Below, one piece after another: positions 1-64,000 of a stretch of 64,000 nucleotides of DNA. Within the stretch, counting starts at the first letter, position 1, and the number at the start of each line of letters is the position of its first letter. Made by a program: the position numbers and the translations under genes. The stretch lies in contig NC_016633.1 in the NCBI RefSeq assembly GCF_000236685.1, forward strand, positions 2,108,001 to 2,172,000. The letters run 5' to 3'. Under the pieces are notes generated by a model. It worked only from the letters and a program-made list of their open reading frames with translations, did not search any database and was not told the origin of the DNA. This DNA comes from Sphaerochaeta pleomorpha str. Grapes. GTDB lineage: Bacteria; Spirochaetota; Spirochaetia; Sphaerochaetales; Sphaerochaetaceae.

Positions 1-66
1 TAACACACAGGCAATTTTACCCGGATAATCCAGAAACGTAGATTTTACCATTCCGCCTATGTTCAT
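1..66 (-). CDS. nrdG: Anaerobic ribonucleotide reductase activating protein, N-terminal fragment (cut by window edge)
   Basis: Only the first 22 codons lie in the window. They read MNIGGMVKSTFLDYPGKIAC, which is the typical beginning of the NrdG radical-SAM activase that installs the glycyl radical on NrdD; the CxxxCxxC cluster motif would follow outside the window. The ATG at 66 overlaps the nrdD stop codon in an ATGA arrangement (4 nt), so the two genes are translationally coupled in one operon. Identity rests on the short N-terminus plus position. Confidence 0.85.
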   Translation of the reverse strand, partial: MNIGGMVKSTFLDYPGKIACVL

Positions 67-2144
67 TGCGCTTTCACCCTATAGGTTTTACGTTGGCGAT
101 ATTCTTCCCGCTTGCCTTGGTGGAAATCCCTCACGGGTCTCAAATATCCTACGACACGGGTCCACACCTCCGTCTCTTTTCCACATATCGGGCATGTTTC
201 CTGTTCACCTACCAGATACCCATGCTCTTCACAGGTGGAAAAGGTTGGGGTAATGGAAATATAGGGAAGTTTGTAGCGGGTAAAGACAGTTTTAATCAGG
301 GTTTTTGCGATAGTGATATCATCGAGTCTTTCCCCAATGTACAGATGTAAAACCGTTCCCCCTGTATATTGGCACTGGAGGGCATCCTGTTTTTCCATTG
401 TCTCGAAAATATCATCTGTATATCCGACAGGCAACTGGGTTGAATTTGTGTAATAGGGGATTTCGTCACCCGCTGTGATAATCTCGGGATATTGTTTCTT
501 GTCGAGACTTGCCAGATGATAGCTGGTACCCTCAGCAGGAGTTGCCTCAAGGTTATAGTAATGTCCGGTAAGGTTCTGATAGGATTGAATCGTCTCTCGG
601 AGCAAGGCAAGTGTCCTTAAGGCAAACTGCTGTCCTGATTCCGTGGTAAGGCTCCCCTCATCACCAAAAAGGTTCAATCCCGCTTCCTCCATACCGACCA
701 ACCCAATGGTGCTGAAATGGTTTGCCCACCAGCAACCTTCCCTGTCTTTGATGTCCGACAGGTACCGCTGGCTAAAAGGATACATTCCCCTTGCAGTCTC
801 CAGCTCGATCACCTTTCTTTTCAACTCGAGGCTTTCTCGGGCTAAATCGGCAAGCTGCACCAGTTTTTCCCTGAATGCAAGTTCATTCTTTGCTTCATAG
901 GCAAGACGTGGGAGATTCAAGGTCACTACACCCACAGACCCTGTGAGGGGATTGGAACCGAATAAACCTCCCCCTCTCTTGCGGAGCTCAGAGGTGTCGA
1001 GGCGAAGCCGACAACACATGGAAAGGGCATCTTCGGGGGAAAGGTCGCTATTGATATAATTTGAAAAATACGGGATCCCATACTTGCAGGTCATTTCCAT
1101 AATGGCATCTGCAACACATCCGTCCCAGGAAAAATCCTTGGTTATGTTGATTGTAGGGATGGGGAAGGTAAAAACCCTTCCACTTGCATCGCCATCCATC
1201 ATCACCTCACAGAACGCAAGATTGAACATATCCATTTCTGGCTGGAAATCGCCATAGGTTTCCGCTTGGGCGATTCCACCGATGATTACACTCTGGTCCT
1301 TCAAGGTGGAAGGAACTTTAAGGTCGAAGGTAAGGTTGGAAAACGGACACTGGAAACCAACCCTGGTAGGGACATTGAGATTGAATACAAATTCCTGGAG
1401 GGCCTGCTTTACCTCCTTTTTTGAAAGTCCGTCATAGCGGATAAAAGGAGCGCAGTAGGTATCGATGGAAGACCAAGCCTGGGCCCCTGCACTTTCCCCC
1501 TGGGTCGTGAAGGTAGAGTTGACTATTTGGCCTAAAAACGAACGAAGGTGTTTTGCTGGTTTTGAAGAAACCTTGCCACTGATTCCCCCGAAACCCATCG
1601 AGAGAAGCTGTCTGAGATCCCAGCCACAACAATAGGGCCCAAAAAAACCAAGGTCATGGATATGGAAGGCGCCTTGCACATGGGCTTCCCTGATTGACTG
1701 GGGATACACCTCATGAAGCCAATATTGTTTGGTAAAGGTTTCCCTGATGTAATTGTTCATCCCGTTGACCGATTTCCTGGTGTTGGCATTTTCCTTGATC
1801 AACCAGTTCTCGTCATCAAGATAGGAACGGAACAGGTTTGTAGTGGCATCTACAAGTACCTGGCCTTCCCTGATTTTTCTTCGTTGTTCACGATAGAGAA
1901 TATAAGCCTTTGCGGTGCTGGCTGCATCGCTTTCGATAAGCTGTTCTTCTACCAAGTCCTGGATGGTTTCGACATCAACATGGTCTTTGCCCAGTAGGTT
2001 TGCCTTATGCAGAACCTTTTGTGCAAGAAAATCCGCATCAACTGTTTCACCGGACGCTTTTGCAGCCTTTCCAATTGCAAGGGAAATTTTCTGTCCATCG
2101 CAGAAAACAACCTGCCCGTCTCGCTTAACAACATGGGTAAGCAT
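63..2144 (-). CDS. nrdD: Anaerobic (class III) ribonucleoside-triphosphate reductase
   Basis: Reduces ribonucleotides to deoxyribonucleotides without oxygen, using a glycyl radical made by NrdG. Residues 1-90 form an ATP-cone allosteric domain. The barrel carries the motif HIHDLGFFGPYCCGWDL with the active-site cysteines. The C-terminus has a zinc site C-x2-H...C-x2-C (about C638, H641, C651, C654) and the glycyl radical loop RVVGYLRP with Gly at about 666. The open frame extends upstream to 2255, but ATG 2144 (693 aa) is preferred because it starts directly at the ATP-cone and has a GGAGG ribosome site 5 nt upstream; the extra upstream codons are riboswitch sequence. Downstream nrdG overlaps by 4 nt. 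Control is probably by the cobalamin riboswitch in the leader. Confidence 0.95.
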   Translation of the reverse strand: MLTHVVKRDGQVVFCDGQKISLAIGKAAKASGETVDADFLAQKVLHKANLLGKDHVDVETIQDLVEEQLIESDAASTAKAYILYREQRRKIREGQVLVDATTNLFRSYLDDENWLIKENANTRKSVNGMNNYIRETFTKQYWLHEVYPQSIREAHVQGAFHIHDLGFFGPYCCGWDLRQLLSMGFGGISGKVSSKPAKHLRSFLGQIVNSTFTTQGESAGAQAWSSIDTYCAPFIRYDGLSKKEVKQALQEFVFNLNVPTRVGFQCPFSNLTFDLKVPSTLKDQSVIIGGIAQAETYGDFQPEMDMFNLAFCEVMMDGDASGRVFTFPIPTINITKDFSWDGCVADAIMEMTCKYGIPYFSNYINSDLSPEDALSMCCRLRLDTSELRKRGGGLFGSNPLTGSVGVVTLNLPRLAYEAKNELAFREKLVQLADLARESLELKRKVIELETARGMYPFSQRYLSDIKDREGCWWANHFSTIGLVGMEEAGLNLFGDEGSLTTESGQQFALRTLALLRETIQSYQNLTGHYYNLEATPAEGTSYHLASLDKKQYPEIITAGDEIPYYTNSTQLPVGYTDDIFETMEKQDALQCQYTGGTVLHLYIGERLDDITIAKTLIKTVFTRYKLPYISITPTFSTCEEHGYLVGEQETCPICGKETEVWTRVVGYLRPVRDFHQGKREEYRQRKTYRVKAQ

Positions 2145-2159
2145 GGGTTCCTCCTGCCG

Positions 2160-2393
2160 TGACACAGGACAGACGTGGATACAGGTATCCACGCCGTTGT
2201 CATGCATCGTGACGGCGTGTCTGCATAGGGAGGTCTTCTGGCTCAGGTTCCTCAAATTTGGCTTCCTTCCCAGATTTCTCCAGTGGTTCTTGCCAAATTC
2301 TCACCTTTACAGCGGCGGGACCGCGTGGGCATTCATACCCAACTTCCCTTTTCCTATACACACAACATATAGTGTTTTGTAATCAAATATACG
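2160..2393 (-). promoter_or_regulatory. Cobalamin (B12) riboswitch in the nrdD leader
   Basis: On the minus strand the leader contains the conserved B12 aptamer blocks in order: AAAAGGGAA, the G-rich arm and the block GGTCCCGCCGCTGTAA, then GGGAAGGAAGCC, then the B12 box GAGCCAGAAGACCTCCC (2227-2244). After the box come two hairpins, ACGCCGT/ACGGCGT and GTGGATA/TATCCAC, and a short CCTG that can pair with the CAGG next to the nrdD ribosome site. That layout suggests translational control by hiding the Shine-Dalgarno. By analogy with other bacteria, B12 would switch off this B12-independent reductase when a B12-dependent one (NrdJ) can work; that role is inferred. Confidence 0.88.
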
Positions 2394-2399
2394 CTATTA

Positions 2400-2428
2400 A
2401 CAGTAGCTTGTCTGGTATCCTTTGTCAA
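2400..2428 (-). promoter_or_regulatory. Sigma70-like promoter of nrdD
   Basis: Minus strand TTGACA (2423-2428), 17 bp spacer, TACTGT (2400-2405). The -35 box is perfect and the -10 box weak. The predicted start at about 2393 lies just upstream of the cobalamin riboswitch. Confidence 0.55.
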
Positions 2429-2458
2429 TTGAGTTTTTTAAGGACAGCGCTTAATCGC

Positions 2459-2486
2459 AAAACAAGCGATGCTCTCGCATCGCTTG
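2459..2486 (-). terminator. Rho-independent terminator after khpB
   Basis: Perfect 10-bp inverted repeat CAAGCGATGC / GCATCGCTTG with a 4-nt loop, followed on the minus strand by TTTT. It lies 28 bp downstream of khpB, the last gene of the rpmH-rnpA-yidC-khpB operon. Confidence 0.75.
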
Positions 2487-2513
2487 CCTGTATCGTTCGG
2501 AAGATTTTGAAGC

Positions 2514-3221
2514 TTATTGCATCATGGGAATTCCGTTATCCCTTTTACTGGAAATACGAATCTGTTTGTAAAGGCCATCGCCTTCGCTCTTTGTATCCAC
2601 TCCGCCGAAATCATTGAGAGCTGTATGTACAAGTCTCCTTTCATACGGGTTCATGGGTTCAAGCAAACGACTTCTTCCGCTTTTTTTGACCTGTTCAGCC
2701 GTTTTAAAGGCCATTCTGATCAACTGTTCCTCATGTCTCATCCTATAGTTTTCACTATCGACAACAATCTTCTGGTCTGGATCGATCTGCCCTGCAAATA
2801 CATTTGCCAGTAACTGGATTGCATCAAGGTTCTTTCCCTTGCGTCCGATAATGATACTGGAATTCTCACTATCGATATTCAGTCCAAGCTTTCGTTCTTT
2901 GCGGAAACCAACCGTAACCGACGCTTCATAGCCCATCTTCTGGATCATGGTAGAAACAAAATCGATAACCTTCTGTTCCAGTTCACTATTGATTGGGGCA
3001 TCCCCTTGGGCGATATCTGCAACCGGACGGTTGTACATCTGGTTTTCAAGGCCATTGCCTTCATCAAAGTGAATCCTGATCTTTACATTGCTTTTTTTGA
3101 AAAGTCCCTTTCTGACGGGCTCGACGATTTCTACATCGAAATCTTCACGTTCGATATGCAATTCTTCAATTGCTTTCGCAATTGCGTCCTGCTCGGTACG
3201 TCCTTCGAATTCTTTCATCAT
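2514..3221 (-). CDS. khpB: RNA-binding protein KhpB (Jag/SpoIIIJ-associated)
   Basis: 235-aa protein with the three-part Jag layout: an N-terminal Jag_N domain (residues 1-50, EFEGRTEQDAIAKAIEEL), a central KH domain with GXXG-type loop IIGRKGKN, and a C-terminal R3H domain with the R-x3-H core ERRLVHTAL. The family binds RNA and in other bacteria affects cell elongation and division. It sits directly downstream of yidC, the classical yidC-jag pairing. The first ATG is followed by a second one, and the ribosome site GGAGAT serves either. Confidence 0.93.
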   Translation of the reverse strand: MMKEFEGRTEQDAIAKAIEELHIEREDFDVEIVEPVRKGLFKKSNVKIRIHFDEGNGLENQMYNRPVADIAQGDAPINSELEQKVIDFVSTMIQKMGYEASVTVGFRKERKLGLNIDSENSSIIIGRKGKNLDAIQLLANVFAGQIDPDQKIVVDSENYRMRHEEQLIRMAFKTAEQVKKSGRSRLLEPMNPYERRLVHTALNDFGGVDTKSEGDGLYKQIRISSKRDNGIPMMQ

Positions 3222-3284
3222 ATATTATCTCCGTATTGGGAGGGACAACCCCTCCCAGTGTTAAAAATTTCTTTTGGAACGGGG

Positions 3285-5114
3285 CTACCTCCGTTTTCCC
3301 TTGGAACCTTTGTTCGTGGGAAATTGTTTTACTTTGCTTGGCTCTGGTGCCTTTTCGATTTCATTCTTCCGTTTATGGTTGGTATACATCTGTTGAAAAA
3401 TGGAAAGGGCGTTCATTACCGACCAATACAGGATCAACCCAGAAGGTGCACTATAAAGGACAAAGAAGAACATGAGAGGCATACCATAGGTCATGAATTT
3501 CATCATACCCTGCTGGGATCCTGCCGTACTTGCATTCTGGGTAATCTTCATGGAGTAAATCATACTGACCGTGTAGATTATCGGAAGAAGGTGCAATTCG
3601 TTTCCAATGAAAGGAATGGTAAAGGGGAACATGAATACCGTATCAGGCATGGACAAATCTGGAATCCAACCGGGGATAAACATGGCACCGCGCAACTCAA
3701 AGTGTTTGTTGAGCAACCCATAGAAAGCAATCAGGATAGGGAACTGGACCAACATGGGAAGACAACCGCCCATTGGGTTGATTTTTTCCTTCTTGTAAAG
3801 GGCTGCAGTCTCTTCATTCTGCTTAGCAGGATTATCCGGGTACTTTGCCTTGATTTCTTCCATTTTCGGACCGAGGGCGGACATCTTTGCAGTAGAGTCC
3901 ATACCTTTTTTTGAAATCGGGTACAGTACCAGCTTCAAAAGGAAAGTCAAGATAATGATACCGACACCATAGTTGGGAATTATCTTGTAGAACCAGTTGA
4001 GGAGGATCTTCAAAAAATTCTCCAGCCATCCAAGCCAGGAGCTGCTATCGAGTGCCTGCTCAAGGTCTAGGTTTGCAACCTTGAAGCTGTTTGAATCAGC
4101 ATCATTGTAGATAACCATATCTGCCTTGAGCTGGGGCCCTGCATAGAACCTGAAGGTATCGTTCTGAGAAGAACTCTTGATTGCCGGTCTGGAGAAATAC
4201 ATATTTGATTGCATAGCTATGGAACCTGTCGAGTCCTCGTTGAGACTCAACTGGTAAGAAGCTGCATCAGGAATTGCAATCATGGAGAAATACTTACCTG
4301 CCAGGGCAACCCAGGAAAGGGGTTTTGAAGTAGTATAGTTTCCATTGCTGAGTTTGATTTGTTTCTTTTTCGCAGAACCGTCTTCCTTGATATAGAATCT
4401 CCGATAATTGTAATTGTTATTGGGGAGACTGCTGAAGGAGGGGCCTATCTGGGGTTCAAACCCAAGGGTATAGGCAAAATTCTCATAGGACAAAGGAATT
4501 GATTTGTTTTCGCTGTTTACCAAGGCGATATCAAGCTGGAAAAGATAGTCAGCGTCTCCAAAGGTAAATGTCTTAGATAGGGTAAAAGGTTTACCGCTTA
4601 CATTTCCCTCAGAATCGAGAATCTCGAAATCCTGACTGAAGACCACTTTTTTTCCGATTACCTTATAGCGGAAGGTAGCATCGATGGGATTGGTCTTGTC
4701 ATTGCCGGCATAGAGGAGAAATGCATCGTTTTCCTGTGGGCCTTTGAATAACAGTTCGACGGGTTCGCCGTTGTCAAGGTGCTTGTTTAATTTAAACGAG
4801 GAGACAGAGGCACCGACCGGATTGAATTCAATGGTAAACACATCTGTCTTAAAAACAAATTTCCCTGTAGAGCCTTGATCGCCGACAGCTACCAAAGAAC
4901 CAGGGAGTTTAGTATTCCACGCAAGATTTGAAGATATGAGTGCATTTTCAGCCGGAGCAAGATTTGCAGTTCCTGCTGTCGAGGGAGTTATAGTTTCGAC
5001 AGTTTCTTGATAATCAGCCGTTGGGGCAGGGGTAAAAAAGGATGTCTGAATTGTCATACCAACTGTTATGACAACTACGGAAAGAACAATGGCAAGTATG
5101 GTGTTTTTGTCCAT
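3285..5114 (-). CDS. yidC: Membrane protein insertase YidC
   Basis: 609-aa insertase of the Oxa1/YidC/Alb3 family, which inserts and folds inner-membrane proteins with or without SecYEG. Residues 5-22 are a first transmembrane helix, followed by a large periplasmic beta domain (about 60-340) typical of Gram-negative YidC. The conserved core with about five helices begins near residue 360 (NFLKILLNWFYKIIPNYGVG). The C-terminus is rich in Lys/Arg, as expected for ribosome contact. It lies between rnpA and khpB in the usual rpmH-rnpA-yidC-jag order. Confidence 0.96.
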   Translation of the reverse strand: MDKNTILAIVLSVVVITVGMTIQTSFFTPAPTADYQETVETITPSTAGTANLAPAENALISSNLAWNTKLPGSLVAVGDQGSTGKFVFKTDVFTIEFNPVGASVSSFKLNKHLDNGEPVELLFKGPQENDAFLLYAGNDKTNPIDATFRYKVIGKKVVFSQDFEILDSEGNVSGKPFTLSKTFTFGDADYLFQLDIALVNSENKSIPLSYENFAYTLGFEPQIGPSFSSLPNNNYNYRRFYIKEDGSAKKKQIKLSNGNYTTSKPLSWVALAGKYFSMIAIPDAASYQLSLNEDSTGSIAMQSNMYFSRPAIKSSSQNDTFRFYAGPQLKADMVIYNDADSNSFKVANLDLEQALDSSSWLGWLENFLKILLNWFYKIIPNYGVGIIILTFLLKLVLYPISKKGMDSTAKMSALGPKMEEIKAKYPDNPAKQNEETAALYKKEKINPMGGCLPMLVQFPILIAFYGLLNKHFELRGAMFIPGWIPDLSMPDTVFMFPFTIPFIGNELHLLPIIYTVSMIYSMKITQNASTAGSQQGMMKFMTYGMPLMFFFVLYSAPSGLILYWSVMNALSIFQQMYTNHKRKNEIEKAPEPSKVKQFPTNKGSKGKRR

Positions 5115-5201
5115 ATCTACTCCTGAGTTTTATTTTTCATGAGACAATTATCACAGGAAAGATACATTTTTCGAAGGTTTCTACACAAAAAAGAATGGGA
5201 A

Positions 5202-5570
5202 TTAGACTATAGGAATATCTTCCAGCTGAAGAAAGACCCCCGCTTTTTCACAAAGAGATATGAGTTGCTTCGTTTGGATTTCATTTTCAAGAACCTTTCC
5301 TGGATATACTACAAATGCGAAATCGTAACCGGGGATCATACGTGGTTTTTCTTTTCTCCAAATTTCCTTGATTTGTCGCCGAATCCTGTTCCTCTGTACG
5401 GAATTACCGAAGTGGCGAACAGGAATAACAACAATTCGATCCAAACCAAGATCATTCTTCGATACAACCAATTTCAAGCCACGGCAAGACTGTGTCTTAC
5501 CTGTTTTGAAAATTCTGTCAATCTCCGGTTGTCGTTTTACAATTTCGTTTTTAGTAAGGTTTCTTCTCAT
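5202..5570 (-). CDS. rnpA: Ribonuclease P protein component
   Basis: 122-aa protein subunit of RNase P, which matures the 5' ends of tRNAs. The family signature is [14 protein letters not shown] in the centre, with basic RNA-binding residues throughout. The frame is open up to 5630, but [11 protein letters not shown] at 5570 is the natural N-terminus and gives a normal length. Even with this start the gene overlaps the 3' end of rpmH by 20 bp, so the two are very tightly coupled. Neighbours rpmH upstream and yidC downstream are canonical. Confidence 0.93.
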
Positions 5571-5718
5571 CACAGACACTAAGCTTGTGCCTTCCCTTGG
5601 CTCTTCTTCTTGCCAATATGAGACGGCCACCGACCGTTGCCATTCTGGCGCGGAATCCGAACTTTCTATTTCTCTTAACTTTACTGGGCTGATAGGTCCT
5701 TTTTCCTTTGTAACTCAT
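5551..5718 (-). CDS. rpmH: 50S ribosomal protein L34
   Basis: 55-aa protein translated by hand. It starts [17 protein letters not shown] and continues with the invariant L34 segment [20 protein letters not shown] four-residue N-terminal addition (MSYKG before KRTYQ) and a C-terminal tail CDEKKPY make it longer than the common 44-46 aa. The tail is the part that overlaps rnpA, so the overlap may explain it. A GGAGA ribosome site precedes the ATG. Confidence 0.95.
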
Positions 5719-5794
5719 GAGATAATCTCCAATTTTTCATCGCTTTACGCGGATATTTTCTATTCTATTCGGAGGATACTCCCCCGAGTGGTGC

Positions 5795-5823
5795 AGTATA
5801 TAGAGCAAGTTCCCTTACGTCAA
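5795..5823 (-). promoter_or_regulatory. Sigma70-like promoter of the rpmH-rnpA-yidC-khpB operon
   Basis: Minus strand TTGACG (5818-5823), exact 17-bp spacer, TATACT (5795-5800); each box matches consensus at 5 of 6. It starts transcription about 70 nt upstream of rpmH. The leader contains an imperfect hairpin (CGGGGGAG...TCCTCCG) that could act in autoregulation. Confidence 0.7.
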
Positions 5824-5827
5824 GTAA

Positions 5828-6148
5828 CTATGTGCTGAGAATCTGAAGCTCCTTGACTGCAAGGGAAGGATATTTTCTATTTACAGTTAAAAGAATCTTC
5901 TTTTGTTGCATCATCGCTATCTGCGCCCAGGAAGGATGGTCTGCCCTTAAAACAAGTGTTTTTCCCTTTATATCAACAATCTTTACGTGAGGGAACAACC
6001 TAGGACCTATGATTTCCTGCCATTTCATCCCGATAGCAGCCTTTGGGTTATCCAGACTGATATTCAGTTTCCTCAGTACTAAATTCAAAACCTGCTTGGA
6101 ATCGATGGGGTCATTCGTTTTGCAAACCCTTGGGGTTTTATCCTTCAT
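5828..6148 (-). CDS. DUF721 / DciA-like protein (probable DnaB helicase loader or regulator)
   Basis: 106-aa protein of the DUF721 family, which includes DciA, the ancestral factor that interacts with the replicative helicase DnaB in bacteria lacking DnaC/DnaI. The family region includes IGMKWQEIIGPRLFPHVKIV and LVLRADHPSWAQIA, typical of the KH-like fold. The frame is open to 6178; ATG 6148 is preferred because of a GGGAGG ribosome site 10 nt upstream. It overlaps the end of recF by 11 nt, so it is the last gene of dnaN-recF-dciA. The family assignment is good; helicase loading is inferred. Confidence 0.82.
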   Translation of the reverse strand: MKDKTPRVCKTNDPIDSKQVLNLVLRKLNISLDNPKAAIGMKWQEIIGPRLFPHVKIVDIKGKTLVLRADHPSWAQIAMMQQKKILLTVNRKYPSLAVKELQILST

Positions 6149-7229
6149 GGTCTGAAAACCTCCCGTTTTCAACATCATACACCAATGCCTCTTCCCCTGC
6201 TAGAGAGGGAAAGTAATGTTCTTCGGGAAGAAAGGTAAAAAATGCCTGACAGTAATTCTCCATGAGGTGCAAAAACATTTCCCTTTTTTTAAAATCCAGT
6301 TCCAGAAGTACGTCATCAACAAGCAACAAGGGTTGCCTGCCTGTTTTCTTCTGGTAAAAAGCCATTTGTGCTGTCCTGAAAATCAAAGAAGCCAAACGCA
6401 ACTGTCCTGTTGATCCGGTCTGCGAAAATAAGCCGTTGTTATCCACCACATTGAAACGGTCGCGGTGTACACCGCTTGTAGTAGTCCCCAACTTCAAGTC
6501 CCTTTGCCTGGTCTGGGCAAGATGACTGATAATTTCGTCTTTGCTTGCACATTTCGACCAAGAGGGATTGTACTGGATATGAATTTCTTTGTCAGTCTGG
6601 GAAACCTGGCAATACATACCCGGGAATATCTGGTCAAACTCATAGACGGCCCGGGTCCTCTCCTGCTGGATGGAGAGACCATAGGTTGCAAGCTGTATGT
6701 CATATACATCCAACAAGGAATACCGTTCTTCCTTGATGGCCTGGTTCCTTTGTTTGAGAATCGAACGATACCGTCTCATGTCATCGAAAAACAGGGGGTT
6801 GTACATACTCATAGTCTGGTCAAAAAAGCGTCGCCTTTCTTCAGGTTCTCCCCGGACAAAGGAAATGTCATCATGGGAAAAAACAATACAGGGAATATTA
6901 TATATCAGTTCCTTCCTGTCTTTGATTTCTCTTCCATCAAGAAATACAGAACGTTTGGAATCTTTGTATTCAAGTTCCAGACGATGTTCCAAAGAAGCAT
7001 CATCGCGATACGTACCTTCCAGTTTGAAATTCTTTTGACCATGTGTTGCGAGTTCTCGCATGTACACAGTCCTGAAGGAAGATCCATAGCAGAGCGTGTA
7101 AATAGCTTCAAGAAGATTTGTTTTTCCCTGTCCGTTTGGACCTACAAGAAATACCTGTTTGCGGTCAACAGGTATTTCTTGTGGTGCAAGATTTCTGAAT
7201 TGGATCGTTTTGAGAGAAGTGAACCGCAT
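6138..7229 (-). CDS. recF: DNA replication and repair protein RecF
   Basis: 363-aa SMC-like ATPase that helps load RecA at gaps through RecFOR. It has Walker A GPNGQGKTNLLEAIY at about 30-44, an ABC-type signature region with GQLRLASL, and Walker B LLLVDDVLLELD near the C-terminus. Its start codon overlaps the stop of dnaN by one base (TAATG), so the two are translationally coupled, and dciA follows with an 11-nt overlap. Confidence 0.96.
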   Translation of the reverse strand: MRFTSLKTIQFRNLAPQEIPVDRKQVFLVGPNGQGKTNLLEAIYTLCYGSSFRTVYMRELATHGQKNFKLEGTYRDDASLEHRLELEYKDSKRSVFLDGREIKDRKELIYNIPCIVFSHDDISFVRGEPEERRRFFDQTMSMYNPLFFDDMRRYRSILKQRNQAIKEERYSLLDVYDIQLATYGLSIQQERTRAVYEFDQIFPGMYCQVSQTDKEIHIQYNPSWSKCASKDEIISHLAQTRQRDLKLGTTTSGVHRDRFNVVDNNGLFSQTGSTGQLRLASLIFRTAQMAFYQKKTGRQPLLLVDDVLLELDFKKREMFLHLMENYCQAFFTFLPEEHYFPSLAGEEALVYDVENGRFSDHEG

Positions 7230-8335
7230 CAGGCATTAGGCTGCATGGGCATGATGATATGGAAATAATCACGCTCTGCTTCTGGTTTGACAGTCATTGC
7301 CCTGGTTGGTTCTGTAAAATTGATGGAGAAATATTCACCCTCCATGACTTTCAAAGGATTGAGCAGGTAGACAAAATTCAAAGAGACCTTGCTTTCGGGA
7401 CCCTCATATTTGCAGGGGATAATTTCCTTTGCCTCGCCAAGCTCACTTTCGTCGCTGGTTACCAGCACCCCTGCCTCGCTGATATCAAGGAAAATTCTCT
7501 TTGCCTTGTTTTCGATAAGCAGTGAAACTCTTTTGAGAGCGTCCAGCATATCCTGTATGCGCATAGTTGCAGCATATTTCTGGGTCTCAGGGATTACCCT
7601 TCTGTAGTTCGGATACTGACCCTTTATCAGGTTGGAATAGAAAAACCTGTTTCCAATTTTTGCATAGATCAGGTTTTCGGTGATACACAGGTCAAGGAGT
7701 CCTTCATCGGACGAAAGTTTTTTCAATTCAATGAAAAATTTCGAAGGGATGATTACCGGGGGAAAGGAAGGGATTTCCTCTGAGAATTTTCTTTCTACGA
7801 TGGATAGTCTTCTTCCATCTGTTGCAACCATGTTCATGCCTGTAGAACTTCTTTCGAGATACAGCCCGCAAAGAAAAAATCTGGTTTCATCTTCGCTTAT
7901 AGAAAAAATTGTCTGGGTCGCCATCTCATTGAAATCCCTTTGGGAAACAGAGAAAAATGGAGTTTCGCCGATTGTCTCCATTTGGGGAAACTCGTCTCCG
8001 CTGATGGTTCTCAATTTAAAATCAATGGTCTGGTTGGTAGGCTTTATGGCAAGCATTCCGTCCTTGGTTGAAAATTGAATTTCTGAATTTGGCAGAGAGC
8101 GGAGAATATTGAGAAACCTGTCACAGTAAACGGTGATGGAACCATTCTCGATTGTCTGTACGGCAATCTCTGTACTGAAGCCGATTTTCTGGTCAGTGGC
8201 CCTGATAATGAGTTTGTCGTCAAAGGTCTCCAGATAGACATTCGAGGTAATGGAAAGTGAGTTTCTCTGACTGGTAAAATCCATTGAATATATTATCTCG
8301 TTTAGGATCGTTTCTTTGTTACAGGCGAATTTCAT
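7229..8335 (-). CDS. dnaN: DNA polymerase III beta subunit (sliding clamp)
   Basis: 368-aa ring clamp that tethers DNA polymerase III to DNA. It aligns with the three-domain beta clamp, beginning MKFACNKETILNEI and containing VATDGRRLSIVERK in domain 2; the length is normal. An AGGAG ribosome site lies 7 nt before ATG. It lies just downstream of oriC and is followed by recF with a one-base overlap. Confidence 0.96.
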   Translation of the reverse strand: MKFACNKETILNEIIYSMDFTSQRNSLSITSNVYLETFDDKLIIRATDQKIGFSTEIAVQTIENGSITVYCDRFLNILRSLPNSEIQFSTKDGMLAIKPTNQTIDFKLRTISGDEFPQMETIGETPFFSVSQRDFNEMATQTIFSISEDETRFFLCGLYLERSSTGMNMVATDGRRLSIVERKFSEEIPSFPPVIIPSKFFIELKKLSSDEGLLDLCITENLIYAKIGNRFFYSNLIKGQYPNYRRVIPETQKYAATMRIQDMLDALKRVSLLIENKAKRIFLDISEAGVLVTSDESELGEAKEIIPCKYEGPESKVSLNFVYLLNPLKVMEGEYFSINFTEPTRAMTVKPEAERDYFHIIMPMQPNA

Positions 8336-8549
8336 AGACTACTCCTAGTTTATTATAAAAATTAGTAATAATAGTAATAATAGCACGATTTCTGTGGATA
8401 ACTCGATAATTCATTATACAATAATCGCTTAAATTTTGCTATCTTGTGGACAACTTCCTGAGTTATCCACAATTGATGCACAGGCAAATTTGGCTATCCA
8501 CAGGCAGAAGTACTTATCCACAGGCTATCCATAGGTTATCCACAGGAAA
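8336..8549. other. oriC: Chromosomal replication origin oriC
   Basis: The 214-bp dnaA-dnaN gap has at least seven DnaA-box-like 9-mers: TTATCCACA at 8463, 8514 and 8536; CTATCCACA at 8494; CTATCCATA at 8525; and, inverted, TGTGGATAA at 8393 and TGTGGACAA at 8445. An AT-rich stretch (8341-8390) next to the leftmost box is the likely unwinding element. Gene orientation diverges from here, as expected for bidirectional replication. Confidence 0.93.
8363..8383 (+). promoter_or_regulatory. DnaA-trio-like repeat of the origin unwinding element
   Basis: Seven consecutive trinucleotides of the form TAG/TAA: the 9-mer TAGTAATAA twice, then TAG. Read 3' to 5' away from the DnaA box at 8393 they are GAT/AAT triplets, which matches the DnaA-trio motif known from Bacillus subtilis that lets DnaA form a filament on single-stranded DNA. 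The 9-nt gap to the box corresponds to the usual GC-containing spacer. Confidence 0.72.
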
Positions 8550-9968
8550 TTACTTCTTACTATTTGTTAAGTCCCTCTTTAATTTCTGGATGGTATTGCT
8601 GAAGGCTTCATCACCTTTCATCAATGATACGATACGAGCAAAAGCATGCATGACTGTGGTGTGATCCCGTCCCCCGAACTCGGTTCCTATCTCGGTTGTA
8701 GAGAATTCAGTAATGTCCCTGGAGAGATACATTGCAATCTGTCTCGGCTGTATAAGGGACTTGTTTTTCTTCTTTCCCTTGATCTCGAAAGAGCTGACAT
8801 TGAAGTATTCTCCGACCACTTTGATTATGGTGTCTATCGAGAGCGCTTGGTTCCCGTTCGCTGCAATGGAAGGAAGGGTGCCCAGTAATTCTTTGGCTTT
8901 TTCCAAGGAAAGATCCTGGTCGAGTAGTTCGCTGTAGGCAATGAGCTTCGTAAGCGAGGACTCGAGATCCCTTACATTTGTACATACGTTCACGGCAATG
9001 TAATTGAGAATATCCTCACTCATCGCACTGGCTCTCTTTTTTGTCTTGCTTTTCAAAATAGCCATTCTTGTCTCATAATTCGGTGGCTGCAAGTCTACAT
9101 TGAGACCTCTTTCGAACCTTGAGCTGAGTCGGTCTGTAATGTTTTTCAATTCGCTGATAGGTCTATCACACGTGAAAACCATTTGCTTTTTCGACTCGTA
9201 GAGATTGTTGAACGTATGGAAAAGTTCCTCCTGGGTGCTGTCTTTTCCCTGGAGAAAATGTATGTCGTCTATGAGCAAAACGTCGACTTTTCTGAATTTG
9301 TTTTTGAATCCCTGGGTCCTCTGGGCCCCAATGGATTCAATGAATTCATTAGTAAACATTTCGGCGGTGACATACATGACTTTCAATTCCGGGGTATTAT
9401 CGATGATATAATTCCCAATTGAATTGAGTAGGTGGGTTTTTCCCATGCCTACCCCCCCGTAGATGAGACAAGGGTTGTAGCTGACCCCAGGGTTTTTTGC
9501 AATTGCCAGGCTGGCATTGTAGGCAAACGTACTGTTGTCACCGATTACGAAATTTGAAAACTCATAGGAAGGGTTGAGGTTGCAATCGGTTTTCATTTTC
9601 AAATTTTTTTCAACCGAGATTTTTTGTTTCGGAATCTGTATTACAGGGGCTTCCTGTCTTGGTGCTTTTTCTCCGGGGTCTTGCTTTTTCCTTTCTTCAA
9701 TTTCCACCCGGGACTTTACGATGAAATCGACACTGACTTCCTCACCGGTCAATTCGCTGAGCGTATTGACGATCAGATCCCTGTACCGTGAGATTACCGT
9801 ATCGAGAATAAATTGGCTTGCACCGGCTAAAATGACCTTCCTGTCATCTGACCCGATGTAGACGATACGATTAAACCAGGTCGTATATTCCTGTTCCGGA
9901 AGAGTCTCTTTTATACGTGAGGCTGTCTCTTGCCAGAATTCAAAATAGTTGCTTTTTGAATCAGTCAT
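8550..9968 (-). CDS. dnaA: Chromosomal replication initiator protein DnaA
   Basis: 472-aa initiator AAA+ ATPase. Domain I (residues 1-85) has the WFNRIVYIGSDDRKVIL region that contacts DnaB. Domain III carries Walker A GGVGMGKTHLL and Walker B LLIDDIHFLQGK. Domain IV ends with the DNA-binding signature GGRDHTTVMHAF, which reads the DnaA boxes. The Lys/Glu/Pro-rich linker (about 90-130) is domain II. The gene flanks oriC and is divergent from gyrB. Confidence 0.97.
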   Translation of the reverse strand: MTDSKSNYFEFWQETASRIKETLPEQEYTTWFNRIVYIGSDDRKVILAGASQFILDTVISRYRDLIVNTLSELTGEEVSVDFIVKSRVEIEERKKQDPGEKAPRQEAPVIQIPKQKISVEKNLKMKTDCNLNPSYEFSNFVIGDNSTFAYNASLAIAKNPGVSYNPCLIYGGVGMGKTHLLNSIGNYIIDNTPELKVMYVTAEMFTNEFIESIGAQRTQGFKNKFRKVDVLLIDDIHFLQGKDSTQEELFHTFNNLYESKKQMVFTCDRPISELKNITDRLSSRFERGLNVDLQPPNYETRMAILKSKTKKRASAMSEDILNYIAVNVCTNVRDLESSLTKLIAYSELLDQDLSLEKAKELLGTLPSIAANGNQALSIDTIIKVVGEYFNVSSFEIKGKKKNKSLIQPRQIAMYLSRDITEFSTTEIGTEFGGRDHTTVMHAFARIVSLMKGDEAFSNTIQKLKRDLTNSKK

Positions 9969-10087
9969 GGGACCATTTTACTCTCAAGGTCAACACCTTG
10001 CAATACTAGATTGGCTACCTTGTGAAAACGATTATTAAATATATATATTATAACTAATTAAAAATGGATGTTTATTTTATGGTCCTA

Positions 10088-10116
10088 TTGCAAAACCCTC
10101 CTTTTTCTGGTATGAT
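10088..10116 (+). promoter_or_regulatory. Sigma70-like promoter of gyrB-gyrA
   Basis: TTGCAA (10088-10093), 17-bp spacer, TATGAT (10111-10116). It gives a leader of about 45 nt before gyrB. The upstream region 10030-10075 is a very AT-rich run of alternating TA, which may serve both as an UP-like element and as a supercoiling-sensitive spacer between dnaA and gyrB. Confidence 0.68.
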
Positions 10117-10164
10117 TGATAAGAATCGGCGTAAGCCTTTTTTTATTATTGCATAAGGATATAA

Positions 10165-12195
<2,031 letters not shown>

Positions 12196-12209
12196 GAAAG
12201 GATAGTACC

Positions 12210-14741
12210 GTGGAAGAACCAAACGAAAGCAGAATAATTACGGTAGACGTATCGAACGAGATGCGTACTTCGTATCTAAACTATGCTATGTCCGTAATAG
12301 TGAGCCGTGCTTTGCCTGATGTTCGTGACGGCTTGAAGCCTGTTCACAGAAGAATTCTCTTTGATATGTATGAAATGGGCCTCAGGGCGAACACCAGTTA
12401 CAAGAAGTGTGCCCGTATCGTAGGTGACGTTTTAGGTAAGTATCACCCGCATGGTGATGCTTCGGTCTATGACGCCCTTGTGCGCCTTGCCCAGGATTTT
12501 TCCCTCAGGTACCCAGTGGTAAACCCCCAGGGGAACTTCGGTTCCATCGACGGCGACCCTGCAGCAGCAATGCGATATACCGAAGCCAAGATGAGTAGGA
12601 TTGGCGAGGAGATGATGTTCGACATACAGAAAGAAACTGTCGATTTTGGGCCCAACTATGATGACTCCCTCCAAGAGCCCACAGTGTTGCCTGCATCCTT
12701 TCCTTTCCTGCTGGCAAACGGAAGCAGTGGTATTGCAGTCGGCATGGCCACCAATATGGCTCCCCACAATCTGCAGGAGATCTGTGACGCAATCTGTGCA
12801 GTCATTGAGAATCCGGATATCACCATTGATGAATTGATGGAATATATTAAAGGCCCTGACTTCCCTTCGGGGGCAATTATCTGTGGCATGAAAGGGATCA
12901 AGGATGCCTTCACCACCGGTAGAGGTAAGATTGTCATGCGTTCCTGTTATGAGATCGAAACCCACGACAGGGGACATGACCAGCTGGTGTTTACCGAGAT
13001 TCCGTATCAGGTAAACAAGGCCGACCTTGTCAAGAAAATCGACGACTTGCGAAAAGATGGGGCAATCCCCTCCATTTCGACGGTCCGCGACGAATCTGAC
13101 CGCAAGGGTATCCGCATTGTCATTGAGTTGAAGATGGGGTCCGAACCTATGGTCACGCTCAACCAGCTTTTCGCCAGAACGGCCTTGCAGACCAATTTCA
13201 ACGTAAACAGCCTTGCCTTGGTAGATGGGAGACCCCGGTTGCTCACACTCAAGGAAATGCTTGTTTACTATATTCGCCATAGGGAAGAGGTTGTCACCAG
13301 GCGTGCCAGATATGATCTGAGAAAAGCCCAGGAACGGGCCCATATTCTCAGAGGGTTGAAGATCGGCCTGGATAATATCGATGAAGTAATCAGGATTATC
13401 AAAGAATCCAATGACAATACTGTTGCCGCTGAACATTTAATGGGTCGCTTTGGCCTCGATTTGTTGCAGGCGCAGGCGATAATCGATATGAAACTGGGAA
13501 GGCTTTCCCATCTTGAGACATCAAAAATCCTTGAGGAGTTGGGAGATCTCGAACAGAAGATTGCCTATTACCAGGATTTGCTTTCCGATGAGAAAAAAAT
13601 TCTCAAGGTTGTGGAATCAGAGACCAGGGCAATGCCCGGCAGCCTTGCACCGAAAGACCACAGGCTTACGAAAATCCTGCGGGAGGAAATCGGACAGAGC
13701 ACCCTTGAGGATTTCATCAAGGACGAGGAAGTTGTTGTCTTGATAAGCAACAAAGGTTTTGCCAAGAGAATCCCTTCTGAGGAATATGAAGCCCATGGGC
13801 GTGCCGGCAAGGGGACGAGGACTACAAAGCTTCAGGATGGAGATTTTGTAGACCATATGTTTGTTGCCTCGACCCATGAGTATGTCATGTTCGTCACTAA
13901 TGCGGGCAAGGCTTACTATACCAAGGTGTTCGAGATTCCTGAGGCTTCGAAGACAGCCAAGGGAACCAGTATCAAAAATATTCTCCAGGTGGATACCACT
14001 GAGAAAATCACTTCGATTATCAGTTTCAAGGAATTCAGCGAAGACACCTATCTTATGATGGCTACCCGCCATGGGGTTATCAAGAAAGTATCTTTGAATA
14101 ATTTCCGCAATGCAAAGACAAGGGGAATCATTGCCCTGAATCTTGATGAGGGTGATGAGCTCTTGCAGTGTGAGTTTGTCCAGGAAGGCGATGAGGTTAT
14201 GCTGATCACCAAGAATGGCCAGGGGCTTCGGTTCTCCCAGAGTGATGTAAGGGCCATGGGGCGCGCATCTCACGGAGTCAGAGGCATAAGGCTGCTGGGC
14301 AAGGATGAGGTTGCTGGGCTTTTGAAAGTCGATTTTAACAAGCGGATTCTGATGGTTACCGAAAATGGCCAGGGAAAGCAAGTCACCTTTGACAGTTTCT
14401 CTGTACATGGGCGTGGGACACAGGGTCAGAAAATCTATCGCATCGGTGGAAAAGCATCCTGTATCGTCGGAGCTTTGGCAGTCAATGATGAAAACGATGT
14501 AGTATGTGTGACTCTGATGGGACAGACACTGAGGATTCATGTCAACCACATTTCCATCCAGGGAAGGAATGCCAGCGGCGTGAAAGTCGTAACGATGAAA
14601 TCTGCAAAGGATTGTATCGTCGCAATTGCATCGACTTCCGGGGAAGATGATGATAACCCTGAGGATGTAGAAAAGGCCTTCGAGACTGATTCCATTCCAG
14701 GTGTTGTAGAGGAAATTGATTCCACTCCAGAAACCGAATAA
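12210..14741 (+). CDS. gyrA: DNA gyrase subunit A
   Basis: 843-aa breakage-reunion subunit. It starts at GTG with an AGGAAAGGA ribosome site. The catalytic tyrosine is about Tyr123 in [10 protein letters not shown]. The quinolone pocket reads [12 protein letters not shown], so the residue equivalent to E. coli Ser83 is Ala84 here, while the acidic Asp88 is kept. The C-terminal beta-pinwheel (about 510-810) contains HGRAGKGTR as a degenerate GyrA-box. A very acidic tail ends the protein, and a strong terminator follows. Confidence 0.96.
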
Positions 14742-14765
14742 AAGGTTTTTCAAGACAAGTAATGG

Positions 14766-14794
14766 CCATCCGGGATTATTCCGGATGGTTTTTT
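14766..14794 (+). terminator. Rho-independent terminator of gyrB-gyrA
   Basis: CCATCCGG, 7-nt loop, CCGGATGG, then TTTTTT. Perfect 8-bp stem 24 nt downstream of the gyrA stop. Confidence 0.92.
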
Positions 14795-14998
14795 ATACGA
14801 TTTTCAAGTAAGAAAATCTCACATTAATCTGTATTGATGTATAGAAACACCAGTTAAAAACATGCATCTGGAGCTTTCAAATGAGGTTTTTCAGGGATAA
14901 AGGAAATCTTTGAAATGTTTGGCGAAAAACCAACCAGAATGAGATAGGGGAGCTTTTTCAGAACCTTTTGAGAAGTGTTTCCATGAGTCTGCAAGGAC
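14795..14998. other. Intergenic stretch without recognisable features
   Basis: This 204-bp AT-rich segment lies between the gyrA terminator and the nfu terminator. No credible reading frame, promoter pair or RNA family signature was seen on either strand. Confidence 0.5.
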
Positions 14999-15043
14999 AA
15001 AAAAAATACGTTTCACGTGAAACAGTACTCTCCGTGAAACGTA
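14999..15043 (-). terminator. Rho-independent terminator of nfu, containing a parS-like arm
   Basis: Perfect 11-bp inverted repeat TACGTTTCACG (15007-15017) and CGTGAAACGTA (15033-15043). On the minus strand the stem is followed by eight T residues, so it terminates nfu. The left arm overlaps the parS-like palindrome at 15009-15024. Confidence 0.85.
15009..15024. promoter_or_regulatory. parS: parS-like centromere site 1
   Basis: CGTTTCACGTGAAACA matches the conserved bacterial parS 16-mer TGTTTCACGTGAAACA at 15 of 16 positions. It lies 374 bp upstream of parA, the expected location. It is probably the loading site for ParB-CTP clamps. Confidence 0.9.
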
Positions 15044-15064
15044 AAGATAAAACAACAGATAGAT

Positions 15065-15292
15065 CTAAAGATCAGTATTGTTGACAACCGTAAGTTTGGG
15101 GTCGACGAAGTTTCTGAGATATCGTTCAACACCGTTTTTCAAGGTCATCTGGGACATCGGGCAGCCTGCGCATGCGCCTTTCAGACGGACCGTAACGTCA
15201 TTGCCGACCAAGCTGATGAATTCAATATCGCCTCCGTCATTCTGCAAAGAGGGTCTGATATCCTCTATTGCCTTTTTGACTTTTTCTTCCAT
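15065..15292 (-). CDS. NifU-like C-terminal domain iron-sulfur scaffold protein (Nfu)
   Basis: 75-aa stand-alone NifU C-terminal domain. The CxxC motif in LKGACAGCPMSQMTLKNGVE binds a 4Fe-4S cluster across a dimer and hands it to apo-proteins. The frame opens at 15325, but ATG 15292 has a GGAGG ribosome site 6 nt upstream and matches the family start MEEKVKKAIEDIRP. It is monocistronic, divergent from parA, with its own terminator. Confidence 0.92.
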   Translation of the reverse strand: MEEKVKKAIEDIRPSLQNDGGDIEFISLVGNDVTVRLKGACAGCPMSQMTLKNGVERYLRNFVDPKLTVVNNTDL

Positions 15293-15362
15293 AACTTTCC
15301 TCCATAGGGTAATTTGAAGATACAATAGAGAGACTTAAGGGTCAAGGAGTAAACCTTTTTAG

Positions 15363-15391
15363 GTGACAATTGCTTTTGTTTTCCGTATAGT
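15363..15391 (+). promoter_or_regulatory. Sigma70-like promoter directly in front of parA
   Basis: GTGACA (15363-15368), 17-bp spacer, TATAGT (15386-15391); each box matches 5 of 6. The -10 box ends 6 nt before the parA ATG, which places the transcript start at or next to the start codon. Confidence 0.65.
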
Positions 15392-15397
15392 AGATAT

Positions 15398-16168
15398 ATG
15401 AGTGTGAAGAAGATCATATTCCTTAATCAGAAAGGCGGTGTGGGGAAAACCACAACAGCAGTAAACCTTGGCTCATCATTGGCTCAAATGGGAAACAAAG
15501 TCCTTTTGGTTGACCTGGACGCGCAAGGAAATCTCACTAGCGCAGTCTCGGGAGACAATAGGATAAACGGAACCTATGAGGTAATCGTGGGACAATGTCC
15601 TGCTACGGAGGCTTGCCAGAAGACCTCAATACAGAATTTGTATGTCATGGGTGCAAATATCAATATGGCAGGCTTGAATATCGAACTGGTTGACCAGGAA
15701 ATGAGGGAGTCTTTTCTTAAGAAGGCTTTAGCCCCCCTTGAGGATCAATGGGACTATATCCTTGCGGATTGCCCCCCTTCCCTCGGACTGGTGACCATGA
15801 ATGCAATGTGTTGGGCCCAATATGTGATAATCCCCATGCAGTGTGAATATTTTGCCATGGAAGGCCTGAACCTCTTGATGAGGACAATTTCGAATATCAA
15901 AAAGTCTCTCAATCCTTCACTCCAGGTTCTTGGAATACTCTTTACCATGTATGTCAAACGTACAAAGCTTGCAAATGATGTAGTCGAGGATATATCCTCA
16001 TATTTCAGCTCACTGGTATTTTCTACCCTGATCCCCCGTAATGTAAGGATTGCCGAAGCCCCTTCCCATGGTCTTCCGATAAACGTATACGATATGCAAT
16101 GCAGCGGGGCAAAGGCATACCAGAAACTGGCCCAGGAGGTTGTAAAACGTGTCGCAAAATTTGAATAA
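15398..16168 (+). CDS. parA: Chromosome partitioning ATPase ParA (Soj)
   Basis: 256-aa deviant Walker ATPase with the motif KGGVGKTTTAVNLGSS near the N-terminus and VDLDAQGNLT following. Together with ParB and parS it positions origins and loads SMC. No Shine-Dalgarno precedes the ATG (upstream bases TAGATAT), and the -10 box is 6 nt away, so a leaderless message is likely. An alternative start is GTG 15404, two codons in. parB overlaps its end by 20 nt. Confidence 0.95.
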   Translation: MSVKKIIFLNQKGGVGKTTTAVNLGSSLAQMGNKVLLVDLDAQGNLTSAVSGDNRINGTYEVIVGQCPATEACQKTSIQNLYVMGANINMAGLNIELVDQEMRESFLKKALAPLEDQWDYILADCPPSLGLVTMNAMCWAQYVIIPMQCEYFAMEGLNLLMRTISNIKKSLNPSLQVLGILFTMYVKRTKLANDVVEDISSYFSSLVFSTLIPRNVRIAEAPSHGLPINVYDMQCSGAKAYQKLAQEVVKRVAKFE

Positions 16169-17111
16169 AAAACATGGGCTTGGAAAAGGCATCGGATCTC
16201 TTATGACAGATTACACCTTTGATTCTGTCCTGGAGAATGCCTTGGGGGTCTTTCCGGAAAAAAGTAATGAAACCTCCGACCCAAAGGATAAGATCTTCCA
16301 GGAGATTCCCTTGGCGCAGATACGGCCAAACCCCCGTCAACCCAGAAAGGATTTCAATGATTCCAGTCTCAAGGAATTGTCGGAGTCGATAAAGAGTCAG
16401 GGGGTTCTCCAGCCGATTCTCGTGGAGGAGATTTCCCCAGGCGAATACAGTATCGTGGCAGGTGAGAGAAGGTACCGTGCCTCAAAGCTGGCAGGTCTTG
16501 AAAAAGTCCCTGTCCTGGTGAAGACCTTTTCTGACATGCAGAGACTTGAAGTCTCGCTTATCGAGAATATCCAGAGGGAAAACCTCAATCCAGTAGAAGA
16601 AGCGAAGGCCTATGCCTATCTCATCCAGGAAGCTGGGATAACCCAAGATGAACTGGCAAAGAGACTGGGAAAGAATCGTTCTACGATCAGCAATAGCATA
16701 CGGCTCCTACAGCTCTCCTCCCCTATGCAGAATGATTTGCTTACTGGAAAATTCTCTGCCGGGCAGGCTAGGGCACTGCTCTCTGTGGTGAATCCAGCAG
16801 ACCGGGAAATCCTGTACAGGACTGTCCTTGAGAAGGATCTTTCCGTACGGGCCACTGAACAACTGGCTACGCAGTTTAACAAAGGAAAGCGTGTAGCTTT
16901 CCAGAATAAGAAAAAACGATTAAAAAAATCCTTGGAAAAATCAAGGGAAATTGTTACTGTCGAAGACAAGTTTTTGCATGCCTTCGGATCTCAAGTAGAA
17001 GTAAAAGGTTCGCTGGAAAAGGGCAAGATTGAAATACCCTACACAAGCAGCGAAGAATTGGAAAGGCTTTATCAGTTGCTGGCACCTGGTCAGGACTTAT
17101 TTGAAGTATAA
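16149..17111 (+). CDS. parB: Chromosome partitioning protein ParB (Spo0J)
   Basis: 320-aa CTP-dependent clamp protein that loads at parS. The N-terminus carries the ParA-stimulating peptide KKHGLGKGIGSLM. The CTP-binding ParB/Srx domain has GERRYRASKLAGL and ENIQRENLNPVEEA, and a helix-turn-helix (ITQDELAKRLGKNRSTISN) reads parS. A Lys-rich segment (about 250-270) leads to the C-terminal dimer domain. The start is GTG with a GGAGG ribosome site inside parA. Confidence 0.95.
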   Translation: MSQNLNKKHGLGKGIGSLMTDYTFDSVLENALGVFPEKSNETSDPKDKIFQEIPLAQIRPNPRQPRKDFNDSSLKELSESIKSQGVLQPILVEEISPGEYSIVAGERRYRASKLAGLEKVPVLVKTFSDMQRLEVSLIENIQRENLNPVEEAKAYAYLIQEAGITQDELAKRLGKNRSTISNSIRLLQLSSPMQNDLLTGKFSAGQARALLSVVNPADREILYRTVLEKDLSVRATEQLATQFNKGKRVAFQNKKKRLKKSLEKSREIVTVEDKFLHAFGSQVEVKGSLEKGKIEIPYTSSEELERLYQLLAPGQDLFEV

Positions 17112-17127
17112 TTATTAGGAGAAATTC

Positions 17128-18078
17128 ATGGAAAAGAAAGAACTCGCAGACGGGCTCTATGCCGTTATGCATACTGCTAAGGGAGATATCCTCCTTTCAC
17201 TCGAGTATAAGAAAACCCCGATGACCGTAGCAAATTTCATCGGGCTTACCGAAGGGACGCTGAATATCAACAATGAAGGGAAGCCCTTCTATAACGGACT
17301 TACCTTCCACCGGGTGATCGAAAACTTCATGATCCAGGGTGGTTGTCCAAAAGGTAACGGGACCGGTGGTCCGGGATATACGTTCCCAGATGAATTTGAC
17401 GATTCCTTGAAACATGTTGCCCCTGGTTGTTTGTCCATGGCCAATGCAGGGCCTGGAACCAACGGGAGTCAATTTTTCATCACGCATGTCGCTACCCCTT
17501 GGCTTGATGGAAAACACACAATCTTCGGGCATGTCTTGGAAGGTCAGGATATTGTCAATGCAATTGCACAGGGCGACAAGCTCACTTCCGTAGAGATTCT
17601 CAAAGTCGGAAGCGAGGCTGAAGCCTTCGAAGTTTCACGTGAAACATTCTCCAAGCACGTTGCTGCTGCAGAGGAAAAGGCAAAGGAACGGGAAAAGAAA
17701 GAATCCTCCAAAATCGAGAATGAACTTAAGAACCGTTGGCCTGATGCAATCGTAACCGAAAGTGGTCTTCGGTATGTGGTTACCTGCAAAGGTACCGGAA
17801 CGAAAAACCCAAAGAGAGGGCAGACCGTTACCGTTCACTACACAGGAACCTTGCTCGATGGAAGGGTTTTCGATAGTTCTGTCCGTAGGGGTACCCCGGC
17901 CCAATTCTCCATCGGAGAGGTAATCGAAGGATGGAATGAGGCATTGGTTACCATGACTGCTGGAGAAAAGAGAACATTGATTATCCCTCCTCAGCTTGGA
18001 TATGGGACCATGGGGTATCCTGGTGTAATTCCCCCCAATTCCTATCTTGTATTTGATGTTGAGTTGATAAAGTTCTAA
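17128..18078 (+). CDS. Two-domain peptidyl-prolyl isomerase: cyclophilin fused to FKBP
   Basis: 316-aa cytosolic protein with two different prolyl isomerase folds. Residues 10-165 are a cyclophilin with [34 protein letters not shown] and IFGHV. A charged helical linker (about 170-200) follows. Residues 205-316 are an FKBP with [18 protein letters not shown] and IPPQLGYG...[14 protein letters not shown]. No signal peptide is present. The linker codons contain a second parS-like palindrome. The fusion order cyclophilin-FKBP is known from a few bacteria and protists but is uncommon. Confidence 0.93.
17631..17646. promoter_or_regulatory. parS: parS-like centromere site 2, inside a coding gene
   Basis: AGTTTCACGTGAAACA matches the parS 16-mer at 15 of 16 positions. 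It lies in the linker codons of the cyclophilin-FKBP gene (around residues 168-173, VSRET), 520 bp downstream of parB. Intragenic parS sites are common in other bacteria. The first base differs from consensus in both sites here. Confidence 0.88.
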
Positions 18079-18103
18079 AATCTTTTATTAAAAGGATATA
18101 TCT

Positions 18104-19465
18104 GTGAAAGACAGGGCCGTGCAGTTTGTATGTACAGAGTGTGGTAGAATTGAGACGAAGTGGCTTGGACGTTGTCCCGACTGCGGAAGCTGGAATTCTT
18201 TTGAAGAAGAGATTGCCGCCCCTCCCCTGCCGAAGGCGGGGAAGTCAGTGGTTATCAACACCAATGAAAGCCCTGTCTTTCTCAAGGATATTGCTATAGA
18301 CCCTGGTTTTCGATTTGAAACCGGTATCTCCGAGCTAGATCGTGTCCTGGGAGGAGGAGTCATGCGTGGCTCCTCTATCCTGCTGGGGGGAGAACCGGGA
18401 ATCGGCAAATCAACATTGATGCTTCAGATGATTGAGAAGTGTTCGTTTGGTCGTACCGTATTGTACGTCTCCGGGGAGGAATCACCTTCCCAGGTTAAGC
18501 TAAGGGCTGAAAGATTGGGGCTCTCCCTTTCCAACATAGCAATCTTTTGTGATACCCGGATAGAAATCCTTGCCACAATCCTTGAAAAAACAAAGCCAGA
18601 TGTCGTTGTCGTCGATTCCCTCCAGACTCTTAGTAGCAACGAAGTCTCGTCCCCAGCCGGATCTGTGAACCAGATCAGATGCTGCTCCACGGAACTCGTA
18701 GGACTTTCAAAGCGATTAGGAATTTCCCTTTTTCTCATCGGCCATGTTACCAAGGAAGGCCTTCTTGCTGGACCAAAGGTTATTGAGCATTTGGTCGATA
18801 CCGTGCTGTACTTTGATCAGGCAGGGAGTGGGGTCAGGTTGATCAGGGCGGCAAAGAACCGCTTTGGGTCAATCGATGAAATCGGAATTTTCCATATGTC
18901 TGAAAAAGGCCTGCTAGCGGTAACCAACCCGACTTCCTTTTTCATAACAGACAGGGAAGGTCAGAGCACCCCCCCCGGAATCGTCTATACCGCGGTAATA
19001 GAGGGTACCCGTACCTTCCTTGTAGAAATCCAGGCATTGACGGTTCCTGCCAAGAGTGGTTTTTCCCGGGTCTACTCAGACAGGATAGATAACGCCAGGG
19101 TAACCAGAATCGCTGCAGTGCTTGAAAGACATGCAGGTATCCGTCTCAATGACCAAGATATATATGTGAATGTAGCAGGAGGGATGAAACTCAATGAAGT
19201 TTCCATTGAACTACCCCTTGCTCTCGCCCTCTGGTCTGCCTTGATGGGTGTTAGTCTCCCTTCCAAACTCATTTCCTTCGGTGAACTAAGTCTATCAGGC
19301 GAAGTGCGGAATGTAGGTTTTTCCGAAAAAAGGGAGAAAGCTGCAGCAGAGCTTGGGTTTTCCAAGGTCTTGGTTCCGAAAACAACAAAATTGAACGGAA
19401 CTCTAGCTATCTGCCGGTGTGAGAGTGTAAAAGAAGCACTTTTTGTTTGTGGGAAAATGGTGTGA
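18104..19465 (+). CDS. radA: DNA repair protein RadA
   Basis: 453-aa RecA-like helicase that drives branch migration in recombination. The N-terminal zinc finger is CTECGRIETKW...CPDCGSW. Walker A is GEPGIGKST, the RadA signature is KNRFG, and the C-terminal Lon-like domain includes VNVAGGMKLNEVSIELPLALAL. The start is GTG with an AAAAGGATA ribosome site. The broken GGDEF gene overlaps its stop in a GTGA arrangement. Confidence 0.95.
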   Translation: MKDRAVQFVCTECGRIETKWLGRCPDCGSWNSFEEEIAAPPLPKAGKSVVINTNESPVFLKDIAIDPGFRFETGISELDRVLGGGVMRGSSILLGGEPGIGKSTLMLQMIEKCSFGRTVLYVSGEESPSQVKLRAERLGLSLSNIAIFCDTRIEILATILEKTKPDVVVVDSLQTLSSNEVSSPAGSVNQIRCCSTELVGLSKRLGISLFLIGHVTKEGLLAGPKVIEHLVDTVLYFDQAGSGVRLIRAAKNRFGSIDEIGIFHMSEKGLLAVTNPTSFFITDREGQSTPPGIVYTAVIEGTRTFLVEIQALTVPAKSGFSRVYSDRIDNARVTRIAAVLERHAGIRLNDQDIYVNVAGGMKLNEVSIELPLALALWSALMGVSLPSKLISFGELSLSGEVRNVGFSEKREKAAAELGFSKVLVPKTTKLNGTLAICRCESVKEALFVCGKMV

Positions 19466-20704
19466 ACTATTCAAAGAGGGAATGGAACATCTTTTTTTTC
19501 AATCTCTTGATTTTTTCGCTATGTTTTTCAATGGCAATTGTCTTTGTGAGCAGGGAACGAAAAATAGATTTACAGAACGAAGCCACCCTTGCCCTTCTCG
19601 TTGAAGAATACGGGGGGATTTCCCATCTCTGGAAAAAATCAGTGAAAGACTTCTCAACTACGATTCGATAATCTCCCTTGTGTTGGTGGATAAAGAGGGC
19701 ACGATGATTTCCTATGCTTCCCCTACGGGAGAAGTCGGCGATAACGATTTGTCAGGTTCTGATACAGAATTGGAGAGCCATATCAAAACCATGCAGGGGA
19801 CTTCTTCTGTCTTATCCCTTGAAGGGGGGGAGATCGTAATTGTAGGAAAACAACCAATTGTAATCGGTGATTCTGAATTCTGGGGCAATGCATGCATCGT
19901 CTTGAAACTTTCAGCAGTACTGCTAGACTCTGATTTGCAACTATATACTGAACGGGGTTTCGATTACCGACTGAGTGTAGAATTGGGTGAGATCAATGGG
20001 GTTTCTTTGGTTTCGCAATCAACAGACAGGGCTTTGAAAAATGCCCTTGAAATAGGATTTGACTTGTTGTCTTAATCATTGGAACCTTGAAATCAGGCCA
20101 GTCATGGGCTGGGTTGTAAAACAGAACCTGTTTCTTCAGTCCTTGGTTTCGTTTCTGCTCAGTATCCTGTCTTCTTTTGCAATCACCTCTTCGATACATT
20201 GGAAATCTCAAAGGGAAACTCTTCGTTCTGTTTCAAGGACTGATTATCTTACGGGAATCGAGAACAGGAGGATTTTGGAAGAAGAGTTGGCAAAAAGGAT
20301 GAAGAGAAAAGATAACGCTTTCATTTATTGCTTTGTCGACATGGATAACTTCAAGGAAATAAATGATAGCTATGGTCATCTGAGCGGAGATGAAATCTTA
20401 CAACAAACCACTAAACGAATACTTTCAAAACTCGACTCCGGAGATTTTCTGGCAAGGGTCGGGGGGCGATGAGTTTGTGGTCCTACTGGAACATATGGAT
20501 ACGTTCCAGGGTACGCTTGATAAAATTCTGGATGAGGCCAGGCAATCTTATATAGTGGATGGTATGGTCATCCGTGCCTCGTTGAGTATTGGTTGGGCGG
20601 TTTTTCCAAAGGATGCAAAGTCTCTTGCCAGTCTCTCGAAAAAAGCAGATGAAATGATGTACTCCATGAAAAAGAAACATAAACAGGAACAAGAGGATTT
20701 GTAA
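19462..20704 (+). pseudogene. Membrane-anchored GGDEF diguanylate cyclase, broken by three frameshifts
   Basis: The pieces join into one protein: TM1 (FFFNLLIFSLCFSMAIVFV), an extracytoplasmic sensor region (about 200 aa), TM2 (FLQSLVSFLLSILSSFAIT) and a GGDEF domain (RTDYLTGIENRR, FVDMDNFKEINDSYGHLSGDE, LARVGG/DEFVVLLE). Frame changes occur at a G6 tract (19612-19617, one G missing), near 20070-20078 (one extra base), and at a second G6 tract (20461-20466, one G too many) that cuts the catalytic motif GGDEF itself. The start GTG overlaps the radA stop. It would make c-di-GMP if intact. Either a decayed gene or homopolymer errors; the surrounding genes are clean. Confidence 0.85.
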
Positions 20705-20725
20705 CAAATTTGCCAAATCCATAAA

Positions 20726-20764
20726 CAGATACTGCCAGAAGGTTTTGACTTCTGGCAGTATCTG
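20726..20764. terminator. Bidirectional hairpin between convergent genes
   Basis: Perfect 16-bp inverted repeat CAGATACTGCCAGAAG / CTTCTGGCAGTATCTG with a 7-nt loop, placed between the broken GGDEF gene and the TraB-like gene. There is no strong T tract on either side. Confidence 0.7.
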
Positions 20765-20792
20765 ACTGTAAGCTAATTGGAACCCTGAATCA

Positions 20793-21986
20793 TTATCCGA
20801 GCATACTTAAAAGGATTGGGAAGACCACGACATTACCCACTGTTGCGAAGATACTTGTCAGAAGGAATACCAGTAAGATATGGAGAACCCTGTTCTTGTA
20901 CCAGCCCTTGAGCTTCAAGGCATCGTCGGAAAGTGTCTCGAAATCCTTTACCTTTGGTTTTCTCAGAGTGGCTTCCATGAGTCCGCTTACCATACCGATC
21001 CCGATTGCCGGATGCAAACTTGCCAAGGGTGCGGTTACGATACTTACCAATATGTTCAAGGGATGGGCGAGCGAGAGGATAGCCCCCAAAGCAGTAAACG
21101 ACATGTTTGTTGCAAGCCAGTAGCCAAACATCTTTATCCCCTGGTCCTGCCCAAACTGGAAAAAACCATACAGAAGAATGCCCACGATAAAGGCGGGAAA
21201 AGCCCAGGAAAGAATTTTTCCTGCCTTACCTGCAGGAGGAATCTCGGTAATCTCCGAAAGGTCGGCAGAGAGTTGTTTGTCCTCAAGCTTCTGCATGCAG
21301 GATATTATTCCGTTCTGGTGTCCAGCCCCGATTACTGCAAGGATCTTTGTTCCCGGTGCCTGATAGATGCTTGTGGCAAGGTACCTGTCCCGTTCGTCGA
21401 TCAAGACTGTCTTGACAGCAGGTAGCTCCTTGGCCATTTCGTCGAGCATCCCTTGCATAACATCTGATTTTTTCAGTTCTTCAAGCTCAGCTTCAGAGAT
21501 TTCTTCCTTGCTGAAAACAGCAGAGATGATGGTAGCTATCAATTTGGCCTTGTTCCAGAGGTTCGATTTTCTCCAGGCGCGCTTAAAGGTAATTTGGATT
21601 TCCCTGTCACAGAGGCTATAGGGGATTTCCTTCTCTTTTGCAATCCGGGCTGCACCGAGAATCTCTTCGCCCGGGGCGCTTCCCGATTGGTTTCCCATTC
21701 TTTTTTGGAAAGAGGCGAGGGCCATATTTGTGATAAGGAGAAACCCCTTTTTTTCCTTAAGGACTTTTTTGATGTCCATGTTGGACCAAGAGCCCTCATC
21801 TTCCTTATTTTTGAAACGACCATCGTCTAGCTCGAGACAAATATGATCGGGCTTTTCGCTGTCTATATAAGAGGCAACCTCGTTTACACTTTCTTTGGAA
21901 ACGTGCGCGGTGCCAACCAGAAGTATCTGCCGCCCGTCTTTGAAATTCAGACGGTGGATAGTATCACTCAGTTTTTCATTTGTCAT
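20793..21986 (-). CDS. TraB/TIKI-family membrane protein
   Basis: 397-aa protein of the TraB family, whose members resemble metal-dependent proteases; in Enterococcus TraB limits pheromone. The N-terminal soluble domain has LVGTAHVSKES and a second conserved histidine in VIGAGHQNGI, the two GX2H motifs of the family. The C-terminal 140 residues hold about four transmembrane helices. ATG 21986 is preferred over the upstream TTG at 22022. A TATAGT box ends 7 nt before this ATG and no ribosome site is visible, which suggests a leaderless message. The cellular role is unknown. Confidence 0.82.
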   Translation of the reverse strand: MTNEKLSDTIHRLNFKDGRQILLVGTAHVSKESVNEVASYIDSEKPDHICLELDDGRFKNKEDEGSWSNMDIKKVLKEKKGFLLITNMALASFQKRMGNQSGSAPGEEILGAARIAKEKEIPYSLCDREIQITFKRAWRKSNLWNKAKLIATIISAVFSKEEISEAELEELKKSDVMQGMLDEMAKELPAVKTVLIDERDRYLATSIYQAPGTKILAVIGAGHQNGIISCMQKLEDKQLSADLSEITEIPPAGKAGKILSWAFPAFIVGILLYGFFQFGQDQGIKMFGYWLATNMSFTALGAILSLAHPLNILVSIVTAPLASLHPAIGIGMVSGLMEATLRKPKVKDFETLSDDALKLKGWYKNRVLHILLVFLLTSIFATVGNVVVFPILLSMLG

Positions 21987-21993
21987 GTTGTAA

Positions 21994-22022
21994 ACTATAC
22001 CCAAGGATTCGGGTTGAAACAA
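21994..22022 (-). promoter_or_regulatory. Promoter of the TraB-like gene
   Basis: Minus strand TTGTTT (22017-22022), 17-bp spacer, TATAGT (21994-21999). The -10 box ends 7 nt before ATG 21986. Confidence 0.5.
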
Positions 22023-22028
22023 GTGAAT

Positions 22029-22057
22029 TTGACACGTTGCAAGTATTCCTGTACATT
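22029..22057 (+). promoter_or_regulatory. Promoter of the LysO-like gene
   Basis: TTGACA (22029-22034), 17-bp spacer, TACATT (22052-22057). It lies back to back with the TraB promoter. The -10 box ends 8 nt before ATG 22066 and no ribosome site is present. Confidence 0.6.
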
Positions 22058-22065
22058 TTCATCTT

Positions 22066-23010
22066 ATGGACACTCTTATATATCTGGGAAAACTTGCAGC
22101 TGCCCTTGTTGGGGGTATGTTGCTAGCCCGTCATGTTGTAAGTCGGAAATTTTCCCGCCAGGCTTCAATAGCCCAGTCTTTTTTTGTCTGGACCTTGCTT
22201 TTCTTTATGGGTGTTAACACCGGAAGCATTGAGGGGATTCTTTCAAAGTTGGGTTCAATCGGTTTCTCTGCCTTGGCCTGTACGGTTTTTGGCATCCTTG
22301 GGACCGTTATCCTTTCGTTGGGAGCCTCCCGGCTTTTCAACAGAGGGAGTCAGAAACTAACAATCGCCATAGCCCCCCGGAAAGAGGGAAGCCTCTTGCG
22401 AAAGTTTTGGGACATCTTCAAGGAACCACTTTTTCTTGTTGGTATCGTACTCTCAGGAATGGTGTTGCGTCTCACGACACCTCTGTTTTCCTGGTTTGAA
22501 TCTTCTTTTGTCTCCTACCTGTTATATGCAATGCTCGCCTGTGTCGGGATGGGGCTGGTTTATCAGAACATCAGTCTCAAAGGGATGGTATCGGATAAAA
22601 AGCTGTTGCTTTTGCCTTTGTTTACCATAGCAGGCTCTTACCTTGGCTCTTTGCTGGTTCCCTTGGTGACAACGTTTACCATAAAAGAATCTATGGGGAT
22701 TGTTAGTGGCTTCGGATGGTACTCCCTTTCCGGGATAATGATCACGGATTTGGGGTATCCTGTATTAGGTTCCGTTTCCTTTGTGAGCAATTTGCTGAGG
22801 GAAAGCTTTGCCTTCTTTCTCATTCCATTCTTCGGGAGACTTGGCAAACAATATTACTATCCGGCAGTATGTACCGCAGGGGCTACAAGCATGGATGTTA
22901 CCCTTCCCCTTCTTTCTTCCCGCTTTGGTTCTGTTACGGTTGTGGGTAGTATCTACCATGGGGTGGTCATGAGCCTTGTCTCCCCGTTATTGATCCCGTT
23001 GTTCTTCTAG
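22066..23010 (+). CDS. LysO-family (DUF340) lysine exporter
   Basis: 314-aa membrane protein with eight or more predicted helices. It matches the LysO/YbjE family: an N-terminal domain with FFVWTLLFFMGVNTGS and a C-terminal domain with the hallmark GFGWYSLSGIMI and AGATSMDVTLP. Characterised members export L-lysine and its toxic analogue thialysine. The gene starts 8 nt after a -10 box without Shine-Dalgarno. It overlaps the following minus-strand gene by 4 nt. Confidence 0.87.
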   Translation: MDTLIYLGKLAAALVGGMLLARHVVSRKFSRQASIAQSFFVWTLLFFMGVNTGSIEGILSKLGSIGFSALACTVFGILGTVILSLGASRLFNRGSQKLTIAIAPRKEGSLLRKFWDIFKEPLFLVGIVLSGMVLRLTTPLFSWFESSFVSYLLYAMLACVGMGLVYQNISLKGMVSDKKLLLLPLFTIAGSYLGSLLVPLVTTFTIKESMGIVSGFGWYSLSGIMITDLGYPVLGSVSFVSNLLRESFAFFLIPFFGRLGKQYYYPAVCTAGATSMDVTLPLLSSRFGSVTVVGSIYHGVVMSLVSPLLIPLFF

Positions 23011-23450
23011 ACGGCCCAAATCACCTGTACGATAACCTCCAAAAGGTTTTCCTTGATCATCCTGATATAGATCGTGGAACAGCCGTCGCAAGCCTGTCTC
23101 TCTAATAGAGGCTGCAGTTCCTCTTCAATCTGTTCAGCTGTCGGGGTAAAGGGAAGCTGTACGAAATTATAGTCACCGGGCTCAATAGCCCAATCCTTTT
23201 TTCTTTCGGGAATGGTCTTACCCTGTTCTATAGCTAGTTTGGTTACTTCGTCAGGGGGATCCTGATGTCCTGAGAAAAGGACAGTCAATACCGATGACAG
23301 GGCAATGCAGGCTTCTGAACCAATTGCTGATCTGTCGATTCTCTCAAGCATGGTTCCATATGCCTGGAAAAGAGTCTTTGCATTCTCCGAATCGAGAATA
23401 TATGGCATCTCCTGGAATAAATGGAGTATCATTGGTGTATTGTTTTCCAT
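23007..23450 (-). CDS. Conserved-looking hypothetical protein
   Basis: 147 aa, soluble, acidic, not recognised. The C-terminal part has a Cys pair in ERQACDGCSTIYIRM and predicted beta strands (NLLEVIVQVIWAV); the N-terminal half looks helical. ATG 23450 is chosen over 23492 because a promoter (TTTACC-17-TACAGT) ends exactly 7 nt upstream; there is no ribosome site. The gene is divergent from the YgjP-like peptidase gene, only 18 bp away. Confidence 0.6.
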   Translation of the reverse strand: MENNTPMILHLFQEMPYILDSENAKTLFQAYGTMLERIDRSAIGSEACIALSSVLTVLFSGHQDPPDEVTKLAIEQGKTIPERKKDWAIEPGDYNFVQLPFTPTAEQIEEELQPLLERQACDGCSTIYIRMIKENLLEVIVQVIWAV

Positions 23451-23457
23451 GGGAGTA

Positions 23458-23486
23458 ACTGTAGCAAAATGAAAAGCATAGGTAAA
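23458..23486 (-). promoter_or_regulatory. Promoter of the hypothetical gene at 23450
   Basis: Minus strand TTTACC (23481-23486), 17-bp spacer, TACAGT (23458-23463), 7 nt before the ATG. It overlaps the start of the divergent YgjP-like gene. Confidence 0.45.
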
Positions 23487-24173
23487 GTACAAGCGGTTAC
23501 TTACACGCTCTTTCGACAGCGTAACTGCAAGAATGTCACCATACGGGTACTATCCGATGGTTCGGTTAGGGTCTCTGCTCCCTTGAGTGTCTCTATTAGG
23601 TCGGTTGAACGGGTTATTGAGAAAAACTATGGAAAACTGGTGGCAACCGTTGCAAAGCAGCAGGAACTGGGTCGGCTGTATGCCCAAACCTGGGAGAATG
23701 GGGATCAATTCCTTTTTTGGGGGAAACTATGTCCTCTCTCCCTGATACCTTCTATTGAAGATTCTGCTGATTATGAAAACGATACCTTCAAGATACGATT
23801 CATCGGTGATAAGCCAGAGAAAGAAGAAATCCGAAAAATTATCAAGGAAATGTACAGGTCCTATGCACAGGCCAGAATAGGGGTGCATGTTTTTCGCTGG
23901 TCGGAAATCCTCTCCCTCCCGCTCCCCCCTTTCAAGGTGCGGGACAGCAGGAAGCGATGGGGTAGTTGCTCAGCCAAAGGGACTTTGAGCTTTTCCCTTC
24001 GAGCCGCTGCACTGGATGAAGGCGACTTGTCCTACCTCGTGCTCCATGAGATGGCGCATCTGGTTCATTTTGACCACGGAAAAAAATTCCATGCTTTTCT
24101 TTCTGAAAATATGCCAGATTGGAAAGCCCGCCAGAAACATATGTTTTCTATCCAGAGACAGTCTGAACTCTGA
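23469..24173 (+). CDS. YgjP-like (DUF45/M48-type) zinc metallopeptidase
   Basis: 234-aa protein of the YgjP/DUF45 family. The zinc motif is HEMAHLVHFDHGKKFH: HExxH and the third histidine in HGKKFH. Upstream is the family signature KRWGSCSAKGTLSFSLRAAALD. The start at 23469 (MKSIGKVQAVTYT) is preferred; the earlier ATG 23421 would run into the divergent gene. The substrate is unknown. Confidence 0.88.
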   Translation: MKSIGKVQAVTYTLFRQRNCKNVTIRVLSDGSVRVSAPLSVSIRSVERVIEKNYGKLVATVAKQQELGRLYAQTWENGDQFLFWGKLCPLSLIPSIEDSADYENDTFKIRFIGDKPEKEEIRKIIKEMYRSYAQARIGVHVFRWSEILSLPLPPFKVRDSRKRWGSCSAKGTLSFSLRAAALDEGDLSYLVLHEMAHLVHFDHGKKFHAFLSENMPDWKARQKHMFSIQRQSEL

Positions 24174-24263
24174 ACAGAGAGGCTCTTTTCGAAGTCTTGT
24201 TACTGTAGGATACATTCACATTGGTTGGTATTTCGTGTATCTTTGCTATGAGGAGAAGATGAT

Positions 24264-25475
24264 ATGAAACCTGATAAGCTTACAAACGGAGTATACCGTG
24301 TTTCGGCAAAAATCGGAACAAGAGACCTGTTTGAAGGTATTTGGCCTATTCCCAATGGTGTCATGCTTAATACCTATATCGTGCAGGGAACAGAAAAAAC
24401 AGCCCTGATAGACTTGGTCAAAGACTGGGATGGAGCCCTCAAAGCTGTAGATGAACAACTGTCTGACCTTAAACTTAACGACTCAGGCGTTGATTATCTG
24501 ATAATAAACCACATGGAGCCCGATCATACAGGGGCAATGAATGCTTTTGTCAGCAAATATCCGAATGCAGAAATTCTCTGTTCCGAGAAGGCTGTTCCCC
24601 TGATTAAGAGTTTTTATAAAATTGAAAAAAACGTTCGCTCTGTCAAGGACGGGGAGACCGTGGACCTTGGTGGCAAGACCTTGAAATTCATAATGACACC
24701 GAACATCCATTGGCCCGAAACCATGATGACTTGCGCAGAGGAAGACCAGATTCTCTTCAGTTGCGACGCTTTTGGTTCCTTCGGTCGGTACGAGAAGTGT
24801 TTCGATGACGAATTGACGGAAGAAGAAAAAGTGTTGATCCTTGGGGAAACCGAACGGTATTATGCCAACATCGTATCCTCCTTTTCCTCGTTCGTGATAC
24901 GGGGGATTGCCAAACTCGCAGAATGTCCTCTTACTATGGTTGCCCCAAGCCATGGGGTTGTCTGGAGAAAAGAACCCCAAAAGATTGTTGACTGGTACCT
25001 TCGGCTTGCCAAGTACAGCCAAGGTCCACGTGAAAAGGAAGTTACCCTTGTCTGGTCAAGCATGTACGGTAATACCGCAGCGCTTGTCCCTTCCCTAGTG
25101 GCAGGGCTCGAGAGTGAGAATGTTTTGGTCCATGTCATAGAGATCCCCAAGGTTCATGAATCCTTCGTACTGGAAAAAGCCTGGAGATCGGAAGGTCTGA
25201 TAGTGGGGATGCCTACGTATGAATATAAGATGTTCCCCCCCATGTACCATGTTTTGGATATTCTCGAAAGAAGCCATGTTACCGGTCGCAAGACCATACG
25301 CTTCGGTTCTTTCGGCTGGTCAGGCGGGGCACAGAAGCAATTCTCGGAATTTGTAGAATCGATGAAACTCGATGTAATCGGATGTGTGGAATATCAGGGG
25401 GCCCCATCTGAGGAAGATAAGCAGAAAGCCTATGAAATGGCAAAATCGCTTGCTCAGGCAGTCCTGCTTGCATAG
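24264..25475 (+). CDS. Flavodiiron protein (FprA-family A-type flavoprotein)
   Basis: 403 aa. An N-terminal metallo-beta-lactamase-like diiron domain (1-250) has ligands HMEPDHTG (H-x-E-x-D-H), then H and D in later strands (NIHWPETM, SCDAFGSFG, PSHGVVW). A C-terminal flavodoxin domain (255-403) has the FMN loop WSSMYGNTA. The family reduces O2 to water or NO to N2O and protects anaerobes, which fits an organism using class III RNR. Ribosome site AGGAG. It overlaps the convergent C26 gene by 22 bp. Confidence 0.94.
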   Translation: MKPDKLTNGVYRVSAKIGTRDLFEGIWPIPNGVMLNTYIVQGTEKTALIDLVKDWDGALKAVDEQLSDLKLNDSGVDYLIINHMEPDHTGAMNAFVSKYPNAEILCSEKAVPLIKSFYKIEKNVRSVKDGETVDLGGKTLKFIMTPNIHWPETMMTCAEEDQILFSCDAFGSFGRYEKCFDDELTEEEKVLILGETERYYANIVSSFSSFVIRGIAKLAECPLTMVAPSHGVVWRKEPQKIVDWYLRLAKYSQGPREKEVTLVWSSMYGNTAALVPSLVAGLESENVLVHVIEIPKVHESFVLEKAWRSEGLIVGMPTYEYKMFPPMYHVLDILERSHVTGRKTIRFGSFGWSGGAQKQFSEFVESMKLDVIGCVEYQGAPSEEDKQKAYEMAKSLAQAVLLA

Positions 25476-26194
25476 ACGAAGGCCGAGAAAAGCGGAAGCA
25501 TTTTTTCGGATGCCATCATCATTGCCTCAGGGTGCCACTGGACCCCTACACACCAGCTTTTGCAACTAGCCTCAATGGCTTCTATTCCACCGTCCTTTGT
25601 AAGGGCGGTGGTTTTTAGTCCTGGTCCCAAATCATGTATTTGTTGGTGGTGGAGGCTATTTACCTGCAAGTCCTTACACTTGAAAATGGAGGCTAACAGA
25701 GAATCCTCAGCCAGGGTGACTTGATGGCAGCCCTTTGTAGCGTTCTCGTAATGGTTGTGAAGAAACCCGTTTTCAGTGCGTAAGGTGAAGTCCTGGTACA
25801 GCGTCCCCCCGAAACATACATTAATCATCTGGGAACCCTTGCAAATACCCAAAACAGGTTTTTGCCTTGCAAGGGCCCTTTTTAGCAAGGCCAGCTGGAA
25901 GCCATCGGTTGTATTGTCGGAAAGGCCACATAGCCCATGCCTCGGTTCGTGATAGAATGCTGGGTCGATATCAGAGCCTCCGGGCAACAGCAGGCCGTCG
26001 CAAAGGTCTAGGAGGCTATCTAGTTGGGTTTGCGTTGCCTCTGAGAGAACAGGGAGCAAAATCGGGATAGAACCTGCCTTTACCAACGAAGACGTATAGG
26101 CCTCGTTGGTAAAATCGCGGTTCCATCCTATAAATGGGGAGTTTGCAGGGCAGGCGGCAAGGGTCCCTGCAATCCCTATCACCACACTTCTCAT
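25454..26194 (-). CDS. Class I glutamine-amidotransferase-like peptidase C26 (gamma-glutamyl-GABA hydrolase family)
   Basis: 246 aa. It has the nucleophile elbow KPVLGICKGSQMINV with the active Cys, the oxyanion region LLPGGSDIDPAFY, and the C-terminal His-x-Glu VQWHPEA. Related PuuD cleaves gamma-glutamyl-GABA in putrescine breakdown; here no other puu genes are near. Its ATG overlaps the pepD... stop end by 4 nt, so it is read after pepD. Confidence 0.88.
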   Translation of the reverse strand: MRSVVIGIAGTLAACPANSPFIGWNRDFTNEAYTSSLVKAGSIPILLPVLSEATQTQLDSLLDLCDGLLLPGGSDIDPAFYHEPRHGLCGLSDNTTDGFQLALLKRALARQKPVLGICKGSQMINVCFGGTLYQDFTLRTENGFLHNHYENATKGCHQVTLAEDSLLASIFKCKDLQVNSLHHQQIHDLGPGLKTTALTKDGGIEAIEASCKSWCVGVQWHPEAMMMASEKMLPLFSAFVYASRTA

Positions 26195-27636
26195 TCTATG
26201 ATGGAAAGGAGATGACGGGTAAAACCACAGATTCTCTCTACAGAGGAGACTGAGATTTTTTCCTTTACCGAGTGCACATCAAACATATCGGGACCAAAGG
26301 AAACGGAATCCATCCCAGGTACCTGGCTATTGATAATCCCACATTCAAGTCCTGCGTGTATGGCAGTGATAACAGGTTTTTTCTTGGCATATTCCTCATA
26401 GGCCTTTGCACAGAAGGCAGTCAGTTTTGAGGATGGGTTCGGAGTCCAGGAAGGATATGCCCCTTCATAGGAAACCGTAGCACCACAGGACCGCAAAGCC
26501 TCTCCCATCCTGTGCGCAACATCATCGCGTGCGGAAAGGACAGAGGAACGGTGACTTGATATTACCGAGAAGATACCGTTTTGGAATCTGAGTATTGCGA
26601 GGTTCGAAGAGGTCTCCACGACGCCAGGAATAGTGAAACTCATTGCATCGACCCCATGGGGGGCAATATACAGGCTCCTTATAAATGCTTCACTTTGGGA
26701 AGCGTTTGCCGCCTGTTTCGGAAGGGGTGCCTCCACAAATTCCAGTTTGATACCTGGGTCGCTGATCCCAAATTCAAGGGAAAGTTCCTTCCCAGTTTTT
26801 TCAACGATAGCAGCAATGGCTGGAGCGTCTGCTACAGGTGCTGCAAAAGAGATGGTACAGGTTGAAGGGATAACATTTCGTTTTGTGCCTCCCTCTGCAG
26901 AGAACAGCATCTTGGTCTGTACTTGGACCAGCGCCCTGGCTACTGCTTTGATTGCGTTGGCCCGCTGCTTATGGATTTCTCCTCCGCTGTGTCCACCGAG
27001 CATTCCCTTTGAGGTGAGGGAGAACGCTTGGTATCCTGACGGGATGTCTTCCAGCACTGAGGGAAGTTGCGCCCTGACTTCAAGACCCCCTGCGCAGCCG
27101 ATATACAAAACACCTTCTTCTTCACTGTCGAGGTTTAACAACAGGCGGCTTTTGATGGTTTCCTTTTCAATGCCGAAGGCCCCGGTCAACCCGGTCTCTT
27201 CGCTTACCGTGAAAATGGCTTCGAGTGGACCATGTTTGCATTCAGGGTCGGATAGTATATCCAAGGCTATGGCTATGGCAATTCCGTTATCGCCTCCAAG
27301 GGTAGTGTCCTTCGCGTGGAGAAAATCCCCGGTAAGAACAAGCTCGATAGGATCGGTAAGGAAATTATGCCTGCTCTCCTGTGTCTTTACACAAACCATA
27401 TCCATATGGCCCTGTAGCGCAACGGAAGGACGGTTTTCAAAACCCTTTGAGGCAGATTTGCGGATAATGACATTTCCTGTTTTATCAGTGATTGCCTCAA
27501 GTGAATACTTTTTTGCAAAAGCGAGCAGGTACTGGCGGACACCATCTTCATTGCCTGATTCACGGGGAATCTGGGAAAGTTCATAGAAATAGTTCCAGAC
27601 TTGCTCTGGTTTGAGAGCCTTGATAGCAGAATCCAT
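26191..27636 (-). CDS. pepD: Aminoacyl-histidine dipeptidase (M20 family)
   Basis: 481-aa metallopeptidase of the PepD/carnosinase type. Zinc ligands and catalytic residues appear in LQGHMDMVCVK, GGDNGIAIAIALD, and SEETGLTGAFG; the second His ligand is near AIHAGLECG. Such enzymes hydrolyse Xaa-His and other dipeptides in the cytosol. Ribosome site AGGAG. It overlaps the C26 amidotransferase downstream and lies 32 nt after nagA. Confidence 0.93.
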   Translation of the reverse strand: MDSAIKALKPEQVWNYFYELSQIPRESGNEDGVRQYLLAFAKKYSLEAITDKTGNVIIRKSASKGFENRPSVALQGHMDMVCVKTQESRHNFLTDPIELVLTGDFLHAKDTTLGGDNGIAIAIALDILSDPECKHGPLEAIFTVSEETGLTGAFGIEKETIKSRLLLNLDSEEEGVLYIGCAGGLEVRAQLPSVLEDIPSGYQAFSLTSKGMLGGHSGGEIHKQRANAIKAVARALVQVQTKMLFSAEGGTKRNVIPSTCTISFAAPVADAPAIAAIVEKTGKELSLEFGISDPGIKLEFVEAPLPKQAANASQSEAFIRSLYIAPHGVDAMSFTIPGVVETSSNLAILRFQNGIFSVISSHRSSVLSARDDVAHRMGEALRSCGATVSYEGAYPSWTPNPSSKLTAFCAKAYEEYAKKKPVITAIHAGLECGIINSQVPGMDSVSFGPDMFDVHSVKEKISVSSVERICGFTRHLLSIIE

Positions 27637-27668
27637 TTTATTTACTCCTAAATGCTTGTTTGTGACTT

Positions 27669-28853
27669 TCAGGCAAAGCGGTCCCTGATTAGATCCCCGT
27701 TGATGAAAAGGCCTTTCATCTGCAGGTTCTGGTCAAGGATTACGATATCGGCCTGGTATCCGGGGACCAGCAAGCCTTGCTTGTTGAATGAGTAGATCCG
27801 GGCAGGATTGCTTGAAGACATCTGTACCGCTTGCTGCAACGGCACTTCCCAGTTTACAACATTTTTAACTCCCTGGAGCATCGTCAATGCAGATCCAAGG
27901 AAAAGATCCGGGTTGTTGGCGCTGACAAAGGCTCCCTCGGCGTTGAGTACGCAGGGGACTCCGTCGGCCGTGAGGGTTCCTGTGCGTTGTTTGGTCGGTT
28001 TGAGAGAGTCGGTAACCATGACTATATTGTCAGAGGGTTTTTCCCTCAGTAATAGCTTTACCAACTCAGGGTGGACATGTACGCCATCACAAATAATTTC
28101 ACATTGCATGTCTCTCTGGATGAGGATGGCGCCTACTGTTCCTGGGTTTCTCTGGTGCAACCGGCTCATGGCATTGAAGAAATGTGTAGAGTGGAAAATG
28201 CCACATTGCATCCCTTCCATGATATTCTCATAAGTAGCATCTGTGTGTCCGGCAAGCAAGACTATATTTTCCCGTCTTGCAAGTAAGGCAAGCTCACGCA
28301 TTTTCTTTAATTCTGGGGCGACAGTCATGCAGATGACCTTGCCCTCGCCGGCTTTGATCAATTGGTTGAAAATATCGATATTGACAGGCTGTACGCCTGC
28401 AGGGTTCTGGGCTCCGAGACGGATGGGGGAGATGAAGGGGCCTTCAATGTTCACCCCCATGATCTTTGCCCCTTTTTCACTTCCCATCGCAGCAACGATT
28501 GCCTTTATGCTGGCAATCATACGTTCGAGTTTATCGGTATAGACTGTTGGCATGAAGGCCGTCACACCGAAATCGGCAAGGCGTTCGCTCATTCCCAAAA
28601 TTGATTCCGGGTCACAGTCTTCCGTGCCATATCCACCAATCCCATGTATATGGGAATCAATGAAACCGGGCATGATATAGCTGCCGGCGACATCAATCAT
28701 TGTGGTTTCAGGAGGGAAATGCTTTTCTTCCAGCCGGCGCATGTTGAAAATATCACCGATAGTACCGTCTTCTTTAATATAAAGCGCACAATCCTTCAGT
28801 TTGGCATAACCGGTTACCAAGGTTCCATTTGTAAGAACAGTCCGAGTATTCAT
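27669..28853 (-). CDS. nagA: N-acetylglucosamine-6-phosphate deacetylase
   Basis: 394-aa amidohydrolase-fold enzyme that removes acetate from GlcNAc-6-P, feeding amino sugars into glycolysis or cell-wall recycling. Motifs: MPGFIDSHIHGIGG, ISPIRLGAQNPA, GHTDATYENI, STHFFNAMS, CDGVHVHP and MVTDSL with the catalytic Asp. Ribosome site AAGGAAGG. No nagB or PTS gene is adjacent; neighbours are pepD and a MATE transporter. Confidence 0.95.
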   Translation of the reverse strand: MNTRTVLTNGTLVTGYAKLKDCALYIKEDGTIGDIFNMRRLEEKHFPPETTMIDVAGSYIMPGFIDSHIHGIGGYGTEDCDPESILGMSERLADFGVTAFMPTVYTDKLERMIASIKAIVAAMGSEKGAKIMGVNIEGPFISPIRLGAQNPAGVQPVNIDIFNQLIKAGEGKVICMTVAPELKKMRELALLARRENIVLLAGHTDATYENIMEGMQCGIFHSTHFFNAMSRLHQRNPGTVGAILIQRDMQCEIICDGVHVHPELVKLLLREKPSDNIVMVTDSLKPTKQRTGTLTADGVPCVLNAEGAFVSANNPDLFLGSALTMLQGVKNVVNWEVPLQQAVQMSSSNPARIYSFNKQGLLVPGYQADIVILDQNLQMKGLFINGDLIRDRFA

Positions 28854-28895
28854 TGGATACCTTCCTTTATAGTAGAATATACGTGCATATACAGC

Positions 28896-30269
28896 CTAGG
28901 TCAATGAAGGTTTTTCCGTCAGGTCGTGAATCCATTTTCCTGCACGTACACGCGAAAGGCCGATAATTATCTTTACAACTTCTTCCATTCCAAGTAATAA
29001 GTATAGATTCCATATGGAAAGATGCAGTACCATGGAGCCAATAAAGGCAAGGGGGACCCCAACACACCAGACTCCAAACATTTCAGCGAACATGGAGAAC
29101 TTTGTGTCTCCCCCCGCTCTAAGGATGCCCACGATTACCGACATGTTTATGCTCTTGATAGGTAATAGCAAAGCATTGGCATAAAGGCAGTAAAGTGCCA
29201 TGGTTTTGACAGAGCTTCCGATGTTGAACAACCGGGTGAAAGGAAGGGCCAGCTGAGATTCCAGGAGCCCGGAGAGAACCCCGGTAGCAAGTGCAATGAG
29301 TATGAACCGTTTTGCATACAATCTGGCAAGGTCTTCTTCCTTTTCCCCTATCTTGATCCCGATCATAATCACTGTTGCATTGCTTATGCCCATCATAGCT
29401 ACAAAGAAAAGGCTTGCTATCGATTCCGTTACATTGACTGCGGCGATAGCCTCGACCCCCATTTTGCTGTAGGCGATTTTGTAGGCAATCATTCCAAGTG
29501 CCCAGAAAAGCTCATTGAGGATAACTGGGGTACACGTAGGGACAACTCGAAGGATGAACTGCTTTTTCCAACGGAAGGCATTTCTCGATTGGATAGAAAC
29601 GGTTGGATACTTATGATAGATGAAATAGAGGAGAAGCACTATTTCCAGAATCCTGCTGAAAGATGTTGCAAGTGCAGCCCCTGCTACACCCATACGGGGG
29701 AACGGCCCTATGCCGAAGATCAAAAGGTAGTTACCCAGTGCATTGACCGCAAGGGAAACAACTGCAACGGCAAGTGGGGTCTTTGCTTTTCCTATTACCC
29801 TAAGGGCTGTACCGAAAATCTGGCTTATAGATGAGGCTATGTAACTGAAGGCCACAATCCGTAAATACGTAGAACCTATGGAAACCACTGCCTCGTCATA
29901 CGTAAAGACATGCATAATCGACCTCGGGATTGCAAATGAGGCAATCGAGAACAATAAAGCCCCTGTAGCTGCAATAGAGATAGACAATCCGAGGACTTTC
30001 TGTATCCCATCCAGATTCTTGGCTCCCCAGTACTGGGATAGGAATATGGATGATCCACTGGTGATCCCGAAGAAAAAAAGGCTGATGAGGAAAAACATCT
30101 GGTTTGCCAAGCCCACTGCTGCGATTGACGCTTCCCCGAGCTGTCCTATCATAAGTGTATCTACAAAAGAAAGAGAATTTGAAAGCAGGTTCTGTATGAC
30201 AACAGGAATTGCTATGGCAAATGTTTTCAGGAGAAACTCTTTTCTACTGTCAGCTATCTTGGTTGTCAT
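28896..30269 (-). CDS. MATE family multidrug/Na+ antiporter
   Basis: 457 aa with about 12 transmembrane helices in two MatE repeats (1-215 and 240-440). Opening motif LSFVDTLMIGQLGEASIAAVG is typical. Pumps drugs or organic cations using ion gradients; substrate unknown. Its start overlaps the ygiQ stop in an ATGA arrangement. Confidence 0.9.
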   Translation of the reverse strand: MTTKIADSRKEFLLKTFAIAIPVVIQNLLSNSLSFVDTLMIGQLGEASIAAVGLANQMFFLISLFFFGITSGSSIFLSQYWGAKNLDGIQKVLGLSISIAATGALLFSIASFAIPRSIMHVFTYDEAVVSIGSTYLRIVAFSYIASSISQIFGTALRVIGKAKTPLAVAVVSLAVNALGNYLLIFGIGPFPRMGVAGAALATSFSRILEIVLLLYFIYHKYPTVSIQSRNAFRWKKQFILRVVPTCTPVILNELFWALGMIAYKIAYSKMGVEAIAAVNVTESIASLFFVAMMGISNATVIMIGIKIGEKEEDLARLYAKRFILIALATGVLSGLLESQLALPFTRLFNIGSSVKTMALYCLYANALLLPIKSINMSVIVGILRAGGDTKFSMFAEMFGVWCVGVPLAFIGSMVLHLSIWNLYLLLGMEEVVKIIIGLSRVRAGKWIHDLTEKPSLT

Positions 30270-32140
30270 CTCTTGTACCTGTTTTGCAGCAATAGCCTTG
30301 AAACATCTGTTCTTCCTGCTTTCTGCAATGCTTCCATCACGAGCGTCCTGTTTTCTGGTTTGTTGAATTGCAGAAGGGCTCGTTGCAGGTGTCTTTCCCT
30401 CCCCTTGGGAATATATATGGCACAGAGGTTTTTCCCAGGCCTGGGATCAATGCCAGTATAGTACATACAGGTCGAGATAGTTCCAGGGGTCGGGTAAAAT
30501 TCCTGGACCTGGTCAGGAATGAATCCTTTTTTCTGCATATACAGGGCAAGGGTAATGGCACTGTCCAGGGTGCTTCCAGGATGGGCAGCTATGAAATAGG
30601 GAATTAGGTACTGTTTCTTACCGGCAGCCTTGTTGGTTGCTTCATATGCCTCGCAGAACTTGTCATAGAGCTCGACGGTAGGTTTTCCCATGGCATCGAG
30701 TACCTCGGGGTCTACATGCTCCGGGGCTACTTTGAGTTGTCCGCTTATATTGTTCTTGACCAGATGGTCCATGAATTTGCTTCTTGTAGGTTCCTGGCAT
30801 ACTTCCATGAGATAGTCGTATCGGATTCCCGAACGGATGAAGACTTTCTTTACTCCGGGTACCGCTTCTATGGCCTTTAGGATATCCAGATATCGACCGT
30901 GATAATCCTTGAGGTTGCTACAGGGGTTGGGCCAAAGGCATTCTTTCTGGGGGCAGGGGCCGAAGGTTTCCTGCTTGTCGCAGGCGAGTCCCTGGAAGTT
31001 TGCGGTAGGCCCTCCCAAGTCATGGATATATCCTTTGAAAGCAGGATGCCTGCTCATTTTTTCAGCCTCTTTGACCAAGGATTCCTTGCTACGGACCTGA
31101 ATCATTCGTCCCTGGTGGCTGGTTATGGCACAGAATGAACAGGCTCCGAAACAGCCCCTGTTGCTAGTGAGGGAAAACTGTACTTCAGTCAGGGCCGGGA
31201 TGCCCCCGGCCTTGCTGTAATCGGGATGGGCGTCGAGTGTATAAGGAAAAGAGTAAATCTCATCGAATTCTTTCTGTGTCAAAGGGCGAGGAGGGGGATT
31301 CTGCACTACAAAACGATCCATGCAACGTTGAACCAACCGTTCTGGATGCATGGGATTTTCATGCAGGAATTTTGTCTGGAACGCCTGTGCATAAGCTTTT
31401 TTCCCTGCTTCCGTAGGGGTGTTTGATGTTTTATCGCGATCGCTTACTTCTTCATAGGTAGGCAACGTGATAATCGGGTATTGGTTTTCCAATTCCGAAA
31501 GGCCTTTTTGGGAGGTTGCAAATACAGTTCCCCTGATATCGGTCATTTCCTTGATTGATTGACCTTCATTGAGTCTGTTTGCGATTTCTACTGTCTGTAG
31601 TTCTCCCATGCCGAAAATGAGCAGGTCAGCCTTAGCATCGAGGATAATCGGTTTACGGACTGTGTCGGACCAGAAGTCGTAATGGCTCATTCTTCGCAAT
31701 GATGATTCCAATCCTCCAATGATAATTGGAGTCTCTTTCCCATATGCCTGCCTTGCCCTCGCCGAATAGGTCAAGGTTGCATGGTCGGGTCTGAACCCTG
31801 CTTTTCCCCCAGGACTGTATTCGTCTTTGCTACGGATTTTTCCATTCGCAGTATAATGGGAGACCATACTGTCGATATTCCCCCCGCTTATCATGGCACA
31901 GAGCCGGGGCTTTCCCATTTTTAGAAAGTCATCGGTTGTGTTCCATCTAGGTTGTGATATAATCCCTACTCGATAACCTTTGTCTTCTAATAGACGTGCC
32001 AAAAGAGCAGTTCCGAACGACGGATGGTCAACGTAGGCATCGGCCGAAATAAAGGCGATGTCCAGCTGTTCCCAACCACGGATATGCATGTCTTCCAGGG
32101 AAGTGGGGAGAAAAGAATTTCTTGATTGAAGCGTATTCAC
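30266..32140 (-). CDS. YgiQ family radical SAM protein
   Basis: 624 aa. An N-terminal UPF0313 domain (FISADAYVDHPSFGTALLARL) with GGLESSLRRMSHYDFW precedes the radical-SAM core with cluster motif CFGACSFC. The C-terminal part has GGPTANFQGLACDKQ and CPQKECLWPNPC, conserved in the family. The reaction is unknown. The start codon is GTG with no Shine-Dalgarno; a TATCAT box ends 6 nt upstream. MATE gene follows with 4-nt overlap. Confidence 0.9.
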   Translation of the reverse strand: MNTLQSRNSFLPTSLEDMHIRGWEQLDIAFISADAYVDHPSFGTALLARLLEDKGYRVGIISQPRWNTTDDFLKMGKPRLCAMISGGNIDSMVSHYTANGKIRSKDEYSPGGKAGFRPDHATLTYSARARQAYGKETPIIIGGLESSLRRMSHYDFWSDTVRKPIILDAKADLLIFGMGELQTVEIANRLNEGQSIKEMTDIRGTVFATSQKGLSELENQYPIITLPTYEEVSDRDKTSNTPTEAGKKAYAQAFQTKFLHENPMHPERLVQRCMDRFVVQNPPPRPLTQKEFDEIYSFPYTLDAHPDYSKAGGIPALTEVQFSLTSNRGCFGACSFCAITSHQGRMIQVRSKESLVKEAEKMSRHPAFKGYIHDLGGPTANFQGLACDKQETFGPCPQKECLWPNPCSNLKDYHGRYLDILKAIEAVPGVKKVFIRSGIRYDYLMEVCQEPTRSKFMDHLVKNNISGQLKVAPEHVDPEVLDAMGKPTVELYDKFCEAYEATNKAAGKKQYLIPYFIAAHPGSTLDSAITLALYMQKKGFIPDQVQEFYPTPGTISTCMYYTGIDPRPGKNLCAIYIPKGRERHLQRALLQFNKPENRTLVMEALQKAGRTDVSRLLLQNRYKR

Positions 32141-32146
32141 AACCCC

Positions 32147-32175
32147 ATGATAGGCTATTGCTACCTGGGTGTAAA
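32147..32175 (-). promoter_or_regulatory. Promoter of the ygiQ-MATE pair
   Basis: Minus strand TTTACA (32170-32175), 17-bp spacer, TATCAT (32147-32152), both 5 of 6. The -10 box ends 6 nt before the GTG at 32140. Confidence 0.6.
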
Positions 32176-32205
32176 TAGGTTAATTTTTATGGCAAGGAGC
32201 TGGTA

Positions 32206-33138
32206 ATGCCCAAAGCAAAACTCTTGATAATACTAAATCCCCATGCCGCTAAGGGAAAAGCCAAAGACCATCAGCAAGAGATAGTCGACTGCTTTTCACA
32301 AGGTGGGTATGACTGTTCTTTTGAGCTCACGGAAAAGATGCATGATGCAACAAAACTTGCCTATGACGCAGCCCTTTCAGGACATGATATCGTTGTGGCA
32401 GCGGGAGGGGACGGTACCGTTAACGAGGTAGCCGATGGATTGCTCAGGGCCGTATCTGAAAAAGGGGTTGCCTGTCCCGCTATGGGGATTATTCCTATCG
32501 GTAGGGGAAATGACTTTGCCTGGGCCTTGGGTATTCCTCTCTCGATTCCCAAAGCCTGCCAGATCATCCTGGATGGAAAAACCCGGCTAATCGATACTGG
32601 TCTTTCCCTCGGGGGCCTGTATCCCGAAGGAAGGTATTTTGTAAATGGCGAAGGAATGGGATTCGAGCCTCTGGTCAATTTCATTGCAAGTGAATTCAAG
32701 CATGTCTCAGGGACTCTCAGTTATGTATTTGCCCTGATACGAATCCTGATTCATTACCCCAAGCCCTTTCATGTGCGGATGACCATTGATGGGAAGGAAA
32801 CCGTTTTGGACACCCAGCAGGTGAGCATCTGCAATGGCAGGCGAATGGGCTCTGCATTTATCATGGGTCCCGATGCAATTCTTGATGACGGTTTTTTCGA
32901 TATCGTGTATGCCAACCAACCCATTAAAAGCAGCCGTCTGGTTCCTATAGCATTAAAATTTTTCAAGGGAACCCAGGTGAAACTTCCCTCTTTCAGTGTT
33001 GTCAGGGGAAAAAAGATCAGCTTGGTCTGTGAAAACCAACCCATGCCAGTCCATGTTGATGGGGAGGAGATTTCCAAAGGCTGCATGTCTTTTTCAGCAG
33101 AATTGCTTCCCGGTAGTCTTTCTGTGTTTGTTTTGTAG
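32206..33138 (+). CDS. Diacylglycerol/lipid kinase (YegS/DagK family)
   Basis: 310-aa kinase of the DAGK catalytic fold. The nucleotide loop is AAGGDGTVNEVADGLL; further signatures are IIPIGRGNDFAWALG and DPDAILDDGFFDIV-like residues. It probably recycles diacylglycerol to phosphatidic acid or acts on another lipid. Ribosome site AAGGAGC precedes the ATG. It is divergent from ygiQ. Confidence 0.88.
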   Translation: MPKAKLLIILNPHAAKGKAKDHQQEIVDCFSQGGYDCSFELTEKMHDATKLAYDAALSGHDIVVAAGGDGTVNEVADGLLRAVSEKGVACPAMGIIPIGRGNDFAWALGIPLSIPKACQIILDGKTRLIDTGLSLGGLYPEGRYFVNGEGMGFEPLVNFIASEFKHVSGTLSYVFALIRILIHYPKPFHVRMTIDGKETVLDTQQVSICNGRRMGSAFIMGPDAILDDGFFDIVYANQPIKSSRLVPIALKFFKGTQVKLPSFSVVRGKKISLVCENQPMPVHVDGEEISKGCMSFSAELLPGSLSVFVL

Positions 33139-33322
33139 GTTCTCTCAAAAGATTTGATTTGAAAACGGATTGTCAATTTTAAAAAGTGTTGATTTTCATA
33201 TTTTATTAATCTTTCCTTTTGGCAAACAATTAGCTATTATGTAAATGATTAATTGAGATAAACGAGAAAGCAAATTCTTGTTTTTAAGAAATAGACCATT
33301 CATTCTGATGATGTAAATCCGA

Positions 33323-33351
33323 TTGACTTCTAGTAAAAGAGAGTATATTCT
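33323..33351 (+). promoter_or_regulatory. Promoter of the glycosidase-like gene
   Basis: TTGACT (33323-33328), 17-bp spacer, TATTCT (33346-33351). It leaves a leader of about 55 nt. The rest of the 274-bp gap (33139-33412) is AT-rich with no other clear feature. Confidence 0.6.
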
Positions 33352-33412
33352 AGAAAATGCGCGTCTTATGTAGTTTTTACAGTTTTGACCTAAGATAGTA
33401 AGGAGTCTCCAC

Positions 33413-34837
33413 TTGATTAAGGATTTGGTACCGTTCGTACATTTTTATGACCAGGATTTTGTCGATATGTACGACAGGTCATGGGTATGGATTGACGAAC
33501 TTTGGAAACAAGGGACTGAAGACAATGGGTTCTCTGGCTCCTATCTGTCATACCCAGGACAGACCACATTCAACCAGTATTTATCATGCTTTTCCGCATT
33601 GTTTCTTGTATATAGCAATTTGAACAATTCCCCGTTCCCTTTGCTGGATTATTTTTACCAGAAACAGGAAGCAAACGGGGCGATACGTGGTGAGTATTCC
33701 ATTGAAAATGGAAAACCGGTTTTTTCAGCTTCCAATCCGGAAGGTGTTTTCCCACCGTTGTTTGCGTATGTAGAATATGGATTTTATCATAAAGTCGGCA
33801 ATAAGAAGAGATTAAAAGAGATTGTCCCCGTCCTGGAGAAATATTTTTCCTGGGTCCAGGCTACTTTCCAAAAATCCAATGGATTGTTCTCTGTTCCTGT
33901 TTCTGCCTGCCAGAGCGGGAATATACCAAGGGATCATGTCTATTATCCCCTTGATTTCAACGCCCAGCTTGCAGTGAATGCTTTATATATGTCAGCAATT
34001 GGCGACATCCTAAACGATAAAGAATTGAGTTTCAGGTATAAGAGAATCTACTTCTCCCTCAAGACAAGGATCAACTCACTTATGTGGGATAATGAATCCA
34101 AGTTTTATTATGACCTGGATATCAAGGAAAATCGTGTACATAACAAGTTCATCGGAGCCTATTGGACCTTGCTTGCCGAGATCCCCAATGATGAAAGGGC
34201 TGCCTCGATGATTGAATACCTCCATGACCCTGAAGAATTCGGGACAGACAATCCCTTCCCAGGGGTGCCTGTATCCTCACCTGCTTTCAGTGAAGGTGGT
34301 AATGGATTCTGCGGAGGTGTCCTCCCTGTAAATACGTTTATTGTTATCAAAGGGTTGGAACGCTACAATGAATTTGTCTTTGCCCGGGAATGTGCCATTC
34401 GCCATATGTATTACCTGCTTGATACCCTGCATCCCGATGCCGATACCATAGGTGATGTATGGGAAGCCTATCTTCCAAACAAGGAAGGCTTTGCAACTAC
34501 TACGGAAATCGAAGGATTCCCGCGCAGGCGTTTGATGCCTTATGCCGGTTTGGTTACCATAACCCTGATGATAGAAAATATTATCGGGTTGGATATTTCC
34601 TTGCCCCGCAAGACGGTTAACTGGACCATGCCTTCCCTGGAAGCCATGGGGATAGAGAACCTGTCGCTAAAACGAAACATGATTACCATTCTCAGCAACA
34701 AAACCGAACGTGGTTGGGAAATCCGTCTAGAGTCTGAAAAACTCTACTATTTTACAATTGAGATCCTTGCAGAGAATAAGAAGAAGACCCTCCCGATTCC
34801 TTCCGGTAAATGCTCGATGCTCATCGATAAGCTGTAA
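33413..34837 (+). CDS. MGH1-like (alpha/alpha)6-barrel glycoside hydrolase
   Basis: 474 aa. The sequence resembles trehalase/mannosylglycerate-hydrolase-like families: QEANGAIRGEYSIENGKPVF, a repeated helical pattern, GAYWTLLAEIP, a Gly-rich loop FSEGGNGFCGGV and DVWEAYLPNKEGF. No signal peptide, so it probably acts on imported sugars. It starts at TTG with an AAGGAG ribosome site 8 nt upstream. The specific substrate cannot be read from sequence. Confidence 0.75.
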   Translation: MIKDLVPFVHFYDQDFVDMYDRSWVWIDELWKQGTEDNGFSGSYLSYPGQTTFNQYLSCFSALFLVYSNLNNSPFPLLDYFYQKQEANGAIRGEYSIENGKPVFSASNPEGVFPPLFAYVEYGFYHKVGNKKRLKEIVPVLEKYFSWVQATFQKSNGLFSVPVSACQSGNIPRDHVYYPLDFNAQLAVNALYMSAIGDILNDKELSFRYKRIYFSLKTRINSLMWDNESKFYYDLDIKENRVHNKFIGAYWTLLAEIPNDERAASMIEYLHDPEEFGTDNPFPGVPVSSPAFSEGGNGFCGGVLPVNTFIVIKGLERYNEFVFARECAIRHMYYLLDTLHPDADTIGDVWEAYLPNKEGFATTTEIEGFPRRRLMPYAGLVTITLMIENIIGLDISLPRKTVNWTMPSLEAMGIENLSLKRNMITILSNKTERGWEIRLESEKLYYFTIEILAENKKKTLPIPSGKCSMLIDKL

Positions 34838-34842
34838 TCCGT

Positions 34843-35634
34843 ATGGCATGGTTTGGTAAACTCTTCGGAGGAACCCTGGGGTTCATGTTCGGTGGACCCC
34901 TTGGGATGATTGCAGGTATTGCCTTTGGTCATATGTTCGACAAGGCCGGTGAATATCCCGGTGGTGCCCAGCAACAGGGGAATCCTTTCCAGGACCGCGC
35001 ACCTTCTTTCTATTCAACCCAAGATCAGTCACAGATGCTATTTTTCGTAGGTGCTTTTTCCATGCTTGCCCGAATTGCTTCGGTCGATGGAAAGGTTACC
35101 GGAAGTGAACAGCAAAAAGTCGAGGAGTTTATCCGAAGGGATCTCAACCTCGGGCAGCGGGAACATGATGCTGCCTTGCGTGTCTTTGATGCCGCCTTGA
35201 CCGGTGGGGGGACTTTCGACCAGTTTGCCGCCCAGTTCTATGAAAACTTTTCCCATGCCCCGAATATTCTTCAGTTGATGATTGATATCTTTTATCGTGT
35301 GGCAGCCGCTGATGGGAATGTCAATAAAGCCGAAGAGGATATGATTCGCAAGGGTGCAACTATTTTCCATATTCCTTCTTATTTTGTAGATTCCCTCTGC
35401 CGTAAGTATGGCGGATGTTCCATTTCGGAACATGCCTATGCGGTTCTCAATATTTCCACTACTGCTACCGATGAAGAAGTGAAGAAAGCCTATCGTAAAA
35501 TGAGTATTGAATTTCATCCGGATACCTTGGCAACCAAGGGTATGGGTGAAGAGTTCCTTATTCATGCAACCGCAAAATTCAGGGAAATCCAGGAAGCATA
35601 CGAGGAAATCAAGAAAGAACGCGGGATTAAATGA
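34843..35634 (+). CDS. TerB-DnaJ protein (DjlA-like co-chaperone)
   Basis: 263 aa. An N-terminal Gly-rich hydrophobic segment (FGGTLGFMFGGPLGMIAGIAFG) may dip into the membrane as in DjlA. A TerB helical domain (about 65-180) has ASVDGKVTGSEQQKVEEF and AAADGNVNKAEEDMI. A C-terminal J domain has the HPD motif in SIEFHPDTLATKG, so it can stimulate DnaK. It begins 5 nt after the glycosidase-like gene. Confidence 0.88.
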   Translation: MAWFGKLFGGTLGFMFGGPLGMIAGIAFGHMFDKAGEYPGGAQQQGNPFQDRAPSFYSTQDQSQMLFFVGAFSMLARIASVDGKVTGSEQQKVEEFIRRDLNLGQREHDAALRVFDAALTGGGTFDQFAAQFYENFSHAPNILQLMIDIFYRVAAADGNVNKAEEDMIRKGATIFHIPSYFVDSLCRKYGGCSISEHAYAVLNISTTATDEEVKKAYRKMSIEFHPDTLATKGMGEEFLIHATAKFREIQEAYEEIKKERGIK

Positions 35635-35651
35635 ACGCACCCTATAAAGAG

Positions 35652-35684
35652 AAAAAAGGACTCAGCAAACGCTGAGCCTTTTTT
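35652..35684. terminator. Bidirectional terminator between djlA-like and recR
   Basis: AAAAAAGG, stem CTCAGC/GCTGAG with AAAC loop, CCTTTTTT. T tracts lie on both sides, so it can serve both convergent transcripts. Confidence 0.85.
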
Positions 35685-35700
35685 GTAGTTACACTCTGAT

Positions 35701-36291
35701 TTAGAATTGAACCCTTCCGCGCAAAGACCTGGCTAGCGTAATTCTGTCTGCATATTCAAGGTCTCCGCCGATGGGCAGCCCGCTGGCCAATCTTGTAATG
35801 GTAAGGTCTTGTCTATCCTTGAGGATGTGACGGATATACAATGCCGTGGTGTCACCTTCCTCTGTGGGGTTTGTTGCGATGATTATTTCCTTGAACTGTC
35901 CTTCAGAAATCCTTTTAAGCATCTTTGCAAACGAAAGGTTTTCTGGTCCGATGCCGTCCAAGGGACTGATTGCTCCGCCAAGAACATGGTATAGGCCATT
36001 GAAAGCCCCGCTGGACTGCAGGGTTATTACATCCTGTGGCGCCTCTACGATGCACAGCTGGCTCCGGTCCCTGGAGTGATCTTCGCAGATTGGGCAAGGG
36101 TCAATCTCTGTAAAACTGCCACAGATAGAACAGGGGAAAACCTGCTCCTGGATGGTGGCAATATTCAATCCCAGCTGCTTGTTGTAGGCTGCATCGGTCT
36201 TGATGAGGTGATAGGCAATCCTAGAAGCGCTTTTGGGGCCGATCCCGGGAAGCCTTGCAAGGTTCTGTACCAGGTTTTCCAGTGCTGTCAT
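35701..36291 (-). CDS. recR: Recombination mediator RecR
   Basis: 196 aa. It has the N-terminal helix-hairpin-helix LARLPGIGPKSASRIAYHLI, a Cys4 zinc finger CSICGSF...CPICED, and a TOPRIM domain starting LCIVEAPQDV with ATNPTEEGDTTALYI. Acts with RecF and RecO at gaps. Canonical dnaX-ybaB-recR operon, 2 nt after ybaB. Confidence 0.96.
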   Translation of the reverse strand: MTALENLVQNLARLPGIGPKSASRIAYHLIKTDAAYNKQLGLNIATIQEQVFPCSICGSFTEIDPCPICEDHSRDRSQLCIVEAPQDVITLQSSGAFNGLYHVLGGAISPLDGIGPENLSFAKMLKRISEGQFKEIIIATNPTEEGDTTALYIRHILKDRQDLTITRLASGLPIGGDLEYADRITLARSLRGRVQF

Positions 36292-36293
36292 CT

Positions 36294-36611
36294 TCAGGCC
36301 TGTGGCATCAGGTTGCCGAAGGCCCCTGCATATTTCATCCCTTCGCTTTTTATCTTATCCTGCACTTTGTTTGAGGCAGAGTTGAAAGCGGAGGCAACGA
36401 GTACTTCCAGGGTCGATACATCCTCTGGGTCGACAATATCCGGGGAAATCTTTACTTTGGTAACCACGAATTTCCCGTTCACGGTCACTTCCACCATACC
36501 GGCCCCGGCACTTCCTGTCGCGGTGATGTTCGGGAGGTTTTCCTGCATTTTCTGGACATTCTCTTGAATGCCTTTCATATTTTTCATTAGTTCGAATGGA
36601 TTCATATCCAT
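36294..36611 (-). CDS. YbaB/EbfC nucleoid-associated protein
   Basis: 105-aa DNA-binding protein of the YbaB/EbfC family, first described in Borrelia. It starts MDMNPFELMKNMKGIQENVQ and has the beta-sheet segment MVEVTVNGKFVVTKVKISPD. Ribosome site AAGGAG. It lies between dnaX and recR, as in most bacteria. Confidence 0.94.
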   Translation of the reverse strand: MDMNPFELMKNMKGIQENVQKMQENLPNITATGSAGAGMVEVTVNGKFVVTKVKISPDIVDPEDVSTLEVLVASAFNSASNKVQDKIKSEGMKYAGAFGNLMPQA

Positions 36612-36638
36612 ATTGCACTCCTTATTGATACATAATCG

Positions 36639-38252
36639 TTAGGATATCTCACCTCGGAAAACCGAGGCGATTTTATTAATAACCGGGTCTGTCTTGAGTC
36701 CCTGGGTTTTTTCTTCCGTTTCTATATAGGCAAAGGATAGTTTTCCTGAATATCCGGAGATTTCCTTGATAAGGAGCCGGAATTTATCCTGGTTTTCCTC
36801 TGCCTTGTTTTTGCAGAATTTTGTAGTGAACGTGAGCGTGAGCTGGTTGTCATTATTGTCGATTTTCTTGATCGATTGTGCCACCTGGGAGAGTATTGGT
36901 GTGTTGGAAAGCTTTCCTACCAAACTTGGGATGTCCTCTTTGGCAAAGGGACGCTGCACAGGGACAGGTACCACCTGTTTTGGCAGGTTCACAGGTATTG
37001 CCTCTGGTTTTTGTATTTCCTGAACCACTGCCTGGCGGGGGATTTGCTTTTCCCTTTCGGTTTCCACCATGGGTTGTGGAGGGGCTGTGGCAGACAGAGC
37101 TACCTTTCCCTGGAGTAAGTCATCCTTTAGCTGCGAAAGTCTTTTGAGCAGGGTTGTGGTAGAAGCCAGGTGGGGAAGGGAGCCTAGCCGGCTTACGGCA
37201 AGCTCCAGTTCAAAGCGCGGGTTGAGCGAATAGCGTATATCCCTGTAGAGAGTGAGGAACAGTTCCACCCCAGCCTCAAGCTGTTCTTTTGCATAGGCAT
37301 TTCGAATCTGGGAAGGAATGCGGTCACTCTGTACACCCAGGATGGACTCCTCGGTAATTCCTTCTTTCATGAGGAGCAGACTTCTGAAATACTGGGTAAA
37401 ATCCTTGATGCATTGTTCAATCGAGACGCCATTCTGGAGCAGGCTCTGTACGGCAAGCAAGGCTTCTTTGTGTTTGCCCCCAAGTAGGTTTGACACTACA
37501 TGGTTGATCTGGTCGATGCCAACCAGTCCCAGTTTGTCACTTATCTGTTCCAGGGTTATATGCCCGTTTGAAAAAGATACTACCTGGTCAAATAAAGTAT
37601 AGGCATCTCGCAGGGACCCTGTAGATTCTTTTGCTATCCAAAACAGGGCGTCATCATCGGCCTCGATTTCCAGTTCCCTGGCGGCATCGGAGAGACACAT
37701 CTTGATGGTTTCCAGGTCGATAAGCCGGAAATGAAACTGTTGGCAGCGGGAACGGATGGTAGCGGGAACTTTCTGCGGTTCAGTAGTTGCAAAGATGAAA
37801 ACAATATAGGCAGGGGGTTCTTCTATGGTTTTCAGCAACGCATTGAATGCACTGGTGGAAAGCATATGTACTTCATCGATAATATAGATTTTATAACGGC
37901 TGGTCTGCGGGGGGAACAAGACTTCATCCTTGATCTGGCGGATATCGTTTACGCTGGTATTGCTTGCTCCGTCGATCTCGATGACATCCACACTGTTCCC
38001 ACGGGTTATCTCCGTACAGTTTGAGCAGGTTCCGCAAGGATAGGGGGTCGGACCGGAGTCGCAGTTCAGTGCCCTTGCAAGGATACGGGCAGAAGAGGTT
38101 TTTCCTACTCCCCGGGGACCACTGAAGAGATAGGCATGCGCTATCCTGCCTTGTTCAATTGCATTCTTGATGGTAGATACCACAAACTCTTGACCCACAA
38201 GGTTGTCAAACAACTGGGGACGTTTTCTGGTAGCCGTTACTTCATATGCCAT
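36639..38252 (-). CDS. dnaX: DNA polymerase III gamma/tau subunit
   Basis: 537-aa clamp-loader ATPase. Walker A is GPRGVGKTSSARILARALNC, followed by zinc ligands CGTCSNC, and Walker B IIDEVHMLS with SRC motif in IRSRCQQF. The tail beyond 370 is Pro/Gln-rich and divergent, as expected for tau. ATG 38252 with GGGAG ribosome site is chosen; the open frame to 38381 would cover the SRP RNA gene. No A-rich slippery site for gamma was seen. Confidence 0.95.
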   Translation of the reverse strand: MAYEVTATRKRPQLFDNLVGQEFVVSTIKNAIEQGRIAHAYLFSGPRGVGKTSSARILARALNCDSGPTPYPCGTCSNCTEITRGNSVDVIEIDGASNTSVNDIRQIKDEVLFPPQTSRYKIYIIDEVHMLSTSAFNALLKTIEEPPAYIVFIFATTEPQKVPATIRSRCQQFHFRLIDLETIKMCLSDAARELEIEADDDALFWIAKESTGSLRDAYTLFDQVVSFSNGHITLEQISDKLGLVGIDQINHVVSNLLGGKHKEALLAVQSLLQNGVSIEQCIKDFTQYFRSLLLMKEGITEESILGVQSDRIPSQIRNAYAKEQLEAGVELFLTLYRDIRYSLNPRFELELAVSRLGSLPHLASTTTLLKRLSQLKDDLLQGKVALSATAPPQPMVETEREKQIPRQAVVQEIQKPEAIPVNLPKQVVPVPVQRPFAKEDIPSLVGKLSNTPILSQVAQSIKKIDNNDNQLTLTFTTKFCKNKAEENQDKFRLLIKEISGYSGKLSFAYIETEEKTQGLKTDPVINKIASVFRGEIS

Positions 38253-38374
38253 GGGAACTCCCTTCGGAAAAAATACAAGCCAAGTATAGCATGTTTTGGT
38301 ATAAACGTGTATCGATGCAACAGAAGGTGGATAGTTTTCGGCACAGTGCTTTGGGCAAAAAAAACCCAGCCAAC

Positions 38375-38458
38375 AAATCACCCGTGTCTCATGTACAATT
38401 CACTTACCGCTGCTACCTTCCGGTCCTGACGGGGTTGGGTGAACGTACATAGCACAGA
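38375..38458 (-). ncRNA. ffs: Signal recognition particle RNA (small bacterial type)
   Basis: Minus strand contains the conserved domain IV core GTCAGGACCGGAAGGTAGCA. Flanking arms GTACGTTCAC and GTGAATTGTAC pair to form the long hairpin. Downstream eight T residues after GGGTGATTTGTTGGCTGGG suggest termination. Ends are approximate. It sits between the tRNA cluster and dnaX, a common place for ffs. Confidence 0.92.
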
Positions 38459-38481
38459 ATCTGTTGACTGGGAACAAAATA

Positions 38482-38566
38482 CGGAGAGGGGGGGATTCGA
38501 ACCCCCGGTGCCTTTCAACACACACGCCTTCCAAGCGTGCACCATCGACCACTCGGACACCTCTCC
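38482..38566 (-). tRNA. tRNA-Ser (anticodon GGA)
   Basis: Cloverleaf with acceptor GGAGAGG/CCTCTCC, anticodon loop TTGGAAG, a long variable arm typical of serine, and T-loop TTCGAAT. CCA is not encoded. Decodes UCC/UCU. Confidence 0.95.
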
Positions 38567-38609
38567 AAGTACGAACAGAACGGTAAAACAAAAAAGTATC
38601 CAAGCCAAT

Positions 38610-38697
38610 CGGAGAGAGAGGGATTCGAACCCTCGGTACCGTCAGACGGTACAACGGATTTCGAGTCCGTCTCCTTCGACCACTCGGACATCTCTCC
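38610..38697 (-). tRNA. tRNA-Ser (anticodon CGA)
   Basis: Acceptor GGAGAGA/TCTCTCC, anticodon loop CTCGAAA between ACGGA and TCCGT, long variable arm, T-loop TTCGAAT. CCA not encoded. Decodes UCG. Confidence 0.94.
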
Positions 38698-38723
38698 CGG
38701 TGATAATAACCGCTAAAAAAATA

Positions 38724-38797
38724 TGAGACCAAAAGGATTTGAACCTTCGACCCTCAGTTCCGCAAACTGATGCTCTATCCAGCTGAGCTATGGTCTC
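38724..38797 (-). tRNA. tRNA-Arg (anticodon GCG)
   Basis: Acceptor GAGACCA/TGGTCTC, D-loop AGCTGGATA with A20 (an arginine identity base), anticodon arm TCAGT-TTGCGGA-ACTGA, short variable loop, T-arm GAAGG/CCTTT. The anticodon reads GCG, which decodes CGC/CGU. Most bacteria use ACG (inosine) for this box. Confidence 0.88.
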
Positions 38798-38819
38798 AAT
38801 ACATGTAAAAAAACAAAAT

Positions 38820-38906
38820 CGGAGAAGGGGGGATTCGAACCCCCGGACCCGTTACCAGGTCAACTCCTTAGCAGGGAGCCCGATTCGGCCGCTCTCGCAC
38901 CTCTCC
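38820..38906 (-). tRNA. tRNA-Ser (anticodon GCT)
   Basis: Acceptor GGAGAGG/CTTCTCC with G-U pairs, anticodon loop CTGCTAA, long variable arm, T-loop TTCGAAT. Decodes AGC/AGU. Confidence 0.95.
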
Positions 38907-38945
38907 ATTTCAAACAACACAATCAATGCAAAACAAATGATAGAA

Positions 38946-39030
38946 CGGAGAGAGGGGGATTCGAACCCTCGGAGACTTGCGCCTCAACAGTTTTCAAGAC
39001 TGCCTCCTTCGACCGCTCGGACATCTCTCC
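38946..39030 (-). tRNA. tRNA-Ser (anticodon TGA)
   Basis: Acceptor GGAGAGA/TCTCTCC, anticodon loop CTTGAAA between GCAGT and ACTGT, long variable arm, T-loop TTCGAAT. Decodes UCA (and wobble). First gene of the tRNA operon. Confidence 0.95.
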
Positions 39031-39094
39031 ATTAAAAGACCATGGCGAAAATGCCATGCGATTATCAGGTTGTTTTGCTACCAATCGGATTCTC

Positions 39095-39123
39095 ACTATA
39101 TTGAGAGACCCGCTTTTTGTCAA
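39095..39123 (-). promoter_or_regulatory. Strong promoter of the tRNA-ffs-dnaX-ybaB-recR unit
   Basis: Minus strand TTGACA (39118-39123), exact 17-bp spacer, TATAGT (39095-39100). It lies about 65 nt upstream of tRNA-Ser(TGA). It probably serves the five tRNAs and the SRP RNA, with possible read-through into dnaX. Confidence 0.8.
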
Positions 39124-39149
39124 GAAGGTTGGGACTTAAAGGTTGTTTC

Positions 39150-39178
39150 TTGACAGTTCCTTTCTATATTGACATCAT
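39150..39178 (+). promoter_or_regulatory. Promoter of the M28 peptidase gene
   Basis: TTGACA (39150-39155), 17-bp spacer, CATCAT (39173-39178). The -10 box is weak (4 of 6). It ends 8 nt before ATG 39187 and no ribosome site is visible. Confidence 0.45.
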
Positions 39179-39186
39179 AATTTCAT

Positions 39187-40584
39187 ATGAGCCTACCCTT
39201 ATTCAACCGAAAACAACAAAAAAAACCTCCTTTGGTTAAAGAAACCGAAAAGGAAATGAAGGAAAAGATCGAGACTTTGAAGGCTGGACGTCTAGCCTCC
39301 CTCTCAATCTCATTGGCCGATAAACTTATTTCCTTATATGGACCAAGAATTTCAGGAAGTGAAAATGCAAGGGAAACCGCTTCGGCCTTGGAAAAAGAGC
39401 TCAAAGGTTTTTGTGATACCACCGAATACAAGGAATTTACCTTGTATAACCAGGCTTACACGCTTTGGTTGAAGGTCTTGGTTGTTGTCTACCCTTTCGC
39501 TTTGGCTCTGCTCTGGTTGGGCCTTCCTGTTATGTCCCTTTCTGTGCTTCTTCTTTTTCTGTGGTATGTGGCAAGAGGCTTCATATATTTCAAACCGGTT
39601 GGCGAAAAATATACTCCAAAAGGAAGGGGAGCCAACGTGCATGGGGTGCTCGAGCCGAAAAAAGAGGTGCTCCATACAGTTATTTTTTCAGGACACCACG
39701 ACAGTGCCCGTTTATATAAGTACAACAGCTTGGATAAGCTGATGTATGCAAAAAAAGTGCTGGTTCCTTTGCTTCTGTTTGTTTTTCTCTGCATAGCCTG
39801 CCTTACCCAGCTCTTTACCGAGTTGTTTACCGGGAAATTGTTTTCTTTCAACCTGCCGCCAATACCCTGTATCATTCTCAACAGTGCCCTTACCTTCTGT
39901 TTTCCGTTTGTTTTACCCCTTTGGGGGTTTGTCACTAGTGAAGGTTCCCCTGGCGCAGGGGATAACCTTGTTTCAAGCTGTATGGGGGTAGAATTAGCCC
40001 GTTTTTTTGATTGGAGAAAACGATGTGGGAATACTCTTGAACATACACGCTTGGTCTTCGCCTCGTTTGATGGGGAGGAAGTCGGTTTGAAAGGTTCCAA
40101 GCAGTGGTTTTCCGAGCACAAAGACCTTTGCAACCAAGCAATACAGCTCAATTTTGACTGTCCTTACTATGCTGATGAGATTACTTTTCTTGACCGGGAT
40201 ATCAATGGGACCCAGCCTCTTTCCACTCGCCTTGCAAGCAGATGCGTTCAGATTGCCAAATCGATGGGCTATGATGCATCAAGAGAGAGCATACCGTTCC
40301 TTGCAGGAGGTACCGATGCAGCTGAAGGCTCTCGGTCTGGCATCGAGGCCTGTACTTTGACAGCTATGGCCTGGGATGATGTATCTAAGCCTGCGGTTTA
40401 CCATACGAAAGATGATGTTTGCTCGGCGATTGAGCTAAAGGCCATTGAACAAGCCCTTTCCATCGCGATTCGCCTGGTTGAACTTGTTGATGCCGGTACT
40501 TTGTATGAAAAGAACAATGATTCAGGGCCCGAAGAGGAAGAGATAATCCCGGAACTGCATTTCGAACGATTGTCTAAACGCTAA
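39187..40584 (+). CDS. Membrane-embedded M28 family metallopeptidase
   Basis: 465 aa. Zinc ligands follow the M28 order: SGHHDSARL, GAGDNLVSS, FDGEEVGLKGS, NFDCPYYADE, and YHTKDD. Unusually, about four hydrophobic helices occur: two before the peptidase core (around 95-135) and two (around 190-255) inserted between the first ligand motif and GAGDN. The enzyme is therefore membrane-bound with its active site built across the insert. No Shine-Dalgarno. Its 3' end overlaps yigZ by 11 bp. Confidence 0.85.
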   Translation: MSLPLFNRKQQKKPPLVKETEKEMKEKIETLKAGRLASLSISLADKLISLYGPRISGSENARETASALEKELKGFCDTTEYKEFTLYNQAYTLWLKVLVVVYPFALALLWLGLPVMSLSVLLLFLWYVARGFIYFKPVGEKYTPKGRGANVHGVLEPKKEVLHTVIFSGHHDSARLYKYNSLDKLMYAKKVLVPLLLFVFLCIACLTQLFTELFTGKLFSFNLPPIPCIILNSALTFCFPFVLPLWGFVTSEGSPGAGDNLVSSCMGVELARFFDWRKRCGNTLEHTRLVFASFDGEEVGLKGSKQWFSEHKDLCNQAIQLNFDCPYYADEITFLDRDINGTQPLSTRLASRCVQIAKSMGYDASRESIPFLAGGTDAAEGSRSGIEACTLTAMAWDDVSKPAVYHTKDDVCSAIELKAIEQALSIAIRLVELVDAGTLYEKNNDSGPEEEEIIPELHFERLSKR

Positions 40585-41173
40585 ATACTATTCTATTTCT
40601 TCCGTTTGAAGTTTCAATAACCAGCTGTTCCAGCTCAGTTTTATTTGGCAAAGGTAACGTTCCGGCAATTGTGATAGCGCTTTCGAAACGTTCTTCGGTT
40701 ATTGTACATTGCACAGAGAGTAATACTTTCTTTATCGGTTCAAATAAATCGTAGGAAGTGGAGAGTGAAAAGGAACACTTTTCGACCAACTCCTCTGTCT
40801 GTAACACTTCCAATACTTTTTTTGCACTTTCCCCATAGGCTTTTACCAATCCGCCGGTTCCCAGCAAGGTACCTCCGAAGTAGCGGACAACCAGAAGGGC
40901 AACATTGGTAATTCCGCTGCCTTTCAAAACCTCTAGGATCGGTCTTCCTGCAGTATTCTTGGGCTCATGGTCGTCGCTACAGCTGTATTCGTCACCTTTT
41001 GGACCGATTATTGCAGCATGGACGACATGAGAGGCCGATGGATGTAGGTTCCTTACTTCTGTTACCAGATTTTTCACCTCTGCAAGATTTGGACAGGGGT
41101 ACGCCAAGGCAATGAAGCGCGATTTCTTGACTTCCAGTTCATAAAGGGCAGAGCCGAGAGGATTTCTCATCAT
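40574..41173 (-). CDS. IMPACT/YigZ family protein
   Basis: 199 aa. An N-terminal UPF0029 domain has KKSRFIALAYPC, HVVHAAIIGP, DDHEPKNTAGRPIL and VVRYFGGTLLGTGGLVKAYG; a C-terminal DUF1949 ferredoxin-like domain follows. Family members contact ribosomes or nucleic acids; role not settled. The ATG at 41173 overlaps the stop of the aldo/keto reductase by one base (TAATG). A GTG at 41179 is an alternative start. Confidence 0.9.
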   Translation of the reverse strand: MMRNPLGSALYELEVKKSRFIALAYPCPNLAEVKNLVTEVRNLHPSASHVVHAAIIGPKGDEYSCSDDHEPKNTAGRPILEVLKGSGITNVALLVVRYFGGTLLGTGGLVKAYGESAKKVLEVLQTEELVEKCSFSLSTSYDLFEPIKKVLLSVQCTITEERFESAITIAGTLPLPNKTELEQLVIETSNGRNRIVFSV

Positions 41174-42006
41174 TACCACCTGTGGTTGAAGATGTTATCT
41201 TGTGAAATTGGCGCAGAGGAGGCAAGTTTACCGGCTAAAACTGACAATTCATGCATCTCGACGCCAGAAAGCCTTAGATCTCTACTTGCAAGGTTCTGTT
41301 GCAGCTGTGTTTTATTCCTTGCCCCCAGAAGGACAGAATCAAAACCCTGCCCTAATGCCCAGACAAGCGCTATTTGGGCAATGGAGCATCGTTTCTTGCA
41401 GCTGAGGTCCCAGAGTTTTCCATAAAGTGCTTTGTAGAGAGGGTAGGATTCAGGGGCATAGCAATAGAAATCCTTTCTCCCATCCAAGGGACTTGCTTCA
41501 TGGTTACCATTGAGCAAACCAAGGCCTAGCGGGCTATACCCAACCGTTTTGATTTTGTTTTCTTTACAATAGAGCAGAGTCTGCTCAAGGCCTCTTGTCC
41601 ATAAAAGGTTGCAAGGCATCTGGTAATATCCAATGGGATAGGTTCTGAAGGACTGCAGAAGTGGAAGGGGAAAATTGCTTAGCCCGATTGTCATCACCAT
41701 ATCCGTTTCTGTTATTTCAGCCAAGGCGTCCATGATGGGGGCAAGCGGAACCGTACTGCTTGGCCAATGGAGGTAAAGGATGTCGATATAGTCGGTACAA
41801 AGCCTTCTGAGACTTGTTTCAACATCCTTGCGAACCTGCAAAGGACCTTTTGCCATGATTTTTGTAGCAATGGTCAGCTCGCTTCTCGGAATGCTTTTGG
41901 AAAAACGTTTTAATTGCTGTCCGGTGAATTGTTCACTTTCACCATTTCCATACCCTTGCGCTGTATCGAAATGGCGAATTCCTGTCTTTAGGGCATAATG
42001 AAGCAC
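41173..42006 (-). CDS. Aldo/keto reductase, true start uncertain
   Basis: NADPH-dependent oxidoreductase of the AKR fold. Catalytic tetrad residues are visible: Asp and Tyr in HFDTAQGYGNGESE, Lys in IATKIM, His in YLHWPS. The first standard start codon in frame is GTG 42006, but conserved AKR sequence continues upstream without a stop as IGLGCWQFGGSFGFWENQD back to about 42084, and no ATG, GTG or TTG lies between the upstream stop (42105) and 42006. Starting at 42006 removes the first beta strands. A non-standard start such as ATA 42081, 2 nt after the NUDIX stop region, is possible. Confidence 0.8.
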   Translation of the reverse strand: MLHYALKTGIRHFDTAQGYGNGESEQFTGQQLKRFSKSIPRSELTIATKIMAKGPLQVRKDVETSLRRLCTDYIDILYLHWPSSTVPLAPIMDALAEITETDMVMTIGLSNFPLPLLQSFRTYPIGYYQMPCNLLWTRGLEQTLLYCKENKIKTVGYSPLGLGLLNGNHEASPLDGRKDFYCYAPESYPLYKALYGKLWDLSCKKRCSIAQIALVWALGQGFDSVLLGARNKTQLQQNLASRDLRLSGVEMHELSVLAGKLASSAPISQDNIFNHRW

Positions 42007-42082
42007 TTTGATCGAATCGGAACGGTCCTGGTTCTCCCAGAACCCGAAAGAGCCTCCAAACTGCCAGCATCCTAACCCTATT

Positions 42083-43066
42083 TCACTCGTTTTCGTCTTC
42101 CTCTATGGTAATGGTTTTATCAATCATCTTCTGGTCGTCAAAAATAAAACGTCCCTCGAATTTTTTTCCTTCCAGTGCAAGCGGGAGCCAATGCTGGTCA
42201 TCTTCCCACATTCTATCATAGGGCATCGCAGCAACGGGACACCAGAAAGGACGGGCCTCCTCGGTTTCCTTGGGTATTCCTGTATAGGAATGGGCAAAGA
42301 AGACATATCCCCGTTCCGAAAGACCGTCCTTGAACTGAAAATCCAACTTACCGACCAGTACAGGGTCTACGATGTCGAGTTCTGTTTCTTCCTTGAACTC
42401 CCTGATAGCGGCTTCCGTTGCAGTTTCTTCCAATTCTATATGACCACCGGGAGCATTTACCAAACCGGTACCCAGTCCCCGTTTTTTATCAATCAACAAG
42501 ACTTGGTCATTTTCGAACAGGTAGGTGATGACGCATATTTCCTTGGGGTCCCAGAGATCCCAGTCAATTTCCCCGACAGTGTCAGGGACAACCATGGGGA
42601 TAGGTTCCTCTTGGGGATTATCCAAAGAAGCCAGCCGTTTTTTTTCTTCAGCTGCTGCGGCTTCCTCCGGATGTGCTTTGTAGTAACATTCCTGGCAAAG
42701 GTTGTCATCGTGTCCGATAATATGATTGATATCGAGTTTTACATTGCACTCAGCGCAATGGAGCCTGAAAGGCCAGGCCTTCTCCCTGAAAATATAGAGA
42801 AGTCCAACACAGAGAGCCAAGTCTAGCCAAGCCAGCTTCTGGGGAAGTCCCCGGGTAAGGATCGTTACGACTCCAACTTCGAAAATCAGGAGGAGAGCAG
42901 CCAGATATATGGTTGCAAATCGTTTCTTTTGCGAATTGGGAATTTTTCGTTGTGAAAAATTCAACAATAATATGGCAATCAATGCCCATGTGTAATACTG
43001 CTCTATTGTTTCCAGAATCATGGAGAATAGGGTATAGTGCAAATGTCTATTCGTCAAGCTTTTCAT
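42083..43066 (-). CDS. Membrane-anchored NUDIX hydrolase with a zinc-finger-like segment
   Basis: 327 aa. The N-terminal third has three hydrophobic helices (TWALIAILLLNF, IYLAALLLIFEVGVVTIL, LALCVGLLYIF). Then a CAEC...CQEC four-cysteine segment (about 105-130). The C-terminal half is a NUDIX domain with box GGHIELEETATEAAIREFKEETEL, resembling MutT/MTH1-type enzymes. It may hydrolyse oxidised nucleotides at the membrane. ATG 43066 has a GAGAGG ribosome site. The tail is very acidic. Confidence 0.82.
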   Translation of the reverse strand: MKSLTNRHLHYTLFSMILETIEQYYTWALIAILLLNFSQRKIPNSQKKRFATIYLAALLLIFEVGVVTILTRGLPQKLAWLDLALCVGLLYIFREKAWPFRLHCAECNVKLDINHIIGHDDNLCQECYYKAHPEEAAAAEEKKRLASLDNPQEEPIPMVVPDTVGEIDWDLWDPKEICVITYLFENDQVLLIDKKRGLGTGLVNAPGGHIELEETATEAAIREFKEETELDIVDPVLVGKLDFQFKDGLSERGYVFFAHSYTGIPKETEEARPFWCPVAAMPYDRMWEDDQHWLPLALEGKKFEGRFIFDDQKMIDKTITIEEDENE

Positions 43067-43149
43067 AAACGAGCCTCTCAAAGGATAAACATTGAAACCG
43101 CTCGGGTTTTGGAGTAAGCTAGGCGTATACCTTAAGGCTGGAGGTTGCC

Positions 43150-43815
43150 ATGGAACTTGATACTATCGCGAAATACATTGACCACACGGTTCTCGGAGCA
43201 AATGCTACCCGGGATAATATTGAAAAAATTTGTAATGAGGCTAGGGAATACCGGTTTGCCTCGGTTTGTGTTAATAGTTGCTGGGTGCCTTTGTGTGCCA
43301 AAATGTTGAAGGGGTCAGACGTTCGCGTATGTACCGTTGTCGGTTTCCCCCTTGGGGCCATGTCTACTGCTGCAAAGGCCTTTGAGGCTAAGCACGCGGT
43401 TGCTGAAGGAGCCACGGAAATTGATATGGTTATAAATGTCGGGTGGTTGAAAAACCATGATGACGAACTTGTCCAGGATGATATTGCAGCGGTGAAAGAA
43501 GCCTGCAATAAAAGCCTCCTGAAAGTGATTATTGAGACATGTCTATTGACCGATGAAGAGAAAGCAAGGGCTTGCCGTCTAGCGAAGGCTGCCGGTGCTG
43601 ATTTTGTGAAGACTTCCACTGGCTTCTCTACCGGTGGAGCAAAAGTAGAAGACATCAAATTGATGCGAAAAACCGTAGGTCCTGTACTTGGTGTAAAGGC
43701 CTCCGGGGGAATCCATTCCTATCAAGAGGCTAAAGCGATGATTGACGCAGGGGCAACCCGGATTGGTGCTTCCTGTGGAGTTGCCATCGTTGAGGGACAG
43801 AATGCCGCGCATTGA
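43150..43815 (+). CDS. deoC: Deoxyribose-phosphate aldolase
   Basis: 221-aa class I aldolase that splits deoxyribose-5-phosphate to glyceraldehyde-3-phosphate and acetaldehyde in nucleoside catabolism. Motifs: [39 protein letters not shown], and the Schiff-base lysine in [15 protein letters not shown] with a second lysine in VKASGGI. Ribosome site GGAGG. Its end overlaps the thymidine-kinase-like gene by 14 nt. Confidence 0.95.
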
Positions 43816-44944
43816 GCAGAAAACTGAGAGTACTGATTTTCTGAAAAGCCTAGGTTTTCCGACTATCGACGTCCATGATACGTTTTCTCATTTTGATTTC
43901 ACCCTTCCTGGCAGAAGGGTGTTACTTATTGGCCCCATGGGTTCTGGTAAGACTGAGTTTGCGGCCCGTGTCTGGCGTGATGCTGCCATTGCCCAGAAAA
44001 AGGGGGACAAAGTCCGTTCCCTCACCAGCAGTGGGGAAGTCGACCGGAGGAAGGTCTTTTTCGTCAGGTCTGAGATCGATGGGGCAAGGTTTTCCGATTA
44101 TCCTGAGGATGCCTTGTGTTTTCGTAGCGGGTACATTCACTGCGGGGATAATATTGCCCGTATCAGGGACTCTTTTGGCCTTGAACAGGTATTGGCAGAT
44201 AATCCGACTGTGGGAACGTTTATTATTGATGAGGCGTCTTTTTTCGATGAACGCCTAGCGTATGTGGTAAGGAATCATAGCCAGCAAAGGGGCGTCATGT
44301 TTATTTTCCCCACCTTGATCCTGAATTTCCGTCGTGACTTATTCAATTCGACGGCAAGGCTCATGTTGGATATTGCAACAGATGTCATTCCCCTCACAGC
44401 CTATTGCGAACACCCGGATTGCATGAAAGATGCATTCTATACCTACCGGTATTACCAAGTCGACGGGAAGGAATGCCCTGCACTCTATTTTGATCCCCTT
44501 ATTATCGTAGGGGGCGACGAGCACAAGAACAGTTCTTTGGAACCGAACTATGCCGCCCGTTGTGACGAACACCATTTCCTGCCAGGGAAAGAGTATACCT
44601 TTTTTCATCTCAAGCCGTTGGGGGAACAAGCTTCCAGGGGTCAGGAAAAAGCCCTGCGGGACGAATTGTATTCCTTGAAATATGCCATGCAACGTTCAAT
44701 GCTCTATAAGAATATCTGTGAACGGTATGTCGGTGTAAAGGATGAGGAAATTTATTTCAATTCGCTTAAACCAGGCAATATTGCCGAGAAGGCATTGGTT
44801 TTCCTGTTTTGCGAACAGAATCTGGTTCCCGAGGAGTTGCTTCTCCGGTTGGTTTCCGAACTTGAACTCGACACAATCTACCTATCGAAAGTTTTGGCCG
44901 ATAACCGGCGCCCTGTTTCGTTTGGGCAGCCCTTCCTCCTGTAG
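43802..44944 (+). CDS. Thymidine-kinase-like protein with C-terminal extension
   Basis: 380 aa. The P-loop [10 protein letters not shown], the Walker [12 protein letters not shown], and a Cys/His zinc region (CEHPDC ... ARCDEHH) match the type II thymidine kinase layout. The family is normally about 190-230 aa; here the N-terminus is longer and about 100 residues follow the zinc region ([20 protein letters not shown], rich in helix). Overlap with deoC supports a nucleoside salvage role. Kinase activity is inferred; the lasso residues differ from the classical ones. Confidence 0.75.
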
Positions 44945-44950
44945 AATCTG

Positions 44951-44982
44951 AGCCCTTCCTCCAAAACGCGGAAGGGCTTTTC
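44951..44982 (+). terminator. Rho-independent terminator after the thymidine-kinase-like gene
   Basis: AGCCCTTCC / GGAAGGGCT with a 10-nt loop, then TTTTCC. It lies 6 nt after the stop. Confidence 0.85.
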
Positions 44983-45054
44983 CTACCCAATAGCTGGAAA
45001 GTACAAAAACAGCGCAACATAGCACCTTGCAGGCCTTTCTTGGGGAGTTCAAAA

Positions 45055-45927
45055 TCAAGCTAGGTTTTTAAGTGTTTGTTTGAGTGTCTGGACATTGATA
45101 TTTTCCAGTAGCCAGGGAACCGAGATGTTTCGTTTTTCCATCTCGTGTTCAAGTCCTTTCCAGTCGAGGACCCCCTCTCCTACCGGTAAATTCCCAATTT
45201 TCCAGCCTCTTTCATCCAATGCATAGTCTTTGACATGAAGGATTGCGATTTTTTCCCCGAGGGCATCGAGAGCTTCGGAAAAAAAGGAATGCTGGGCTTC
45301 CTGAGTCGGGACCTTCCGTACCGAACCGTCTGGCTCACAGATTCCCGTCCAGGGCACCAGATTGACAGGATCGTAGATGACTTGCAGGTGGGGTGTATCA
45401 AAGGTCTCAACCAGACGAGCCAACCTTTGTACCGAACAGATGGTGTGTTGCCTGCTGACCGCTTCGATTCCTATTGTCGATTTGGTACGTTCGGCCGTGT
45501 TTAGCAATCGTTCGATAGAACGATAGAAACGAGTGAGAATTTCAGGTTCAAAGGTGCCAAGGTCGAAGGAGCAGTCTCGTTGTATCGACCCTGTTTCGGT
45601 CCCGACAAGAAGGCCTCCGCAGTGGCTTGAAAGACGAAGGCAGGTTTCAAAATCCCTGAGTTGCCTTTCTCGTATATCCAAGTCAGGGTGGACCGGGTTG
45701 ATATAACAGCCCAAGACTGCGATTTTGACGTTTTCTTTTGCAAGGTCTGATTTGAGGTTTTCAAACAGTTCTGGGGTATAGTCCTTGATTTGGGGAAACA
45801 GGGGAAGGGCTTTTGCAGGTGCTAGTTGTATATAGCTCTCTTTCTGGTATTTTGAGACTTCCTGAGCCAAGGAAGAGACGGAAGGGAATGTCCCGAGGTC
45901 ATGTGCTCTAAAACCAATTTGTTTCAT
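45055..45927 (-). CDS. Sugar phosphate isomerase/epimerase (AP-endonuclease-2 fold)
   Basis: 290-aa TIM-barrel protein. Metal-site-type residues are in GIEAVSRQHTICS, QVIYDPVNLVPW, HVKDYALDERGW and WLLENINVQ. The frame opens at 46167, but ATG 45927 (MKQIGFRAHDLGTFPS) fits the family and has TATAAT 7 nt upstream; there is no Shine-Dalgarno. It is divergent from a GH28 gene, so a role in uronate or pectin sugar conversion is plausible. Confidence 0.82.
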   Translation of the reverse strand: MKQIGFRAHDLGTFPSVSSLAQEVSKYQKESYIQLAPAKALPLFPQIKDYTPELFENLKSDLAKENVKIAVLGCYINPVHPDLDIRERQLRDFETCLRLSSHCGGLLVGTETGSIQRDCSFDLGTFEPEILTRFYRSIERLLNTAERTKSTIGIEAVSRQHTICSVQRLARLVETFDTPHLQVIYDPVNLVPWTGICEPDGSVRKVPTQEAQHSFFSEALDALGEKIAILHVKDYALDERGWKIGNLPVGEGVLDWKGLEHEMEKRNISVPWLLENINVQTLKQTLKNLA

Positions 45928-45934
45928 ATGATTG

Positions 45935-45963
45935 ATTATAGGTAAAACCGATAGCGAAGTAAA
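45935..45963 (-). promoter_or_regulatory. Promoter of the sugar isomerase/epimerase gene
   Basis: Minus strand TTTACT (45958-45963), 17-bp spacer, perfect TATAAT (45935-45940). The -10 box ends 7 nt before ATG 45927. Confidence 0.65.
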
Positions 45964-45985
45964 GAAATGATATTTGGAGGGAAAA

Positions 45986-47350
45986 ATGAAACAGTATTTT
46001 CTTTCAGACTTCGAGGCAAACAATGACGGGGTTTTTGATAATACCGAAGCCTTTGCAGCGGCTTTTACTGCCATTGCTGAGGGAGGTTGCCTGTCAATAG
46101 GGCCTGGAACCTGGCGTACGGGCCCTATAACCATCAGTGGGCATGATATTGAGGTGCATATACACAAAGATGCAAAAATCGTGTTTATACCGGAAGAGGG
46201 GAAATATATCCCAGTCTATTCCCGTTGGGAAGGTATTAACTGTTATTGCATGCATCCTTGTCTGTATATCCTCAATTCTCATCGGGTGACGATACAAGGG
46301 GAAGGTACCCTGTATGGTAGCGGGCATTACTGGTGGGATCTTTCTCTAGGAAAACGCAATCTCAAAATGGAGCCGGCAACAGAAACAGAGAAACGCTTTG
46401 CCCTCCTGAATCCTGGGTACAAGAGCCAGGGGGGTGGCGGGGGAGGAAGGCAATCCCAATTCCTTCGTCCTCCCTTAGTCCAGGTAAAAGATTCAAGCGA
46501 TATTCTCTTGGAGGGCATAACACTTGAGGATAGTCCGTTTTGGACCCTTCATCCCTTGTATTCGAGAAACCTTGTTTTTAAAAACCTCAGTATCAAGAAC
46601 CCGAAAAATGCACCGAATACAGATGGGATAGACCTCGATTCCTGCGAGAACGTAACAATAGAAGGATGTGTAATCGATGTAGGTGACGATGGCATAGCCC
46701 TTAAAAGTGGGAGTGGCCCCGATGGGATTCTGACAGGGAGACCCACAAAGGACGTACGGATTTTTCAATGCACAGTCCGTAACGCCCATGGGGGGGCAGT
46801 AATAGGGAGTGAGACGGCTGCTGGTATTCACAATGTAGAGGTTTCAAATTGTCTTTTTGATGGAACCGATAGGGGTATACGAATCAAAACACGAAGGGGA
46901 AGGGGCGGTAAGATTTCCCACCTTTCCTTTCTGGGACTCAAAATGGTAAAAAATCTCTGTCCCTTGACGATTAACCTCTATTATCGTTGCGGAAGTTTTT
47001 CAAACGAGGATTTTTCTTTGGAGAAGCTCCCTGTTTGTCCCGAGACCCCCTCCGTTTCTGATATAAGGATTACGGATTGCGAGGCTGTTGGCTGTCTTTC
47101 CTCCATTGCTTTTATCGTGGGGTTGCCTGAATCCCCAATCACTGGCCTTTGCATTGAAGACTGTACATTTTCCCTCGATCAGGAGGAATCCCATCCTGTG
47201 GAGGAGAGCGAGATGTATCTTGGGCTCCCTTTGCCCCAGGGAAGGGGCATGAGGCTTCGTAATGTCCATCTTATGCTCAAAAATGTATCGGTGAACGGAG
47301 TGATGAACCCCTTCGAAATTGAGGAGAATGTACGGTTGGAGAATTCCTGA
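45986..47350 (+). CDS. GH28 polygalacturonase-family enzyme
   Basis: 454-aa right-handed beta-helix. The GH28 motifs are present: NTDGIDLDSC, GDDGIALKSG (catalytic Asp pair), AHGGAVIGSE (the GHG position is HGG) and RGIRIKTRRGRGG. There is no signal peptide, so it likely acts on imported oligogalacturonides. A run of six glycines follows residue 150. ATG 45986 has a GGAGGG ribosome site. It fits with KdgK and KDPG aldolase later in the window. Confidence 0.92.
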   Translation: MKQYFLSDFEANNDGVFDNTEAFAAAFTAIAEGGCLSIGPGTWRTGPITISGHDIEVHIHKDAKIVFIPEEGKYIPVYSRWEGINCYCMHPCLYILNSHRVTIQGEGTLYGSGHYWWDLSLGKRNLKMEPATETEKRFALLNPGYKSQGGGGGGRQSQFLRPPLVQVKDSSDILLEGITLEDSPFWTLHPLYSRNLVFKNLSIKNPKNAPNTDGIDLDSCENVTIEGCVIDVGDDGIALKSGSGPDGILTGRPTKDVRIFQCTVRNAHGGAVIGSETAAGIHNVEVSNCLFDGTDRGIRIKTRRGRGGKISHLSFLGLKMVKNLCPLTINLYYRCGSFSNEDFSLEKLPVCPETPSVSDIRITDCEAVGCLSSIAFIVGLPESPITGLCIEDCTFSLDQEESHPVEESEMYLGLPLPQGRGMRLRNVHLMLKNVSVNGVMNPFEIEENVRLENS

Positions 47351-47677
47351 TTCTTTGTTTTTGCATGCTTTCCTCATAATCTGATAATACATTCAGTCCA
47401 TGCTCGAGCTAGAAAAGCAACTTTTTTGCATAGGCCGGGGACTTTGTTTTGGAAGCACCAATTGGGACTGTTTCCTGCAAAGCCCCGGTAGGGGAATGGA
47501 CTCAACATACTCTATTGCAGAAGCCTTGCGCGGGGTTTTCACCTCATTGCGAAAGGCTCCTTCCCATCGTTGACAATATAAAAATGGTACGTGATAGTAT
47601 ATTTGTTGAAGTGTTGGTGCCCTGTTGTCAAAACAAGTATTGAGCGAGTGCGTTCATGATGCAAAGAAGGTGTCCTT
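47351..47677. other. Intergenic region with a long hairpin
   Basis: 327 bp without a credible gene. A split inverted repeat CCGGGG-A-CTTTG (47435-47446) and CAAAG-CCCCGG (47478-47488) can form a stem enclosing about 31 nt. A TTGACA at about 47570 may start transcription of the next gene, but its -10 box is poor. The hairpin does not match a riboswitch class that I recognise. Confidence 0.45.
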
Positions 47678-48661
47678 ATGGAAAAGGTACTTATTGACTG
47701 GTTGCTTGAAGAGAATAACCCTTCAGTTCGATTTGCTACGTTGACTCGGTTGCTCGATGAACCCCTGGATGACCCCGAGGTACAGAAAACCTGTAATTGT
47801 ATCGGGAAAGGCGATGTAGTTGCCAGAATCCTGGACAAACAGAACAGTGATGGCTCTTGGGGGATTCCCGAAAGGTTCTATCTTGATAAATATACTGGGA
47901 CAGTCTGGACTCTCTTGGTCCTGTCAGAATTGTATGCCCCTGCAGACGATATGCGTGTTGTGCGCGCCTGTGATTTTATTCTGGATCATTCTTTCAATGC
48001 TGAAAGCGGAGGGTTTTCCACCTCAGAAAGTGTAAGGACAAAAACGGGCCTTGCAAGCTTGGTTATCCCCTGTTTGACAGGGAATATGGTCTATAGTCTC
48101 ATCCGATGTGGTTATCTGGAAGACGAGAGAGTACAAAGAGCCATTGAATGGATCTGTACCTACCAAAGGACAGATGATGGCGATGACCGTCCTCCCCTTG
48201 GACCGATGTATGACCGGTACCGCTCCTGCTGGGGTCGGCATTCCTGCCATATGGGCGTCGCGAAAGGGCTCAAGGCCCTTTGTGCAATTCCCCTGGAAAA
48301 ACGGAATGACCAAGTTGCCTCGAAGATCGAAGAGCTGTGCGAATACTTCCTCATCCATCATATTTTCAAGAAAAGCCACAAGCTGGAAGAAGTTTCCAAA
48401 CCCGGTTGGCTTCGATTCGGTTTTCCCCTGATGTACCAGAGCGATGTATTGGAGTTGATGGAATTGTTTGCGGACTTGGAAATCCATGACTCCCGTTTGG
48501 ATGAATCGCTGGAATTGATCGAGAAGAAAGCAACAAGTGAAGGAAAGTGGGTACTGGAAAATTCTTATAATGGACGGTTGCAGGTAGCCATTGAACAGAA
48601 AGGGGAGCCTTCGAAATGGTTGACACTCAAGGCACTCAAGGTGTTGCAAGAGTATCGATAA
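47678..48661 (+). CDS. Alpha/alpha-toroid (prenyltransferase/squalene-cyclase-like) protein 1
   Basis: 327 aa, soluble. Repeats resemble terpenoid-cyclase toroids: ILDKQNSDGSWGIPERFY, FILDHSFNAESGGFSTSES, WICTYQRTDDGDDRPP. Cys/His residues in CWGRHSCHMG could bind metal. No DxDD cyclase motif is seen, so terpenoid cyclisation is not claimed. A similar protein lies 19 nt downstream, so the two form an operon. Ribosome site AAGAAGG. Confidence 0.65.
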   Translation: MEKVLIDWLLEENNPSVRFATLTRLLDEPLDDPEVQKTCNCIGKGDVVARILDKQNSDGSWGIPERFYLDKYTGTVWTLLVLSELYAPADDMRVVRACDFILDHSFNAESGGFSTSESVRTKTGLASLVIPCLTGNMVYSLIRCGYLEDERVQRAIEWICTYQRTDDGDDRPPLGPMYDRYRSCWGRHSCHMGVAKGLKALCAIPLEKRNDQVASKIEELCEYFLIHHIFKKSHKLEEVSKPGWLRFGFPLMYQSDVLELMELFADLEIHDSRLDESLELIEKKATSEGKWVLENSYNGRLQVAIEQKGEPSKWLTLKALKVLQEYR

Positions 48662-48680
48662 AAAAGGGGGATAGCGTCCT

Positions 48681-49649
48681 GTGCAAAAAGAAATCCTCGA
48701 ATTATTGTTACAGTCAAATGAACCTTGGGTTGTTTACCGGACACTCTTGGATTTGGTTGGGTTGCCCGATTCTGATCCTCAAGTACTGCAAGCGAAAAGA
48801 AAGCTGCTTTGCCATCCACTTATCCTTGGGCTTATCGATGAAGTGAATGCCTGGCCAGGAACTGTACTAAGCAGTCATAAAAGTGCAGGTCAGCTTTATC
48901 ATAAGCTCTCGTTCCTCGCTGATCTGGGTATCGTCAAGGATGATGCCGATTTTACAGGCCTTGCCGAGAGGTTCCAAATGGGAAAATCAAAAGAGGGCCT
49001 GTTTCAATTACCCATGCAAATTTCGCAACAACATGGGGGTACAGGCGAAAATCTTTTTGCCTGGGCTCTCTGTGATGCCCCGCTTCTTCTTTCTATTGCA
49101 GACAGGATGGGGTTTGGCCCAGTTGACGATGGGTTGGCCTTCCTTATATCCCTACAGAGGCAAAACGGATGGCCTTGTGCTGTCTCAAAAGAACTCGGGT
49201 CTTTCCGGGGGCCTGGAAAGAAAGCGGATCCTTGTCCCTATGCCACCTTGCTTATGTTGAAACTGCTGGCCTTCTCTCATCCCAATGAATACACTCAGTC
49301 CTGCCATCTGGGAACCGAATGTCTTCTTGGTCTCTATCAGGAGAGCAGGATCCTTCATCCCTACATGTTCTTCATGGGAACGGATTTCAGGAAGCTGAAG
49401 GCCCCGTTCATCTGGTATGATATCCTGCATGTCTTGGATGTGCTGTCTTTTTTCCCTTGGGTCCATCACGACCAAAGGTTTCTGGATATGTTGGAGTTAG
49501 TGACCTCCAAAGCTGACGCCAAAGGCTTTTTTACCCCCGAGTCTATCTGGGTAGCTTGGAAGGAGTGGGATTTCGGACAGAAGAAGGTTCCTTCGCCTTG
49601 GCTTACTTTTTTGGTTTATAGGATCATTAAAAGGGTTTCCTTTCATTGA
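48681..49649 (+). CDS. Alpha/alpha-toroid-like protein 2
   Basis: 322 aa starting at GTG. Similar in outline to the preceding protein: EILELLLQSNEPWVVYRTLLD mirrors its N-terminus, and the core has AFLISLQRQNGWPCAVSKE. It has CHL and YATLLMLKLLAF helices but fewer clear QW repeats. Probably an ancient tandem duplication. Function unknown. Confidence 0.6.
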   Translation: MQKEILELLLQSNEPWVVYRTLLDLVGLPDSDPQVLQAKRKLLCHPLILGLIDEVNAWPGTVLSSHKSAGQLYHKLSFLADLGIVKDDADFTGLAERFQMGKSKEGLFQLPMQISQQHGGTGENLFAWALCDAPLLLSIADRMGFGPVDDGLAFLISLQRQNGWPCAVSKELGSFRGPGKKADPCPYATLLMLKLLAFSHPNEYTQSCHLGTECLLGLYQESRILHPYMFFMGTDFRKLKAPFIWYDILHVLDVLSFFPWVHHDQRFLDMLELVTSKADAKGFFTPESIWVAWKEWDFGQKKVPSPWLTFLVYRIIKRVSFH

Positions 49650-49723
49650 TTAGCAAAATATTCATATCTGCCTTGCATTTTCGACACATTTTTTCTCCAA
49701 GCTGGCGCTGTATGGAGGAAATG

Positions 49724-51211
49724 ATGAAAAAAAGATTTGTATCGCTAATGGTTCTTTTGCTGTGTGTTCTTTCCTTGGTAGGCGCTGAGGGGACTAAAGA
49801 ACAATCGACTCAAACAATGCAAGGCTTCGGCTCTTCTGAACGTCCCAAATATGTATTCATGTTTATCGGTGATGGTATGAGCCATGTCCAGATCAATGCT
49901 GCCCAGGTGTTCAATGGCAATAACACAAAAGGCGATATTGCCCTTAGCCCCCTGAGTTTCACCCAGTTTCCTGTCTTGGGGTTGCAGACTACCTATGATG
50001 CAACTTCCTTCTGTCCCGATTCTGCCTCCACGGCTACTTCGCTTTCCAGTGGTATCAAAACCCATAGCGGAGTACTTGGGATGGGAGTCGATAAAACGAC
50101 GAAGGCAGAGAATATCGCAGAGAAGCTCAAGAGTCAGAAAGACTGGAAGATTGGGATTGTCTCTACCGTCACTCTCAACCATGCAACCCCTGCTGCCTAC
50201 TATGCCCATTCCCCTTCAAGGAACAACTATTATGATATCGGCCTCCAGCTGATAGGTAGCGGTTTCGATTATTTTGCCGGTGGTTCGATCAATAAAGCCA
50301 CTGACAAGGGACAGGCCAGTATCTACGACCTTGCCAAGGCAAACGGCTATACCTTTGTCGATACAAAAGAAGCCATCGAGGCCTTGGATGCAAACAGTGG
50401 AAAAGTATATGCCCAGAGTCCTCGCTTGCAAGATGGTGGTTCGATGCCCTATTCGATCGATACTGATGATAGGGATGTATCACTTGCAGGATTCGTTCAG
50501 AAGGGCATTGACGTCCTTGACAATGAAAAAGGCTTTTTCATGATGGTTGAGTCAGGAAAAATTGACTGGGCTTGTCATGCCAATGATGCAGCTGCCGAGA
50601 TTTCAGACATCCTCGCCTTCGATGACGCAGTCAAGGTTGCGATCGATTTTGCCCAGAAGCATCCCAACGAGACCTTGATAGTAGTCACCGGTGACCATGA
50701 GACTGGTGGAATGACCATTGGTTATGCTTCCACCGGGTATAACACCGCGTTTGAAATTCTCAAGAACCAGAAACTCTCCTATGTTGCCTTTGACGAAATC
50801 ATAAAGGGAATGAAGAGTGCAAACGCAAATCTGAGCTTCGACGAGGTAATGGAACTTGTGACCAAGGACTTTGGTTTGGTAGCACCGAATGCAAATGCAA
50901 CCGACAAAGCCTTGGTCCTTACTGAGGTGGAGTATGCACGGTTGCAGGAAGCTTTCCACCAGTCCATGCTTCCTTCCGATAAGAGGACCAAAGATGATGT
51001 CACGGCTCTTCTGTACGGTGGCTATGATCCCCTTTCGGTCACTGTCACCCATATCCTGAACAACAAGGCAGGTATCGGTTGGACGAGTTACTCACACACG
51101 GGTACCCCCATATCTGTCTATGCAAAGGGAGTAGGCGAGCAGTTATTCTCTGGGTCTTATGATAATACAGATATCTTTCACAAGTTACGCGATATTGTAG
51201 GTGTGAATTAG
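49724..51211 (+). CDS. Secreted alkaline phosphatase
   Basis: 495 aa. Signal peptide MKKRFVSLMVLLLCVLSLVGA. Metal and nucleophile motifs: FIGDGMSHVQ, CPDSASTATSLSSG with the catalytic Ser, DWACHANDAA, and GDHETGG. It releases phosphate from organic esters in the periplasm. The start is ATG 49724 (second of two ATGs) at proper distance from GGAGG; the frame is open back to 49646. An inverted repeat follows the stop. Confidence 0.93.
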   Translation: MKKRFVSLMVLLLCVLSLVGAEGTKEQSTQTMQGFGSSERPKYVFMFIGDGMSHVQINAAQVFNGNNTKGDIALSPLSFTQFPVLGLQTTYDATSFCPDSASTATSLSSGIKTHSGVLGMGVDKTTKAENIAEKLKSQKDWKIGIVSTVTLNHATPAAYYAHSPSRNNYYDIGLQLIGSGFDYFAGGSINKATDKGQASIYDLAKANGYTFVDTKEAIEALDANSGKVYAQSPRLQDGGSMPYSIDTDDRDVSLAGFVQKGIDVLDNEKGFFMMVESGKIDWACHANDAAAEISDILAFDDAVKVAIDFAQKHPNETLIVVTGDHETGGMTIGYASTGYNTAFEILKNQKLSYVAFDEIIKGMKSANANLSFDEVMELVTKDFGLVAPNANATDKALVLTEVEYARLQEAFHQSMLPSDKRTKDDVTALLYGGYDPLSVTVTHILNNKAGIGWTSYSHTGTPISVYAKGVGEQLFSGSYDNTDIFHKLRDIVGVN

Positions 51212-51231
51212 TCTAGGTTTCTCTCTCACCC

Positions 51232-51260
51232 GGCACCCTGTTTGCACAAGACAGGGTGCC
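51232..51260 (+). terminator. Hairpin after the alkaline phosphatase gene
   Basis: GGCACCCTGT / ACAGGGTGCC, 10-bp stem with a 9-nt loop and no T tract. It may be an attenuator or RNA-stabilising stem between the phosphatase and yibE/F genes. Confidence 0.6.
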
Positions 51261-51283
51261 AACTTCATCAATAAGGCAGTTAC

Positions 51284-52465
51284 ATGAAATTACAATTCAA
51301 TCGAAAGGAAGCGGTCTTCCTTGGTGTTTTTTCTCTCCTATGTCTGGTTTTGGTCTTGCTGCCAACCGGATTCGGCCGTGCAATCTACGTTAACGCCGAA
51401 GGGGCGAAGGCAAGGGTAATCAAAACCAATGACACGATGATGTATCAGACAGGGGTTGTGAGGATGGGGGAGCAGCGGTGTACTGTTGAGATTCTCAGTG
51501 GACCCCATACTGGTGAACAATATGAAGGGATCAACCTGCTTACCGGAAAATTGGAATTTGACAAAGTGTTTACCGAAGGCCAGCTTGCCTGGGTGTTGCT
51601 TGAACAGGACAGCTCGAACAAGGTCATATTTACGAATATGGTCGACCACTACCGGTTGTCCAAAGAACTCCAGTTGATGGGTTTGTTTGCGTTACTGCTC
51701 GTCGTCTTTTCAGGCTACACAGGAATCCGTACCATCCTCTCCTTCCTGTTCGCATTCCTTGCCATCTGGAAGGTCATGATTCCCTTTGCCTTGAAAGGGT
51801 ATAGCCCAATTTTGCTGGCCCTTTTGGTGGGGAGCAGCCTTATGGTGATGACGTTGCTTCTGGTTGGGGGCTGTACGAAAAAAGCGTATGCGGCAATCAT
51901 CGGATCTGTAGGGAGTTCTTTGATAACCTGCTTGTTGGCAATTCTTTTTACCGTGTATTTTCAAGTGCATGGATCGGTAATGCAATGGTCTGAATCGCTT
52001 CTCTATGCAGGATATATGAAACTCGACCTCACCAAGATATTCCAGGCAGCTGTCTATCTCTCTTGTTCAGGGGCTATCCTGGACCTTTCCATCGATATCA
52101 GTGCAGCGCTCAGCGAAATTGTAGAGAAAAAACCGGATATCACAGCCAAGGAACTGGTTGCCAGTGGACTTGTTATCGGTAAATCGGTAGTGGGAAGCCA
52201 GACAACAACCCTGTTGCTTGCCTATATGGGAAGTTACTTAACGGTCATGATGGTATATATGGCACAGGGGACTCCCATAATGAGTATCCTCAATTCAAAG
52301 ACGATAGCTGCCGAGATACTCCACACCTTTGTGGGCTGTATCGGCCTGGTATTGGTCTCCCCGCTTACCTCCCTGGTTTGTGGATGGCTGTATATAAAAA
52401 AACCTGCCCTCTCACAGGAAAGGGCAGGTGGTGTTTCTTCTACAAGGGAGACCGTAAACTATTAG
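51284..52465 (+). CDS. YibE/F family membrane protein
   Basis: 393 aa with an N-terminal helix, an extracytoplasmic domain (about 30-125) and about seven C-terminal helices. Matches YibE/F: LLLVVFSGYTGIRTILSFLFAF, DLSIDISAALSEI, VGSQTTTLLLAYMGS. Function unknown. Its last 60 codons encode the terminator for the convergent ABC operon, and it overlaps that operon by 4 nt. Confidence 0.85.
   Translation: MKLQFNRKEAVFLGVFSLLCLVLVLLPTGFGRAIYVNAEGAKARVIKTNDTMMYQTGVVRMGEQRCTVEILSGPHTGEQYEGINLLTGKLEFDKVFTEGQLAWVLLEQDSSNKVIFTNMVDHYRLSKELQLMGLFALLLVVFSGYTGIRTILSFLFAFLAIWKVMIPFALKGYSPILLALLVGSSLMVMTLLLVGGCTKKAYAAIIGSVGSSLITCLLAILFTVYFQVHGSVMQWSESLLYAGYMKLDLTKIFQAAVYLSCSGAILDLSIDISAALSEIVEKKPDITAKELVASGLVIGKSVVGSQTTTLLLAYMGSYLTVMMVYMAQGTPIMSILNSKTIAAEILHTFVGCIGLVLVSPLTSLVCGWLYIKKPALSQERAGGVSSTRETVNY
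52396..52428 (-). terminator. Terminator of the ABC transporter operon, inside yibE/F
   Basis: Minus strand CCTGCCCT / AGGGCAGG stem followed by seven T residues. It is located within the coding sequence of the convergent yibE/F gene. Confidence 0.85.
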
Positions 52466-53565
52466 TCTTCGTTGTTTTCCAGGAGCCTGACCCTGTCGGG
52501 GGCAAAATCAATTGAGATCTTTGCACCTTCAGGGTATACCTTCTTGGCATGGGGGTCATCAATCTGTACGAGGACTTCTCCGAAAGAAGTATTGATAAAT
52601 GCCTCAAGGCTGTTTCCAAGATAGACATTCATCCTTACCGTTCCCTCTATATGCCCTTTCCCAGGTTCCACGACGCGCAATGATTCTGGGCGTGCCATCA
52701 AGACGGCTTCATCCCCTACCGCTACGTTTTCACCGGCCTGACTTGCTACAACCTCTTTGTCCCCAAGGATACAGGTCCATAGCTTCCCATCATGGTTTTT
52801 TACTTTGACAGGAAAGAATGTTGCTTTTCCTACGAAACCAGCTACGAAACGTGAGTTGGGAGCTTCATAGATTTCTGATGGGGCTCCTATCTGGCGGACG
52901 AAGCCATTTTTCATGACAACAACCCGGTCTGAGAGACTCATAGCTTCAACACGGTCATGGGTGACATATACAGCGGTAATGCCCAGGGTTTTCTGGATTT
53001 TCCTGATTTCAACACGCATCTGTTCGCGCAGCAGTGCATCAAGGTTGGACAGGGGTTCGTCCAGAAGCAGGACCGAAGGGGCAACGATAAGGCTTCGTGC
53101 CAAGGCTACGCGCTGTTGCTGCCCGCCTGACAGTTTCGATGGGGCTCGATCCCCATAGTCGGCCAACCCAACCATTGCCAGGGTTTCCTCGACCCGTACC
53201 TTGATTTCCTCAACAGGGACTTTCCTGAGTTTCAATCCGTAGGCCACGTTATCGAATACAGTCATATGGGGAAAGAGGCCATAGCTCTGGAACATTGTTG
53301 CAGTATCTCTCTTGTTGGGAGGGAGCATGGTAACTTCCTCGTTCCCTATAAAGATTTTTCCCTCTGAGGGAAGCTCAAAACCCGCAATCATCCTCAAGGT
53401 TGTTGTTTTTCCACAACCGGAAGGGCCCAGCAAGGTTACCAGCTCGCCTGGTTGGATAACCAAATTCGAATCATTGACGGCAATTACATCAGACTTGCCT
53501 TTTACATCCTTGAATCGTTTCGTAACATGCTCAAGCGTTACCGATACACTTTTCTTTTCGTTCAT
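52462..53565 (-). CDS. ABC transporter ATP-binding protein (FbpC/PotA type)
   Basis: 367 aa. Walker A GPSGCGKTTT, Q-loop, signature LSGGQQQRVALARSL, Walker B LLLDEPLSNLD, and H-loop VTHDRVEA (the common Q after THD is R here). A C-terminal TOBE domain (about 280-360) is typical of ferric, polyamine and 2-aminoethylphosphonate importers. It lies 11 nt after the permease. Confidence 0.92.
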   Translation of the reverse strand: MNEKKSVSVTLEHVTKRFKDVKGKSDVIAVNDSNLVIQPGELVTLLGPSGCGKTTTLRMIAGFELPSEGKIFIGNEEVTMLPPNKRDTATMFQSYGLFPHMTVFDNVAYGLKLRKVPVEEIKVRVEETLAMVGLADYGDRAPSKLSGGQQQRVALARSLIVAPSVLLLDEPLSNLDALLREQMRVEIRKIQKTLGITAVYVTHDRVEAMSLSDRVVVMKNGFVRQIGAPSEIYEAPNSRFVAGFVGKATFFPVKVKNHDGKLWTCILGDKEVVASQAGENVAVGDEAVLMARPESLRVVEPGKGHIEGTVRMNVYLGNSLEAFINTSFGEVLVQIDDPHAKKVYPEGAKISIDFAPDRVRLLENNED

Positions 53566-53576
53566 AGAATACCACC

Positions 53577-55817
53577 TTACCGGGTCGAAATTGTTTTCTG
53601 GGTGAGCTTGTCATCCTTAACCAAGACTTGCATCAAGGCCCAGACAGAGAGGACGATGACAATCAGGATGGTTGACAAGACGCTGGCAAGACCGAATCTC
53701 AGGTTTTCCGAGAAATTGAAAATCAAAACGGTCAAATGGTTCCAGCGAGCCGAAATCAAGAAAATAATGGCACTTACAGCCGTCATCGAACGAACAAAGG
53801 TATAAGACATGCTCGAGAGGAAGGCTGGACGAATCAGGGGCAGTACTATAGTTCTGAATACTGTCGGAACATCAGCCCCCAGGTCTGCTGCCGATTCTTC
53901 GATGGCAGGGTCGATCTGGTGAAGGGCCGTGATCCCGTTTTCAACACCGACAGGAAGTTCCCTGATGATATAGTTGATAACAATGATTGCCCCGGTTCCC
54001 ACAAGAAGGATAGGCTGCTTGTTGAATGCCAAAATGTAACTGATACCGATAAGGGTTCCTGGAATAGCATACGGAGTCATAATCAGTGTTTCCAAGAACC
54101 GTTTGCCCGGGAACTTTTTCCTGACTATGAGCATAGATGCCATCATGGCAAGCAGGCCTGCTATCGGGGTTGCAATCAGGGCCAAGGTAACGGTATCACG
54201 GATACTTGTCCACCCACGGCTCAAGGCTTCACCCCAGTTTTCCATGGTGAAGGAGTAGTCGATACCCCAGTTCTTTACAAAGCACCCTGCGATGATTGTC
54301 ATATACAAGGCAACTATGAATCCAATGAAAATCCAGGAGGCTGTCTCCAGTGTAACCCTAACGCTCTTGTTGGTAAGTTCTGTTAAAGTCGTCGAAGGTT
54401 TCCCTGTAACCGTAACATAGCTCTTTTTAGCTACCCAGACCCTTTGCACAAGGAATGCGGTAAGTGTGGGCATCAGAAGCAGGAAGGATAGGGCAGCCCC
54501 GGAGCCTAGGTTGCTTCGTCCCGTTACCATCATATACGCTTCAGTGGAAAGGACCCTATAGTCTCCGCTGAGCAGCAAAGGGTTTGCAAAGTCAGCAAGG
54601 GAATTGGTAAAAACCAGAAGCCAGGCAGAGACGATACCGGGAGCAGAGAGTGGGAAGGTGATTGCCTTGAATGTCTGCCACCGAGTTGCACTTAAGTCGA
54701 GAGAAGCGTCTTCGACCGTTGAGTCAATCTGCCTGAGAACCCCACTTATGGTCATAAATGCAATCGGGAACATCCCGATGACTTCAACCAAGGTGAGCCC
54801 TCCCAGCCCATAGATGGAAGTTGATAAGTGGAAGAGCTTTTTGGAAATCAAACCATTGTTTCCAAACAACAGGATTATTGACAGTGAAAGGGAAAAAGGA
54901 GGAGAGATAACCGGCATAGTTGCCAAGGTACTCATAATTCTTTTTTTCTTGAAAGAAGTGCGTTCGATGAGGAAGGCAAACATATATCCCACAACCGTGG
55001 AAATGGTTGCTGTCATCACACCCAATCGGAGAGATCCCCAGAGGGCTACCAGATAATTTGGGGATAGAGACTCCTTCCAGGTTGCAAGTGAGAAATGTCC
55101 ATCTTTCATAAAGGAAAGACGAACAGCCTCCAGTAAGGGGTAGGCTATAAATATCAAGACAATCGAGAACAAACCCAAGACCAAGAACCCAGTCATGGGA
55201 TCACGGGTAAAGGTGAGGACTAGCATGATGCTCAAGAATATGATAGCGGCACCTATGAAGAGGGTTCTTAGAAGGTTGTTGTATCCAGAAGCTATTTTAT
55301 TAGGCACCAGGATCATGATTGCACCTGAGACCTGATATCCTGTTTCGTCTATCACCGGTACAAAATAGACTTGGGAGTTTGCTGCAGTTGCCGGCACACT
55401 TGTATCCGGGTCAAGCGAGTAGTCGGCTTTATAGGTTTTTGAGAGTTTCATGGATTCAAGGTAATAGACGCTCTCAAGAGCCTTTTTAAAATCCTCCGAA
55501 TTTTTATTTGCCTCCCAGATCGAACGTGCGGTTTCTGATCCTACAGTAGGTATAAAGTCGAAGGAGTTTTGGTCATAGGAAAAATAATAGGCACGTGCAC
55601 CTGTAATACTTTCTTTTACAGTAGGAACCCACTGTTGGAAGGAAAGGAGGGAAGTGTTGTCAGGGACTGTTTGTGCAAACAGTTCGATTTCTTTGAAGTT
55701 TCGGTTCTCTTCATACGTAAGGAAGTTTGAAGAAAGGGAATTATACATCCAGAAATCGGCGGCTAGGAATACTAAGGCAGCTATTAAAAACTGCGTGACT
55801 CGTTTTTTTGTAAACAT
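53577..55817 (-). CDS. Fused two-permease ABC transporter protein (Fe3+ type) with an N-terminal extracytoplasmic domain
   Basis: 746 aa. Residues 1-20 form a helix, then about 150 hydrophilic residues before the next helix pair (about 185-240): an added extracytoplasmic domain. Two permease units follow (about 255-480 and 530-740), each with an EAA-type loop (VEDASLDLSATRW and IEESAADLGADVPTVF), as in FbpB. The N-terminal addition is not typical for FbpB. Confidence 0.9.
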   Translation of the reverse strand: MFTKKRVTQFLIAALVFLAADFWMYNSLSSNFLTYEENRNFKEIELFAQTVPDNTSLLSFQQWVPTVKESITGARAYYFSYDQNSFDFIPTVGSETARSIWEANKNSEDFKKALESVYYLESMKLSKTYKADYSLDPDTSVPATAANSQVYFVPVIDETGYQVSGAIMILVPNKIASGYNNLLRTLFIGAAIIFLSIMLVLTFTRDPMTGFLVLGLFSIVLIFIAYPLLEAVRLSFMKDGHFSLATWKESLSPNYLVALWGSLRLGVMTATISTVVGYMFAFLIERTSFKKKRIMSTLATMPVISPPFSLSLSIILLFGNNGLISKKLFHLSTSIYGLGGLTLVEVIGMFPIAFMTISGVLRQIDSTVEDASLDLSATRWQTFKAITFPLSAPGIVSAWLLVFTNSLADFANPLLLSGDYRVLSTEAYMMVTGRSNLGSGAALSFLLLMPTLTAFLVQRVWVAKKSYVTVTGKPSTTLTELTNKSVRVTLETASWIFIGFIVALYMTIIAGCFVKNWGIDYSFTMENWGEALSRGWTSIRDTVTLALIATPIAGLLAMMASMLIVRKKFPGKRFLETLIMTPYAIPGTLIGISYILAFNKQPILLVGTGAIIVINYIIRELPVGVENGITALHQIDPAIEESAADLGADVPTVFRTIVLPLIRPAFLSSMSYTFVRSMTAVSAIIFLISARWNHLTVLIFNFSENLRFGLASVLSTILIVIVLSVWALMQVLVKDDKLTQKTISTR

Positions 55818-55838
55818 CTAGTCTGTCCGTTTTAAACA

Positions 55839-55865
55839 CACCCTGCAAGGTAATCCTGCAGGGTG
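55839..55865 (-). terminator. Intra-operon hairpin between substrate-binding and permease genes
   Basis: CACCCTGCA / TGCAGGGTG, 9-bp stem, 9-nt loop, no good T tract. Such hairpins often give higher expression of the binding protein. Confidence 0.6.
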
Positions 55866-55892
55866 GTATGAAAGGTAAATTACAAAGGGTAA

Positions 55893-56975
55893 TTATCTCT
55901 TGTTACCAATTTCGTTGGTCCAGCGGTCAAGCAGACGTGTCTTATTGACACTGTCGCCATCCCAAGCCATATCCTGGGTTACCGTATTGATCTCATTGAT
56001 GGAGAGAGCATCTGGATGTTTTGCAGCTCCCTCAGCTACGAGAACCACGTACCATTCGGTAAAGGTTTTCTGGGCATCTGGGCTGGAGAGAATCCAGTCG
56101 TAAAGCTTTTTGGCATTGACAGTATCTTTACCGCCCTTAACCATCGACATGGAAGCGAGCTCGTAACCAGTACCTTCCGAAGGGGCTGTGATGACGACTG
56201 GGGAACCGGCTGCCTTGAGTTTTACTTGGTCATGAGCATAACCGATTGCAACAGGGATTTCTCCGGTTGCAACACTCTTGCCAGGAGCAGAACCGCTCTT
56301 GGTATATTGGTCAATGTTCTTGTCAAGGGCTGTCATGTACTCAATCATCTTGTCTTCAGTACCAAATACATCAAGCATGGTTGTCAATACGTTGTAAGCT
56401 GTTCCTGAAGTATTGGGGTTTGCCATGCGGATATAACCCTTGTATTCTGGCTTGAGGAGGTCTGCCCAGCTTTTTGGAGGGGTAAGGCCGAGTTCTTTTG
56501 CCCTTTCGGTGTTGGTTACAAAGGTAAGGGGTCCGACATACAGGCCGATGAAGAAATTATCAGGATCCCTGAACTGTACAGGGGTCTTTGCCGTAAAACG
56601 GCTGACATAAGGAGTGGTCAGGCCTTTGCTTTTTGCAGTGATGTGGTCAAGTCCTACGCCGCCAACCCAGATCGAAGCCTGTGGGTTTGATGCCTCAGCT
56701 TCAAGACGGGCTACGCATTCTCCGCCGGAAAGGCGAACAAAATTAACTTTAATCCCGGTTTCTGCTTCAAAGAGCTGAAAGAGTTTTGCAGCCAAGGGCT
56801 CTTCCAAGGTTGTGTATGCATTTACACTGCCTGCATTTGCAGCAGGTGCTGCCGCTGGTGCAGGAGCTGCAACTGCTGGTGTTGTTGCGGCAGGTGTAGC
56901 TTCTTTTGTTCCCTGAGCGAACAGAGCAGGGACAAGGAGTAGCATTACTGCCAAGATAGTAAGCGTTCTTTTCAT
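55893..56975 (-). CDS. ABC transporter substrate-binding protein (Fe3+-type)
   Basis: 360 aa. Signal peptide MKRTLTILAVMLLLVPALFA, then an Ala/Pro-rich linker (residues 22-50) and a periplasmic binding fold with YVGPLTFVTN and WADLLKPEYKGYIRMANP typical of ferric binding proteins. Ribosome site GGAGG precedes ATG 56975. A TATAAT-like -10 is at 57026-57031. The substrate could be iron or an organophosphonate. Confidence 0.88.
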   Translation of the reverse strand: MKRTLTILAVMLLLVPALFAQGTKEATPAATTPAVAAPAPAAAPAANAGSVNAYTTLEEPLAAKLFQLFEAETGIKVNFVRLSGGECVARLEAEASNPQASIWVGGVGLDHITAKSKGLTTPYVSRFTAKTPVQFRDPDNFFIGLYVGPLTFVTNTERAKELGLTPPKSWADLLKPEYKGYIRMANPNTSGTAYNVLTTMLDVFGTEDKMIEYMTALDKNIDQYTKSGSAPGKSVATGEIPVAIGYAHDQVKLKAAGSPVVITAPSEGTGYELASMSMVKGGKDTVNAKKLYDWILSSPDAQKTFTEWYVVLVAEGAAKHPDALSINEINTVTQDMAWDGDSVNKTRLLDRWTNEIGNKR

Positions 56976-56992
56976 CGTATCCTCCATTAAAT

Positions 56993-57043
56993 GACAATTA
57001 CTCTACAAAGAGAGTCTCTTCTTGTATTATATAGGTAATTGTC
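56993..57043. repeat. Inverted repeat flanking the ABC operon start
   Basis: GACAATTAC (56993-57001) and GTAATTGTC (57035-57043) are perfect 9-bp inverted copies 33 bp apart. They bracket the -10 box and the leader of the ABC operon, so a regulator or DNA loop could act here. No match to the Fur box was seen. Confidence 0.5.
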
Positions 57044-57115
57044 TTTGATAAGTAATGCTACCGCTCGCAATTCCATGCGTCAAGGAAAATAAAACAGAAG
57101 CTAAAATCGGTTTAA

Positions 57116-57985
57116 TTATGATAAAAGTAAGGTATGGTAGTCGACCTGAAAAGAGGTTGAGAATCCTATGCGGCGATAGAGAGACAAGGCTATTGGGTTG
57201 TCTGAATCCACATCAAGGTACGCAATCTGTATCTTTTCAAATACCAGGTCGAGTGCAAGGGAAAGCAGTTGCTTTCCCATTCCTTTTCCCCTGTATTGGG
57301 GGGTTATGCCGATTCCATAGAGAATTGCCATATCTTTTTCTTCATAATGTATATTAAAAACCCCAATAGGGGTTTCCCCGTAATTACAGAGAAAGGCTTC
57401 CCGTTCGGGATTGTTCACAATAGTGGATATATAGGCAGTACTCTGCTCAAGGGATTCATTGAACACTGAAGCAGAGATCCTTGCATACACGGCAAGGTTT
57501 TCTGCAGTGATCCTTGCAGGGACAATTTCCATTGGCTCGGGTTTGCTGCTGTTTTCCCAGATTTGTTTAGTCAGCGAGAGCCGGTATTCTGTTCTTGCAA
57601 TATCAGGGCAATGCTTTTTCGCATAACCTATCCCCTCTTTGCTGTGGGGTTCTACCTGGAGGAGGTATTGCGTGTAGCCATACGGTTTCAAAGTGTTTTC
57701 AGAAAGAGAGAGAAGGGAAGAAAACAGGCCCTTGTTTCGAAATTGAGGATGGGTAAATCCATTGACCTCAGCTTCGGTAGGAGAGGGGAGAAAGCAGGTC
57801 AAAAAGGAGACAAGGTTCCCTTCTGCATAGGCCAGGTAAAAACAAGGGAAGTCTTTGCTGCAATTCAATTCATTTGAAAGGAAAGGTTTGTTGGATAGGT
57901 TATCTTTGGAAAAACAAAGTTCCTGGAGCGAGAGGACCTCTGAGAGTTGTTTCCCTGTAAGCTTGTTTGTCTGTAGGTATTCCAT
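57116..57985 (-). CDS. Tandem GNAT acetyltransferase
   Basis: 289 aa with two GNAT domains. The first (1-140) has a weak acetyl-CoA loop HPQFRNKGLFSSLL; the second (150-289) has GITPQYRGKGMGKQLL and LDVDSDNPIALSLYRRIGF. ATG 57985 is chosen because the upstream ATG 58021 falls inside the terminator of the eda-like gene. Substrate unknown. Confidence 0.85.
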   Translation of the reverse strand: MEYLQTNKLTGKQLSEVLSLQELCFSKDNLSNKPFLSNELNCSKDFPCFYLAYAEGNLVSFLTCFLPSPTEAEVNGFTHPQFRNKGLFSSLLSLSENTLKPYGYTQYLLQVEPHSKEGIGYAKKHCPDIARTEYRLSLTKQIWENSSKPEPMEIVPARITAENLAVYARISASVFNESLEQSTAYISTIVNNPEREAFLCNYGETPIGVFNIHYEEKDMAILYGIGITPQYRGKGMGKQLLSLALDLVFEKIQIAYLDVDSDNPIALSLYRRIGFSTSFQVDYHTLLLS

Positions 57986-57996
57986 AGGTTCAGAAT

Positions 57997-58035
57997 ACAA
58001 AAAATAAACCGGTGCGTACATATTCGCACCGGTTT
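57997..58035 (-). terminator. Terminator of the KDPG aldolase-glyoxalase gene
   Basis: AAACCGGTGCG / CGCACCGGTTT, perfect 11-bp stem with an 8-nt loop, followed on the minus strand by ATTTTTTG. Confidence 0.88.
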
Positions 58036-58065
58036 ACAGCGTAAAGTTCTAAAAAGTAGTGTTAA

Positions 58066-59028
58066 CTAGGCCCTGACCAAGTGGACTGCGAAGCCGCTCA
58101 GGTTTTCCTTGAGATAGCAAACCTTGATGTTTCCCTTTGCATCTCTTGCAATAGTGGACTCATCAGGGGTAAAGCCATGCTTGGCAAGGTAAACAAGGGT
58201 TCGCTCGATATCAAAGCAACGGAACCCGATATGCCCGTTCTTTCCGAGGTACATCTTGGGCAGTACCTCGATAGTCGTATTCATAAACACCGAGGAATTT
58301 CCCCTTTTGGTGGTCATTCCCAGTGCTTCGAAGCCCTTGATATCTTTTTCCGCTTCCTCTGCATTCTCATTGTTGATACCAAGGTGGGCAAATTCAAGGC
58401 CCTGGAGGGCAACGACGGCTTCCTTGCAGATCTGGGCGATGGCATCCCATTGTTCGCCATCGATCAAGTCTGCCTTCACCATCCAGGAACCACCCACCGC
58501 GAGCACATTTGACTGTTTTGCATAGGATGCAAGGTTTGCAAGGCTGATACCGCCGGTAGGCATGAATTTCAGCTGGGGAAAGGGACCTGCGAGGTTCTTG
58601 AGCATATCAACACCACCGGAAACTTCGGCGGGGAAGAATTTGAGTGTGGTAAGGCCGCGTGCGAGTCCCTGTTCAATGTCACTGGGGGTGCATACACCGG
58701 GAACGACTGGGACATTGTTTGCAATGCACCAGTCAACGACCGAAGGGTTGAACCCAGGGGATACGATGAATTTGGCACCGGCGGCAACGGCCTTCTTTGC
58801 GAAGTCTATATTGATTACTGTACCTGCCCCTACGAGCATTTCCGGATAGGCTTTGCTGATGCGTTTTATTGACTCTTCTGCAGCTTCGGTACGGAAGGTG
58901 ACCTCTGCACAGGGCAACCCACCCTTGATCAGGGCTCCTGCAAGTCCTTCTGCCTTTGCTGCATCCTCAATCTTTACGACTGGGACAAGGCCGATGTCGT
59001 GAATTTGTTTAAATAATTCTTCATGCAT
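58066..59028 (-). CDS. KDPG aldolase fused to a glyoxalase-like domain
   Basis: 320 aa. Residues 1-210 are a KDPG/KHG aldolase: EVTFRTEAA, VGAGTVINIDFAKKAVAAG, Schiff-base lysine in TLKFFPAE, PTGGISLANL. Residues 215-320 are a vicinal-oxygen-chelate (glyoxalase) type domain (EFAHLGINNEN ... GHIGFRCFDIERTLVYL). The aldolase cleaves KDPG to pyruvate and GAP. The role of the added domain is unknown. Divergent from kdgK; ribosome site GAAGGAA. Confidence 0.9.
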   Translation of the reverse strand: MHEELFKQIHDIGLVPVVKIEDAAKAEGLAGALIKGGLPCAEVTFRTEAAEESIKRISKAYPEMLVGAGTVINIDFAKKAVAAGAKFIVSPGFNPSVVDWCIANNVPVVPGVCTPSDIEQGLARGLTTLKFFPAEVSGGVDMLKNLAGPFPQLKFMPTGGISLANLASYAKQSNVLAVGGSWMVKADLIDGEQWDAIAQICKEAVVALQGLEFAHLGINNENAEEAEKDIKGFEALGMTTKRGNSSVFMNTTIEVLPKMYLGKNGHIGFRCFDIERTLVYLAKHGFTPDESTIARDAKGNIKVCYLKENLSGFAVHLVRA

Positions 59029-59087
59029 GATTTTCGTTCCTTCCTTTCTTGTTATCTAGATTGAATCTATTACTTGATAATCAATTA

Positions 59088-59102
59088 TGAAACGTTGTTT
59101 CA
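59088..59102. promoter_or_regulatory. KdgR-like operator
   Basis: Palindrome TGAAACGTTGTTTCA in the eda-kdgK gap. It fits the IclR-type KdgR consensus core RAAAYRNYRTTTY known from pectin-degrading proteobacteria, as I recall it. It sits 8 bp upstream of the kdgK -35 box. Confidence 0.6.
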
Positions 59103-59110
59103 AAATAATA

Positions 59111-59139
59111 TTGACAGATACTAGCATACCCTCTATGAT
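59111..59139 (+). promoter_or_regulatory. Promoter of kdgK
   Basis: TTGACA (59111-59116), exact 17-bp spacer, TATGAT (59134-59139). The leader is about 45 nt. Confidence 0.8.
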
Positions 59140-59191
59140 TTCAAATATCAAGAGAAAAGTTACGTTCCTGTTATTATTTAGGAGGAGTTTT

Positions 59192-60229
59192 ATGGGTAAT
59201 ACATTTGTCACATTCGGCGAGATAATGCTACGGTTGAAATCACCGGGACATGAACGGTTTTTCCAGTCCCCTTCTTTGGAAGCCACGTTCGGGGGTGGAG
59301 AAGCCAATGTTGCTGTTTCCCTCTCTCTTTTTGGCAAGAATACCCAATTTGTATCCGCCTTGCCTGCAAATGCAATCGGTGAAGCAGCTCTTTGTGAAGT
59401 ACGGAAATATGGTGTCGATGTTTCAAAAGTCAATATGACCAAAGGTGGCAGGGTAGGGATTTATTTCCTGGAAACCGGTGCAAACCAGAGATCGAGCAGT
59501 GTCGTCTATGACCGTGCAGAGAGTTCGATAGCCCTTGCAAAACCTGAAGATTTCAATTTCAAGTCAATCATGGGCGATGCCGCCTGGTTCCATATTACCG
59601 GCATTACCCCTGCAATTAGCCAGGGTGCAGCCGATTGCTCGCTTGCGGCCATGAAAGCAGCTAAAGAAGCCGGGGTTACTGTCTCAATTGACCTGAACTA
59701 CCGTAAAAAACTCTGGAACTACGGAAAAAAAGCCCCTGAAGTAATGAGGGAGCTCGCCAAATATGCCGATGTTATCATTGCAAACGAGGAAGATATTCAG
59801 AAATGCCTCGGTATTGAAGCCGGTATCGACGTGACCTCCGGGTCCCTCGATACTTCTGTCTATGAGAAATTAACCGCCGAGGTCAAGAAACAGTTCCCTA
59901 ATGTCTCTGTTGTTGCTGTCACCTTGCGTGAAAGCAAGAGTGCCGACCATAATGGATGGAGTGCAGCTCTCAGTGGGAAAACAGGATTCTACCTTTCCCG
60001 CCATTATGAGATTACCGATATCATCGACCGTGTCGGTGGCGGAGACTCTTTCGCAGCCGGAATAATCTATGGCTTGAGCGAATATCCCCAGGATGAGGAG
60101 TATGCAATCAATTTTGCAGTTGCCGCATCTTGTCTGAAACATTCCATCGAGGGTGATTTCAATTTGGCTCGCAAGAGCGAGGTCGAAGCTCTCTGTAAGG
60201 GTGATGGCAGCGGGCGAGTCCAGCGATAA
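59192..60229 (+). CDS. kdgK: 2-keto-3-deoxygluconate kinase (PfkB family)
   Basis: 345-aa sugar kinase. PfkB motifs: N-terminal [15 protein letters not shown] and C-terminal [17 protein letters not shown] with the catalytic Asp. It phosphorylates KDG to KDPG, the substrate of the divergent aldolase. The frame is open from 59087, but ATG 59192 has an AGGAGG ribosome site. A strong terminator follows. Confidence 0.88.
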
Positions 60230-60248
60230 CTCAGGTTTTTCAATCACA

Positions 60249-60281
60249 GGGGGAGGCTTGGAGGCCTCCCCTTATTTTTTT
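60249..60281 (+). terminator. Rho-independent terminator of kdgK
   Basis: GGGGAGGC / GCCTCCCC with a short loop, then TTATTTTTTT. Confidence 0.9.
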
Positions 60282-60446
60282 CTGAGGATGCCAACTCCTT
60301 GCATGGGAAAAAAAAAGCAAAAAAAGGTAAAAAATATGTGTAGCTTTACCCAATCTTTATCCTATGTTCAGTCTTCTTCCACCTGAGAGAACTATTGTTT
60401 AGCCAGAACAAAGAAACAAGAGCCAGTTGGCTCAAAGGTGGACAAC

Positions 60447-60785
60447 ATGAACATGAAGAACAAAAAGTTTGCAATCGTGATGATCCTGATAGTCGTAGCA
60501 GTAGCTTCCGTATCGGCAGCCTCCTATGGAAATAGTAGATTTGCCAATACCGCAGCGACACAGAATCAGTTCTTTGGCAGGGGAAACGCAAATGCTTATT
60601 CCCAGACCTGTCTGGTAACCGGAGAGGAACCCCTTGCAGGTACTCGGATGGGGATTGAAGGCAGGGGATATGGCATGTATGGAAGTCAGGGCTTGGATGC
60701 CGAACTTCGTGAAACTTGCCTTGTAACAGGGGAAGCTCCCGTTTATGGAAGCCGCCTTGGTTCTGGAATGAGATGGTCAAGGTAA
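60447..60785 (+). CDS. Small secreted protein with a duplicated TCLVTGE motif
   Basis: 112 aa. Signal peptide MKNKKFAIVMILIVVAVASVSA, then a Gly/Asn/Arg-rich mature part. The motif TCLVTGEEPLAGTRMG is repeated as TCLVTGEAPVYGSRLG about 40 residues later; these hold the only two cysteines. Family not recognised. A hairpin separates it from the DUF2202 gene downstream, so the two are probably one operon. Confidence 0.75.
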   Translation: MNMKNKKFAIVMILIVVAVASVSAASYGNSRFANTAATQNQFFGRGNANAYSQTCLVTGEEPLAGTRMGIEGRGYGMYGSQGLDAELRETCLVTGEAPVYGSRLGSGMRWSR

Positions 60786-60802
60786 CCATTCGGCAATTGA
60801 TA

Positions 60803-60826
60803 CATGGCCAGCTTGTGCTGGCCATG
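60803..60826 (+). terminator. Hairpin between the small secreted protein and the DUF2202 gene
   Basis: Perfect 10-bp stem CATGGCCAGC / GCTGGCCATG with TTGT loop and no T tract; likely a stabilising or attenuating element. Confidence 0.6.
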
Positions 60827-60843
60827 CTTAAAAGAGGTATGCC

Positions 60844-61464
60844 ATGAAAAAGTTTTATCAGTTTACATTGTTGGCAATAGTAATGGGTCTGTCCGTTTTG
60901 GGCTCACTAGGTGCCGAACCCAATGGTGAAGTGCAGAATGTCTCGGCAACTGTACCGTCTGTAGGTACCATGTCTTCCGATTCTGAGGGTATTCTCTACA
61001 TGAGGGAAGAAGAAAAGCTTGCCCGCGATGTATACCTTGCCCTGTATGATATCTGGGGTATCAGGACATTCTCCAATATTGCAAAAAGCGAACAGAAGCA
61101 CATGGATGCGGTTGCCACCCTCATCCAAGCCCAAGGCCTTGTTGACCCTGTCGTAGGTTCAAAACCCGGGGAATTCCAAAACCCAACGTTGGCTGCGTTG
61201 TATATGTCTTTGGTAGAGCAGGGCTCAAAATCACCTCAGGACGCTCTAATTGTAGGGGCAACCATTGAAGACCTTGATATCCATGATTTGGAAACTTACC
61301 TGGCCGAGACCGATGATCCTGATTCCCTCGCTGTCTATTCAAACCTGTTGAGGGGATCGGAGAACCATATGCAATCCTTCTCGAAACAACTCAATCGATA
61401 TAACATTGCCTATGAGGCACGCTATATAACAGACGAAAGATTGGCAGGGATTCTTTCCCGATAA
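60844..61464 (+). CDS. DUF2202 ferritin-like secreted protein
   Basis: 206 aa. Signal peptide to about residue 23, then a four-helix domain with MREEEKLARDVYLALYD, SEQKHMDAVATLI, DIHDLETYL and GSENHMQSF. The Glu and Glu-x2-His pattern is that of a diiron ferritin-like fold. The function of DUF2202 is unknown. Confidence 0.87.
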   Translation: MKKFYQFTLLAIVMGLSVLGSLGAEPNGEVQNVSATVPSVGTMSSDSEGILYMREEEKLARDVYLALYDIWGIRTFSNIAKSEQKHMDAVATLIQAQGLVDPVVGSKPGEFQNPTLAALYMSLVEQGSKSPQDALIVGATIEDLDIHDLETYLAETDDPDSLAVYSNLLRGSENHMQSFSKQLNRYNIAYEARYITDERLAGILSR

Positions 61465-61487
61465 TACATATATACAAGCAAGGACGG

Positions 61488-61518
61488 GGCTGCCTAACGG
61501 GCAGCCTCTTCCTTTCTG
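61488..61518 (+). terminator. Weak terminator after the DUF2202 gene
   Basis: GGCTGCC / GGCAGCC stem followed by TCTTCCTTTCT. It overlaps the 3' end of the convergent plsC-like gene. Confidence 0.5.
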
Positions 61519-62792
61519 AATAGTGATGCCCTGCTTTCAAAGTCAAACAACTCTTCTGTTGCCAAAGCAATTTTCGTTACCGAAAAATTACTGCCCTTGG
61601 GAAAAAGGTAGTACGTATCTGTTAGCGTGGAAAGGTCAAGGCAATCTCCCTTACCGAAATATGCATATTCAATATGACAGGAATACATGGAAAGGACAGG
61701 CTTTTCCAGTAAGAAATATTCACCGTCAAAAGTCCCTTCCAACCGAAAACCTTCCATGGAATGGTGCAGTACGGCTTCTCCGACAGTAATGAAGCACTTT
61801 GCATTCGGTAGGGAATCTACGACAACCTGCAGTTGGATACCGTAGGTTTCCTCTTCGATTTCTTTTCGTACTGCCTCCCTCTCAAATGTATACCAATCGG
61901 GGATATGGGGAAATTCAGTAACAAAAGCCTTTTCATCCCTCGCTTTTTCAATAGTCTTCAGTTCCCCCAGTTCAGTCATTTCCCATTTTTTCCCACAGGC
62001 CCCACAGCTAAGGGTTGTTCCGCATGAGTCCATTTGGAATTCAGTTTGGCAATGGGGGCATTTATACAGGACTTTGTGCAAACCTTCGGCCCTTTGGGGG
62101 TGGTTGATAATGATATTGTTTTTTTTCTGCCAGGCATATTCATCGTAGGCAAAAGCCTCTGCTATTCTCTCGTTGATACCCTGCACCGAGGTTTTTGCCA
62201 ATTCTTCGACTGTAAAGAGTCTTGTAAGGTCTGCTTCTATCCTGTTTCCCCGCTTTGCAAGATTCCAGCAGGGGCTGTTGAGGTAATTGCCGTGCATATT
62301 GAGGACTACGACGGGAACTTTGAGCATTTTGGCCATTTTCCCCAGGGAAGAAGGCAATACGGCAGTGGTTCCAATAAGGGAATAGCGGGCTTCAGGATAG
62401 AGAGCCAGGATGCCCTTTTGTTTAGACAGTACATGCTGTATCTGCCGGACAAGCTGGATGTCATTGGTAAATTTCCGTTTGCAAATTCCCCCTGCGTTAC
62501 GCAAAAGCCATTCTCGTTTGAGAAAACCGTCAATTGCCACCACATAGCTCGAGCGATGGGGAAACACTGCTGCCGTGGTTACTTTGAAATCGAGGAAAGC
62601 CATGTGCGTGCATAGGAGAAGATAGGGAGGCTTCAACCCATCCATGTTTTTCTTATTGATATGCAATCGATGACTCCATACCTCGGGAAAGCTCAAAATC
62701 CAGGTAAGGAGTTTGAGATAGGGTTTTTGTCTGATAGGCTTTCTTTCCATGTCAAAGCGTTTCTCACTGTGATGCTTTTCGATTCCTGTCAT
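61494..62792 (-). CDS. PlsC-like acyltransferase with zinc ribbon and C-terminal domain
   Basis: 432 aa. The acyltransferase motif HMAFLDF (HX4D) and YPEAR lie in the N-terminal half. A zinc ribbon CPHC...CGAC follows (about 240-275), then about 150 residues of beta-rich sequence. The combination is unusual; a role in phospholipid synthesis is inferred only from the first domain. Ribosome site AGAAGGA. Confidence 0.82.
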   Translation of the reverse strand: MTGIEKHHSEKRFDMERKPIRQKPYLKLLTWILSFPEVWSHRLHINKKNMDGLKPPYLLLCTHMAFLDFKVTTAAVFPHRSSYVVAIDGFLKREWLLRNAGGICKRKFTNDIQLVRQIQHVLSKQKGILALYPEARYSLIGTTAVLPSSLGKMAKMLKVPVVVLNMHGNYLNSPCWNLAKRGNRIEADLTRLFTVEELAKTSVQGINERIAEAFAYDEYAWQKKNNIIINHPQRAEGLHKVLYKCPHCQTEFQMDSCGTTLSCGACGKKWEMTELGELKTIEKARDEKAFVTEFPHIPDWYTFEREAVRKEIEEETYGIQLQVVVDSLPNAKCFITVGEAVLHHSMEGFRLEGTFDGEYFLLEKPVLSMYSCHIEYAYFGKGDCLDLSTLTDTYYLFPKGSNFSVTKIALATEELFDFESRASLFRKEEAAR

Positions 62793-62957
62793 TGCTTCGT
62801 CCTTCTCATAAAATTGGTAGCAAGGATATGATTAACCAGCTCTATAGTAAAGTGTGAGTATACCAATCACAAGCAAAACAATGCAAACTTCTTTTTTTCC
62901 CAGAGAGATGGACAGTATCGGTTTTTTCGGTATGATTGAACAACACGGAGGATTTTC

Positions 62958-64000
62958 ATGCCAAGTAAAGAGCTGTATACGTTAGCGAAGGAATATCAGG
63001 AATGCGAAATAGATAAGGTTTTTTCCGAGAGCGACCTGTTCGCCGTCGAAATGAACGATGGGACGCCTTGCTATGTTTCCATTGTTGAAGGGGCTCTTGC
63101 CGGCTATCTTGGAAAGAAAGGGCTTTCTGCCTATCTTCGCCTTTGCCTTGAAGAGAGTGATTCCCCTCCTTTGACCCTAGCTGAACTTGAAAACTCCCAG
63201 GAATGTTACCTGGTTACGCTGAACAATACGGTGGAAGACCTTGAAGAAAAGGAACGGGAGGAGCTTGAGGCTTTCAGTATTTCTTTTGGCGAAGGTGCAC
63301 TGCCACAGTTTCGGACCAAGCGGCAGTATAAATTCCCCTGGTACCTGGAAGAAGCAGATGAGAAAGACCTGATATTGTTACTCAAGGCAGTCCTGTATGC
63401 AAAAACCTATTTCTCCAAGTTTGGCAAAGAGACAAAAGATTCTTCCCTCAATCCTTGGCTTGAATCGCTGGGCCTCGAGGATGTTGCTACAACCGAATAT
63501 GTTCCCTATTTTCAGCAAAGCGGGGATTCTTTCACTGTTTCTGCCAGGATTCTTCCCGATGACGCCTATTCGATCGAATATCCCCAGGCAGAGCTGAAAA
63601 ACGAAGCAATGGTTGAGGAATTCAGGCTTATGAAAGCAAAACCGGGAAAAGTGCTTTACTACGTGACTTTCCTGTTTCCTGACCCAGTGCTATCATCAAA
63701 GAGTCCCTCACCGGTCTTTCCGGTAGTTGAAATGCTCTACGATCCGCAAAAACATGACCTTTTGGACGTATATATGGTTGAAGACTATGAAGAAGGCCAT
63801 GTTGGGTTTGTTTCCAGATTGCTTGATTATATGCACCAGAATGGGAAACCACAGGCAATTCATTGCTTTGGGGAACGTTCCTATCCATTGCTTTCAATGC
63901 TTGGGAAACAGATTGGGATACGGATAATGCAGGGGTCTTTCAACCAAGAACTGGAGAGTCTCAAGGAATTCTTCGTTTTGCAGGGGCAGGAACAGGAAAT
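62958..64000 (+). CDS. Conserved hypothetical protein (DUF7309/DUF6930-like), runs off the window
   Basis: Open from ATG 62958 to the window end, 347 codons with no stop. It begins MPSKELYTLAKEYQECEIDK and includes an N-terminal segment like DUF7309 (SDLFAVEMNDGTPCYVSIVEG, LSAYLRLCLEE) and later repeats like DUF6930 (HCFGERSYPLLSMLGKQIGI). The ribosome site GGAGG lies 6 nt before ATG. Function unknown; the family name is from memory of similar proteins. Confidence 0.75.
   Translation, partial: MPSKELYTLAKEYQECEIDKVFSESDLFAVEMNDGTPCYVSIVEGALAGYLGKKGLSAYLRLCLEESDSPPLTLAELENSQECYLVTLNNTVEDLEEKEREELEAFSISFGEGALPQFRTKRQYKFPWYLEEADEKDLILLLKAVLYAKTYFSKFGKETKDSSLNPWLESLGLEDVATTEYVPYFQQSGDSFTVSARILPDDAYSIEYPQAELKNEAMVEEFRLMKAKPGKVLYYVTFLFPDPVLSSKSPSPVFPVVEMLYDPQKHDLLDVYMVEDYEEGHVGFVSRLLDYMHQNGKPQAIHCFGERSYPLLSMLGKQIGIRIMQGSFNQELESLKEFFVLQGQEQE

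Follow-up and report, generated by a model that had tools for sequence, protein, structure and literature searches.

A putative DnaA-trio ladder between dnaA and dnaN in Sphaerochaeta pleomorpha and in other spirochaetes

The sequence considered here is a 64,000-nucleotide stretch of the Sphaerochaeta pleomorpha str. Grapes chromosome (hereafter the window; NC_016633.1, positions 2,108,001 to 2,172,000). Near its left end, dnaA and dnaN are separated by a 214-bp gap, with gyrB and gyrA located to the right. Gene names were read from translations, and those of dnaN and dnaA were also backed by sequence searches. The features relevant to the discussion below are as follows, in window coordinates.

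7229-8335, minus strand: dnaN
8336-8549, no strand: dnaA-dnaN intergenic region, putative oriC
8350-8379, no strand: weakest 30-bp duplex of the gap, likely the first site of opening
8363-8383, plus strand: putative DnaA-trio array of seven trios, with trio #1 at 8381-8383 (from the run itself, its uniqueness and its conservation)
8384-8392, no strand: 9-bp spacer separating the array from its box, with low conservation (69%) in the alignment
8393-8401, minus strand: proximal DnaA box TTATCCACA, facing the array and invariant in 24 aligned regions of the genus
8445-8453, minus strand: DnaA box TTGTCCACA, 1 mismatch, co-oriented with the proximal box
8463-8471, plus strand: DnaA box TTATCCACA, perfect
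8494-8502, plus strand: DnaA box CTATCCACA, 1 mismatch
8514-8522, plus strand: DnaA box TTATCCACA, perfect
8536-8544, plus strand: DnaA box TTATCCACA, perfect
8550-9968, minus strand: dnaA

The preliminary description of this DNA had singled out seven consecutive TAG/TAA triplets with a 9-bp period beside an inverted DnaA box, and these elements are confirmed. The sequence TAGTAATAATAGTAATAATAG at 8363-8383 of the plus strand reads TAG TAA TAA TAG TAA TAA TAG and has a period of 9 (TAGTAATAA). Nine base pairs away, 8393-8401 holds the inverted box TGTGGATAA, which matches TTATCCACA perfectly on the minus strand. Read from dnaA to dnaN, the order is TTATCCACA GAAATCGTG CTA TTA TTA CTA TTA TTA CTA. 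The run is unique, as (TAR)x7 occurs once in the whole genome (one contig of 3,590,853 bases; 0 in a backwards control), while 5e-5 per genome would be expected under an order-3 Markov model whose training set was the surrounding 400 kb. Even (TAR)x5 yields just three overlapping matches genome-wide, all at this site, with 1 in the backwards control.

Rules for predicting the basal unwinding system (BUS) of an origin have been printed (PMC8287927). As given in the text available from that paper, they call for a box with at most two mismatches, a spacer of at most 16 and at least three trios of the form 3'-NAN-5', with a second tandem box and a GC-rich spacer being usual and not required. The window array would be predicted as a BUS by these rules: there are seven consecutive 3'-GAT/AAT-5' trios, and a perfect box lies 9 bp from the first of them (0-16 bp being allowed). 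Its location in a putative origin is indicated by the dnaA-dnaN gap, the densest box cluster and the change of skew. Box orientation and trio polarity are Bacillus-like, and the same order is present in Bacillaceae loci (L158, L160, L161, L163). A tandem co-oriented second box and a GC-rich spacer are absent at the window array; the next co-oriented box begins 43 bp beyond (8445), and inspection of GAAATCGTG by eye finds no box-like 9-mer. The plus strand, on which 5'-TAG/TAA-3' corresponds to 3'-GAT/AAT-5', is the one that DnaA would be expected to bind.

The wider setting is also consistent with an origin. The gap is the densest cluster of DnaA boxes in the window, with 6 of the 17 that have at most one mismatch and 4/4 of the perfect ones. 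In 20-kb blocks, GC skew is negative in 10/10 to the left of the locus and positive in 9/10 to the right. The cumulative minimum falls at window position 3300, which is 5 kb from the array, and skew thus locates the origin only within several kilobases. The 8350-8379 stretch is among the weakest 0.02% of 30-bp stretches in the window, and the weakest 21-, 30- and 50-bp duplexes lie upstream of dnaA and not at the array. The weakest 50-bp duplex, at 10031-10080 between dnaA and gyrB, carries no DnaA box with at most one mismatch, and none was found at that threshold between 8545 and 11000.

Conservation within the genus is strong. DnaN was found in 25 of 26 genomes, and all 25 upstream regions carry at least four consecutive YTA triplets (at least five in 20/25). 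Twenty-four of these regions could be aligned; L005, whose contig breaks off within the box, was excluded. Identity to the window is 96% across the trio block, where 15 of 21 columns never vary, zero indels occur and 7/7 middle trio bases are unchanged. What changes there are affect the first base (C/T, or G/A on the trio strand) in three trios and the third base (A to G) in three. The proximal box is invariant, identity in the spacer is 69% and that in neighboring stretches is 71-74%. The spacer measures 9 nt in 24/24 boxes, and trio #1 is CTA (3'-GAT-5') in 25/25 arrays. To give a sense of divergence, DnaN and DnaA of Sphaerochaeta sp. L174 are 80% and 87% identical to those of the window, and DnaN of S. 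halotolerans (L164) is 75% identical. The strict regularity of the triplets, to which the preliminary description had drawn attention, is real in the window as a 9-bp period. No evident meaning could be given to it, as the period is not kept in the genus or class: some genomes of the genus read CTA TTA TTA CTA CTA TTA CTA, or include TTG/CTG.

We extended the survey to 392 spirochaete genomes, of which 363 gave a DnaN match. From these, 199 regions were assembled, comprising 148 among the matches listed (30 + 118), 30 picked over families and 21 extra from the genus itself; two further sets of loci (n = 8 and n = 28) lie outside this total. In 49/199 regions the dnaA stop was not found by motif, and up to 300 nt upstream of dnaN was used, while contig ends cut the region in L005, L068, L073 and L112. 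At least four consecutive YTA triplets occur on the expected strand in 122/199 regions and on the opposite strand in 1, with 0.59 expected from dinucleotide shuffles. The corresponding counts for at least five are 95/199 and 0, with 0.03 expected. These counts span related genomes and are not independent events. Among families of Spirochaetia, 15/19 (from f1-f9, f11, f12 and f14-f21) include at least one genome with at least four YTA triplets, as do 4/15 families outside the class, mostly represented by one genome each. The sequence is very probably a spirochaete counterpart of the element described in Bacillus, as had been proposed, and it is not an isolated example. Under a more tolerant scoring scheme, arrays are present in 150/199 regions and their commonest length is six triplets (77/150), the number of trios engaged, along with seven protomers, in the B. 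subtilis structure (PMC10721633, available text).

Four consecutive YTA triplets are absent in 77/199 regions, and even a tolerant array is absent in 49/199. The latter include 3/3 regions of family f34 and 4/5 of f29, whose fifth member (L187) has a weak array and no box. In the loci of these two families (L184-L190 and L193), neither a trio array linked to a box nor a dnaA stop was found in the sequence upstream of dnaN. The origins of these lineages may lie elsewhere than upstream of dnaN.

Of the 150 arrays, 84 have a box (at most one mismatch) no more than 16 bp away. Every one of these boxes is found on the dnaA side, turned toward its array, with 0 inverted and 0 on the far side; the other 66/150 arrays have no such box at that distance. 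Spacers of the 84 box-linked arrays are 12 nt in 40 cases, 9 nt in 27 (24 from the genus itself), 13 nt in 6, 4 nt in 5, and 10, 11, 15 or 5 nt in 6. The distance from array to dnaN ranges from 26 to 262 nt across lineages. Because the distance to the box is nearly fixed and that to dnaN is variable, the array appears to be tied to the box and not to the gene. In family f4 (L016, L018, L030, L034, L044, L052, L063, L065), the array is 125-237 nt from the dnaN start and the box is 11-12 nt away, and these loci are the clearest cases of an array moving with its box.

In spirochaetes of other genera, spacers are most often 12 nt long, and about six trios then follow. Other spirochaetes often have a second box-like 9-mer that starts 8 bp after the first, together with a GC-rich end (gccc, ggcc). 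The layout in the genus, with its 9-nt spacer, no second box and mostly seven trios, amounts to one extra trio taking up the three spacer positions nearest the array. GAT is reported in the available text of PMC8287927 to be preferred next to the box, and CTA at trio #1 throughout the genus agrees with this preference. The distribution in other spirochaetes (TTA in 71/125, CTA in 54/125) is not in line with it.

When all 392 genomes were searched for a box followed by four trios, 10 matched. In 9 of these, the match lies immediately upstream of dnaN; in the other, G035, it is a plain TTA repeat far from that genome's dnaN. A backwards control matched only G136, twice. The pattern of TTATCCACA, 4-16 nt and seven YTA triplets was also sought more broadly, across 84,980 species of bacteria and archaea (a set from which the window's own record may be missing), and 31 loci were returned. 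Twenty-three are between dnaA and dnaN in the orientation of the window, and 4 more adjoin whichever one of the two genes tblastn detects there (dnaA in L161 and L165, dnaN in L159 and L175). These 27 origin-type loci include Bacillaceae, Paenibacillus, Clostridia and eight records named Sphaerochaeta, Sphaerochaetaceae or Spirochaetales. The remaining 4/31 (L156, L162, L173, L176) are without this setting. In L156, a Patescibacteria contig, a box and seven CTA triplets at 1496-1530 lie about 3 kb from dnaA, on the opposite strand and outside the dnaA-dnaN gap.

The orientation predicted for DnaA-trios in the preliminary description holds in that the polarity matches B. subtilis, a comparison made through Bacillaceae loci and published strand numbering, and the arrangement recurs across the class and in Bacillaceae, Paenibacillus and Clostridia. 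In the available text of PMC10721633, the B. subtilis trio strand is numbered T16 A17 G18 (trio #1), then G19 G20 toward the boxes. We read this as 5'-TAG-GG-box-3', to be compared with 5'-...TAA TAA TAG-(9 nt)-TGTGGATAA-3' in the window.

Of the 472 residues of the window DnaA, 7-467 can be aligned with B. subtilis DnaA (8btg), and the domain IV motif GGRDHTTV is the same in both. The trio-reading residues reported in the accessible part of PMC10721633 are N187, I190, I193, R202 and E228, with R202 contacting guanine. At these positions, the window protein has N, I, I, K and E, such that four of the five are identical. In the 50/150 arrays for which residue 202 could be read (46 K, 4 R), its identity gave no signal of covariation with how often G is the first base of a trio (mean C share 0.49 vs 0.53).

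Middle-base changes were also considered as a test of the published A/C preference. Among 887 triplets in the 150 arrays, the middle T of the complementary strand is replaced by A in 9, G in 8 and C in 1, and these changes are so rare, and so concentrated in certain lineages, that they do not discriminate. Several arrays (L045, L048, L009, L051 and others) contain CGA or TGA, in which the middle A of the trio strand has become C, and TAA or CAA, in which it has become T, are as frequent. A change of the middle A to C is reported to still work in B. subtilis (PMC10721633, available text).

The natural comparison is with the B. subtilis BUS, which consists of DnaA-boxes #6/#7 and six DnaA-trios, as described in the accessible portions of PMC6669920 and PMC10721633. 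On the basis of those portions, the two share the dnaA-dnaN location, a box facing the array, trio polarity, a 3'-GAT-5' trio #1 and a mixture of GAT and AAT trios. The window differs in having seven trios rather than six, a 9-bp spacer, K at the position of R202, and a single proximal box with neither a tandem second box nor a GC-rich spacer end. In B. subtilis, reversal of box #6 or #6/7 is reported to inactivate the origin region (PMC6669920, available text). The oriC2 trio of Clostridioides difficile, 5'-CACCTACTACTATTACTACTATGA-3', is like that of the window a YTA ladder downstream of dnaA and before dnaN; three boxes adjoin it and a second box cluster is present upstream of dnaA, as far as the available text of PMC7561715 describes. 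Unlike C. difficile, the window has no box with at most one mismatch upstream of dnaA as far as 11000.

We consider it very probable, at roughly 0.88, that the 8363-8383 run serves as the single-strand DnaA-trio ladder of the chromosome's BUS. By analogy with B. subtilis and other species tested in print, from which we infer DnaA binding, oligomerization and strand separation, domain IV of DnaA would bind the double-stranded box at 8393-8401, and an oligomer of ATP-DnaA would extend across the 9-bp spacer onto the plus strand. Its protomers would then capture the triplets one after another, such that the duplex is stretched and separated at 8363-8383. Opening (8350-8383) would proceed into the A+T-rich stretch toward dnaN, where the helicase might be loaded. 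Several observations count against this reading. Four of the seven trios are 3'-AAT-5', which in B. subtilis are reported to be less effective when all six are of this kind (PMC10721633, available text). Also to be counted are K in place of R202, the weakest duplexes upstream of dnaA, the skew minimum 5 kb away, the 77/199 regions without four YTA triplets, the 66/150 arrays without a nearby box and the match of the G136 control.

As to where opening occurs, the chief alternative is the A+T-rich stretch at 10031-10080. As in an origin of bipartite type, the DNA might truly unwind there, upstream of dnaA, with the triplets assisting or idle. At lengths of 21, 30 and 50 bp, the weakest duplex in the window is found there; at 75 bp, the two places are about equal. 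We regard this as unlikely, however, given that the interval from 8545 to 11000 is free of boxes with at most one mismatch and that the triplets are kept across many lineages. Moreover, DnaA-dependent opening in C. difficile has been located at oriC2, on the side with the trio, even though neither region is dispensable there (PMC7561715, available text).

The proximity of the window array to dnaN, 27 bp upstream of its start, might instead suggest a promoter or leader element of that gene or an antisense array of stop codons rather than an origin element. Such a role seems very unlikely when arrays of different lineages stand anywhere from 26 to 262 nt from dnaN yet at a nearly constant distance from the box, and when the identical order of box and array is found at dnaA-dnaN of Firmicutes. 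It is scarcely credible that the triplets are a neutral microsatellite which lies at oriC by accident. They are indeed regular, and both G035 and two Methanobrevibacter matches to box and YTA resemble plain TTA repeats. However, the run is unique in the genome, 24 regions of the genus show zero indels and zero middle-base changes, the strand bias is 122 to 1 and the box spacing is fixed.

An additional result concerns a family (f5) that appears to be Borreliaceae-like, with genomes or main contigs of about 0.9 Mb and dnaN near their middle. Its loci (L199, L202, L204, L205, L207-L210 and L260-L287) were examined over the 200 nt after dnaA. In eight f5 dnaA-dnaN gaps, TTATCCACA with at most one mismatch is found on neither strand, and AATTN(A/G)ACA occurs 30 times on the dnaA-to-dnaN strand and 0 times on the opposite strand, with about 1 expected per strand. 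Over the 200 nt in 36 genomes, the counts are 119 and 0, again with no standard box. All 36 have a tandem of such elements 8 bp apart, ending exactly 5 nt before the first two trios. The tandem is AATTNRACA twice in 23/36, and the second copy is AATCAAACA in 13/36; one sequence form of a tandem copy of the candidate box is AATTAGACA. The trio arrays are exact over six trios in 16/36 and degenerate in the others, with the lowest scores (14-15 of 18) hardly above those of the opposite strand (12-14). Of four genomes searched for a strict form of the tandem, three have it a single time, at this position (controls 0), and the strict tandem with an array was found in 9/16 (controls 0).

The DnaA proteins of this family carry GGKTHST in 36/36 genomes, compared with GGRDHTTV in the window DnaA. 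According to the available text of PMC9879097, DnaA of Borrelia burgdorferi differs in base-contacting residues (T451, S453) and may recognize unique sequences; it binds the dnaA-dnaN region, where two DnaA boxes have been hypothesized, and the borrelial box was still being sought in 2022. Among the open-access papers that a search from 2022 on returned, PMC9879097 is, judged by title, the sole one on the subject. We propose AATTNRACA as a specific candidate for this box. Somewhat more speculatively, we lean toward the view that the ladder is a fixed origin core in spirochaetes and that the double-strand box is exchangeable. Borreliaceae would then have acquired AATTNRACA as their box along with the divergent DnaA reading motif GGKTHST and kept the ladder in position, in degenerate form in some genomes, and the ladder in the genus of the window would have gained one trio toward the box, replacing the GC-rich spacer end.

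The DnaA-trio is an element of a kind already known. A BUS has been predicted in 1,755 of 2,070 origins (85%) and the system called broadly conserved (PMC8287927, available text), and DoriC 10 and Ori-Finder 2022 annotate trios automatically, as described in the accessible text (PMC6323995, PMC10225481). The window array may already be listed in DoriC or in the supplementary tables of PMC8287927, the main text of which does not name spirochaetes in its available part. In the open-access literature, we found no paper joining the DnaA-trio with spirochaetes, and papers on Sphaerochaeta and oriC are, by their titles, on other subjects. What is new is therefore a well-supported spirochaete member of this class, with the support coming from comparative data.

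These findings would place many spirochaetes among the organisms that open their origins from box to trio, through comparative evidence with a strand control and not through one sequence. The near-fixed spacing with its step of one trio (9 versus 12 nt) offers a testable rule for the passage of DnaA from the box to the ladder. Finally, with the trio ladder as a landmark, a concrete candidate emerges for the site that DnaA recognizes in the Lyme-disease group.
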